Shown: positions 1 through 41,178 of the stretch, in pieces
How the letters are laid out: every line of letters starts with the position of its first letter
Numbering within the stretch: position 1 is the stretch's first letter
DNA from: Methanobacteriota archaeon
GTDB taxonomy: Archaea > Thermoplasmatota > Poseidoniia > Poseidoniales > Poseidoniaceae
Reading direction: 5' to 3'
NCBI GenBank assembly: GCA_002698145.1
Contig: NZVG01000052.1
Coordinates: forward strand, 39,115 to 80,292
Length of the DNA stretch: 41,178 nt
Made by a program: the position numbers and the translations under genes
Notes under the pieces: model-generated
Seen by the model: the letters and a program-made list of their open reading frames with translations, nothing else
The model's database searches: none
Told to the model about the DNA's origin: nothing

Positions 1-599
1 TTCTGAGCATCCGCATCATCGGCAGCATCTTTGAGCGCTGAGAGCAATTCTCCAAGCGTTACTGGGCGGCCTTCGTCCCGACGGACTCGTTCATCGAACA
101 GGTTCTCAAGGACATCGTCTGCATTCCCTTGCAAAACCGTATTGGTAAAATGAAATTCATGATCATCGTATTCTGTTTCCCATCCAAAGTCAAATCCTGT
201 ATCCCAATCATCTTCATTGTCTTGATGCTGAATCCGATCGAAAAGGTGAGCCGCCTGGTGGTTTAGAACCTCCCATGCCATTCGGATTAAACGACCACAG
301 GCAGGTAAATCCAAACTGTGTGCTTGCGACTTGACCCGTTTCATGAATTGCCGCAGAAACGACGTGAGATCAATGTTCCAGGCATCCAATCCCTCACTGT
401 TTACAAGGGAAAGAACAAGGGCAACGCTACGATCAAACGGATCTTCAAGAGTCTGATGTTCTGCTTCTTCAGTCTGAGCAATCATCAGGATTCTGTCAGC
501 ATAGGCATTGATGCCTTCGAGATCATCGTCTCCACTTTGCAACAGTTGATCGATGACATCTTGTCGCAAAAACCACTGATCGAGTCCTTGCTGAATCAT
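1..599 (-). CDS. scpA: Segregation and condensation protein A (kleisin), partial
   Basis: This open frame runs from an ATG at 599 off the left edge, so the C-terminus is missing (about 199 residues visible). ScpA is the kleisin subunit that bridges the two SMC heads in the chromosome condensation complex. The visible part has the family's N-terminal pattern: a Pro-Phe-Asp element near residue 53 followed by a hydrophobic helix and then Leu-Asp-x-Trp-Asn-Ile-Asp-Leu near residue 71, equivalent to the 'PLDLLLxLI ... lDiydI' core. An Asp/Glu-rich stretch follows at about residues 125-150. The start is fixed by a strong Shine-Dalgarno (GAGGTGG) that overlaps the smc stop codon, 10 bases upstream. 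The smc-scpA order is the common prokaryotic arrangement and supports the call. The call rests on pattern and context rather than a database match. Confidence 0.8.
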   Translation of the reverse strand, partial: MIQQGLDQWFLRQDVIDQLLQSGDDDLEGINAYADRILMIAQTEEAEHQTLEDPFDRSVALVLSLVNSEGLDAWNIDLTSFLRQFMKRVKSQAHSLDLPACGRLIRMAWEVLNHQAAHLFDRIQHQDNEDDWDTGFDFGWETEYDDHEFHFTNTVLQGNADDVLENLFDERVRRDEGRPVTLGELLSALKDAADDADAQ

Positions 600-609
600 C
601 TATACCACC

Positions 610-3600
610 TCATTCATCCACTTTTGGCGTCTCTTCTTCCACAACTGCCTCAGAATCCATTTCAGAAAGGGCTTCAACAAGCGCAGAACGCTCGTCAATG
701 TCTTCGTTTGTTTCAGCAGTCCGTTCAGCAAGCGAAGTGATGCTTTCGTCTTCTTGCATGTGCTTCAACAAGCCTCCCAAACTTTGGGGTGGTGGAAGTG
801 CTTCAGGAACAAGAGGCATTTCAGCAAGGGTTTCTTCTTCTTCCTTCGCTCGTTGTGCATTTTTTGCGACTGCAGATTCTGCTTCTTTGAGTGCTTGTTC
901 ACCCAATGCAATGGCTTGTTCTTGGTCGAAATCAATAATCCTGCGGCTGCATCCATCCCCGCCATGCGTAATTCCAATGTGATGATCAGCGAGTTGCAAG
1001 GATACCTTGCGTAATGTGACCATAATGAATTGAGCCGCCTTGCTTCGCTCGCGGCACATCTTTGCAATGCATTCTGCGTTAACGCTATCCAGATTTTGAT
1101 CTACCTCATCAAAGTAGTAAAATGGACTCGGGTCGTAATCTTGAATTGCAAAAATCAATGCCAGTGCGGCGACGGACTGCTCTCCTCCTGAAAGTTGATG
1201 TCGAGTAACATTGGATGACTTGCCCTTAGGCTGTGCCCAAAGTTCAAGCCCACCCTTGAATGGCTCGTCTTTGTTCTCAAGGTACAATTCGCCCCGACCA
1301 CCGTTGCTGAGCGATTTGTAGACCTTTTTGAAATTCTCATTGACCTTTTCCAAAACAGCGATAAGTCGCACCTTTCGTTGTTCCTCAAGACGTTCTGCAA
1401 CATCGATGAGGTGCTTCTTTCGATCTTGAAGTTTCTTGAAATCACCTTCCATTTCTTCAAGTCGTTCCTCGACTGCATCGTACTGTTCAATCGCTCGCAT
1501 ATTCACGGCTCCGAACTCTTCCAGGCGACGCTCGAGACGACGGATTCGGCGATCAATATCAACAACAGAATCGAGAACGGCCCCGTCCTCCGCAGCTTGA
1601 ATTCCGATGGTCTGCATCTCGGTTTCAACGTCGAATAATTCCTTCCGCTTGGTCTGAATAGTTCGCTCGAGTTCAGTGGAAAGCGTGCGATGACTTCGGG
1701 CTTGATTCGATTTCTGTACCAAGTTCGAATTAAGACTCGCACGTTCCTCCACGAGTTCAATCCGCTCATCCTCAAGTCCCTTGTTCTCTTCAAGGAATTG
1801 AGCGCGTTCTGCTTCCTTCTCTGCAAGAATTTCTGCATTTGACTCAAGGCCTTGTTTGAGAGTAGCAAGGTTTTGTGAGCGCTCTGCGACTGCCTGATCG
1901 ATTTGAGAAAGGCGCTCTTTTTCACTAGATACCGTTGAAGTGAGCAAGTTCTTACGTTCTGAAATTGAACGCAGAGACACCTCTGCATTGGAACGTATTC
2001 CTTCCGCCTGCGTTCGCTTTACGGTGCATTCATGCAATCGGTCTTTGAGATGTTGTGGACTTGCATCCTCCAGAGCAGTTTGAGCACGCATACGCAGTTT
2101 CTCTGAATCTGCCACCTTTGATTCAGCCTCGTCGAGTGACTCGAGTTGTGTACTGGCCAATCCCTCCAAGCGACGAAGATCGCCCTTCAACCTCTCAACC
2201 TCACCTATGTTCTTGGAATGTGATTTCTTGAATGTTGCAACTTCTGCACGCAGTGTTTCTCGACGAATTGCTCCATCTTCATTTGCGAGTTCATTGATTT
2301 GTTGGCGCAACGATTGTTGTTCCTTACGTACATCTGCTAAAGCTGCTGAGACCGTGTCGGACATCAAACGGAGACGTTCGAGTTCGGAACTGAGACGTTC
2401 AACTTCCTTTGCTCCAGCGATGCCTCCACCAAAACTAACCGACATGCGTTGTCTTGAACCACCAACCATAGCACCTCCTGCTTCGGTAATATCGCCCCGC
2501 ATTGTTACCAGGCGTACACCGCCCATGTTTTGGCGAGCAATCTCCATGTTTTGGACGATCAGCGTGTTTCGCAAGGCGAACTTGATTGCAGTATCAATTC
2601 GGGGATCGTATTCAAGCAATTCGTAAGCAAATCCGATAACGCCGGGCTTACGAGCAACCATCATAGCCTTACCACCGGCACGGCTTGTCGAGAGTTTGTT
2701 GAGAGGCAGGAATGTTGCTCGCCCGGCTTTGCGTTGGGCAAGCCAGCGTATTGCCTCAGCAGCGACCTCATCCGAGTCAACCACAACCGATGTCATTGCC
2801 CCGCCAAAGGCAGTTGCAAGCGCAGTTTCATGTTCGGATTCTATTGGAGCACATAATTCAGCAATTGTACCGATGATGCCTTTGATTTCACCACGATCTC
2901 GTGCACCAAGAATTGCGGCAGCTCCTCCAGCCATGCCTTTTGAATTTGATTTGTTCTCCAATTCCGCTCGAGCAGAGCGAAGTTGTCGCTCCGTCTCAGT
3001 CATCTTCCGTTCGACTGCGCCTGCCTCCTCGAGAAGGCGGGATTCTGCTCGTTCTGCGTCCAAAACGTCCTTGGTAAGCGAGGAACGATCGACCTTCTTC
3101 CCTCCTGAGAGTTCTTTGAATTCCGCTTCTTTTTCCTCAAGTTCTAATCTTGATTCTTCAGCAGTTTCTTGGGCTTTTGCTAGATTTGCTTCGACAAGTT
3201 CTGCCTGAGCAGCAGTACGATCGACATCGGACTGTGCTGCTGAAACTGTTTGTTTTGCATTCTCAAGGTTGGTAATGGCATCACTCAAAGCTCGATTGAG
3301 TTCTGCGTGATTTTTTCCAGAGCCTTCAAGAAGTTTCCGAACTTTTTCTTCTTCGGATTGTGCTTCACTCAGCATCTGCTGGGCTTCATCCATCTGACGT
3401 TGGCTGGTTTCCGCCTCCTCAAGCAAAGCGCTCAATGCAGCCTCTGCTTCTTGATACCGTTCAAGCACTTGTTCACGTTCTTCAGCATCGTCGACGTTCG
3501 CTTGCAGGGAATCCTCAATTCGGTCTTTGTCGCGGTCTATTTGCACCCGCAAGTCATGGATTGCTTTCGACAATCCATCACCTTCGTCACCGAGCAATGC

Positions 3601-4479
3601 ATCGATTTGCTTTTGAATCTCCCCAATTCTGTCATCCAATTCGACCAATTTCTTACTGCCTAATTTAACCTGTCCTTCAAGCGCTGAGGCCTCTTCGATG
3701 AACCGCAACTGCTCTGCAATTTGGTGCTCCAATTCCATCCCGAGACTTGCATACATTGCTTGGTATCGTTGAGAGCGTGAGGACGTCAATTCGTCTGTGA
3801 TGGACTGTGCTTTAATCGCGACTTTGCGTTCTTGTTCAAGTTCCTTAAGCCGGGTTTGCTGCTCTTCTTGGAGCATGCCAATTCTTTCGATGTATGAATC
3901 GACGCTGTCTTTTTGCTTCTTTGCTTTACGAATCTCATCGTCGTATGAGGTTACACCTGCAACACCATCGAGAACCTTGCGGCGCTCGATTGGCGTCATT
4001 CGTGCAAGCCCTGTAACGTCACCTTGAAGCACAATGTTGTAACCATCAGGGCGGGCATTTGCAGCGTTTAGAAGACGATGGAACGACTTCTGAGAAGAAT
4101 CTTCACCATCAAGCAGGTAGGTCGACACGACATTATCAGAGGCAGTTAGTCGAATTAATCGGGTCATGCGGACCTCGTCGTTTTCGATTGGCAATCGGCG
4201 TCGACCGTTTGACAGCACTGGATTTCCAAAAACCAGTGTTACTGTACAGCCTCTTGCTGGTTTGTAACCCTCAGCCCCGTTGAAAATGAGTTGCTTCGTA
4301 TTTTGTGCACGGATTGTCCTGGTTGATTTTGGTCCGAGAACGAATTGAATCGCGTCACCGCAATTGGACTTCCCTGACCCGTTTGGCCCAGTAATTGCAG
4401 AAAAACCACGATCGAGTGGGATGACGACTTCTCCCCGAAATGATTTGAAGTTCTCCATCTCCAACGCTTTTAGAAACAT
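610..4479 (-). CDS. smc: Chromosome segregation protein SMC
   Basis: SMC ATPase of the condensin-like complex that compacts and segregates the chromosome. The 1289-residue product has the full architecture: an N-terminal head with Walker A GPNGSGKSN at about residues 31-39, a long coiled coil (about 165-500), a hinge at about 530-690 containing Gly-rich turns, a second coiled coil (about 700-1030), and a C-terminal head with the ABC signature LSGGEQ and Walker B FDEVDQNLD. The head normally ends near the segment after 'THGGDG'. Here a further tail of about 104 residues (1186-1289), rich in Glu and Pro, follows and is not part of the usual SMC fold. The start ATG at 4479 leads directly into the conserved 'FLKALEMENFKSF' strand. 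No obvious Shine-Dalgarno precedes it, but an AT-rich box lies 57-62 bases upstream. It is followed by scpA after 10 bases. Confidence 0.97.
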   Translation of the reverse strand: MFLKALEMENFKSFRGEVVIPLDRGFSAITGPNGSGKSNCGDAIQFVLGPKSTRTIRAQNTKQLIFNGAEGYKPARGCTVTLVFGNPVLSNGRRRLPIENDEVRMTRLIRLTASDNVVSTYLLDGEDSSQKSFHRLLNAANARPDGYNIVLQGDVTGLARMTPIERRKVLDGVAGVTSYDDEIRKAKKQKDSVDSYIERIGMLQEEQQTRLKELEQERKVAIKAQSITDELTSSRSQRYQAMYASLGMELEHQIAEQLRFIEEASALEGQVKLGSKKLVELDDRIGEIQKQIDALLGDEGDGLSKAIHDLRVQIDRDKDRIEDSLQANVDDAEEREQVLERYQEAEAALSALLEEAETSQRQMDEAQQMLSEAQSEEEKVRKLLEGSGKNHAELNRALSDAITNLENAKQTVSAAQSDVDRTAAQAELVEANLAKAQETAEESRLELEEKEAEFKELSGGKKVDRSSLTKDVLDAERAESRLLEEAGAVERKMTETERQLRSARAELENKSNSKGMAGGAAAILGARDRGEIKGIIGTIAELCAPIESEHETALATAFGGAMTSVVVDSDEVAAEAIRWLAQRKAGRATFLPLNKLSTSRAGGKAMMVARKPGVIGFAYELLEYDPRIDTAIKFALRNTLIVQNMEIARQNMGGVRLVTMRGDITEAGGAMVGGSRQRMSVSFGGGIAGAKEVERLSSELERLRLMSDTVSAALADVRKEQQSLRQQINELANEDGAIRRETLRAEVATFKKSHSKNIGEVERLKGDLRRLEGLASTQLESLDEAESKVADSEKLRMRAQTALEDASPQHLKDRLHECTVKRTQAEGIRSNAEVSLRSISERKNLLTSTVSSEKERLSQIDQAVAERSQNLATLKQGLESNAEILAEKEAERAQFLEENKGLEDERIELVEERASLNSNLVQKSNQARSHRTLSTELERTIQTKRKELFDVETEMQTIGIQAAEDGAVLDSVVDIDRRIRRLERRLEEFGAVNMRAIEQYDAVEERLEEMEGDFKKLQDRKKHLIDVAERLEEQRKVRLIAVLEKVNENFKKVYKSLSNGGRGELYLENKDEPFKGGLELWAQPKGKSSNVTRHQLSGGEQSVAALALIFAIQDYDPSPFYYFDEVDQNLDSVNAECIAKMCRERSKAAQFIMVTLRKVSLQLADHHIGITHGGDGCSRRIIDFDQEQAIALGEQALKEAESAVAKNAQRAKEEEETLAEMPLVPEALPPPQSLGGLLKHMQEDESITSLAERTAETNEDIDERSALVEALSEMDSEAVVEEETPKVDE

Positions 4480-4503
4480 CCCAATCCCTTAACGGTCGAA
4501 ACT

Positions 4504-4514
4504 GACCTTAGGTC
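4504..4514. promoter_or_regulatory. Perfect 5+1+5 palindrome near the predicted smc transcription start
   Basis: GACCTTAGGTC is a perfect inverted repeat with one central base. It lies 25-35 bases upstream of the smc start codon. The TTTAAA box at 4536-4541 would place the transcription start near 4513, on this palindrome. A repressor site over the start point is a reasonable reading, but a chance palindrome of this length is not rare. Confidence 0.3.
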
Positions 4515-4535
4515 GAACACCGTATGTCGAGGACA

Positions 4536-4541
4536 TTTAAA
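4536..4541 (-). promoter_or_regulatory. Putative TATA box of smc-scpA
   Basis: TTTAAA in the 124-base gap between the upstream membrane-protein gene and smc. It would give a leader of roughly 33 bases. No convincing BRE purine stretch is visible next to it. Confidence 0.35.
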
Positions 4542-4584
4542 CAATCGGTTGATTATGCGTCGGAGCATATCGTTTTTGATGCCC

Positions 4585-4591
4585 AAAAAAA
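4585..4591 (-). terminator. Oligo-T tract after the membrane protein gene
   Basis: Read on the minus strand this is a run of seven T, starting 13 bases after the stop codon at 4604. Archaeal intrinsic termination uses T-runs without requiring a hairpin, so it could end the transcript before smc. No stem is seen. Confidence 0.4.
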
Positions 4592-4603
4592 GTGCCGTTT
4601 TCA

Positions 4604-5362
4604 TCAAACAACGCCTGTCCACCTGCATTCTTTGCAACCGGCTCCTTTGCAGAATGGACATGTTGCCCGAACTTTCGGGGAATTTCGTGTACGGAAAGGA
4701 ACCAAGTGAGCATCACGATCAATAAGACGGCTTCTGCGAGCCACTCCTTTTCTTGAAGCTGACATCGAACGCGCTTTCTCATTGAAGACTTGTTGTACAC
4801 GACGCTCTTTCTCGCGCTCATGCTCAAGTCGCTGGTAATTCTCCTCGAATTCAGATAATTCGTATTTTGGACCACGCATGAGCAAGGCGCCGATGATCGC
4901 AAAGAGAATCTGAACCAACCATGGCGGGAGCGGTATTGGGATGATGTCAGCCATGCTTTCGGAATTTGCTGATGTTGGAAGCCATTCAAATCGGTCCAGG
5001 ATTGCTAGACCAAACAGAACTGCTCCTGAAGTAAACATAACCCGTCGGATACGCTTGGCTAAACGAGGGTCTGAGGGCATACGGAAGCGCCCGGCAGTTA
5101 CGATAAGAATGCCCCAGAACAAAAGGAGAATGTCTGCTGTCCCCCATGTCCCCTTCTCGCCTAAGCAGAATGCGGTACCGGTTTCTCGAATTTCCTTCTC
5201 CATCTCGGGTATCGTACACCCTGGATCCGCTAATCGCAGTACATCGAGGCGTGCTGTACCAGCACCCTCGACAACGTTATCCGCAACCATGCCAAAATGA
5301 ACGTTGGCAATAACAAAGAGAATTGTTGCAAGGCCGAGCAAGGCAATGACCTTTCGCAACAT
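4604..5362 (-). CDS. Membrane protein with C-terminal DnaJ-like Cys4 motif
   Basis: Unrecognised protein of about 252 residues. The preferred start is the ATG at 5362; a GTG at 5386 in the same frame would add eight residues. Visible features: an N-terminal hydrophobic helix (about 3-22), a second at about residues 76-90, a third around 107-123, and a fourth around 147-162. These are followed by a charged, probably cytosolic helical segment rich in Glu and Arg. The C-terminus ends in CPFCKGAGCKECRWTG, which resembles one half-site of the DnaJ zinc-binding repeats (CxxCxGxG) and could hold one zinc ion with four Cys. It sits upstream of smc on the same strand but is separated by 124 bases containing a T-run and a possible promoter, so co-transcription is doubtful. 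Function unknown. Confidence 0.75.
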   Translation of the reverse strand: MLRKVIALLGLATILFVIANVHFGMVADNVVEGAGTARLDVLRLADPGCTIPEMEKEIRETGTAFCLGEKGTWGTADILLLFWGILIVTAGRFRMPSDPRLAKRIRRVMFTSGAVLFGLAILDRFEWLPTSANSESMADIIPIPLPPWLVQILFAIIGALLMRGPKYELSEFEENYQRLEHEREKERRVQQVFNEKARSMSASRKGVARRSRLIDRDAHLVPFRTRNSPKVRATCPFCKGAGCKECRWTGVV

Positions 5363-5444
5363 GCTCTCTGCAAGAATCCACAACACATAGCCCTATCGCT
5401 GGACGAACCGATGTCATCAAGAACGAACAACTATTGGCACGACT

Positions 5445-7049
5445 ATGCCTCGTGTCCTCATCATTGGTACAGGCATTGCGGGACTGTTTGCAGCCCTACG
5501 GCTTGCGAACGAGGGTTTTGATGTTGAAATCATCACAAAGCAACGACCGAAGGACTCCTCCACAAATTGGGCCCAAGGAGGTATTGCCGCCATCCTTGAC
5601 AAGACGAATCTTGAGGAAATCGACGGCCACATCAAGGATACACTTGACGCCGGTGACGGTTTGTGTGACGAAACGGTTGTTCGCATGGTTGTAGAAGAGG
5701 CAGGTGAACGTATCCAGGATTTGCTCTCGATTGGCGTTGAGTTTGAAAGAGGTAAAGACGGGCATTTTCAACTCGCAAAAGAAGGCGGACATTCATCGAG
5801 ACGCATCCTTCATGCCAAGGATGCGACCGGGAAAGAAATCGAACGCGCCCTTACTGCTGCTGCTGCTGCGCACGACCGAATCAAGCTCCGCCCTAATACA
5901 CTGGCGATTGATCTCATCCAAAGAGAGCACAGGATGCCTGAGAAGGGCGTATGCGGGGTTTGGGCACTAGACCAAGAAACCAACGAAGTTCTGACCATAC
6001 AAGGCGATGCAGTTGTTCTTGCTACTGGTGGCGCAGGGCAGTTGTGGGAAAAGACAACAAATCCGTCTGTATCAACAGGCGACGGGATTGCAATGGCCTA
6101 TAGAACGGGTGCCTCGATAACAAATATGGCATTTGTTCAATTTCATCCGACAGCCCTTGTTGTCGAGGGAGGACGTCCTTTTTTGATTACAGAAGCATTG
6201 CGAGGAGAGGGGGCGGTACTACTCGATCACGAGGGATACCGTGAGTGGAAAGCTAGCGGAAAAGATGACCCTCGTTCATTTTCTTTTACCCTTCAAGCAT
6301 CTCCCCTCGGCTCAATGGCAACGCGTGACGTCGTTGCACGCGCCATCGATCAGCGTTGTGCGGAATCAGGGGCATCGCACGTTTATCTTGTAACTGAGCA
6401 CCTGGACAAACAACATTTGGAGGAACGATTTCCAATGATTTCCAACCGACTGCAAAGAGATGGAATCGAACTTGGAATCGATCCACTGCCAGTCGCTCCT
6501 GCAGCGCATTACATCGTTGGAGGCATTGAAGTTGATGCTGTTGGTTCAGCAATTTTGAATGGAACTGAGAACCCCATCCCAGGCCTGTTCGCAATAGGCG
6601 AGGTGGCTTGCACTGGAATGCACGGAGCGAATCGGTTGGCATCGAACAGTCTGCTCGAGGCAGTCGTCTTTGCACATCGTTGCTCATCCCATCTTATCGA
6701 GGAAGGGATACCCTCAATCGATGTTTCACCGCCAAATTGGCGCTCAGAGGGATTGTATAAACTCAGAGAGCATGGTCCTGTAGCACATGATCGTACCGCG
6801 TTGAATCAAACAATGCGTTACGAGGTTGGTGTGTCCAGACGCTTCTCTCGATTAGAGCGTGCCATCAGGCGACTTCGCTTGTTGGAAAAAGAAATTGACG
6901 CCATTTGGAAATCAAGCCTTCCATCACGCGAAATTGTGGAATTACGAAACATGATTCTTGTTGGAATTCTTGTCGCTGAGGACGCGATTATGCGGCAGGA
7001 AAACAGAGGACTGCACTTTAATAAAGATCTCATCGAAGATCTTGAATGA
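5445..7049 (+). CDS. nadB: L-aspartate oxidase
   Basis: FAD enzyme that oxidises L-aspartate to iminoaspartate, the first step of de novo NAD synthesis. The 534-residue length is normal. The dinucleotide-binding motif GTGIAGLFAA lies at residues 8-17 and the family hallmark SSTNWAQGGIAA at 38-49. The substrate-side motif HPTAL is at 234-238, and the conserved Arg in ATRDVVARA is near 294. The HGANRLASNSLLEA block expected for FAD binding is near 390. These features separate NadB from the related succinate dehydrogenase and fumarate reductase flavoproteins. The start ATG sits at the first strand of the Rossmann fold. NadA and NadC are not in the window. The 3' end overlaps the convergent ketopantoate reductase gene by 20 bases. 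Confidence 0.95.
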   Translation: MPRVLIIGTGIAGLFAALRLANEGFDVEIITKQRPKDSSTNWAQGGIAAILDKTNLEEIDGHIKDTLDAGDGLCDETVVRMVVEEAGERIQDLLSIGVEFERGKDGHFQLAKEGGHSSRRILHAKDATGKEIERALTAAAAAHDRIKLRPNTLAIDLIQREHRMPEKGVCGVWALDQETNEVLTIQGDAVVLATGGAGQLWEKTTNPSVSTGDGIAMAYRTGASITNMAFVQFHPTALVVEGGRPFLITEALRGEGAVLLDHEGYREWKASGKDDPRSFSFTLQASPLGSMATRDVVARAIDQRCAESGASHVYLVTEHLDKQHLEERFPMISNRLQRDGIELGIDPLPVAPAAHYIVGGIEVDAVGSAILNGTENPIPGLFAIGEVACTGMHGANRLASNSLLEAVVFAHRCSSHLIEEGIPSIDVSPPNWRSEGLYKLREHGPVAHDRTALNQTMRYEVGVSRRFSRLERAIRRLRLLEKEIDAIWKSSLPSREIVELRNMILVGILVAEDAIMRQENRGLHFNKDLIEDLE

Positions 7050-7956
7050 CAGACGAGAGCAATTGGTTGAGAGGTGTTGCAAGACCCAAAATCTCTCCAC
7101 GTCGGCAAATTTCAAGATTTAGAGAATTAATCTCAGTTTCTCGTCCAGCTCGTATGTCTTGCAGCATTGAACAGTAGTTGTTGCTTGTCTTCACAAGCAC
7201 GTCACGTAACCGGTCAACGAGTTCTGCGTCTTCTTGAAGTGGAACTCCTTCAGCACGAGCAATTCGGGCCCCTTCAAGCATTACCGAAACGGAGGATTCA
7301 AACAAATGGGGTTCGAGGAGAGAGCCGTTTTCTTTTCCCAGCAGCCCAGCAATTGGATTAATGGCGATGTTCAACAGCATCTTATTCCAAAGCATGACTC
7401 GTCCATTCTGCTGCCATTGGGGATTCAATCCACCATCCGAGAGCAGTTTCAACAAGGGAGCAACCGATTCATTGTCATGAGGATGCATGAAGGGTCCAAT
7501 GCTCATCTCCCCGCTCCCTGCCCAGTGGACATGGCCAGGTTCGGGCCGGTATGCTCCATGCGTTGTTGTTGACGCGAGAACACGTTGAGGCCCAAATGCA
7601 TGCACCAAGCGTTCCTCATGTCCAAGTCCGTTGGCAAGCGTGCAGACGAGACCATCTTGGCGCAGGAGGTGTTTTGCAACCTCGAGATGTCGGTCAAATG
7701 CTGAGGATTTGCCAGTCATCAAGACAACATCGCAGGATGAACGTACTGAATCGGGGATGGGTTGCTCCTCAAGAAGCACCTCCCATCGGTCTGAGGATAT
7801 CGTCCGTTTATCGACCCCATCAACGTTGAGGCCTGCAACGGTTAGGTGTGCAGCATGAGGACCGCGACTATGCAACAAAAGATCGCAAGAGGTCTGAGAC
7901 AAACATCCAGCAATGAGGGAACCGATTGAGCCAGCCCCTACAATGCCAACTCTCAA
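7030..7956 (-). CDS. panE: 2-dehydropantoate 2-reductase (ketopantoate reductase)
   Basis: NADPH-dependent reduction of ketopantoate to pantoate for coenzyme A synthesis. The 308-residue protein has the N-terminal GAGSIG nucleotide motif (residues 7-12), the conserved Asn in LANGLG (N109), and the catalytic Lys region NKMLLNIAINP (K192, N196). A C-terminal helical domain follows. The start is a TTG (7956-7954), chosen because it lies immediately before the first Rossmann strand. It overlaps the stop of the upstream gene by four bases (TTGA), so translation is probably coupled. The ApbA/PanE family also contains paralogues of unknown substrate, so the exact substrate is inferred. Confidence 0.88.
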   Translation of the reverse strand: MRVGIVGAGSIGSLIAGCLSQTSCDLLLHSRGPHAAHLTVAGLNVDGVDKRTISSDRWEVLLEEQPIPDSVRSSCDVVLMTGKSSAFDRHLEVAKHLLRQDGLVCTLANGLGHEERLVHAFGPQRVLASTTTHGAYRPEPGHVHWAGSGEMSIGPFMHPHDNESVAPLLKLLSDGGLNPQWQQNGRVMLWNKMLLNIAINPIAGLLGKENGSLLEPHLFESSVSVMLEGARIARAEGVPLQEDAELVDRLRDVLVKTSNNYCSMLQDIRAGRETEINSLNLEICRRGEILGLATPLNQLLSSVIQDLR

Positions 7957-10415
7957 GGTTCAGCCTCCAAATAACCACCAAATGTGATGAGAATTGCTCC
8001 ATCTTGGTGCGTCAGTTGGTAGGTGTTGATTACCGATGATGGAACCCCCAGCGTTAGATTGTTCCAGCCAGGAGAGAGCGAATCGGTTAGATTCTGTAAG
8101 TCCCACTCTACATCTCCCAACGTCGAATGACGAAGCACCACGTCGGATGTACCGTTGTTGAACAATGCAATGGTAAGTTCCGTTGAGGTTGCAGTCCGAG
8201 GAGCGTCCCATAGCCGGATTGGTTCGCTGCCATCGTAAAGAATCAGGTTAGGACCCTTTTGGATTGAGAACTTTGTTGCAATCCCCTCATCTTGATAGCA
8301 ATGGATGTAAGTATTCGGTGCCAATTTGATCATCAAGACTTCGTCTGGACCAATGGAAGGAATTTTGGCTGCGGGACGCACTGAGATATTCCAATTCCAA
8401 ATTGCGCTACCGTTGTGGGGAGGTGTTACCAAGTTTTCATTGTCTGGGCACGAAGATTCGTTCTCTTGATACAACGTCGTACCTTCTTGATTGAACGGTG
8501 TTCCTATGGGGTGCTGTTCATCGATAAACCAGCCATCCTCCGACGCTGAAACGATGTGTGGCCAAGTGGAGTCAAATCCGACAACGAAGGTCGCATTGCC
8601 GAGTGCAACATTGCGCAAATACGACTGTACATTGTACGGAAGTGCCTGATCGACTCCATCCAAGCAGACAATGTTGTCAGTTGTCTCAAGCGTTTGGTTG
8701 AGCCCAACCTGGCCTTCAAGCCACAAGAACGGCATCCAATCGGAGCCTAAGTCCGGGAATGAGATATTAGCAGATTCTTCGAGATAGACATCGAGACAAG
8801 TAAGGACTTCTTCACCGCTACGTAGGTGATACCACTCTGCTCCGACTGAACCTGTCATGTTGGGGTGGATTGTGCCAATTTCCTGATGCTCAGTTTTATC
8901 GAAGGTTACATCGATTTGATAATCAAGGAACGTTGGTTGATGACTGGTGTTTTCATGCGTGAACAGAAGCTCAATTGAGGTTGCTTCACCAGGCTCCAAC
9001 TGACCATCGCAAATCTCCTCGCCGCAGGATAGTTCTGCTGTCCAAAGGGTGGTGCCAAGAATAGACCCAGCTACAGTGTAATTTCGATTTTCCATCGAGG
9101 GGTTTTCCAATGAAATCATCGCTGATGCGTTCCAAACATCATCAAGTTCAGCATAAACATCGACATCGAGCGAGTAGGTGGCTTCGGCATCCCAACGCTC
9201 AACAGGTTCGACCGGGAACTGTGAAGGAATCGCAAAGAGAATGGCAATAAACAGGACAAGACCCAAACGACGATGATTCTCTTCATTCAGTGGCCTGTCT
9301 CCATCAATCAAGACAGGAATTCGGGAATCTCCTCCCATGAAAAGAAGAAGTGGGATGGCGACCGACAACACTGGAATCCATATGGTGAACCCATTGAATG
9401 CATCGAAGATAAAGAGCGCAGCAGTAACGAGAAGCATGAACATCAGAATTTGCGTGCCTGAACTGCGTGCCTCTTGTATTCCCATTCGTGCAACGAGTAA
9501 ACGGCCTCCTGGGAAGGTCGGGATAGGTAGCATCAGCAACCAACCAACGAGGGTCAAGAAACCTGCTGCAAAGAAGAAAGGATGGCCCCAGTCAAGGGTT
9601 GTTTGGAACGAGGTATCGAAAGCTGTGCTGATCAATTCAATCAAAAACGGTGGGTTCGCACGGTAAGGTTCACCGGTCAAAAGATAGGCATCTGGTGCAA
9701 GGATGAGTCCAAGTGTCCAAAAGACAAAACCACTTACGAGCAAAACAATTGGTACCGATACGGATGTCCATGCCAAAGACTTGCGGTCAGGCCATGGCCG
9801 GGCGTCCATCCTCGGCAAGGTTGGAATAAAGAAGATACCAAAGGGCCAGATGAAAAAGGAAGTAGACAGGCCTGAAAAGAGCCACAACAAGACAGATGGA
9901 TCAGGAATGGGGAGTATGTGTCCGGTCCGAACGCCGAGTTTGGCTGAAATTCGAGTTTGAATGAACGAGGCGAGGAAGAGCGTAAAAAGAACAGGGAATG
10001 CAAAACCAATCAATGCATCAAGAAACTCAGATTCTACAAACCAGCCTCCGCTTGGTCTTCCATTCTCCATCCATCGAAGAGCGGAAAGAAGCAGTGTAAT
10101 GAGGGACGCACTCCACATGTAAATGTGAATTCTTGAGCCTGGAAATTGGTGGTGTGGAAGAGGGATTGTCGTTAGTTGGTCGACATCGCCGCGTTGAAGC
10201 CGTGCCATCCAGCCAAGACGTCCGAGATAGGAATTCAATTCGGGTAACTTTTCATCCGCTTGATCTGCTTCTATTTCCCACGTCGGCCACAAGCCTCCGA
10301 CATGGGAGCGTGTGGGAATATAGCGCTGGATTATTCCTTCAAGTAGGTCTTTTTGACTCCAAGCATCCTTGTGTACTGCGAGTGGAGAGGGTTCTTTTTC
10401 ATTCACGTTGGTCAT
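7953..10415 (-). CDS. Site-2-protease-like membrane protein (likely inactive) with large extracellular domain
   Basis: An 820-residue protein. Residues 1-95 are soluble. About eight hydrophobic segments follow between roughly 98 and 400, and then about 415 residues of β-rich, sequon-rich sequence that is probably extracellular. The membrane part follows the order of the EGY-like site-2 proteases: a helix where the zinc motif should be, then an LPIPDP loop (169-174), a Pro-rich loop before the next helix (about 196-210), and near 278-305 a helix opening with His-Pro and ending LPIPTFPGGR, matching the family's 'HP...NLLPxxxLDGGH'. The metal ligands appear lost: the HExxH position reads ASFIQT (149-154), and the Asp of LDGGH is replaced in FPGGR. 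The start ATG at 10415 has no clear Shine-Dalgarno. It is coupled to panE downstream. Function unknown; a non-proteolytic pseudoprotease is the best reading. Confidence 0.7.
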   Translation of the reverse strand: MTNVNEKEPSPLAVHKDAWSQKDLLEGIIQRYIPTRSHVGGLWPTWEIEADQADEKLPELNSYLGRLGWMARLQRGDVDQLTTIPLPHHQFPGSRIHIYMWSASLITLLLSALRWMENGRPSGGWFVESEFLDALIGFAFPVLFTLFLASFIQTRISAKLGVRTGHILPIPDPSVLLWLFSGLSTSFFIWPFGIFFIPTLPRMDARPWPDRKSLAWTSVSVPIVLLVSGFVFWTLGLILAPDAYLLTGEPYRANPPFLIELISTAFDTSFQTTLDWGHPFFFAAGFLTLVGWLLMLPIPTFPGGRLLVARMGIQEARSSGTQILMFMLLVTAALFIFDAFNGFTIWIPVLSVAIPLLLFMGGDSRIPVLIDGDRPLNEENHRRLGLVLFIAILFAIPSQFPVEPVERWDAEATYSLDVDVYAELDDVWNASAMISLENPSMENRNYTVAGSILGTTLWTAELSCGEEICDGQLEPGEATSIELLFTHENTSHQPTFLDYQIDVTFDKTEHQEIGTIHPNMTGSVGAEWYHLRSGEEVLTCLDVYLEESANISFPDLGSDWMPFLWLEGQVGLNQTLETTDNIVCLDGVDQALPYNVQSYLRNVALGNATFVVGFDSTWPHIVSASEDGWFIDEQHPIGTPFNQEGTTLYQENESSCPDNENLVTPPHNGSAIWNWNISVRPAAKIPSIGPDEVLMIKLAPNTYIHCYQDEGIATKFSIQKGPNLILYDGSEPIRLWDAPRTATSTELTIALFNNGTSDVVLRHSTLGDVEWDLQNLTDSLSPGWNNLTLGVPSSVINTYQLTHQDGAILITFGGYLEAEP

Positions 10416-10493
10416 GAAACTTGGGCCCCCTTAGAGAGAACTGCGCACCACTCCCACATCAATCATGCCCTTTTTTCAGAGCGGTGAATGGAC

Positions 10494-11111
10494 TCACTTG
10501 TTCTTGAATCGCTTAAGCCGGAAAGTCTCTTCACGTTCCATTTCTTCAAGTCTTAGTTGAATGAAGACCTTTGCTTCCTCCAATTCAGGAATGACCTTGA
10601 ATTCGAGTGCGTTTACACGACGTTTCGTTGCTTCGATTTCTTCAAGAAGGCGCTTTAGAGTGGCTTCCATTTCAGCGGCTGTTACCATCTTTTCGATCAA
10701 TTCACTAAAACTGTCGCTCGCTTCATCGATGTACGGTGATGAACCAATAAAACCGACTCCACGTTCGGCGAAGGTTGACTTGAGATTGGTACCGCTTACG
10801 CTGGGAACAACAACTCCCATAATGTTGCGTCGTTCGACTTCAACCTCTGGATGCGCACTGTTTGCAATTGCAGCTGCTCGTACAGCCAAACCCCCTTCGA
10901 TGGCATTCGCAAGGTCGATTCTTTGTTTTGCTAAGCGAAATGCTTCGGTAATCTCACGCTTTGCTTCAATCATCTCAGCAAGGAGTTGGCGGAACTCATG
11001 AAAGAGACCATCACGCTTCATTTTGAGAAGTTTGTAACCGTTTTTGGTTTGCTTGATGCGACCCTTGAGTTTAATCAACTCGCTGCGGGTTGGTTTGATG
11101 TCAAGCGCCAT
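10494..11111 (-). CDS. atpD: A/V-type ATP synthase subunit D
   Basis: Central-stalk coiled-coil subunit that transmits rotation between the A3B3 head and the membrane ring. The 205-residue product has the family N-terminus (MALDIKPTRSELIKLKGR) and a long C-terminal helix with the 'RRVNALEFKVIP' element near residue 165. Both are typical of archaeal subunit D. A good Shine-Dalgarno (GAGGTG) lies six bases before the ATG. It is the last gene of the ATPase operon, 16 bases after subunit B. No subunit G gene follows. Confidence 0.95.
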   Translation of the reverse strand: MALDIKPTRSELIKLKGRIKQTKNGYKLLKMKRDGLFHEFRQLLAEMIEAKREITEAFRLAKQRIDLANAIEGGLAVRAAAIANSAHPEVEVERRNIMGVVVPSVSGTNLKSTFAERGVGFIGSSPYIDEASDSFSELIEKMVTAAEMEATLKRLLEEIEATKRRVNALEFKVIPELEEAKVFIQLRLEEMEREETFRLKRFKNK

Positions 11112-11127
11112 GGTTTCACCTCAAAAA

Positions 11128-12507
11128 TCAAGCCTTGTTCTCTGGATGATACTTCTCAATCCACTTTTGGTCGAGACGTACCAGATACTTGGTGTCAATC
11201 GATGACATCAATTCCCAACACAGGTCAAGAGTTTCATCAATGGAGCGGTCTTCATCACGAGATTGTCGCAGGAAGCGGTCTTCAAACACGCCAGAGAAGT
11301 CCAGCAGTTGCTTGTCACGTTCGTTCAATGCATCTTCACCGACAATTGCTACAAGACCACGAAGTTCACGGCCTTGCGCGTATGCAGCATACATCTGGTC
11401 CGATACAGACTTGTGGTCTTCACGGGTTGTGTCAGCACCGATGCAGGAACCCATCAGTCGTGAGAGCGATGGGAGAACGTTGATCGGTGGGTAGATGCCT
11501 TGTTGGTGAAGTTCACGGGAAATAACGATTTGTCCTTCTGTGATGTATCCTGACAAGTCAGGAATCGGGTGCGTAATGTCGTCACCAGGCATGGTAAGAA
11601 TTGGGAATTGAGTGATCGACCCTTTCTTGCCCTTAACGATTCCAGCACGCTCGTAAAGCATTGCAAGGTCAGTGTACATGTATCCTGGATATCCTCGTCG
11701 TCCGGGAACTTCTTCACGTGCGGCACCAATTTGACGAAGTGCATCACAATAGTTGGTCATGTCTGTGTAGATGACCAGAACGTGGTAATCGTGTTCAAAC
11801 GCGAGGTATTCGGCGGCAGTCAATGCGAGTCGAGGCGTAATGATTCGCTCAACAGCAGGGTCGTCAGCAAGGTTGACGAACAATGCGGCGTTCTCAAGCG
11901 CACCGGTTCGCTCCAAGTCGGACCGGAAGAAATTGTATTCCTCTGCAGTAATACCCATCGCACAGAATACAACAATGAACTGTTCGTCGCTGCCCTTCAG
12001 TTTTGCTTGCCGAGCAATTTGCAAGGCGATGTCGTTGTGTGGTAGACCCGATGCTGAGAAAATTGGCAACTTTTGGCCACGAACGAGTGTCGTACAGCAG
12101 TCGATTGCAGAAATTCCTGTTTGAATGAAGTCGTGAGGACTCTGTCGGCTGAATGGGTTGATTGCAGCACCGATAATGTCAGCATTCTCTTCAGCAACGA
12201 TGTCAGGTCCACCATCGCGAGGACGCCCAGCGCCATCGAGAATTCGTCCAACGAGGTCCTTGCTGACGGGGAGTTTGAAAACATCCCCCATGAACGTAAC
12301 ACCGGCTGTTCGATCAATCTTCGCTGTTCCTTCGAAAACTTGGACAATCACAAGATCGTCGGATGTGTCCAATACTTGTCCGTTTTTGATGGATCCGTCA
12401 TCGAGACGGATGGTTACGATTTCACCAAATGCAACTGGTTCGGTCTTGTTCAAGAAAACGAGTGGTCCCTTGACGTCGGTAATGGTTCGGTATTCTTTTC
12501 CTGTCAT
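11128..12507 (-). CDS. atpB: A/V-type ATP synthase subunit B
   Basis: Non-catalytic nucleotide-binding subunit of the A3B3 head. The 459 residues match the usual length. The sequence shows the β-barrel start, the '[13 protein letters not shown]' turn, the '[20 protein letters not shown]' block, and '[12 protein letters not shown]' where subunit A would have its P-loop. The conserved '[13 protein letters not shown]' and '[13 protein letters not shown]' segments are also present. The absence of a GxxxxGKT P-loop is normal for B. The Shine-Dalgarno AGGACGTGAT precedes the ATG by three bases. It lies 11 bases after the subunit A stop. Confidence 0.97.
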
Positions 12508-12518
12508 GATATCACGTC

Positions 12519-14258
<1,740 letters not shown>

Positions 14259-14282
14259 GTTGTTTTCCTCCATTTTGGAACA

Positions 14283-14582
14283 TCATTTCCATAGGTCGAC
14301 TCCGATTGCTCTTCGAATGGTTTCTCGGAGCGTATTGTCTTCTTCCGTTCCGATTCCAAGAACCGTCGGCGAGACAGAACCAGACAATTGCAAGCGCAAT
14401 CGATCTGGCAAGGATGCGAGAACTGCGGAGTCAACCACAACAATTCCAACATCCTTTGAGTTGAGAAGGTCGCGGAACACTTTGATGCGTTCCTCTTCAC
14501 CTTCTGGATTGTAAAGTGTCGATATTCCAGCAAGCTGGAATCCGAGTGTAAATTCTGGTGTTCCTACGACTGCAATTTCCAT
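14283..14582 (-). CDS. atpF: A/V-type ATP synthase subunit F
   Basis: Small central-stalk subunit (99 residues) that sits beside subunit D. The N-terminus (MEIAVVGTPEFTLGFQLAG) and the DVGIVVVD strand near residues 48-55 give the expected CheY-like α/β fold of subunit F. The C-terminal helix carries TLRETIRRAIG. The Shine-Dalgarno AGGTGA lies five bases before the ATG. The gene lies between C and A, as in other archaeal operons. Confidence 0.95.
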   Translation of the reverse strand: MEIAVVGTPEFTLGFQLAGISTLYNPEGEEERIKVFRDLLNSKDVGIVVVDSAVLASLPDRLRLQLSGSVSPTVLGIGTEEDNTLRETIRRAIGVDLWK

Positions 14583-14591
14583 ATTTTCACC

Positions 14592-15629
14592 TTATAGAAT
14601 GTGAGCCTCAAGGATATCAGGCGGCAAACCTGCAAGTCGGCCACGAACGATCATTCGGAGGTCTGTGACTTCCTTGACCTTCATGGCGATGTAATAGACA
14701 ATCGGTAGAGCAGATACAGGATGGAGGTAGCTCATCTTTTGCATCTGCGCGTATTCTCTTGCGTGAAGCCAGGTGACGACCGCATCGAGAGAACGTTCCT
14801 TTTCCGAGGTTTTCAAGGCATCTTCGAAACCAGCGATGTCAAACTTCGTGTTGTTTCTCAAAACGTCCATCATAGCGCTTCGACCACCGTTTGCAACGGA
14901 AGATAGGGCGCGCTGTGGCATCAAGCGCCCACCGGGAAGGAGCTCCTCAAACAGAGCGTTCCCTTCAATCTGGAAAGCAGATGCTTCAAGGACGTTCAAG
15001 ATGTTTCGATGGTCTATTTCGGTTGCGAGTATGTTTCGCAAATAGCGAGAATCGTTTCCGCTGTGCCCAAGTGCCTTCAACGAGGCAGCGAAGTAATGGC
15101 GATCGAGCGCGTCTTCATAATGAGAGAGGCGGGCGTCTTCAGGGAGATTCAGGAGTGCTGAACCAAACGATTTGCGGCGCATTTGTTGTGCGGCTGAACG
15201 AAGGTCATCTGAACTCTCAAGGATTTTGATCCATGGCGTATTGATTTCATTCAAATCCGGTAGGATGTCCTTGCTGAGTTTTTCCGACTCAATTCCATTT
15301 GCTACGGCACGTAGTACTGCTTTTGCGTTCTGGTACTCGTACCGACTGGAATAGATTTGGACAACCTTTCGAACCTTACCCCGGCAATGCGAGAGCATGT
15401 TGTCAAGTTCGTTCTCGAGGTTGTGTGTCAGAGCAGCCTCAACGAGATCGCCTCCAGTGTAACGGGACGCATAGAGATTGATTTCGTTTTGATATCCGCT
15501 TTCGGCAACGGTGTTCGTCAACTGGTCCGGCGATTGACTGATGAGTTGTCGCAATCGGGCTTTGTCCATCAATGCTTGGCGCCGAGCCTTTGCTCGTGAC
15601 GCTACATATGGTACGTTACCCGAAAACAT
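14592..15629 (-). CDS. atpC: A/V-type ATP synthase subunit C
   Basis: Helical funnel subunit (V-ATPase subunit d homologue) that couples the central stalk to the membrane ring. The product is about 345 residues and almost entirely helical. The N-terminal 'YVASRAKARRQALM' and the C-terminal 'RMIVRGRLAGLPPDILEAHIL' elements are typical of the family. Two ATGs compete, 15635 and 15629. GAGGG overlaps the subunit E stop and has better spacing (6 bases) to the second, which is used here. Confidence 0.93.
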   Translation of the reverse strand: MFSGNVPYVASRAKARRQALMDKARLRQLISQSPDQLTNTVAESGYQNEINLYASRYTGGDLVEAALTHNLENELDNMLSHCRGKVRKVVQIYSSRYEYQNAKAVLRAVANGIESEKLSKDILPDLNEINTPWIKILESSDDLRSAAQQMRRKSFGSALLNLPEDARLSHYEDALDRHYFAASLKALGHSGNDSRYLRNILATEIDHRNILNVLEASAFQIEGNALFEELLPGGRLMPQRALSSVANGGRSAMMDVLRNNTKFDIAGFEDALKTSEKERSLDAVVTWLHAREYAQMQKMSYLHPVSALPIVYYIAMKVKEVTDLRMIVRGRLAGLPPDILEAHIL

Positions 15630-15638
15630 CCTCATCCC

Positions 15639-16202
15639 TCATCCAAACAGTGTTTCATTGATTGCAGCACGTTCTTCGGTCCATGTACGGTCAAGAAGCG
15701 AGTCGAATCGGAAATCAAACGATACCGATCCATCTGCGGCTTCCATCATAAATCCGCCCAAGCCATCGATTTCATCACCGATGGTTCGAGAACCTGCTTC
15801 TTTCTTTAGTGCGGCAGCATCGACGGATACCGGTCGAATAACGAAATCCTTTCCAGAGACATCTTCGGCTCGCTTGAGCAGGGACTTCAGGAGCGTAGCA
15901 CGCCCTTTCATGCCTGGGTCAGCAAGTTGTGACTTCGCTGCATCGTACGTGGCATCGAGGACGCCACGGCGAGCAATAAGCAGTTCTTTCTGGTTGCCTT
16001 GACGTGCGCTGGCAACCATCTCTTGCGAGATTTGTTGCGCTTCACGCTCGGCTCTGGCTTGGGCTTCATCACGAATCGATGTTGCCTTGGATTCAGCTTC
16101 TCCGACAATTGTCTTTGCTTCTGCTTTCGCTTCTTTGAGCATTGCTTTTGCCTGAGCTTCCGCAGAGGCAGCAATGTCCTTCGCAAGTGTTTCAAGTGTC
16201 AT
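15639..16202 (-). CDS. atpE: A/V-type ATP synthase subunit E
   Basis: Peripheral stalk subunit that pairs with subunit H to hold the A3B3 head static. The N-terminal half (about residues 1-85) is an Ala/Glu/Lys/Gln-rich helix for a right-handed coiled coil. The C-terminal half is the globular head-binding domain ('FVIRPVSVDAAALKKEAG', then a Gly-rich 'DEIDGLGGFMM' turn). The ATG at 16202 is preferred over one seven codons upstream because AAGGAGATGAT lies just before it. From this start the protein is 187 residues. Confidence 0.93.
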   Translation of the reverse strand: MTLETLAKDIAASAEAQAKAMLKEAKAEAKTIVGEAESKATSIRDEAQARAEREAQQISQEMVASARQGNQKELLIARRGVLDATYDAAKSQLADPGMKGRATLLKSLLKRAEDVSGKDFVIRPVSVDAAALKKEAGSRTIGDEIDGLGGFMMEAADGSVSFDFRFDSLLDRTWTEERAAINETLFG

Positions 16203-16252
16203 AGTATCATCTCCTTCAGTCAAACAGAACGCGTCTGTTTCGGAGCCAATCT

Positions 16253-16552
16253 TCAGAGGAAGAGTGGCAATGCACCGAGAATAACAATCGACTCAGGAAG
16301 AGCCGTGAAGATGAGTGCAGGACCAAACTTGGATCCGTCTTCTGCAATCATTCCGACAGCAGCGCTACCGATAGCGGCCTGGGAAATTCCAGCGCCAACG
16401 GCTGCAAGTCCCAATGCAATACCAGCGCCGAGTGGGGTTCCCCAGTCGGTCGGTGCATCGTGACTATCGGCGGCTGCGCCCTGAGCGATCAGGACGAGTG
16501 CGCCAAGTACAATCATCATTCGTAGGCTTGTTTTTAGGGTATTCTTGTTCAT
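16253..16552 (-). CDS. atpK: A/V-type ATP synthase proteolipid subunit K (c-ring)
   Basis: Ion-translocating ring subunit. The 99 residues start with a hydrophobic leader-like segment (about 10-28, ending AAADS). One hairpin of two membrane helices follows: 41-69, Gly/Ala-rich with Q58, and 77-99 with LPES around E87. E87 is the expected ion-binding carboxylate. The protein ends almost immediately after the second helix. The leader may be cleaved, as seen in some other archaeal c-subunits. The Shine-Dalgarno GGAGGT lies seven bases before the ATG. Ser follows the Glu and a Gln is in helix one, which recalls Na+-binding rings, but the Tyr of that signature is not evident. Confidence 0.95.
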   Translation of the reverse strand: MNKNTLKTSLRMMIVLGALVLIAQGAAADSHDAPTDWGTPLGAGIALGLAAVGAGISQAAIGSAAVGMIAEDGSKFGPALIFTALPESIVILGALPLFL

Positions 16553-16581
16553 TTTTCTACCTCCATTTTATGTCCAGTGGA

Positions 16582-18618
16582 CTATGCTTTCCCCTCCACG
16601 TGGAGAGGTTGGCCACCCAGCGGGGAAAACGCCCTGCCGGAGCCATCGTAAAACTTGCCCATCCATTCCACAAAGTGGAGACGGGCTGCGTGAATTGTTG
16701 GTGAAAGAAGTCCAAGCGCAATCGCAAACACTTGGATGCCAATCCAGAGAAGGAAGAAAACAGGGACGAGCGCATAGTCGCCTGCTGTGATGGCGTCTCT
16801 CATGGATGCAAAGCCCATGTCGTTGCTGATCTCAGCAATCTTGACACCTGCGACACCGACAGCCATGATTCGCAGGTAGGAGAGCGTGTTTGCAAGGAGG
16901 CCGAAGGTTTCGATTGGTCCCATGATGACGCCACCAGCCCATCCGAAGCCTTCGAAGACTGCAAGTGCGACGATGAGAAGAAGAACGCCTGCAATAAGCA
17001 CGTAGGCAGGGATGGTACCAACCAACAACTCGTTTTTGCCCTTCATGAATCCATAAATGTGTAGGAATCCTCCGCAAAGAATCATCATCCAGCTGCCTTT
17101 CTCAAAGAAGGCTGCAACGATTCCGTGACCTTTCAAGACGTTGAAGAATCCGATAATATATCCAATGAGGAGGTGAAGTGCTCCGATGTAAACAGACAGA
17201 AGGACGTAGTCGGTGAGTGCGCTGTCAGCTCGGTGGAATGGCACATAGGTGTGTCCGAGTCCAAGTGCTTTCCCGATGCCACTCGATTTGAATCCGTAGG
17301 TCAAATCTTTTGTCCAGGCATAGAATCCTTCCAAAGGCGACCACGATTCATCCCAAATGAATCCAAAGCCTTCTGCGAAGAGGAAACCCCAAATCATGCA
17401 CCAAATACCCATCCATAGAAGAACAGTTGTTGCATTCTTACCCATTGGCTCTTTTGCAAATGGAAGCGAGCGAAGCCACAATGCAAGGAGTACAATGACA
17501 AATCCGTAACCGAAGTCGCCAAGAATCAAGCCATAGAGGAGCGGGAGTGTGATCATGATCATCGTCGTTGGCTCAAAAGTACCGTATTTTGGCCGTCCGA
17601 CCAGATCAACTACAAGTTCGAATGGCTCGGCAGCGCTGCCGTTCTGGTAAGCGATTGGAGGCTCAGGTTCAGCGTGATGGTCATCGTGGCCACCGTGATG
17701 ATGGTCGTCAACATGCTCTTCAATCTCGAGGTGGGAGACCATGCTCTTGAGTTTCGAGCGAGCTTTGCTCTCGTTTTCTGTGGGGACCCATGCGTCGAGT
17801 GCGAAGGCTTGGTTGGATACTGCAAGTGAGGTTGGTGATGTGAAAATAGCGTCTTCTCGCTGGAGATATTCCTCAGCAATAACAAGATTAGAACCGTGTT
17901 CTGTGGCCCACTTATCGAGTTTCTTCTGGTTGCTCTCCATTGCGGATTGTGCATTCTCGATGCTTTTGCGTGCGTCGCTTGCTCGCTCAGCTGGCTTGCC
18001 TTCTCCGGATGGTAATTGGATGACTTTGGCGTTGAGTTCCGCAAGTGCCATCTGAACTTCAGCAGCCTTGTTAGGAGCACATGCAACTGCGACCAGACCT
18101 GCAGGTGCCAGAAATTCAACATCGTTCTTGAGGTCTGCAAAGACCTTGGCTGCCTTCGATGAATTTGCTGTTTCTGCGACATAGACCTCAACGCCTGAAT
18201 AGCCGGTGAGCAAATCAAGTGATATGTTCAAAGGCGCCAGCTTTTCAAAAACTCGCACTTGATCTTCGAGGCTAGCAATCTCGGTTTCAGCCTCTCGAAT
18301 TGCTTCGATGTATGATAGTGCTTTGTCGACTTCAGATTCGAAGGTATCGACCATGGTTTTGGCAGCAGATGCAGATGATGCTCCCTTAGCGTTGAAAACC
18401 GAGACGTTGCTTCGGACAGCTCGGACTTTGAGAAGAAGAGCGCTAATCTTGTCTGCATCATCGCTTTGAATGGCGCGTCCAACACCAATGCCCTCTTCGA
18501 ATTGCGTGTAGTCCTCGATGTGAACACATCCCAAATCGGAACAAGCACGGACAATATCTGCCATGGCGTCAACAGGTGCTGCTAACGTCATTCGAGACAT
18601 TGGAACCGTCGAGAACAT
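16582..18618 (-). CDS. atpI: A/V-type ATP synthase subunit I (a-subunit)
   Basis: Membrane stator subunit forming the ion half-channels (678 residues). The N-terminal cytosolic arm (about 1-335) contains coiled-coil hairpins. The C-terminal part (about 350-660) has seven to eight membrane helices. The essential Arg lies in LSYLRIMAVG (about R583). A His/Asp-rich stretch at residues 302-315, with eight His in fourteen residues, sits just before the membrane domain and is not a normal conserved element. The start ATG has a Shine-Dalgarno GAGGTGAT that overlaps the stop codon of the preceding subunit H gene. Confidence 0.96.
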   Translation of the reverse strand: MFSTVPMSRMTLAAPVDAMADIVRACSDLGCVHIEDYTQFEEGIGVGRAIQSDDADKISALLLKVRAVRSNVSVFNAKGASSASAAKTMVDTFESEVDKALSYIEAIREAETEIASLEDQVRVFEKLAPLNISLDLLTGYSGVEVYVAETANSSKAAKVFADLKNDVEFLAPAGLVAVACAPNKAAEVQMALAELNAKVIQLPSGEGKPAERASDARKSIENAQSAMESNQKKLDKWATEHGSNLVIAEEYLQREDAIFTSPTSLAVSNQAFALDAWVPTENESKARSKLKSMVSHLEIEEHVDDHHHGGHDDHHAEPEPPIAYQNGSAAEPFELVVDLVGRPKYGTFEPTTMIMITLPLLYGLILGDFGYGFVIVLLALWLRSLPFAKEPMGKNATTVLLWMGIWCMIWGFLFAEGFGFIWDESWSPLEGFYAWTKDLTYGFKSSGIGKALGLGHTYVPFHRADSALTDYVLLSVYIGALHLLIGYIIGFFNVLKGHGIVAAFFEKGSWMMILCGGFLHIYGFMKGKNELLVGTIPAYVLIAGVLLLIVALAVFEGFGWAGGVIMGPIETFGLLANTLSYLRIMAVGVAGVKIAEISNDMGFASMRDAITAGDYALVPVFFLLWIGIQVFAIALGLLSPTIHAARLHFVEWMGKFYDGSGRAFSPLGGQPLHVEGKA

Positions 18619-18627
18619 GATATCACC

Positions 18628-18945
18628 TCATTGGTTGAGTAATCGTTCGACGATGAGTGCGACGGCTGCATCTTGTTTGGAACCTGCATCGGATTCGACA
18701 GATTTGACGGCTTTTGCTCCGTCTTTCTGGACAGTGTTGACGTTCTTCATCGCAGCTTCCTTTGCAGCATCGAGTGTTGACTGAATCGATGTTTGGGCCT
18801 CCTCGGTTGCTTGTGCGACGAGATCGGCTGCATCCTTGCGTGCATCACTGAGGATGCGACTGGATTCGGATTGAGCATCGGAAAGTGTCTGTTCAGCAGC
18901 CTGCTCGGCTTTTTTTATGCTTTGAAGGACTTTTTCCATTCCCAT
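18628..18945 (-). CDS. atpH: A/V-type ATP synthase subunit H (peripheral stalk)
   Basis: Small, nearly all-helical protein of about 105 residues, rich in Ala, Glu, Gln and Ser with heptad-like spacing. This fits archaeal AhaH, which forms the peripheral-stalk coiled coil with subunit E. Its sequence alone is low complexity, so the call leans on its position as the first gene of the operon before I and K, exactly as in methanogen aha operons. The ATG at 18945 is used; a GTG at 18954 and an ATG at 18939 are alternatives. The 77 bases upstream contain a CATAAA stretch that might serve as a promoter element. Confidence 0.85.
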   Translation of the reverse strand: MGMEKVLQSIKKAEQAAEQTLSDAQSESSRILSDARKDAADLVAQATEEAQTSIQSTLDAAKEAAMKNVNTVQKDGAKAVKSVESDAGSKQDAAVALIVERLLNQ

Positions 18946-19022
18946 AACAACCACTATGAATTTCCCACCAAGAGGGGGTTTATGAGGCTAATGGAGTCTT
19001 CCGTTCATTGAAATTGACCGGC

Positions 19023-19766
19023 TTATTGCGGTTTTCTTCCACGAAATCGACTTGACATCAGAAGTGGATAGAGCAGACGACCCGAGACTTCTTCGAATCC
19101 GACGTCCTTCATCAAGTTTCGATAATATTTGTTTGTGCCATAATATGTGTAAGAACGAGCGAGACCTTTCCACGGATGATCTTTTGTCTTTGTCACCCAT
19201 CTCGCCATCCATTGGACGACTGTACTCATCCACATTCGCCCAGCGAGTCCGTGCAAGTAGTTCGCTTTCCCGGCATCACAAATGACCAATTGCCCACCTG
19301 GTTTGAGAACGCGATAGATTTCTTCCAACCCTTTTTTCTTGTCCTGAAAGTCTCGGAAAGAAAACAGACAGAAGACCATGTCGAACGTATTGTCTTCCAA
19401 CGGAATGTCTTCTGCAAGTGCCTGAACATAGGCTGCTGGAGGTTCTCCACGGCTTGCCCGAGCCCCATCGACCCTCTTTTTGGCCACTTTAAGCATTGCC
19501 TCAGAGGGGTCAAGACAGGTGACGTCAAGCCCAACAAGGTCTTCTGCAAAACTTCCAGGGCCGCAGCCGACCTCGAGAACTTTCATGCCCTTTGTAGCGT
19601 GATTTCGCACATTCCGTCGCCACCGTTTGTCTTGCCCGAAGGTCATCAACCGATTTACACGGTCATAGTTTGGAATGGTCGCTTCAAGTTGCTCTTCAAG
19701 TTCCGTCCAAGCTTCCAGGTCGATACCCGATGGGTCGTATCCACCGGTAGCGGCACGCTTCGACAT
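19023..19766 (-). CDS. UbiE/MenG-like SAM-dependent methyltransferase
   Basis: Class I methyltransferase of 247 residues. SAM motif I is VLEVGCGPGSFAEDL (about residues 62-76), and motif II/III includes an acidic strand end (CLDPSEAML). The segment FSFRDFQDKKKGLEEIYRVLKPGG (about 132-155) resembles the 'gLRNvtD...al.E..RVLkPGG' hallmark of quinone C-methyltransferases. The C-terminal Tyr-rich region also resembles UbiE. A role in menaquinone or another isoprenoid-quinone pathway is possible but not shown; no quinone genes are nearby. It follows the third KaiC-like gene by 55 bases on the same strand, so it may be the last gene of that cluster. A weak Gly-rich Shine-Dalgarno precedes the ATG. 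Confidence 0.8.
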   Translation of the reverse strand: MSKRAATGGYDPSGIDLEAWTELEEQLEATIPNYDRVNRLMTFGQDKRWRRNVRNHATKGMKVLEVGCGPGSFAEDLVGLDVTCLDPSEAMLKVAKKRVDGARASRGEPPAAYVQALAEDIPLEDNTFDMVFCLFSFRDFQDKKKGLEEIYRVLKPGGQLVICDAGKANYLHGLAGRMWMSTVVQWMARWVTKTKDHPWKGLARSYTYYGTNKYYRNLMKDVGFEEVSGRLLYPLLMSSRFRGRKPQ

Positions 19767-19821
19767 GGTTTACCCGCCACATCCGCACTCTTTGGAGGTG
19801 TCGCTTTGTCCACGATTGCAG

Positions 19822-20625
19822 TCAAGCGATACGCTCGACGGTTTCTGGCGTAATTCCTTCTTCTGGAGTAACTCGGAAAACAAGCATCTTCAGATTCTCT
19901 GGTGCATTTCGAAATTTCGATACGATCATTGAGGTTTCAAAATCTGAACCAATGGTCCGAACGCCAAAGGTCAGAACCATGTCAGCAATGCTTGAAAGTT
20001 CTTGACGAACTGATGGAGATAGACCGTTTACGGAGACCATGATAAGAAGAAGGCCACGGTACATCTGTGTATGCGCTTGAAGCATACGAATCATCGCTAC
20101 TACTCGGCCAGGGTCGTCACGTTGAAGGAAGAAATCGAGGCTGTCAATACCCGCTCTAAAGTAGGGCCCAAGCGCCATGATTTCATTGGTAACTTCGGTC
20201 AAGTAGTCTTGCGTCGAATCATCCACGAAACGAGTTTGTGCAAGACGTTGAATGTCTTCGAGTCGAAAGCCCTCCAAGCGATATCGGCTCGCAAGAAGTT
20301 CTCGCTCAAGGACGTTTGCGTTGTACTCTTCACCGATGGTTCGAACGCTGATGTCGAGTGGCCAGTTGTATTTTTTGAACACACGAACAATTTCAGGTTG
20401 CGCTTCGTTGGTCGAAATGTAAAGTGTATTTTCGGATTCTTCGGCCGGAGAAATGAACTGTTTTGCAAACAACTCTGCTCCGGAACCTGTCTCGGTGAAG
20501 GCAACCATTGTGAATCCGCGAGGGACACCCCCGTGCATTTCGTTGTCGAACTTCGGTACACCAAAGGACCCCACTTGTCCGAAGAAATCCTCGTCTTCTT
20601 TGTCGAATGTGATGTTCTTTCGCAT
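19822..20625 (-). CDS. KaiC/RecA-like protein with degenerate P-loop (third of trio)
   Basis: A 267-residue protein with the KaiC-type N-terminal layout: a Phe-Gly-x-Pro/‘GGVPRG’ loop near residues 21-37, then a strand leading into TETGSGAELFAKQF (44-57). The Walker A Lys and Ser/Thr are replaced (GSGAEL in place of GxGKT), so ATP binding is doubtful. A later strand ending in a Ser-x-Asp step (AGIDSLDFFLQRDDPGRV, about 158-175) matches the Walker B region of KaiC-like proteins. The Shine-Dalgarno GAGGAGGT is strong and ends six bases before the ATG. It lies 12 bases after the second trio member. The conserved overall fold with lost catalytic residues suggests a structural or regulatory partner. 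Confidence 0.75.
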   Translation of the reverse strand: MRKNITFDKEDEDFFGQVGSFGVPKFDNEMHGGVPRGFTMVAFTETGSGAELFAKQFISPAEESENTLYISTNEAQPEIVRVFKKYNWPLDISVRTIGEEYNANVLERELLASRYRLEGFRLEDIQRLAQTRFVDDSTQDYLTEVTNEIMALGPYFRAGIDSLDFFLQRDDPGRVVAMIRMLQAHTQMYRGLLLIMVSVNGLSPSVRQELSSIADMVLTFGVRTIGSDFETSMIVSKFRNAPENLKMLVFRVTPEEGITPETVERIA

Positions 20626-20637
20626 ACTTCAACCTCC

Positions 20638-21222
20638 TCAGTGAATAACCACCTGGCCACGATCGACCAAATCTGTACAATACAGATCAAGATTTGAGAG
20701 AACCAGAGGTGGTGTCTGGTCAGGTACGTTGAGTATGACGGAGAGAACCTCGCGCTGACGGAAGGTATTGATGAATGTGTGAAGATATTCAGCGAGCATT
20801 CGATCTTCGTTGTAGATTGCGAGGGCATTTACGCTGTCCATAAAGACAAAATTACGCTGCGTTTGGGTGGTTCGCAAAATGTACAATGTTCGTAGGAGTA
20901 CCGATTCGAGCATAATTGGGCTATCGACGAAGTGGATGTTTGGATAGGTTACATCTGTACCTCCGAGAATGCCCGAGGAGACCAGATCAATGAATTGGAT
21001 GTTTGATACATCAACGCCAATCGATTCGAACGCCTGAATAATTTCGACTGCGCCTCTGCTTGCTGAAATGTATACGCCACCCATTTCGAACATCTGCATG
21101 AGCGGTAGCATGGTGCTTGCAGTTACCATGAAGGCATTCGAATTACCGCATCGAACCTGAACTGAACTGTTGAGTGAAATGGTTGAGAGTTGCTCAGCAA
21201 TGCGCTGGTCCAATTCAAACAT
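20638..21222 (-). CDS. KaiC/RecA-like protein lacking a P-loop (second of trio)
   Basis: Short protein of 194 residues from the ATG at 21222, preferred because GGGGTG lies seven bases upstream; an earlier ATG at 21237 overlaps the preceding gene. It has the α/β strand pattern of archaeal Rad55/KaiC-like P-loop proteins: a GGVYISASRG strand-turn (about 49-58), an Ile-Gln-Phe-Ile-Asp strand, and a NFVFMDSVNALAIYNEDRM segment (about 123-141) equivalent to the Walker B 'DSLs.L' region. The first strand leads into TASTMLP with no Gly-Lys-Thr loop, so nucleotide hydrolysis is not expected. It is separated from the first trio gene by two bases. Function unknown. Confidence 0.7.
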   Translation of the reverse strand: MFELDQRIAEQLSTISLNSSVQVRCGNSNAFMVTASTMLPLMQMFEMGGVYISASRGAVEIIQAFESIGVDVSNIQFIDLVSSGILGGTDVTYPNIHFVDSPIMLESVLLRTLYILRTTQTQRNFVFMDSVNALAIYNEDRMLAEYLHTFINTFRQREVLSVILNVPDQTPPLVLSNLDLYCTDLVDRGQVVIH

Positions 21223-21224
21223 CT

Positions 21225-22007
21225 TCAAGCACCCCACTTGGTTGTTTTATCGCTTTGCGCACCCCACTTGAGCATGGGCGTAAGCATGACACCAAGAGGC
21301 GTTAATTCAATCGCATGCTTAGCTCGACTATGTGCTGTACCACGCATTTTCACAACCTGCAAAAATCGGAGAAGGTGCCCCATTCGCTCGACGTCACCCA
21401 AGACAACGATGCCATCGGCAATCGCTTCCTCAACACCGAAAGAGGACCAGAGAGCATTCTCGCTCGCCGAGGTAATTTCTGAGATGAGAATCGTCGTGCA
21501 CCCGAGCGTTGCAAGTTTCTTCCCCAGCGTAAAGAGGAAATCTCGAATCAACTGTTCGGACTTGATCTTGTAACACAAGGTCGTGACAGAATCAATGACC
21601 AAGCGAGTAACCCCAATGGTGTTGACGATGTCGGTGATGGACTTGATTAAAGCATGAACATCGTCCAAGTCGAAGGTTGATTTATCCAAGCCAAGCCAAG
21701 AATAGAGAACGTCCATGTCAAAGACGTTGATTAGCCCAGTATCGACCATGTTCATGTCAAAAAAGGCGTATTGACGGATGTTTTCGAGCAACTTGACGGA
21801 GGGTTCAGTAGCAGTAAAGTGTGCACAGGCCTCTCCTGCGAGGGCACCGCGAACGAGGAATTCCATACCGAGTGTTGTCTTCCCAGAACCGCAGGTTCCT
21901 GATGCCAAAACAGTTGAGCCGTATGGTATGCCACCTCGAAGGATTTCGTCAAGACCGTGAATGCCGGTAACACAACGGTCGCGGGAATATGTCGATGCGG
22001 CTTGCAC
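21225..22007 (-). CDS. KaiC/RecA-like ATPase with intact P-loop (first of trio)
   Basis: A 260-residue single-domain KaiC-family ATPase. It opens with 'TGIHGLDEILRGGIPYGSTV', the family entry motif. Walker A GTCGSGKTT follows at residues 37-45, a Glu-containing strand FTATEPS near 63-69, and Walker B RLVIDSVTTL near 135-144. The start is a GTG at 22007 with no clear Shine-Dalgarno. The C-terminus holds a short internal duplication (KWGA ... KWGA) encoded by two 12-base copies of the same sequence at 21229-21240 and 21258-21269. It is the only trio member likely to bind ATP. It is related in fold to ArlH/FlaH and Rad55-like proteins, but no archaellum motor genes are present. Confidence 0.85.
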   Translation of the reverse strand: MQAASTYSRDRCVTGIHGLDEILRGGIPYGSTVLASGTCGSGKTTLGMEFLVRGALAGEACAHFTATEPSVKLLENIRQYAFFDMNMVDTGLINVFDMDVLYSWLGLDKSTFDLDDVHALIKSITDIVNTIGVTRLVIDSVTTLCYKIKSEQLIRDFLFTLGKKLATLGCTTILISEITSASENALWSSFGVEEAIADGIVVLGDVERMGHLLRFLQVVKMRGTAHSRAKHAIELTPLGVMLTPMLKWGAQSDKTTKWGA

Positions 22008-22036
22008 GGCTATCGCTTATCCCACTTCAACCGAGT

Positions 22037-23143
22037 TCATGAAGCATTTGATGGTTCCAAGAAGACATCCCCAGGCGTCGAGTTGGATTGAACGGACCAT
22101 GAAGAGGATGACATTGTGCTTCCACCCTCCCACACAATGACTTGATTGAGATTCATCAGAAGCCCAGTTTTGCCGCCCCATTCTGCTTTCGAATAGGTGA
22201 CTGGGTTAATTTGGCCAGGCCGAGTAAATCGTAACTCAACGGTTCCAGCACCGTCGTCAAGTAGGTTCATCGACCCTGTTCCAAGCAATCCGTATTGACC
22301 CAAATCGAACATCTGTGAGGCATTGCCCTGTTCTTGAGTGGTCAACGACCCTGTGAAGAGAGCGACAGATTGACCACTGATAACGCCCTGCTGAAGCAAG
22401 ACCTCGTTTGATGTTGAGCCGGAAGAGGTATTGAATGACCACCCATAGAGGCTTGTCGCAAAGGCATTGTCGTTGTAGACTTCAATCCATTCAGGGCCTC
22501 CACTGATCGGTCTTGCCATCACCTCGGTGAGAATTAAGTTTTCATTCCCACGGTTGGCGTCATGAACCTCAAGTGTGATCAAAATCAACTCGCTTCCAGC
22601 TCGGACCGTGCTTGAGGCTGTCGATGCCATCCGGGCTGAATTTAGATCTGCCCCCCCCTCGAACAAATTCAAACCGATGCGTGACTCGTCGTGTGATGCA
22701 TGTATGGAGATGCGTAAAAACGCCGTTAAGTCCTCGTCCAATCCTAAACCTTGTGAAAAACTTGCAAGCGTAACATTGGACAGGGCAGAAACTCGTTCCA
22801 TATCGAGCTGGTTGTTTTCCATCAGTCCAGTCTGAACACGACCCTTCTCCAAAGCACTAGCGGATTGGACGTGCCAATCCTTTGTTGAGTTAGCGTGGTC
22901 AAAACCCTCTCCTCCATCGCTTGGTACAAACCAGCCAGAACTGCTCGTGAGTCGATCAAGACCGGAAACAACTGCTTGATCAACCTGGTCAATCTCTGTG
23001 TCGTTGGAACCCATCTCAAGTTGAGCCAGCGACATGAAGGCCGTGAGAATCATCAAAAAGAGCGTAAACGCAGAGAGGAATTCAATAACGGCTGTAAGAG
23101 CACGCTCATCGTTGCGCAATCGCGTCCAATCAGCCTCCTCCAT
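22037..23143 (-). CDS. Membrane-anchored lamin-tail-domain (LTD) protein
   Basis: From the ATG at 23143 this is 368 residues. A short basic/acidic N-terminus (ending RNDER) leads into one hydrophobic helix (about 17-43, starting ALTAVIEFLSAFTLF), in the manner of archaeal pilin-like or single-anchor secreted proteins. The middle is polar. The C-terminal 165 residues match a lamin-tail domain: LILTEVMARPISGGPEWIEV near 202, LYGWSF, then an Asn-Leu-Asp-Asp-Gly-x-Gly strand and a final 'NSTPGDVF'. LTDs occur in secreted prokaryotic proteins and are thought to bind surfaces or ligands. Another ATG at 23170 would add nine residues; the longer frame upstream overlaps the divergent gene and is not supported. 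It is followed after 29 bases by the KaiC-like trio. Confidence 0.75.
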   Translation of the reverse strand: MEEADWTRLRNDERALTAVIEFLSAFTLFLMILTAFMSLAQLEMGSNDTEIDQVDQAVVSGLDRLTSSSGWFVPSDGGEGFDHANSTKDWHVQSASALEKGRVQTGLMENNQLDMERVSALSNVTLASFSQGLGLDEDLTAFLRISIHASHDESRIGLNLFEGGADLNSARMASTASSTVRAGSELILITLEVHDANRGNENLILTEVMARPISGGPEWIEVYNDNAFATSLYGWSFNTSSGSTSNEVLLQQGVISGQSVALFTGSLTTQEQGNASQMFDLGQYGLLGTGSMNLLDDGAGTVELRFTRPGQINPVTYSKAEWGGKTGLLMNLNQVIVWEGGSTMSSSSWSVQSNSTPGDVFLEPSNAS

Positions 23144-23280
23144 GCGACGAACGACGACAAGGGATGTCATGAACGTTGCCAAACAAATGGTGGTTTCTAA
23201 TCGATTGGTTTTGGTGTGATTCATGCGATGAGTCTTTGAATCATCCATGCGACCATTGTACGATGACAGGAGCGGAGCCA

Positions 23281-26220
23281 ATGGCTGTTGCGAACAAAAA
23301 AACCAGCCTAAGTCTGGTTTCATTGATGATGCTATCGCTCTTTTCAGCCCTGTTGACCGCCCCGGCTGCATCCGCAATAGAGCAGGTCGATCTTGCTGTC
23401 GTTTCGGGAGCGAGTCCCGTCGAAGACAGGTTTTACGCTGCCTTCGATCCAATCACATTTTCTGCCGAAGTTGAAAACCAAGCCCTCAGCCCTCAATCTT
23501 CAACACGTACACTGGAATGGTACGTTTGCCAAGGAATGAAAACAGCAACTCAGTGCATCTCCAACGACGTTGCAAGTGGTCAAATCGGTGTCAATGGCCT
23601 TTTGGTTGGAGATGTCGGAACCTTCAGTGACGCAACACCTTGGTTCCCATCTGGCTCAACCGGGACATTTACCGTCGTGTTCAAGTTTACCTATGCCGAC
23701 GTCGATGCAAGCGATGATGTTCGGTCTTACAACATCAATTTGACCGCAGAATACAGCGACGTCTCAATCGAACCAGGTCAAGACCCACGAGATACGATAT
23801 CTGGCTTGCACACCTACGACGGTGAGTTTGTGCTGAACACAGAGCAAGATTATGTCATGAGCGTTTCTGGAACGTCGCATACATGTGGTCAATGTGGATT
23901 GATTGCTTACATGGGATGGAACCTGAGAGAACTTGATGGAACAATCGTTGCTACTGAAAATCAAAGCGTTACTACGCTGCCCTCGGGAGGATACGAACAG
24001 GCCTTCACAACATCTCTACCAGCACTCAATTATTCCGTGCCTGGTCGATACATCTTTGAATTTGGACTCATCGATAGTTCAAGCAATTACGCTGGAGATC
24101 TCAACGATTACAACGACCTCGCTCAAGTTGAAATCGTCCTTGACAACACGCTTGACCTGAGAATAGCGAGTATGTATCCTTCGCACGACCCAACATCCCC
24201 GAATTACTACTACGGCGAAAACATGCTTTCTGTCGATGTTGAGAATATTGGGAACTTTACTGTTGAAAACATACAGATCACATTCGAAATGTTTGATGCT
24301 TTTGGTGAATCCGAGCATCTTGACCAATGCACCGTCGACCGACTCGGACCCGGTGAAGGATCGACATGTATGTACAACCTCACAAAAGTCGGAGAAGGCA
24401 AAGAACTTCGAATATACATGCCAACCGCATTCGACGGTCGTCTCGATACGGGTCCATCCGATAACACACTCATCGAGTTCACGTCGGTTCTCGCAGGCGA
24501 AATCCTTCCAATCATTTCCATGAACTCAGTGTCAGGAACATACACAACCGCAGACACCATTGAGTTGACTGCGATTACCAACAGCGTGGCTGCTGCTCCG
24601 CTTAACTACACGTGGGTATTGGATACTGTCATTCAACTCGGAACAGGAAAATCAATCTCTGTAGACGCATCCACCTTCCCGCTGAAAGGATATGACATCG
24701 GTCTGTACGTTGAGGATGCGCTTGGATTTACTGCTGAAACACATGCGACAATCTCCATCATTGACGAAGTGCTCATCCAAGAGCAACCATTGATGACCGG
24801 CTCTGCTGTTTCGTTAAACAAAGCTCAGTTTATCTACGATGTTTTGCTACCAATTGAAGGATTTGAATACAATATTGCAGGCGGAAAAGAGCCGCTCATG
24901 ATCATGGATTTCAAGGTCATGGAACTTGAAAATGATTTGCAACCTGCGCAATTGCAATCATTGAATCTTGACATTCACCTCACGAATCTTCTGCCTGAAT
25001 CGATACCTCACGACTCTGTGGAATTCCTCGAATTAACGTCGTTGGATGATACCTATTGGGACTACCTTGAATCCCCGGATTTCTACAGCTATGACGGTCT
25101 GCAAAACATTTCATTGAACCTGAACTCAAACACCATTGTCTTGGTGATTGGTTCGCTGCCTCAACCGAATGTTTCTCTGGAGAATCTTTCGCACAACAAA
25201 TTGGTTGGCGGAGCCATCGAACTGACGTGGAGCGCTGCAGGAGATGTCGCAAACCCTTACTTCGGTGGCTGGCAAGTTTACAGATTAACCGTCGACGAGT
25301 CCGTCGGTACAATCTTCCCTGATCCAGAAGTTGAGACAAATGCAAACCTCTGGAACGTGCTGTTGGCAGACAGTGCCGTTGAGTTGGTTGAAACGGAATC
25401 CAGTGGATGGTTGGACCCAATTGCACTGGAAACAGGTACGTGCGCGTCGTATGCAGTCCTACCCACAAATCGAGCCGGGGTACCGGACCTGTCACGAATC
25501 AATGTCGTCATGGGCGAATCGGGCAATTCAAGGCTCTGTGGTGATGCGGTACCACCTTCGAGTGTTGTATCCTCGTTCAGTTACACATACCGATTTACAA
25601 ATTCATCCGAATGCTATGACATGCAACAGAATTGGAATGCTTGTTACGAACTCAACATGACATGGACATGGCCTGCAAATGAAGCAGATGGAGGCGTAAC
25701 ATGGAATATCTACCGAATGGAAGTCCAGCCGAGCAATGTTGACTTGAAGTTCGCCACACCTCTAGCAACTGGCCTTACTGGAGCGCAAGGTGAACAGGGC
25801 TCATTCAATCAATCAGGACTTGAATCAGATGGTATTCGCCCTCTTCGCACATACTACTACGTGCTTGCACCGATTGATTCCAAAGGAAACGAGAAAACCC
25901 TCGGTCTTTCGAGCCAGAATGTGTTGCGAGTCAACATGGCCGATCAGTGGTGGGATTATAACCAACATCTGATTCCAGAGGAGCCTGCTCCTCCAGAACC
26001 CCCGTTCGGTGTTTCATGGTTCCAAGATGTGCTTGACTATACCGAAGTCGGAGAATTCCAAACTGCCGGACTTGCTGTCATTGTTCTGGTCGTTCTGAAT
26101 GCCTTGTTCATTCCGATTACAATCAAGCGCCGTTCTCGATTAAAGCGAGTAATTGCTGCCCGGAAGCGTAATCAAACGACGTTGAACATGGCGGATGACT
26201 TCGAAGATTTCTTCGAATGA
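23281..26220 (+). CDS. Large secreted protein with C-terminal membrane anchor
   Basis: Extracellular protein of about 979 residues, not recognised as a named family. A signal peptide is clear: KK then a hydrophobic core ending AAPASA-like before IEQVDL (cleavage near residue 30). The body is β-rich with many Asn-x-Ser/Thr sequons. Segments around 310-370 resemble CARDB or Ig-like modules (LSVDVENIGNFTVENIQITF). Two segments around 640 and 800 resemble fibronectin-III strands (IELTWSAAG...WQVYRL; WTWPANEADGGVTWNIYR). A Pro-rich linker (EEPAPPEPP) precedes a single membrane helix, then a basic, acidic-ended cytosolic tail. The start at 23281 is preferred because GGAG lies eight bases upstream; an ATG at 23263 is possible. 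It is divergent from the LTD-KaiC cluster. Confidence 0.75.
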   Translation: MAVANKKTSLSLVSLMMLSLFSALLTAPAASAIEQVDLAVVSGASPVEDRFYAAFDPITFSAEVENQALSPQSSTRTLEWYVCQGMKTATQCISNDVASGQIGVNGLLVGDVGTFSDATPWFPSGSTGTFTVVFKFTYADVDASDDVRSYNINLTAEYSDVSIEPGQDPRDTISGLHTYDGEFVLNTEQDYVMSVSGTSHTCGQCGLIAYMGWNLRELDGTIVATENQSVTTLPSGGYEQAFTTSLPALNYSVPGRYIFEFGLIDSSSNYAGDLNDYNDLAQVEIVLDNTLDLRIASMYPSHDPTSPNYYYGENMLSVDVENIGNFTVENIQITFEMFDAFGESEHLDQCTVDRLGPGEGSTCMYNLTKVGEGKELRIYMPTAFDGRLDTGPSDNTLIEFTSVLAGEILPIISMNSVSGTYTTADTIELTAITNSVAAAPLNYTWVLDTVIQLGTGKSISVDASTFPLKGYDIGLYVEDALGFTAETHATISIIDEVLIQEQPLMTGSAVSLNKAQFIYDVLLPIEGFEYNIAGGKEPLMIMDFKVMELENDLQPAQLQSLNLDIHLTNLLPESIPHDSVEFLELTSLDDTYWDYLESPDFYSYDGLQNISLNLNSNTIVLVIGSLPQPNVSLENLSHNKLVGGAIELTWSAAGDVANPYFGGWQVYRLTVDESVGTIFPDPEVETNANLWNVLLADSAVELVETESSGWLDPIALETGTCASYAVLPTNRAGVPDLSRINVVMGESGNSRLCGDAVPPSSVVSSFSYTYRFTNSSECYDMQQNWNACYELNMTWTWPANEADGGVTWNIYRMEVQPSNVDLKFATPLATGLTGAQGEQGSFNQSGLESDGIRPLRTYYYVLAPIDSKGNEKTLGLSSQNVLRVNMADQWWDYNQHLIPEEPAPPEPPFGVSWFQDVLDYTEVGEFQTAGLAVIVLVVLNALFIPITIKRRSRLKRVIAARKRNQTTLNMADDFEDFFE

Positions 26221-26278
26221 TTCCATTGAAAGTTGAACCGTCATATTCATGACTCAACTGCTGGTGGCTCGCTTCGCT

Positions 26279-26366
26279 GCGGTGATCGCATAGCCTGGCC
26301 ATTGCGCTGGATTGCTAATCCAGTGGGTTAAGTCCCTCGGGAGTTCGAATCTCCCTCACCGCGCCA
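26279..26366 (+). tRNA. tRNA-Ser (anticodon GCU), CCA encoded
   Basis: The acceptor stem GCGGTGA pairs fully with TCACCGC at 26356-26362, followed by discriminator G and an encoded CCA. The anticodon stem CTGGA/TCCAG flanks the loop TTGCTAA, giving anticodon GCT for AGC/AGU serine codons. A long variable arm with GGG/CCC pairing is present, as expected for a class II serine tRNA. The T arm GGGAG-TTCGAAT-CTCCC is perfect. No intron is seen. An ATATTC stretch near 26243-26248 could be its TATA box. The 3' end is one base from the end of the convergent ctaB gene. Confidence 0.96.
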
Positions 26367-26367
26367 C

Positions 26368-27363
26368 TTATGCCAACGGTCCCAGTACTCCCAACCAGGT
26401 CGGTGGAACGAACGATATAACCACCAGCGAGAAGAACATCGCTCCAAGGTACGCCAATGAACGGAAGAACGATTTGGCTGCTTTCGGCATGCGACCGTTT
26501 TCGTCCAACGGCTCGTTCACATCGATTTGCCATACCGATTGTGCATACCAGACCGTAAGGCCGCCTGCAACAAAAGCCCAAAGGAGAGGAAGACCTGATT
26601 CCGGCCAGAAACACGGTACTGAACCGAGCAAAAACAACCCACCACAATAGAACTTGGACTCGGTAACGGTTCGTTTTGCTCCTTTTACCTCGTTCATCAT
26701 TGGGACGTTTGCTTTGGCATATTCTCCGGAGCGATACAAAGCAAGCGCCCAAAAGTGTGGTGGAGTCCAGAAGAAAATCAACGCAAAGAGCATCCACGGT
26801 ATCGGAGAGCCAAGGTCGAGTGGATTCATTGAGTTGATTGAATCTGCCGCTGCTCCAGCCCATCCAATCAGCGGAGGTGTTGCTCCTGCTGCGCCTCCGA
26901 TAACGATGTTTTGCGGTGTTCTTCGCTTCAACCACATCGTGTAAATGAAGACATAAAATCCAACAGAAAAGAACGACCAGAACGCTGCCTTCCAATGCAG
27001 TAAGAAGAACAGTGAGGAACCTATCGTCGAAAGAAGCACACCAAACACAAGCACGGTCTTGGGCTGAAGCTGTCCCATCGGAAGCGGTCGTTTTTGCGTT
27101 CGCCTCATCTTTGTATCGATGTCACGATCGTACCACATGTTGATCGCATTTGAACCGCCAGCAGACAACGTTCCTCCTATCAACGTAATCAACGAAGTCC
27201 AAAGCGTGTCGGACCATGATCGTTCGATGTTGATTAAGTCATACCGAGCCAGTGAATCATGGACAAGGATTGCACATATCGCAGTTATTTGCAACAATAC
27301 GATGACTCTCAATTTCATCAATTTAATGAGGAGGGAGGCGAATGATGGCTGGTCTTCAGTCAT
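26368..27363 (-). CDS. ctaB: Protoheme IX farnesyltransferase (heme O synthase)
   Basis: Integral membrane prenyltransferase that adds a farnesyl group to heme B, making heme O for cytochrome oxidases. The 331 residues contain about nine membrane helices. The first Asp-rich motif NAINMWYDRDIDTKMRRTQ..P lies at residues 72-94, and the second loop motif WLKRRTPQNIVIGGAAGATPPLIGW near 144-170. Both belong to the CyoE/CtaB branch of the UbiA superfamily. The start overlaps the end of ctaA by eight bases, so the two are co-translated. The stop lies one base from the convergent tRNA-Ser. Confidence 0.95.
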   Translation of the reverse strand: MTEDQPSFASLLIKLMKLRVIVLLQITAICAILVHDSLARYDLINIERSWSDTLWTSLITLIGGTLSAGGSNAINMWYDRDIDTKMRRTQKRPLPMGQLQPKTVLVFGVLLSTIGSSLFFLLHWKAAFWSFFSVGFYVFIYTMWLKRRTPQNIVIGGAAGATPPLIGWAGAAADSINSMNPLDLGSPIPWMLFALIFFWTPPHFWALALYRSGEYAKANVPMMNEVKGAKRTVTESKFYCGGLFLLGSVPCFWPESGLPLLWAFVAGGLTVWYAQSVWQIDVNEPLDENGRMPKAAKSFFRSLAYLGAMFFSLVVISFVPPTWLGVLGPLA

Positions 27364-28429
27364 TCATCTCACCAATTACATCGGTTTTCCGGAGGTAGGC
27401 CAGCCTGAGCATCATCAGGGTTACAGCTGCTGCAATGAACGACGTAACACCAAACACAAGATGGAGCAATGAAATAAATTCTGGGAACTCTTTGGAATCG
27501 GCAAAAACAATGTACATTCCACCGACGAAGACGTTCAAAATCCAAAATCCTGTTACAACCTCGGCGGCTCTTGAGAAGGCTTCTCCTTCACCTGCGTCGC
27601 GCGCATCGACTCGAATTCTTGCAGCTGTTAGAATCAAAATCAAACCAACAATCGCTGCGCCGAATCTATGGATCATTTGAACGAGAATACCCGGACCGTC
27701 AATGCTCGGTAGAATTGAGCCCTGACACTTTGGCCATCCGTTTGGGAATCCAATACTGCATGATTGGTTGTAGTTTCCTCCAGCCGTACTTGAGACCCAT
27801 GCTCCAAGAATCAGCAAAATAAACACGGAAGCAGTAATGCTGATCAAACGCTTCTTTTGTCGATGTAGGAACGATTTCGATGTCGACAAGAAAGCCCACT
27901 GTGCTCCTTCGTGAACACGCATCGCAATGTACTGCCAAACCAGCAATGAGGTGAAGATGCTCGCAAGGGAAAGATGCATTGCAACCGTCCAATCTGCGTT
28001 GTCAAAATAAACGGTAATGGCGCCAGCAATGGCTTGGATTATCAGTAAAAATCCCGAAACGACCGCAAGATTTCTGAGCCCTTCACCGTATTCTGATTTG
28101 AGTTTCTGTGCAACAATAGCGTTGATGAGAATGGGTACTGCGATAATACCGACCAGGAGACGATGGAACCACTCGACAAAAATCTCAAAGATTGTGTATC
28201 TGTGGTCAGCTCCACGGCTGTCAATTTGATCAGGATTCGCTTCCCAATAGGCAGCCTGTTCCGCTTCGTCAACGGCGAAACCCCACGTACCGAAGCACTG
28301 CGGCCAATCAGGACAAGATTCACCTGCATCATGAATGCGAATCGTGCCCCCAACCGTGATGATGAGCAAGGCCATCACTACGAGTACGAGGGGGAGCGTC
28401 GATGGTCGCTTCCACCAAGACTGGTCCAT
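27356..28429 (-). CDS. ctaA: Heme A synthase
   Basis: Converts heme O to heme A by oxidising the C8 methyl group. The 357-residue protein has eight membrane helices in two four-helix halves. The conserved His ligands are visible: H89 in EWFHR (with the essential Glu at 86), H152, H254 in MIHR, and H323 in LLHL. Both halves carry a loop Cys pair, C39/C45 in CPDWPQC and C224/C235, as in CtaA proteins of the two-pair type. The start ATG at 28429 has an AT-box centred about 26 bases upstream, suggesting a leaderless message. With ctaB it forms an operon that implies an aa3-type oxidase elsewhere in the genome. Confidence 0.95.
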   Translation of the reverse strand: MDQSWWKRPSTLPLVLVVMALLIITVGGTIRIHDAGESCPDWPQCFGTWGFAVDEAEQAAYWEANPDQIDSRGADHRYTIFEIFVEWFHRLLVGIIAVPILINAIVAQKLKSEYGEGLRNLAVVSGFLLIIQAIAGAITVYFDNADWTVAMHLSLASIFTSLLVWQYIAMRVHEGAQWAFLSTSKSFLHRQKKRLISITASVFILLILGAWVSSTAGGNYNQSCSIGFPNGWPKCQGSILPSIDGPGILVQMIHRFGAAIVGLILILTAARIRVDARDAGEGEAFSRAAEVVTGFWILNVFVGGMYIVFADSKEFPEFISLLHLVFGVTSFIAAAVTLMMLRLAYLRKTDVIGEMND

Positions 28430-28452
28430 GTCAAGCCGTGAGGGCGGCCCTC

Positions 28453-28458
28453 TTTTAA
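28453..28458. promoter_or_regulatory. Shared, centrally placed TATA-like box for ctaA and the thioredoxin-fold gene
   Basis: TTTTAA (TTAAAA on the other strand) is centred at 28455.5 in a 51-base divergent intergenic region. It lies about 26 bases from the ctaA ATG and about 25 from the ATG at 28481. Both distances fit archaeal TATA-to-start spacing for leaderless mRNAs, so one box may serve both directions. No separate Shine-Dalgarno is seen for either gene. Confidence 0.5.
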
Positions 28459-28480
28459 CAAGACCCTGCGTCCACGGACC

Positions 28481-29461
28481 ATGAGGAAGCCAACAGCCTT
28501 GCTGGTAGCGCTATTTCTCGCTGTAATTCTCTCATCCCAATCCGTTGCTCACATCGGTCATTTCGGAGAATATGCTCCTGCAAAAATGTATGATGTCCGC
28601 ACCTTTGATGTTGAATGCGCCCTCTCCAACGAGACATGTTCTTCGCAAGAAACAAAACACTTCATCGAATACTTCTCAGCAGATTGGTGCGAACCCTGTG
28701 CACTTGTATCGGAGGAACTCGATTCCCTTAACCGAACGGACACAGTTATCATTCAACACCACCCATCACCAGCAGACCTTCACTTCTATTCGGAATCCAA
28801 CATACGATTGTACGAAACATACGGTTTTTGGGGAGTCCCTGATGTTGTTCTCAATGGGGAGGGACTTCTTGTCGGCCCGTCCCAATCAAATGAGTTGGAG
28901 TCAACATTGGACAACTTTACGCGTGAATGGACGGGCTTCCTCGAGCTCAACATGACCAACGGGCTGCTCTCATGGCAAGCAGATGACGGTCACGTTGTGC
29001 ATGTTTGGATTACGAAAAATCGTCCTCACGAGTATTCGCTCATCGACCAGCCACTTGTCGTGACAGATCACGCCTTCGCCAATGTAACGAATCAGATTTT
29101 CAACTACACGAACGATACGAACGATACGAACGATACAAACGATTCAGAGATGCCATATCATATCTACAACAGCTCGATGAACATCTCACATCTTTTGGAT
29201 GAAAACGTGACAAGCATTGTTGTAACACTTGAGACGCCCGGTCGAATTCCGCTGACTAGGGCCTCTTCTCTCAGTTCACAAGGGTACGATTTGGTGGATG
29301 AAGGACCAAACAATTTCTTCCCTGAGCAACCCAGAGAGGGTGGTGAATCGGATTTAGCCATCGCTGTCTTCGGTCTGATGCTTGCTGCGATCGTTCCAGC
29401 CTTCATCATGTATGTTCAGGCCGTTCGAAAACAGAAGGCTTTGACCGATGAGTCTGAATGA
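28481..29461 (+). CDS. Secreted membrane-anchored thioredoxin-fold protein
   Basis: A 326-residue protein with an N-terminal signal peptide (about 1-23) and a thioredoxin-like domain. The redox motif is WCEPC at residues 69-73 after the strand FIEYFSAD, and the cis-proline side is GVPDVV near 118-123. The middle is a β-rich domain carrying a run of Asn-x-Ser/Thr sequons from a 9-base tandem repeat. A membrane helix lies near 290-312, followed by a basic tail, so the protein faces the exterior. Its position opposite ctaA-ctaB suggests a role in maturing an exported redox protein such as oxidase subunit II, but this is inference. A general disulfide reductase is equally possible. Confidence 0.8.
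   Translation: MRKPTALLVALFLAVILSSQSVAHIGHFGEYAPAKMYDVRTFDVECALSNETCSSQETKHFIEYFSADWCEPCALVSEELDSLNRTDTVIIQHHPSPADLHFYSESNIRLYETYGFWGVPDVVLNGEGLLVGPSQSNELESTLDNFTREWTGFLELNMTNGLLSWQADDGHVVHVWITKNRPHEYSLIDQPLVVTDHAFANVTNQIFNYTNDTNDTNDTNDSEMPYHIYNSSMNISHLLDENVTSIVVTLETPGRIPLTRASSLSSQGYDLVDEGPNNFFPEQPREGGESDLAIAVFGLMLAAIVPAFIMYVQAVRKQKALTDESE
29102..29146 (+). repeat. 9-base tandem repeat encoding consecutive N-glycosylation sequons
   Basis: Five in-frame copies of a 9-base unit (consensus AACGATACG, with first and last copies diverged). They encode Asn-Tyr-Thr, three Asn-Asp-Thr and Asn-Asp-Ser, so every unit is a sequon. The near-identical middle copies suggest recent slippage and possible length variation between strains. 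Confidence 0.85.
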
Positions 29462-29531
29462 GAACCTTCCGATGGGTTGAAGAACATGACCTCAGTCGAA
29501 GGCAACGACGGTTACGTCATCAGGTGAAAAA

Positions 29532-29789
29532 ATGGTCAAGCCAGCACGACTCCACACGCGTTTTGAACGAGCTCGAATCATCGGTGCTCGTGCACTCCAA
29601 ATCGGAATGGGCGCCCCTCTTTACGCCAAGGAAGATGAGCTTCGTAAAGAGTTCAAGGCTGAACTTATTTCCCTGTATGGGCTTGAGGAAGCAAGCGTTC
29701 GCTTCGTCCTCGACCCCCTCAAGATTGCAGTGTATGAGTACGACAACGAACTCATTCCAATCGATATCGATCCTCACCTTGATGAGTGA
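29532..29789 (+). CDS. rpoK: DNA-directed RNA polymerase subunit K (Rpo6/omega)
   Basis: Small RNA polymerase subunit (85 residues), homologous to eukaryotic RPB6 and bacterial omega, which stabilises the largest subunit. The signature [21 protein letters not shown] at about residues 9-29 is diagnostic (read from Thr-9). The C-terminal half ends in an acidic Pro-Ile-Asp-Ile-Asp segment. The Shine-Dalgarno AGGTGA lies five bases before the ATG. The 70 bases after the thioredoxin-fold gene show no T-run terminator, so read-through from that gene is possible. Confidence 0.95.
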
Positions 29790-29827
29790 TTGAAGAACTG
29801 GCCTCCTCGTCGAACCAGCGGGTTGAA

Positions 29828-30166
29828 TCAACCACTGAGTTCACCGGTCTCGCTCATAAAGCGAAGAACGACAACACCGATGACAATCAGACTGATTCCA
29901 ACAACACCAGCGGAATCGATTTTCTGATCGTAAAGAAAGTAAGATACGATGGTGATGGTCGCAACGCCAACACCCGACCAGATTGCGTAGGCAACTCCGA
30001 CAGGTATTGTATCAAGTGTAAGCGAAAGAAAATAGAAGGCTGCACAATAGCCGATGACGACGATAATTGAAGGACCCCAACGGGTGAATCCTTCCGTCGA
30101 TTTCAGCGAGGCCGTTGCAACAACTTCAGAGAAAATCGCCAATCCCAAGAAAAGCCACTTGCTCAT
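29828..30166 (-). CDS. Small multidrug resistance (SMR/EmrE-type) transporter
   Basis: A 112-residue protein with four membrane helices and the SMR hallmarks. The membrane-embedded Glu lies in FSEVVATASLK (about E14), GYCAAFYFLSLTL forms helix 2, VAYAIWSGVGVA helix 3, and a Gly/Val/Ile-rich helix 4 follows. Such proteins dimerise and exchange cationic drugs, guanidinium or polyamine-like compounds for protons. The conserved Trp-Ser-Gly and Glu residues are intact. Substrate cannot be told from sequence. It ends 38 bases from the convergent rpoK. An AATATAAG stretch lies only eight bases before the ATG, so the promoter is probably further upstream near the TTAATTAAT at about 30227. Confidence 0.9.
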   Translation of the reverse strand: MSKWLFLGLAIFSEVVATASLKSTEGFTRWGPSIIVVIGYCAAFYFLSLTLDTIPVGVAYAIWSGVGVATITIVSYFLYDQKIDSAGVVGISLIVIGVVVLRFMSETGELSG

Positions 30167-30318
30167 GACTTATATTGCTCATCGAATGCAATTGAACGTT
30201 GCGAATTCTTGCTTGTCGGGAACATGATTAATTAATATCGATAAAAGAGAATTCTGAGGGAGCCAACATTTCATTTGAAGAGCATGAAAGAATCCTTGCC
30301 CAAGCCCAAGCATTAGGT

Positions 30319-30885
30319 TTGAAATTGAGCGAAGATGGTCAACGTTGGGTCCTGATTGATGCTAATTCAGGGGTATCAGAGAGTCCAGATCCGAGTATGA
30401 AATCAGAACCTAAACTCAGCATTTTAGCACTTAATTACCTAGTCTTGTTTGCGGTAGTTGGGCTCTCATTCTTCTTGGTGATGCCCATTAACAATCTCGC
30501 ATTGTTCTTTTTGCTACTCTTTATGGTGCCAGCAGCCCATGCTTTCATTGTCTCACACTATCTAGGCAAGGAATTCAATAAGGGACTTGAGTTCAATAAG
30601 GGACTTGGCTTGGCGTTTACCATCTCTCTTCCTGTTTCGATTTGGTCGTATTTTAATCAACTCAAATATGGTTGCTTTTGCCTTTTTTCATGCACATGTC
30701 CCCCAACACCATCCTACTATGAGTATCCCATGTTCACAGCGTTAATTGTAGCCATATTGCTATTCATTTACAGTGTGGTCCTGCAAGTTCGTGGCAAGCG
30801 GTCTCGTGGATTTGGAGTCTTTGTGGGACTTATCGTGTCGGCCGTTGTTTTCTGGGCATTGACCATCATTGGATTTTGGTCCTAA
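30319..30885 (+). CDS. Unrecognised membrane protein, start uncertain (possible ATT start at 30268)
   Basis: The first conventional start in frame is a TTG at 30319, giving 188 residues. The open frame extends upstream to a stop at 30229-30231, and the extension reads like real protein (ISFEEHERILAQAQALG..). It has no ATG, GTG or TTG, but an ATT at 30268 sits five bases after GAGGGAG, a good Shine-Dalgarno. The product has a short charged N-terminal part and then four to five membrane helices. It also has a small duplication (EFNKGL twice, from a 15-base DNA repeat near 30572-30605) and a Cys/Pro-rich loop (CFCLFSCTCPP). Base composition is visibly more AT-rich than in neighbouring core genes. 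Family and function unknown. Confidence 0.6.
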   Translation: MKLSEDGQRWVLIDANSGVSESPDPSMKSEPKLSILALNYLVLFAVVGLSFFLVMPINNLALFFLLLFMVPAAHAFIVSHYLGKEFNKGLEFNKGLGLAFTISLPVSIWSYFNQLKYGCFCLFSCTCPPTPSYYEYPMFTALIVAILLFIYSVVLQVRGKRSRGFGVFVGLIVSAVVFWALTIIGFWS

Positions 30886-31021
30886 GGTAGAGCAGGTTCT
30901 TCTGATTGCAATATGTTGAAACTTGAGAAGATTGGCGATAATTTACGAGTGGTCAATCCCATCGGTCTTGCTTTCGCTAGATAACACGAAACCTTGTTAG
31001 CAGTGTATTGAAGTTTGACGA

Positions 31022-31264
31022 TCAAATGACGTCGATTCGAACGGGGCTTGTGGATACCTTTTCTTCTGACGCTTTGTCGTTTTGTTGCGACTTGAAGAGC
31101 AGCGTGCAAAATGCAACACATACAACAAGTGGTAGCAACAAGGGCAAAAACATCTCAAGCGATTGTTGTACAAAGAGTGCAACAACGCCAATCAATCCAA
31201 AGATAAATCCCACACCGTTGAGGAGTGGAATTGAAGCTCCGTCGTCCATTTTTTGGCTCAGCAT
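31022..31264 (-). CDS. Small hypothetical membrane protein
   Basis: An 80-residue frame with two likely membrane helices (about 14-31 and 36-57) followed by a polar tail ending in a Lys/Glu/Ser-rich segment. Another ATG at 31249 is possible. No Shine-Dalgarno is seen before either. There is no recognisable family, and a chance frame cannot be excluded, but the hydrophobicity pattern is protein-like. It lies alone between the AT-rich gene at 30319 and the tryptophan dioxygenase. In the flanking gaps (30886-31021 and 31265-31495) I see no other gene, only T-rich stretches and one hairpin. Confidence 0.45.
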   Translation of the reverse strand: MLSQKMDDGASIPLLNGVGFIFGLIGVVALFVQQSLEMFLPLLLPLVVCVAFCTLLFKSQQNDKASEEKVSTSPVRIDVI

Positions 31265-31329
31265 AATTTACATAAGAATTCTAAAGGTATATGACAGTAT
31301 GTTTTTTCGAAATTGTACTTTTTCGCGAG

Positions 31330-31348
31330 GATGTGCTCGCAGTACATC
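31330..31348. other. Hairpin in T-rich intergenic region
   Basis: GATGTGCT-CGC-AGTACATC forms an 8-pair stem (one G-T pair) with a three-base loop, followed on the plus strand by GTTTTA and later T-runs at 31394-31399 and 31417-31421. It could be the end of an unannotated plus-strand transcript. It is weak evidence on its own. Confidence 0.3.
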
Positions 31349-31495
31349 GTTTTAAGGAAATATTTCGTTAGGATTTTCGTGTATTTTGTTACCCTTTTTT
31401 GTTATTTTCCAGTCCGTTTTTGTAATTTGCAGGTTTGAACATGATTTTTGATTCTAATCCCACCCGCATGGATACGCTGGATTTGTCTGAATGCA

Positions 31496-32587
31496 TCAAG
31501 CGTTGAATCCGTAATAATCGGATTGAATCACATCTTCCAAGGATTGTCGTGGGAGAAGAACTGTGCGTACTGCCCAGAGATCGGTAAAGATTCGATAGGT
31601 TGCCGTCTTATCGAGATAATCGACGCCGCTCGATCCACCTGTCCCCATTCTTCTTCCGATCATTCGCTCAACCATTCGAGCGTGTGCGTGACGGAACAGA
31701 AGCATGGACTGTTCGAGTTGGACCATCGAGTCAATCAAACGGCGTGGCCACGAAAGAAGGGGTAATTCAGGATAGGATTCAATGAACAGCAAACCTGCTC
31801 GGGCGCGATTAGTGATGCCATTTGGCTTGAGAAAGTCTCGTGCTGATGCAAGATTTGCATCCATTCGCGGCTTCAGAGTGTCCGTGCTTCCGTGACCAAT
31901 CGAAACCATGTGCGAGATGACTTGGTCGGCGTGCGAGGCCATCGTAGCAAGGTGGGCATCGACATAAGCATCAATGACATCTTGATCCCCTTCGTCAGAG
32001 GGCGTGGAACCGTTGACTGGTGTTCGTGCCAGCCAGGATGAGATAAGATCGACAATTGTTGGTTCTTTGGAAACCGACTGAAGGGTTTCAAATGCTTCAT
32101 CGTTGATTTTTCCCTCATCATTGAGCTTTTTCATGTGGGCCATTGGATCCATGTCGGCGACGCGCGATTCTTGCTTAAGGCCGAGTCGCATCTCCATTGC
32201 TCTCATCTGCCAAGATTCGAAACCAGAAGAAGTACCGAGGCGATCCCTGAATGCAAGGAAGCCTTGTGGGCTTAGCGTCTCCATCACTTTCCATTGATTG
32301 GCAAGAAGACGAAAGATCTCGATGACGCGCTCGAAGTGATGAACGATTTTTGGCAAATACTTCTCATCCACGGAGGCCTTTGCAAGATAACCGTGGGCTG
32401 CACCGAGTTCTATTCGCACCTGTTTGAACCATAATTCGAACGCTTGATGTGTGATGATAAAATGCAACTCGTCATTGGTTGGAGATGGATTGTGCCCCTC
32501 TGGCCCGTCTTGCAACTGAAGCAATTCATCAAGACGAAGATACCCAGAATAGGTCATTCGATTCGTTGGTGAACCTGAACCTGCCAT
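31496..32587 (-). CDS. kynA: Tryptophan 2,3-dioxygenase
   Basis: Heme enzyme that opens the indole ring of L-tryptophan to N-formylkynurenine. About 363 residues from the ATG at 32587. The N-terminal motif TYSGYLRLDELLQLQ, then DELHFIITHQAFELWFK (about 39-55) and SGFESWQMRAMEMRLG match the TDO family. The C-terminal HARMVERMIGRRMGTGGSSG region carries the proximal heme His and the substrate-binding loop, and a final YLDKTATYRIFTDLW follows. A GTG at 32647 in the same frame would add 20 residues; neither start has a good Shine-Dalgarno. The kynurenine formamidase and kynureninase expected downstream are not in the window. TDO is common in bacteria and eukaryotes and less so in archaea, so lateral origin is plausible. 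Confidence 0.93.
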   Translation of the reverse strand: MAGSGSPTNRMTYSGYLRLDELLQLQDGPEGHNPSPTNDELHFIITHQAFELWFKQVRIELGAAHGYLAKASVDEKYLPKIVHHFERVIEIFRLLANQWKVMETLSPQGFLAFRDRLGTSSGFESWQMRAMEMRLGLKQESRVADMDPMAHMKKLNDEGKINDEAFETLQSVSKEPTIVDLISSWLARTPVNGSTPSDEGDQDVIDAYVDAHLATMASHADQVISHMVSIGHGSTDTLKPRMDANLASARDFLKPNGITNRARAGLLFIESYPELPLLSWPRRLIDSMVQLEQSMLLFRHAHARMVERMIGRRMGTGGSSGVDYLDKTATYRIFTDLWAVRTVLLPRQSLEDVIQSDYYGFNA

Positions 32588-32653
32588 GAACTCTGATGGA
32601 GATTCGGCACTTGAACTCTTCACCCAATTGCGGTGAAATTCTGCCACACTATT

Positions 32654-32670
32654 GTTTTCCTAAGGATAAC
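32654..32670. promoter_or_regulatory. 17-base inverted repeat between TDO and purP
   Basis: GTTTTCCTAAGGATAAC: outer GTT/AAC and inner TCCT/AGGA arms pair, with one T/T mismatch between them and a single central base. It lies 31-47 bases upstream of the purP ATG and within the divergent region of about 113 bases, where an operator acting on one or both genes could sit. No clear TATA box is seen for either gene. Confidence 0.4.
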
Positions 32671-32700
32671 AGTCATAGAGTGCATACGAAACCCCTCGAC

Positions 32701-33813
32701 ATGGGCGTAGACCACTCCACACTCCTCTCATGGCTCGCGGACTACGATAAGGACAACATCACCATCGGTGTTGTTGCATCGCACTCATCCCTACAAATCC
32801 TCCATGGGGCACGTGTCGAGGGATTCCGCACGCTCGGTATTGCCGTTGGAGAAAACCGTCGACGCTTCTACAAAGCCTTCCCTGGTGCAGAACCAGACGA
32901 ATGGTTAATGCTCGAGAATTATCGAGAAATGTTCGACTACGCCGAGTGGTTTCGAGAGAAAAACGTGATTATTGTTCCACATGGATCGTTGGTTGAATAC
33001 CTTGGTAGCGAAAACTTTCGCAACTTAGAGGTTCCAACATTTGGTAACCGAGGGATCCTGCGTTGGGAAAGCAGTCGTGCAAAGCAACGTGATTGGTTGA
33101 AGGCCGGAGGATGTACAATGCCGAAAGTGCTTGAAGATCCGCACGACATCGACGGTCCGGTGATTGTCAAATACGCTGGTGCGAAAGGTGGCCGAGGTTA
33201 CTTCATCGCTCGTGATTATCGTGATTTCCGACGAAATGTTGACATCGAGGAAGAATTTACAATCCAAGAATACGTTCTTGGTTGCCGGTATTATCTCCAT
33301 TTCTTCTTTGACCCCCTTGCAACAGATGGTTATCAGGTTCAAGGGCGTGGTAAATCCGCCGGCAAGAATCTCGGACGTCTGGAGCTACTTTCAATGGACC
33401 GTCGTGACGAGGCAAACGTTGACGAATTCTACAAACTCGGATCATTGCGAGATTTAAGGGAATCTGGTATGGAGCCCTCGTTTGTTGTGACTGGAAATCA
33501 ACCTGTTGTGATTCGCGAATCGTTGCTTCCGAGAGCGTTCGAAATGGCTGAGGGAACCGTGGCTGCTTCATTCGAATTGGAAGATGAATCAAGAGGCATG
33601 ATTGGTCCGTTCTGTTTGGAGACCATCGTAACGGATTCGTTGGAATTCAAAGTGTTTGAAATCAGTGCACGCATCGTGGCCGGTTCAAACCCGTTTGTCG
33701 GCGGATCGCCTTACTCTGACATCAATGAAACCCGAATGTCAACTGGACGTCGCATTGCTCGAAGCGTACGAAATGCGCTCAAGGATGACCGCCTCGACGA
33801 CATTCTTTCGTGA
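32701..33813 (+). CDS. purP: 5-formaminoimidazole-4-carboxamide ribotide synthetase (PurP)
   Basis: ATP- and formate-dependent ligase that converts AICAR to FAICAR, the archaeal replacement for the folate-dependent step of purine synthesis. About 370 residues with an ATP-grasp fold. The N-terminal domain contains TIGVVASHSSLQILHGA, the ATP-grasp loop reads KYAGAKGGRGYF (family KYPGAKGGRGYF), and the C-terminal metal and substrate part reads GPFCLETI...FEISARIVAGSN. The ATG at 32701 is chosen because it starts just before the conserved domain; the frame upstream of it overlaps TDO and is not conserved-looking. It ends two bases from the convergent coiled-coil gene. Confidence 0.94.
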   Translation: MGVDHSTLLSWLADYDKDNITIGVVASHSSLQILHGARVEGFRTLGIAVGENRRRFYKAFPGAEPDEWLMLENYREMFDYAEWFREKNVIIVPHGSLVEYLGSENFRNLEVPTFGNRGILRWESSRAKQRDWLKAGGCTMPKVLEDPHDIDGPVIVKYAGAKGGRGYFIARDYRDFRRNVDIEEEFTIQEYVLGCRYYLHFFFDPLATDGYQVQGRGKSAGKNLGRLELLSMDRRDEANVDEFYKLGSLRDLRESGMEPSFVVTGNQPVVIRESLLPRAFEMAEGTVAASFELEDESRGMIGPFCLETIVTDSLEFKVFEISARIVAGSNPFVGGSPYSDINETRMSTGRRIARSVRNALKDDRLDDILS

Positions 33814-33815
33814 CC

Positions 33816-35150
33816 TCAATCCAAATCGGGTGCTGGAGGGACACCAGAACCATCATCTTCGGGTTCAGTTCCTACCTCACTTTCAATTTCATCAACGAGT
33901 TCACCAAATTCAACTTGCTTTGGAGTGCTCTCATCGATGAGAATTTGGTCCGCACCGATCTCTCCGCTTTCAGCTCGTCGAAGTTGTTCTTCCAAATCTC
34001 GCTTGATTCGTTCCCTCTCTTCCATGGTAGGAACGCTGAAGGAACAGACGAGTTGTATCTCCTCACCGAAGGTCAATTCCCCAGTGTATTCCATCAGATC
34101 ACCGTACGCATTGGCGATAACTTGGAATTTTGTCGGATCTTTGGAACGACGCTTCTTGTGCTTCTTGTAATAATGGACAAACACTTGGTAAGTCCCTGCA
34201 GGAGCTTCACCTTCTGGCCAAACCACGTTCTCAACTGGTTTTCGTGAGTCTGGTCGGACGTTCGCGTCAACATCCAGTTCACCGTTACAAGCCGATTTCC
34301 GATTCCCTCCGTGAATTCGCTCACCCGATGGGCAGACGACGTGGAGATCGAGATCGTTGTAATTGTTCCACATCAGCGAAACTTGAACATCGGATGAGCG
34401 AGCACCTTCTCGCTCAAGACGGGCTCGAAGTTCCTCAAGCGCACGGGAGGCAGCCTCTCGACGTTGGAGGGCTTCCTTTTCTTGCGCTGCACGAATTTGT
34501 TTCAAACGTTCTTCTTCTGCTGCTGCAAGTTCAGCTTGTCTCGCTGCTTCCTCTGCATCACGCTCTGCTTGTGCGGCAGCATCTCTTTCAGCGTTCGCTC
34601 GTGCCTCTTCAGCAGCACGTTCTGCCTCGATACGATCCTTCTCAGCTTGTTCCTCTTGTTCTTTCTTGAGGCGTTCTTGCTGTTCAGCAAGGGCTGCTTC
34701 TTCCTCTTCGAGGCGTCGACGCTCTTCTTCCTCTTCTCGACGAGCCCATTCCTCGTCACGGCGACGACGACGTTCGAGCATTTCCTCCTCCGTCTCCTCG
34801 CTTTCTTCTTCGTCAGGCGCAGGCGGTTCCGGCTCAACAACGGGCTCAACAACGGGCTCAACAACGGGCTCAACAACGGGCTCAATCGTTGGTTGTTCTT
34901 GTTGAATCAATGAGATGCTTCCACCGGACAAGTTTCGGCGTCGACGCTCAGACTCGATCAACATGAGTTTGCGTTCAAATTCTGAGCGAGCACTGGAAAA
35001 ACTTGAACCTTGAACAGGCGTTCTTAATCCATCGGCAATCATGCCTTGCCGCACCTCAAGAGCGGCATCTCGGCGAATAAGAACCAACCAAACACCGAGA
35101 AGAAAGCCTCCTCCTAGGATGGCCAAAACAAGAATGGAGCCCGTTTCCAT
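33816..35150 (-). CDS. Membrane-anchored coiled-coil protein with YfaP/DUF2135-like domain
   Basis: About 444 residues from the ATG at 35150. An N-terminal membrane helix (about 3-24, GSILVLAILGGGFLLGVWLVLI) is followed by a polar segment, a Pro-Val-Val-Glu repeat (about 90-106), and an acidic stretch. A long Glu/Arg/Ala-rich coiled coil spans roughly 120-265. The C-terminal domain (about 267-380) has the pattern of DUF2135/YfaP: VSLMWNNYNDLDLHVVCPSG, then NGELDVDAN, a 'PVENVVWPEGEAPAGTYQVFVH' strand pair, and a later FTGEEI-like strand. An acidic tail ends the protein. The layout (anchor, long helix, β-domain) resembles TolA-type spanning proteins, but the function is unknown. An ATAAAA box about 25 bases upstream suggests a leaderless mRNA. 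Confidence 0.75.
   Translation of the reverse strand: METGSILVLAILGGGFLLGVWLVLIRRDAALEVRQGMIADGLRTPVQGSSFSSARSEFERKLMLIESERRRRNLSGGSISLIQQEQPTIEPVVEPVVEPVVEPVVEPEPPAPDEEESEETEEEMLERRRRRDEEWARREEEEERRRLEEEEAALAEQQERLKKEQEEQAEKDRIEAERAAEEARANAERDAAAQAERDAEEAARQAELAAAEEERLKQIRAAQEKEALQRREAASRALEELRARLEREGARSSDVQVSLMWNNYNDLDLHVVCPSGERIHGGNRKSACNGELDVDANVRPDSRKPVENVVWPEGEAPAGTYQVFVHYYKKHKKRRSKDPTKFQVIANAYGDLMEYTGELTFGEEIQLVCSFSVPTMEERERIKRDLEEQLRRAESGEIGADQILIDESTPKQVEFGELVDEIESEVGTEPEDDGSGVPPAPDLD
34831..34886 (-). repeat. 12-base tandem repeat coding for Pro-Val-Val-Glu units
   Basis: Four perfect copies of GGCTCAACAACG plus a partial fifth, in frame within the coiled-coil protein gene. Perfect identity between copies points to recent expansion and likely strain-to-strain length variation. 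It forms the linker between the anchor region and the coiled coil. Confidence 0.9.
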
Positions 35151-35172
35151 GATTCTCGGAAAGCACACTGTG

Positions 35173-35178
35173 TCTTTT
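35173..35178 (-). promoter_or_regulatory. Putative TATA box of the coiled-coil protein gene
   Basis: ATAAAA on the minus strand, centred about 25 bases before the ATG at 35150, the spacing expected for a leaderless archaeal transcript. It lies in the 98-base divergent gap shared with the ADH synthase gene, for which I see no clear box. Confidence 0.45.
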
Positions 35179-35248
35179 ATCATTTGCTTAGTTGATTTGA
35201 GGTTGCGTCTATGCAAAGCATTGAATGTGTCAAGCATCTCGTCACGCC

Positions 35249-36043
35249 ATGAACAAGTCCGAACGGCTTGAACATCTCCTTCCAAACGGGAGAGGCGTAT
35301 GGATTCCGATTGACCACGGAATGTCGGACTATCCAACCCAAGGTTTGGAGGACACGGAAGAATTGATTCGACAGTTGGTATCTGCTGGGGTTAATGCCAT
35401 TGTTGCCCAGAAAGGGGTTGTGAGTCACTACAACCACCTTTGCAAGGACAGCAGCACGAGCATGGTGATTCACTTTTCTGCGTCGACCCGTCACGGTGGA
35501 CGTGACGCCAGTCGGAAGGTGTCCGTAGGACAAGCTTCAGAGGTTGAAGCAAGAGGCGGTCTCGCTGCATCTGCCCAGGTTAACATTGGCTCTGAAGGTG
35601 AGGCAGAGATGCTGGAAGCGATGGGCGACCTGACCACGCAGTGCCACCAACTTGGATTGCCTGTTCTTGGGATGATTTACGCACGTGGGCCCAATCTTAA
35701 CATCGTTGAAGGGGACCCAACACGGGGTGTCGCTCATGCGGCTCGAGTGGCTTTTGAGATTGGCTGCGATGTCGGGAAAACAACGTGGACCGGTGACGAA
35801 GAATCCTTCTCTCAAGTGACCTCCGCTGCTCCTATTCCTTTGCTCGTTGCTGGGGGAGCGAAAACCAATACCCATGAAATGCTGTCAATGGTCGAGAAGG
35901 CCATGAAAAACGGAGCTGCTGGTGTCTGCATGGGGCGCCAAGTTTTTGCCCATGAGTCCCCTAAATCCGTTGCAAAGGCATTGATGATGATCGTTCATGA
36001 TGGTGCATCTGCGGAAGATGCGATGAAAGCCGTCAACCTATGA
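35249..36043 (+). CDS. aroA': 2-amino-3,7-dideoxy-D-threo-hept-6-ulosonate (ADH) synthase
   Basis: First enzyme of the archaeal shikimate route, a class I aldolase-like transaldolase. It joins L-aspartate semialdehyde with a deoxyketohexose phosphate. 264 residues from the ATG at 35249; a start at 35225 is possible but less likely. Family elements: PIDHGMSDYPTQGLED near the N-terminus, the catalytic Tyr in GMIYARGPN, the Schiff-base Lys in DVGKTTWTGDEESF, and the phosphate-binding VAGGAKTN and GAAGVCMGRQVF loops. The related archaeal fructose-bisphosphate aldolase shares this fold. The next gene being DHQ synthase II makes ADH synthase the better call. It is the first gene of the five-gene aromatic/aspartate block. 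Confidence 0.92.
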   Translation: MNKSERLEHLLPNGRGVWIPIDHGMSDYPTQGLEDTEELIRQLVSAGVNAIVAQKGVVSHYNHLCKDSSTSMVIHFSASTRHGGRDASRKVSVGQASEVEARGGLAASAQVNIGSEGEAEMLEAMGDLTTQCHQLGLPVLGMIYARGPNLNIVEGDPTRGVAHAARVAFEIGCDVGKTTWTGDEESFSQVTSAAPIPLLVAGGAKTNTHEMLSMVEKAMKNGAAGVCMGRQVFAHESPKSVAKALMMIVHDGASAEDAMKAVNL

Positions 36044-36052
36044 GGGATGAAC

Positions 36053-37051
36053 ATGGAAATATGGCTCGATGCACTCGATAAAACGGGTCATTTCGCTGTT
36101 GATGCCACGTTTTCAACAAAAGATGATTCTGATATTCGCTTGACAGATGGTCTTCTGTACAGGGATGGAGTGATGATTGGTGGACATGTTCACATCGATT
36201 CTGAAGAGGCCCAGACAAAGGCCCGCAGTCTAGCAGGAAGCGTCGAATGGATTCTACTTACCTTCGAGAATTGGTCGATGATTCCTATTGAGAACATTGT
36301 CGCCGCAGCAGAATCAACACCGACAAAGGTGGCTGCTCAAATCACGCAGCCTATCGAAGCACAAGGGGCTGGCTTCGCATTGGACATAGGTGTTGATGCT
36401 TTGTTGTGTTCCGAAGAATGCGTCGAAGCCGCCCAAGTTGTTAAGTCTCTACGGCTCGAGAATACAGTTGCGACAACTCCTGAGAGAACTGCCCACTCAA
36501 CACCGGCCAAGCTTACAACCATGACGGTTACCGATGTTCAGGAAGGTCATTCTGGAGATCGTGTGTGCATCGATCTTCTGTCCATGTTGAACGAGGGAGA
36601 GGGTGTTTTGGTTGGCTCAACCTCTCGCTCATTTGCCCTTATTCACGGCGAAACTATTCAATCGAAGTACGTCCCAACAAGACCCTTTCGAATCAACGCT
36701 GGGAGTGTTGAGGCATACACCTACCTTGCCGACGGCTCCACAAAATACCTCTGTGAGATACATTCCGGTGACGAGATATGCATCATTGGGCAAAGCGGAG
36801 AATCGAGAACCGCAACCGTAGGTAGAATGAAAATAGAGACAAGACCACTCATTCTATTGAGGTTTCAAGATGAAAATACTAATGAAGGTCATGTATTCAT
36901 TCAACAAGCGGAGACGGTTCGCTTGGTTCTAGAGAACGGTGGAGTCTGTTCGGTTACTGATATCTCCGTTGGAGATCGCATTCTCGGATGCTCATTTTTC
37001 TCTACTCGTCATGTGGGACAGAGTATCTCTGCACCGTCAAAGGAGCGTTGA
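36053..37051 (+). CDS. aroB': 3-dehydroquinate synthase II
   Basis: NAD-dependent enzyme that oxidatively deaminates and cyclises ADH to 3-dehydroquinate, replacing canonical AroB in archaea. About 332 residues. The C-terminal half carries the family signatures: RPFRINAGSVEAYTYLADGSTKY-like block near residues 205-230 (start at Arg-Pro-Phe-Arg), TATVGRMKIETRPLILL, and FIQQAETVRLV. The ATG at 36053 is preferred over that at 36047 because GAGGG has a six-base spacer to it. It lies nine bases after the ADH synthase stop. The N-terminal half is more divergent. Confidence 0.92.
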   Translation: MEIWLDALDKTGHFAVDATFSTKDDSDIRLTDGLLYRDGVMIGGHVHIDSEEAQTKARSLAGSVEWILLTFENWSMIPIENIVAAAESTPTKVAAQITQPIEAQGAGFALDIGVDALLCSEECVEAAQVVKSLRLENTVATTPERTAHSTPAKLTTMTVTDVQEGHSGDRVCIDLLSMLNEGEGVLVGSTSRSFALIHGETIQSKYVPTRPFRINAGSVEAYTYLADGSTKYLCEIHSGDEICIIGQSGESRTATVGRMKIETRPLILLRFQDENTNEGHVFIQQAETVRLVLENGGVCSVTDISVGDRILGCSFFSTRHVGQSISAPSKER

Positions 37052-37054
37052 TGC

Positions 37055-37945
37055 ATGGCAGTCTTGGGCAAAGGTGCTGCGCATGGTGCATGCAGTCTTC
37101 TCCACGCAGCAGGCACCGGTTACGGTGCAAGCATGGCACTGGATCTCCCGATTCTCGTCCGTATTTTGGACAAGAAGAGCAAGCGTGAACTGCATGATGA
37201 GGATGGTTTGTTACCCCATGTCGCTGATGCTTGGAAAAATGCAGGTCATGAATTCCCAATCGATAAGGCGGACATGCATTGGGCAGTTCAATCAAGGATT
37301 CCTGTTCGAGAGGGATTGAAATCATCCTCGGCTCTTTGTGTCGCAGCCGTGCGTGCTCTTTGTGATTCCACAGGAACCGATCTTGAATTGCATGAAATCG
37401 TAGCGATCGCTGTTGACGCTCAAGTCAGGGCTGAGATTACCCTAACTGGCAGCATCGATGATACATGGGCTTGCGCAACAGGTGGATGGAAATTAATCAA
37501 TGCCAACGAGCCGGATGTTGCTCAAGGTGTTCTTCTCGAGGGGGATGGACCTGCGAGAGAGGATTGGAAGGTGCTTGTCGTTTCTCGTGGCCCTCGAGAG
37601 GCAAGACCAACGCTCGAGGATTTCCTCCCACATCAACAGCAATTTATTCAAGCACTCAATGCTGTCCAAGAAGGAAACGCATTGGTAGCATTGACACTCA
37701 ACGGTCGAGGAGTGGTTGGGGCAACAAAAGACCAACGAGCAAGAATTCTTGCAAACGACGCACTCGTCAACGGCGCTCGCGCAGCAGGTCCGACTGGGTC
37801 GGGTACTGCGATCGTCATCGTCATTCCAATCCAATTGGAAGGCGTGATCAAACGAATCAAATCGTGGTATGCAAACAAGCACCCTGAATTTGATGTCATT
37901 GAAACGAGTTTCATTAATCCAGAGAAAAAAGACGCTGAGGAGTAA
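37055..37945 (+). CDS. aroK': Archaeal shikimate kinase (GHMP superfamily)
   Basis: Phosphorylates shikimate. It belongs to the GHMP kinase fold and is unrelated to bacterial AroK. 296 residues. The N-terminal AHGACSLLHAAGTGYGAS fits the archaeal family. The ATP loop is IPVREGLKSSSALCVAAVRAL (from Ile near residue 83; GHMP motif PxxxGLxSSxA), and a C-terminal GPTGSGTAIVIV (GHMP motif 3) lies near 248-259. The ATG at 37055 has GGAG nine bases upstream and lies three bases after the dehydroquinate synthase stop, so it is probably translationally coupled. Confidence 0.93.
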   Translation: MAVLGKGAAHGACSLLHAAGTGYGASMALDLPILVRILDKKSKRELHDEDGLLPHVADAWKNAGHEFPIDKADMHWAVQSRIPVREGLKSSSALCVAAVRALCDSTGTDLELHEIVAIAVDAQVRAEITLTGSIDDTWACATGGWKLINANEPDVAQGVLLEGDGPAREDWKVLVVSRGPREARPTLEDFLPHQQQFIQALNAVQEGNALVALTLNGRGVVGATKDQRARILANDALVNGARAAGPTGSGTAIVIVIPIQLEGVIKRIKSWYANKHPEFDVIETSFINPEKKDAEE

Positions 37946-37989
37946 GGCTCAACTTCTTGAATGCGAGTTGTGTGGCTGAATTGAGCCCA

Positions 37990-39063
37990 ATGAAGATGCG
38001 CCTCGGGGAATCCCTGACAATGACCTTGTTTGGCGAAAGTCATGGACAGTTGGTTGGAGCCTTGTTGGAGGGCGTCCCTCCCGGACTCCAAATCGATGAG
38101 AAGCGTATTGCACAACGTATGATGACTCGACGACCTGGCGGTCATTTTGCAAGCAAGCGGAACGAAGATGATACGGTGGAGCTGCTTACAGGCGTCCACG
38201 AAGGTTTTGCCACAGGGCAGCCGATCTTACTGCAAATCCGGAACAAAGACTCCCGTTCGAGTGATTACAGTTTCATTCCCAACCATCCACGACCGGGTCA
38301 TCAAGATCTCCTCATGCAAATACGAAGTGGGGGGTTTGCTGATTTGCGAGGCGGGGGTTCCTCCTCTGCTCGATTAACCGCAGGTATTGTCGCAGCGGCT
38401 GCACTCGTCGAGCCACTGCTAGGTGACATCAAAATCGAGGCACATGTTGGTGCAATTGGACCTATTGAAGCAGCACCAATTGATACGTGTCCAGATGCAT
38501 GGGAAAACGAACTCTGCGAGCAACTTCGCTGTCGCGATCCAAATGTTGTCGAAGAAATGAAAGAACATGTTACAGCAATTCGAAAACAGAAGAATTCGAC
38601 TGGAAGTCGCGTTGATGTTCTCATCAGCAACCTCCCACAAGGAATTGGTGAACCTTGGTTTGACGGTCTTGAGCCTGCACTTGGACGCGCCTATCTTTCG
38701 ATTCCTGCTTGTCGAGGTGTGGCTTTTGGAAAAGGGTTTGAAGCGGTTGAGATGACGGGCCTCGAGCACAACAGCCCATGGGGAGGCTCCAAACAACAGC
38801 CACTGCAAGAAGGAGAGCGTCCTGATGGAAGCATTGCTGGTCTGTCGTCTGGTTCGGACCTCTATGCCAAGATTGCGTTGAAGCCGCCCTCGAGCATAGC
38901 TCACGAACAAACGACGTTGGATTTGGCTGATGGTCAAAAGAAACCTCTTGTTGTCAAAGGACGCCATGACCCTGTCCTCGGTCCAAGGGCTGTGAGCGTT
39001 GCTCGGGCAATGACGACGTTGGTCCTATGCGATCTCATTCTCAGGAAACGTGATGCGTTGTGA
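37990..39063 (+). CDS. aroC: Chorismate synthase
   Basis: FMN-dependent enzyme that converts EPSP to chorismate, the last common step of aromatic amino acid synthesis. About 357 residues. It has the conserved N-terminal LFGESHGQLVGALLEGVPPG, the RRPGGHFASKRNEDD loop, the HPRPGHQDLLMQIRSGGFADLRGGGSSSARLTAG block (read in parts from His near 96), and the C-terminal KPPSSIAHEQTTLD element. The start is uncertain: ATG at 37990, ATG at 37996, or TTG at 37957. None has a strong Shine-Dalgarno, and 37990 best fits the family N-terminus. Its TGA overlaps the GTG start of aspartate kinase by three bases. Confidence 0.95.
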   Translation: MKMRLGESLTMTLFGESHGQLVGALLEGVPPGLQIDEKRIAQRMMTRRPGGHFASKRNEDDTVELLTGVHEGFATGQPILLQIRNKDSRSSDYSFIPNHPRPGHQDLLMQIRSGGFADLRGGGSSSARLTAGIVAAAALVEPLLGDIKIEAHVGAIGPIEAAPIDTCPDAWENELCEQLRCRDPNVVEEMKEHVTAIRKQKNSTGSRVDVLISNLPQGIGEPWFDGLEPALGRAYLSIPACRGVAFGKGFEAVEMTGLEHNSPWGGSKQQPLQEGERPDGSIAGLSSGSDLYAKIALKPPSSIAHEQTTLDLADGQKKPLVVKGRHDPVLGPRAVSVARAMTTLVLCDLILRKRDAL

Positions 39064-40382
39064 CCAAGCGAATCATTCACAAGTTTGGGGGCTCATGCCT
39101 CCGAGAACCTGGAGACATCGAGAAAATTGCTGAAGTGATTCAAGGAAATCACCAAGCGATTCTTGTTGTTTCTGCACTGTGGGGTACGACCGATCGATTG
39201 TATCGTGCTGCGAAGGATCCACGATATGCAAGTAGATTGGTTCAGGACTTGTCAAAGCAACATCTACGCTTCGCTCCAGGTCTTGATTCATCAAAGAACG
39301 CCCATTTGTTTTCCATGGTTCTGCACACGCTCAAAGACGCTCTGCGTTTGTTGGCCCAAGACCCGAATGACCAATCTGCATTGAACAACCTTCTCGCATC
39401 GGGAGAGCGCTTGAGTGCATTGGTCGTTGCACATCGATTGCAAGAATATGGTTTTGATGCATACCCGCTTGGCGCTGAAGACATCGGAATCACTCTCGAT
39501 GGAAATTACCAGGCCAATCACGTCGATTTGCAAGCATCAAGCACGAAACTCGACCGAGAGACACTTCACGGCACGCCGGTTATCACGGGTTGGTTTGGTG
39601 AAGGACAGAACAAGGACATAGCAATCCTCAGCCGAGGTGGCTCGGATCATTCTGCGACTGCAATTGCAAATCTCATTGAAGCCGATCGGGTCATCCTCTG
39701 GAAAGATGTACCCGGAATATTCAGATTAAACCCTCGTTGGGGTATCCGCTCGGAAACAATCCCGTATCTCGATTATTTGGAAGCAATTGAATTATCCCTG
39801 ATGGATACACCTGTCCTGCACCCCTCTACAATCGAACCACTCATTGAACCAAACATCCAGTTGGAGGTTCGGCATCTCCACCACTCAGGTGCTGAACAGA
39901 AAACCATCGTTGGACCAAGACTCCCTGAAGACCAACTGAAAGCAGTCGGCTGCCTTCCAAATGTCATCAGTCTTGGCTTCTCCCACCATCACGTGGATTC
40001 ACATCAACGCCAGCTTGTGAAGATTCTTGGTGAGTTAGCCCAAAATGAGGTCCATTGGTGGGGTTTGGAATCCAGACTAGGCGATTCTCGACTCATCGTC
40101 TCACAGCATGACATGCATCGTGCGGCTTCGATTTTCGATCGATTTGACATCGAAGCCGATCATCATTATCACCTCGGTTTATTGTCACTCATCGGATGTC
40201 GAGAAAGCGACATGGCTGAAATCAATTCATTGTTTGATTCAACCGAATATGAACTTACTTGGCTCAATCAGACAAGCTCAGCAGCACGAGTGGCAATCGA
40301 CGGAGAAGATTTGAGCGAGGCTCTCCAGATGTTGCACAGCTTCATTCAACAAAGAATTCAAGCTAAGATTCAGCAGATTTGA
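39060..40382 (+). CDS. Aspartate kinase
   Basis: Phosphorylates L-aspartate, the first step to aspartate semialdehyde, which also feeds ADH synthase at the start of this gene block. 440 residues from a GTG that overlaps the chorismate synthase stop (GTGA). Motifs: HKFGGSCL at residues 7-14, ASGERLSALVV near 116, and GGSDHSATAIANLIEADRVILWKDV near 198-222 (from Gly), followed by 'PGIFRLNPR'. The C-terminal 130 residues have the αβ pattern of ACT regulatory domains, so feedback control by an end-product amino acid is likely. The WKDV variant is like that of monofunctional plant-type aspartokinases. The stop lies one base from the convergent membrane-protein gene. Confidence 0.9.
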   Translation: MTKRIIHKFGGSCLREPGDIEKIAEVIQGNHQAILVVSALWGTTDRLYRAAKDPRYASRLVQDLSKQHLRFAPGLDSSKNAHLFSMVLHTLKDALRLLAQDPNDQSALNNLLASGERLSALVVAHRLQEYGFDAYPLGAEDIGITLDGNYQANHVDLQASSTKLDRETLHGTPVITGWFGEGQNKDIAILSRGGSDHSATAIANLIEADRVILWKDVPGIFRLNPRWGIRSETIPYLDYLEAIELSLMDTPVLHPSTIEPLIEPNIQLEVRHLHHSGAEQKTIVGPRLPEDQLKAVGCLPNVISLGFSHHHVDSHQRQLVKILGELAQNEVHWWGLESRLGDSRLIVSQHDMHRAASIFDRFDIEADHHYHLGLLSLIGCRESDMAEINSLFDSTEYELTWLNQTSSAARVAIDGEDLSEALQMLHSFIQQRIQAKIQQI

Positions 40383-40383
40383 T

Positions 40384-41178
40384 TCACTCATCGTTGCCTT
40401 CTCGGCGCTTCTGAATGTATGTTGGAAGGTCAAGAGCAAACAATCCCCCAACAACCAGGAAGACAAACAGCGTTCCAAGCGCTACACCGTAGACGGATCC
40501 AAGTTCGACTGATTCACTCAAACGGGTTGCAGTATCTTCTGACAAAATCCCCACCACCCATGGTAGGATGGTGTTTGCAGAGAGAACCAGGGTTGCAAGA
40601 ACGGTTGCGACGATTGGATTGATAATAAGCGAGCGATGGTATTTGCCAACAATTTTCTTTGGGTTCATGACATAGACTTCGTTTGTTCGAATGCTTGTGT
40701 CCAGCATTGAGTAACGAAGGACTCCGTTTGATAGTTCGAAGTACATGATAAGGAGAACGGAGTAAATGACGACCAATGAGGCAAGAATCGTTGGGCTATC
40801 TGCCAGCCCGAAGAGATTGTTCACACTTGTCTTCGATGAAGCAAAGCGCATGATAGCCAGAATAAACAACACATACGATCCGAGCATATATCGCGCATCT
40901 CGCTGGTAAGCGCCCCAGAAACCAAGACCTGTCGCACCCACAATAATTCCAATCTGGAACAACAGTGCGAGGTCTGCGCTTCCAAGAAGCATGAACCAAA
41001 TGGTTCCCTCTGGAGGCGATATGATGTAGGTAAGAAGGGCAAGTCCAACGAGGATTACGTAGACGCCAAGTTGCATGTTTTGCACAAACTTGTCCGGAGG
41101 TAGGAATTTCATTTTCGGAACAATAGGTCCTCCAATAAGGCTCTCAATGAAGGAAGGCATTTCCAATTCAGGAATTGC
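40384..41178 (-). CDS. Multi-pass membrane protein, 5' end possibly beyond window
   Basis: Unrecognised protein of about 260 residues if it starts at the TTG (41166) or ATG (41160). The frame stays open to the right edge (..AIPELEMPSF), so the true start may lie outside. Six or so hydrophobic helices are visible at roughly 32-50, 55-78, 90-110, 124-145, 183-205 and 225-245. The loop between helices four and five is polar (RYSMLDTSIRTNEVYVMNPKK, from Arg near 150). The C-terminus is basic then acidic. I cannot assign a family. It converges on aspartate kinase with a one-base gap. Confidence 0.75.
   Translation of the reverse strand, partial: AIPELEMPSFIESLIGGPIVPKMKFLPPDKFVQNMQLGVYVILVGLALLTYIISPPEGTIWFMLLGSADLALLFQIGIIVGATGLGFWGAYQRDARYMLGSYVLFILAIMRFASSKTSVNNLFGLADSPTILASLVVIYSVLLIMYFELSNGVLRYSMLDTSIRTNEVYVMNPKKIVGKYHRSLIINPIVATVLATLVLSANTILPWVVGILSEDTATRLSESVELGSVYGVALGTLFVFLVVGGLFALDLPTYIQKRREGNDE

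Follow-up and report, generated by a model that had tools for sequence, protein, structure and literature searches.

The window, meaning the whole 41,178-nt stretch of DNA that was analysed, carries three consecutive KaiC-family genes on the minus strand between positions 22007 and 19822, here called K1, K2 and K3. K1 starts with GTG and K2 with ATG, and the gaps between the genes are 2 nt (K1-K2) and 12 nt (K2-K3), the spacings given in the initial annotation. That annotation also placed strong Shine-Dalgarno sites at these genes; a strong GGAGG is present before K3 only, with a weaker site before K2 and none obvious before K1. A scan of the locus for bacterial-type promoters and terminators gave results near chance level. 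The features of the locus are as follows.

21225..22007, minus strand: K1, single-domain KaiC-family ATPase (260 aa; PF06745, 2.5e-52)
20638..21222, minus strand: K2, KaiC-fold pseudo-ATPase (194 aa; profile and fold comparison)
19822..20625, minus strand: K3, KaiC/ArlH-like pseudo-ATPase (267 aa; PF06745, 2.3e-15)
21873..21899, minus strand: Walker A of K1, GTCGSGKTT (G40, G42, K43, T44 and T45 invariant)
21336..21350, minus strand: trans-acting finger motif of K1, KMRGT (aligns with K-x-R-G of KaiC CI)
20470..20493, minus strand: dead Walker A of K3, ETGSGAEL (Thr/Ser position occupied by an acidic residue)
19906..19920, minus strand: retained K-x-R-N finger of K3, SKFRN (aligns with the KaiC finger)
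22037..23143, minus strand: LTD protein, pilin-like, with a class III type N-terminus and a lamin-tail-domain head
23024..23110, minus strand: prepilin-like stretch of the LTD protein, DERA/LTAVIEFLSAFTLFLMILTAFMSLA
23263..26220, plus strand: large surface protein with a signal peptide and a C-terminal TM helix, a divergent neighbour
19023..19766, minus strand: UbiE/MenG-like methyltransferase (PF01209, 1.1e-31)

Only K1 retains the hallmarks of an active ATPase. Its match to PF06745 (KaiC) scores 178 bits against a cut-off of 26.6, the profile of its family matches KaiC CI at 7.5e-60 over the full CI domain, and a Walker A motif of the form GxxxxGK[ST] is found in 71 of 72 orthologues. Its score against the NCBIfam ArlH profile is 35 bits (cut-off 215). 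The initial annotation had noted that K1 alone keeps GTCGSGKTT, that K2 has no P-loop and that K3 reads GSGAEL, and each of these readings is correct; K3 has TGSGAEL. K1 is, as predicted from these motifs, the sole subunit within the trio able to bind and hydrolyse ATP.

K2 matches PF06745 at 23.5 bits (4e-5), below the curated cut-off of 26.6, but all 20 of its relatives match the same family. Walker A is present in none of 79 orthologues, and the protein also lacks the C-terminal K-x-R finger strand, the sequence ending before the finger. Profile-profile comparison with phylum-wide alignments linked K2 to K1 (E 2.5e-5) and to K3 (E 4.7e-6); with narrow, Poseidoniia-only alignments it linked K2 to neither. 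The top Foldseek matches of K2 are the KaiC-like structures 2zts and 2dr3 (probability 1.0, E ~1e-4, TM 0.5-0.6).

K3 matches PF06745 at 57 bits (2.3e-15; cut-off 26.6) and the K1 profile at 7e-16 in the phylum-wide alignments. The Thr/Ser position of its Walker A (position 51) is Glu or Asp in 60 of 62 orthologues, and none has the complete motif; position 50 is Lys in 12 of the 62, all of them from Marine Group III. The trans-acting K-x-R finger of KaiC is nonetheless retained in 61 of 62 orthologues. In KaiC, this finger extends to the ATP held by the adjacent subunit. The AlphaFold model of K3 is poor (pLDDT 48, shallow alignment), and the argument for K3 relies on sequence evidence, by which K3 is predicted to be unable to coordinate Mg-ATP but keeps the finger. 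K2 and K3 both have the KaiC fold; placement in unrelated folds was one of the outcomes that the initial annotation had named as contrary to its reading.

The curated family nearest to K3 is ArlH, its best NCBIfam match, and FlaH is among the fold matches. Since the organism's own genome also encodes several T2SSE ATPases, K3 might be imagined to replace ArlH as part of an archaellum or pilus motor accessory, with the trio driving a T4P ATPase. We consider this improbable: the ArlH match of K3 reaches 49 bits, far under the 215-bit cut-off, and the same genome carries a separate ArlH in its archaellum operon (locus L082). Nor does the presence of archaellin track that of the trio, as the trio occurs in Marine Group III and in g16, where no archaellin was found, while g13 and g20 show the reverse; a role for the trio as a part of the archaellum was rejected on these grounds. 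Like ArlH/FlaH, a ring former, the trio proteins have a single-domain KaiC/RecA fold and are encoded with a pilin-type surface system. Unlike ArlH, which binds ATP, K3 lacks a functional Walker A. The operons that encode ArlH are those of the archaellum and include ArlI and ArlJ; the trio lies elsewhere, and occurs in genomes for which no archaellin was found.

The order K1-K2-K3 is conserved in these marine archaea and through much of their phylum, Thermoplasmatota. K2 and K3 are adjacent on the same strand in 60 of the 64 genomes outside the class that have both genes, and K1 lies directly upstream in most loci. Scattering of the three genes in relatives, the other outcome that would have told against the initial annotation, was not what we found: relatives keep them together. 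Because the trio is conserved far beyond the genus, its adjacency is not a product of chance. Gene trees fit vertical inheritance, and the pairwise distances of the trio members correlate at 0.82-0.96. A candidate for a general fourth subunit, the 141-aa product of a gene that precedes K1 in Marine Group III, was rejected, as this gene is found in that group only.

Some families retain K1-K2 only and others K3 only, a pattern expected if K2 and K3 act alone, for instance as nucleotide-free scaffolds, and are held together by operon inertia only. This explanation seems unlikely, as adjacency kept across a phylum is difficult to account for unless the genes work together. The finger arginine of K1 is likewise sometimes lost where K3 is missing (in 5 of 13 K3-less loci, compared with none of the K3-bearing loci with a valid reading). 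The loci in this comparison lack phylogenetic independence, and contig ends truncate some of those counted as K3-less; one locus in the motif scan (L208) is a false match. Synteny, motifs and fold support the proposal of the initial annotation that one ATPase and two non-catalytic KaiC-fold partners are encoded as a unit.

Upstream of the trio on the same strand lies the LTD gene, whose product had been described as a single-helix anchored protein. The gene and its strand stand as described, but a plain anchor does not, as the N-terminus is pilin-like. The protein has the N-terminus characteristic of class III signal peptides and type IV pilins, and all 17 orthologues match PF00932 and have Ala or Gly at -1, before a hydrophobic +1 residue and a 20-residue helix, with charged residues upstream (17/17). 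Orthologues from Marine Group III read ENA/VTHVIEF at the N-terminal site. The protein resembles archaeal type IV pilins (Pilin_N PF07790, DUF7289 type) in having [A/G] before a hydrophobic helix and after an acidic stretch, and differs from them in that the Poseidoniales protein has Glu at +6, a lamin-tail head and no match to PF07790. With regard to a prepilin peptidase of the PibD/ArlK type, the genome contains a candidate PF06847-like gene at 27.9 bits, just under the cut-off of 29.9, and no match to the PF01478 peptidase profile.

The LTD gene is syntenic with the trio in families f1 and f2. Within the class its phyletic pattern equals that of the trio, even in Marine Group III, where the two are unlinked and the LTD gene adjoins an ABC-2-like transporter and not pilus genes. 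Elsewhere, Pilin_N genes adjoin the trio in several families, and the pilin pattern was matched by 7 of 31 trio-adjacent ORFs compared with 6 of 322 other ORFs (p = 2e-5). Counting against a surface role, neither a secretion ATPase nor a TadC gene could be recognised next to the trio. The large surface protein at 23263..26220, for which a Pfam profile search returned no match, is a conserved neighbour in most f1 and f2 loci. The signalling or surface link suggested in the initial annotation is accordingly backed by gene linkage and phyletic pattern. Its five-gene system is not, since the methyltransferase adjoins the trio in only some loci of family f1, and does not do so in f2, in Marine Group III or in nearly all distant loci; we rejected the methyltransferase as a member, and also the V-ATPase, a neighbour only in part of f1. 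Overall, that first interpretation is partly supported.

Other neighbours vary widely by lineage while the trio itself stays. A MetOD1-like gene lies inside some trios, between K2 and K3, a REC gene lies between K1 and K3 in one family, and the f24 loci have the trio surrounded by metabolic genes. This constancy amid changing neighbours, together with MetOD1-like and REC genes that point to signal transduction, would also suit a general KaiC signalling hub with a transcriptional or metabolic output, in which case the linked pilin and LTD genes would be just one of many targets under its control. KaiC-family proteins have been proposed as archaeal signalling hubs (cited in PMC5847659), and a KaiC homologue of Haloferax, CirA, affects motility and cell shape (PMC13286277). 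We regard such a hub as possible though not the favoured account: genes of pilin type are found alongside the trio repeatedly, in several families, and the LTD pilin tracks the trio even when unlinked.

Comparison with known systems places the trio within a familiar theme. K1 shares Walker A, Walker B and the K-x-R-G finger with the cyanobacterial KaiC CI ring; the trio proteins differ from cyanobacterial KaiC in being single-domain (194-267 aa), without tandem CI-CII, and in including two pseudo-subunits. KaiB was above the cut-off in 0 of 99 class genomes in a profile search, and a circadian KaiABC-like system was rejected on this result. Archaeal KaiC hubs that include inactivated iKaiC (Makarova et al. 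2017, as cited in PMC5847659) likewise combine active ATPases with inactivated homologues in signalling contexts. Relative to the hubs as presented there, the trio is distinguished by one active and two differently inactivated paralogues in a fixed, ordered, phylum-wide arrangement. An association of KaiC families with T4P loci has been described before (PMC4858521), and autophosphorylation is what switches ArlH hexamers (PMC8978795). A literature search, with the Makarova 2017 catalogue outside its scope, found no description of a fixed three-gene unit. Our best reading is that the trio is a variant of the known KaiC/iKaiC theme, with a mechanism that we infer.

We give roughly even chances to K1-K2-K3 being a conserved three-subunit KaiC module, a hetero-oligomer of one ATPase and two pseudo-ATPases that acts as a signalling or assembly switch for a pilin-like surface system. 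Synteny and the retained finger residues suggest a mixed RecA-type ring or stack of K1, K2 and K3 as the likeliest design for this module. The ATP sites of K1 would be completed in trans by K1 or K3, and K2 may cap, order or dock the assembly. The ATP state or autophosphorylation of K1 could constitute the switch. Its input would come from sensory or receiver partners (MetOD1-like, REC) at those loci that have them, and its output would bear on how a pilin-like surface structure is assembled, anchored or expressed; for Poseidoniales, the target would be the adjoining class III LTD protein. Such working may be likened to that of ArlH-ArlI or KaiC hubs, although the trio is neither ArlH nor a clock. 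More tentatively, Thermoplasmatota might possess an ancestral KaiC machine whose catalytic parts have been split among three paralogues: the ATP site would come from K1, the trans finger would be all that K3 contributes, and K2 would bring neither. The dedicated task of this machine would be the ATP-driven switching of a pilin-like surface appendage with lamin-tail domains.

KaiC-like proteins are regarded as central to signalling in archaea, yet for hardly any of them is the set of partners known. A trio fixed across a phylum names the partners in advance, along with the catalytic part kept by each, and its spread offers relatives that may be cultured. It also links KaiC proteins with pilin-type surface proteins in a setting other than the archaellum, and does so in archaea that are abundant in the ocean and have had little study of their surface structures. 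Because the three genes have remained neighbours for a very long span of evolution, in many cases close to genes for pilin-like surface proteins, their products probably make up a single switch of mixed subunits with control over part of the cell surface.

Three consecutive genes on the minus strand of the window, here termed K1, K2 and K3, encode proteins of the KaiC family. The initial annotation had placed intergenic gaps of 2 and 12 nt within this trio, and gene coordinates confirm both. The genes lie downstream of one for a lamin-tail-domain (LTD) protein, as follows.

Genes of the trio and its surroundings
23263-26220, transcribed divergently from the LTD gene: large, C-terminally anchored surface protein with zero Pfam matches
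23143-22037, minus strand: LTD protein
22007-21225, minus strand: K1, full KaiC domain (2.5e-52)
21222-20638, minus strand: K2, KaiC match weak by itself (4e-5)
20625-19822, minus strand: K3, clear KaiC relative (2.3e-15)
19766-19023, minus strand: methyltransferase
from 18954, minus strand, beyond the methyltransferase: V/A-ATPase operon

The host genome (2.09 Mb, 83.5% complete) is assigned by sequence to Marine Group II (MGII) because the nearest named relatives of K2 are Ca. Poseidoniaceae MAGs (98-100% identity), one of which carries the label MGIIa-L2. Elsewhere this genome encodes a further KaiC paralogue with an unusual Walker A, GASGAMKSS (L086:6824-7543).

That K2 and K3 are related to the KaiC fold, as first suggested from sequence, is borne out by profile and structure comparisons. 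Phylum-wide alignments compared with hhalign linked K3 to K1 (7e-16), K2 to K3 (4.7e-6) and K2 to K1 (2.5e-5), and all 20 K2 relatives tested match KaiC. The AlphaFold model of K2 (pLDDT 64, pTM 0.67) has the archaeal KaiC-like proteins 2zts and 2dr3 as its top structural matches; that of K3, a weak model (pLDDT 48), matches KaiC and FlaH, and the best NCBIfam match of K3 is ArlH, below the cut-off. Proximity of KaiC families to T4P loci, and a T4P-regulating role for KaiC, have already been proposed (PMC4858521), and inactivated KaiC domains have been named iKaiC (PMC5847659). The literature searched, which left out the main 2017 KaiC survey, yielded no description of the trio, which we cautiously regard as a variation on this described theme.

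The three proteins differ in the catalytic parts they retain. K1 has Walker A in 71 of 72 orthologues, a Walker B reading R-L-V-I-D-S, and a K-M-R-G that aligns with the finger of KaiC CI, the trans-acting K-x-R motif through which residues of the next KaiC subunit meet one subunit's ATP. No K2 orthologue (0/79) has Walker A, and in profile alignment the K2 C-terminus falls short of the finger strand. In K3, position 51, where the Walker A Thr/Ser is expected, is Glu or Asp in 60 of 62 orthologues; the Walker A Lys remains in 12 of 62, all from Marine Group III (MGIII), and additionally in L235, from another family. K3 keeps a K-x-[RK]-N finger (61/62) and Glu74 (62/62), which aligns beside the KaiC catalytic glutamates. 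Because loss and retention are so uniform, this split argues for an ancient division of labour, not decay. Separately, at K1-K2-pilin loci lacking K3 (L194, L199, L201, L202) the K1 finger Arg is swapped (KMK, KMS, KMA), perhaps a consequence of losing the K3 partner.

Within the class Poseidoniia, whose families we read as Poseidoniaceae (f1), Thalassarchaeaceae (f2) and MGIII (f3), the latter two names being inferred from kinship and genome size, K3 is present in 125 of 195 genomes. The initial annotation had proposed a five-gene order: LTD-K1-K2-K3 is indeed kept in f1 and four f2 genera (g14, g16, g18, g21), but the methyltransferase adjoins the trio in only part of f1. The divergent surface protein lies upstream in most f1 and f2 loci. 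MGIII maintains K1-K2-K3, with LTD not adjoining; in MGIII only, a 141-aa soluble protein lacking a confident Pfam match is encoded immediately upstream of K1 (L062:4206-4631 and other loci). Across the phylum, K2 and K3 profiles match 157 and 132, respectively, of 293 sampled genomes. Both occur in 64 genomes outside the class; in 60 of these K3 lies no more than 1.5 kb after K2 in the same orientation, and K1 is ahead of K2 in most loci read. MGII and MGIII each form a clade in separate K1, K2 and K3 trees, being united in the K1 tree only, and distance matrices correlate pairwise at 0.82-0.96; trees and distances are in keeping with vertical descent. Variants also occur: K2 in tandem or extra copies beside further KaiC genes (f16; L220, L221), and, where the trio is absent, K3 with a long N-terminal extension adjoining a Lys-rich coiled-coil membrane protein (f8 and f18; L232, L233, L234).

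All 17 LTD orthologues carry the lamin-tail head (PF00932) and an N-terminus consisting of an acidic stretch, [A/G], a hydrophobic residue and x-A-V-[IV]-E-F-L-x-A-F-x-L-F-L, a layout typical of archaeal class III (prepilin) signals. LTD parallels the trio in its distribution across the class, being present in all or almost all of f1, in those four f2 genera and in f3; in f2 this pattern may reflect few gain or loss events. In f3 the unlinked LTD retains this N-terminus (e.g. KDENA|VTHVIEF) and its gene stands after an ABC-2-like transporter pair, identified by eye; at L245:3641-7089 an ABC ATPase gene and an ABC-2-like permease gene precede an LTD gene that overlaps the latter (6094 vs 6097), and L242 has the same order. 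The distant family f20 (L191, L192) likewise encodes, upstream of K1, a related LTD protein whose N-terminus is similar.

Genes for proteins of the pilin and signalling type also neighbour the trio. Pilin_N (PF07790) genes adjoin the trio or K1-K2 in several families, and a pilin-like pattern was found in 7 of 31 adjacent same-strand genes versus 6 of 322 other ORFs (Fisher p = 2e-5, the lineages not being independent). MetOD1 (PF18546), a proposed signalling output domain (PMC5847659), is encoded between K2 and K3 in f13 and f20; at L192:6560-7675 and L189:3751-4875 the protein in this position is double-domain and MetOD1/ATC-hydrolase-like. In f16 a shorter MetOD1 look-alike, identified by eye, occupies this position (L229-L231; Pfam gives ATC_hydrolase at only 0.12). 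At L236:5941-9906, which lacks K2, a DUF7289-type pilin-like gene overlaps the K1 start, and a response-regulator receiver (REC) gene on the opposite strand sits between K1 and K3.

KaiC and ArlH act as rings. ArlH hexamers bind ArlI, and autophosphorylation causes them to fall apart (PMC8978795). We infer that K1, K2 and K3 form a hetero-oligomer in which the K1 site could be completed by K1 or K3. As neither K2 nor K3 is predicted to contribute an ATP site, the working sites of a mixed ring would be few and fixed in number. Such a ring would fit a switch better than a motor and, by analogy with ArlH, its output may be to assemble or anchor the pilin-like protein.
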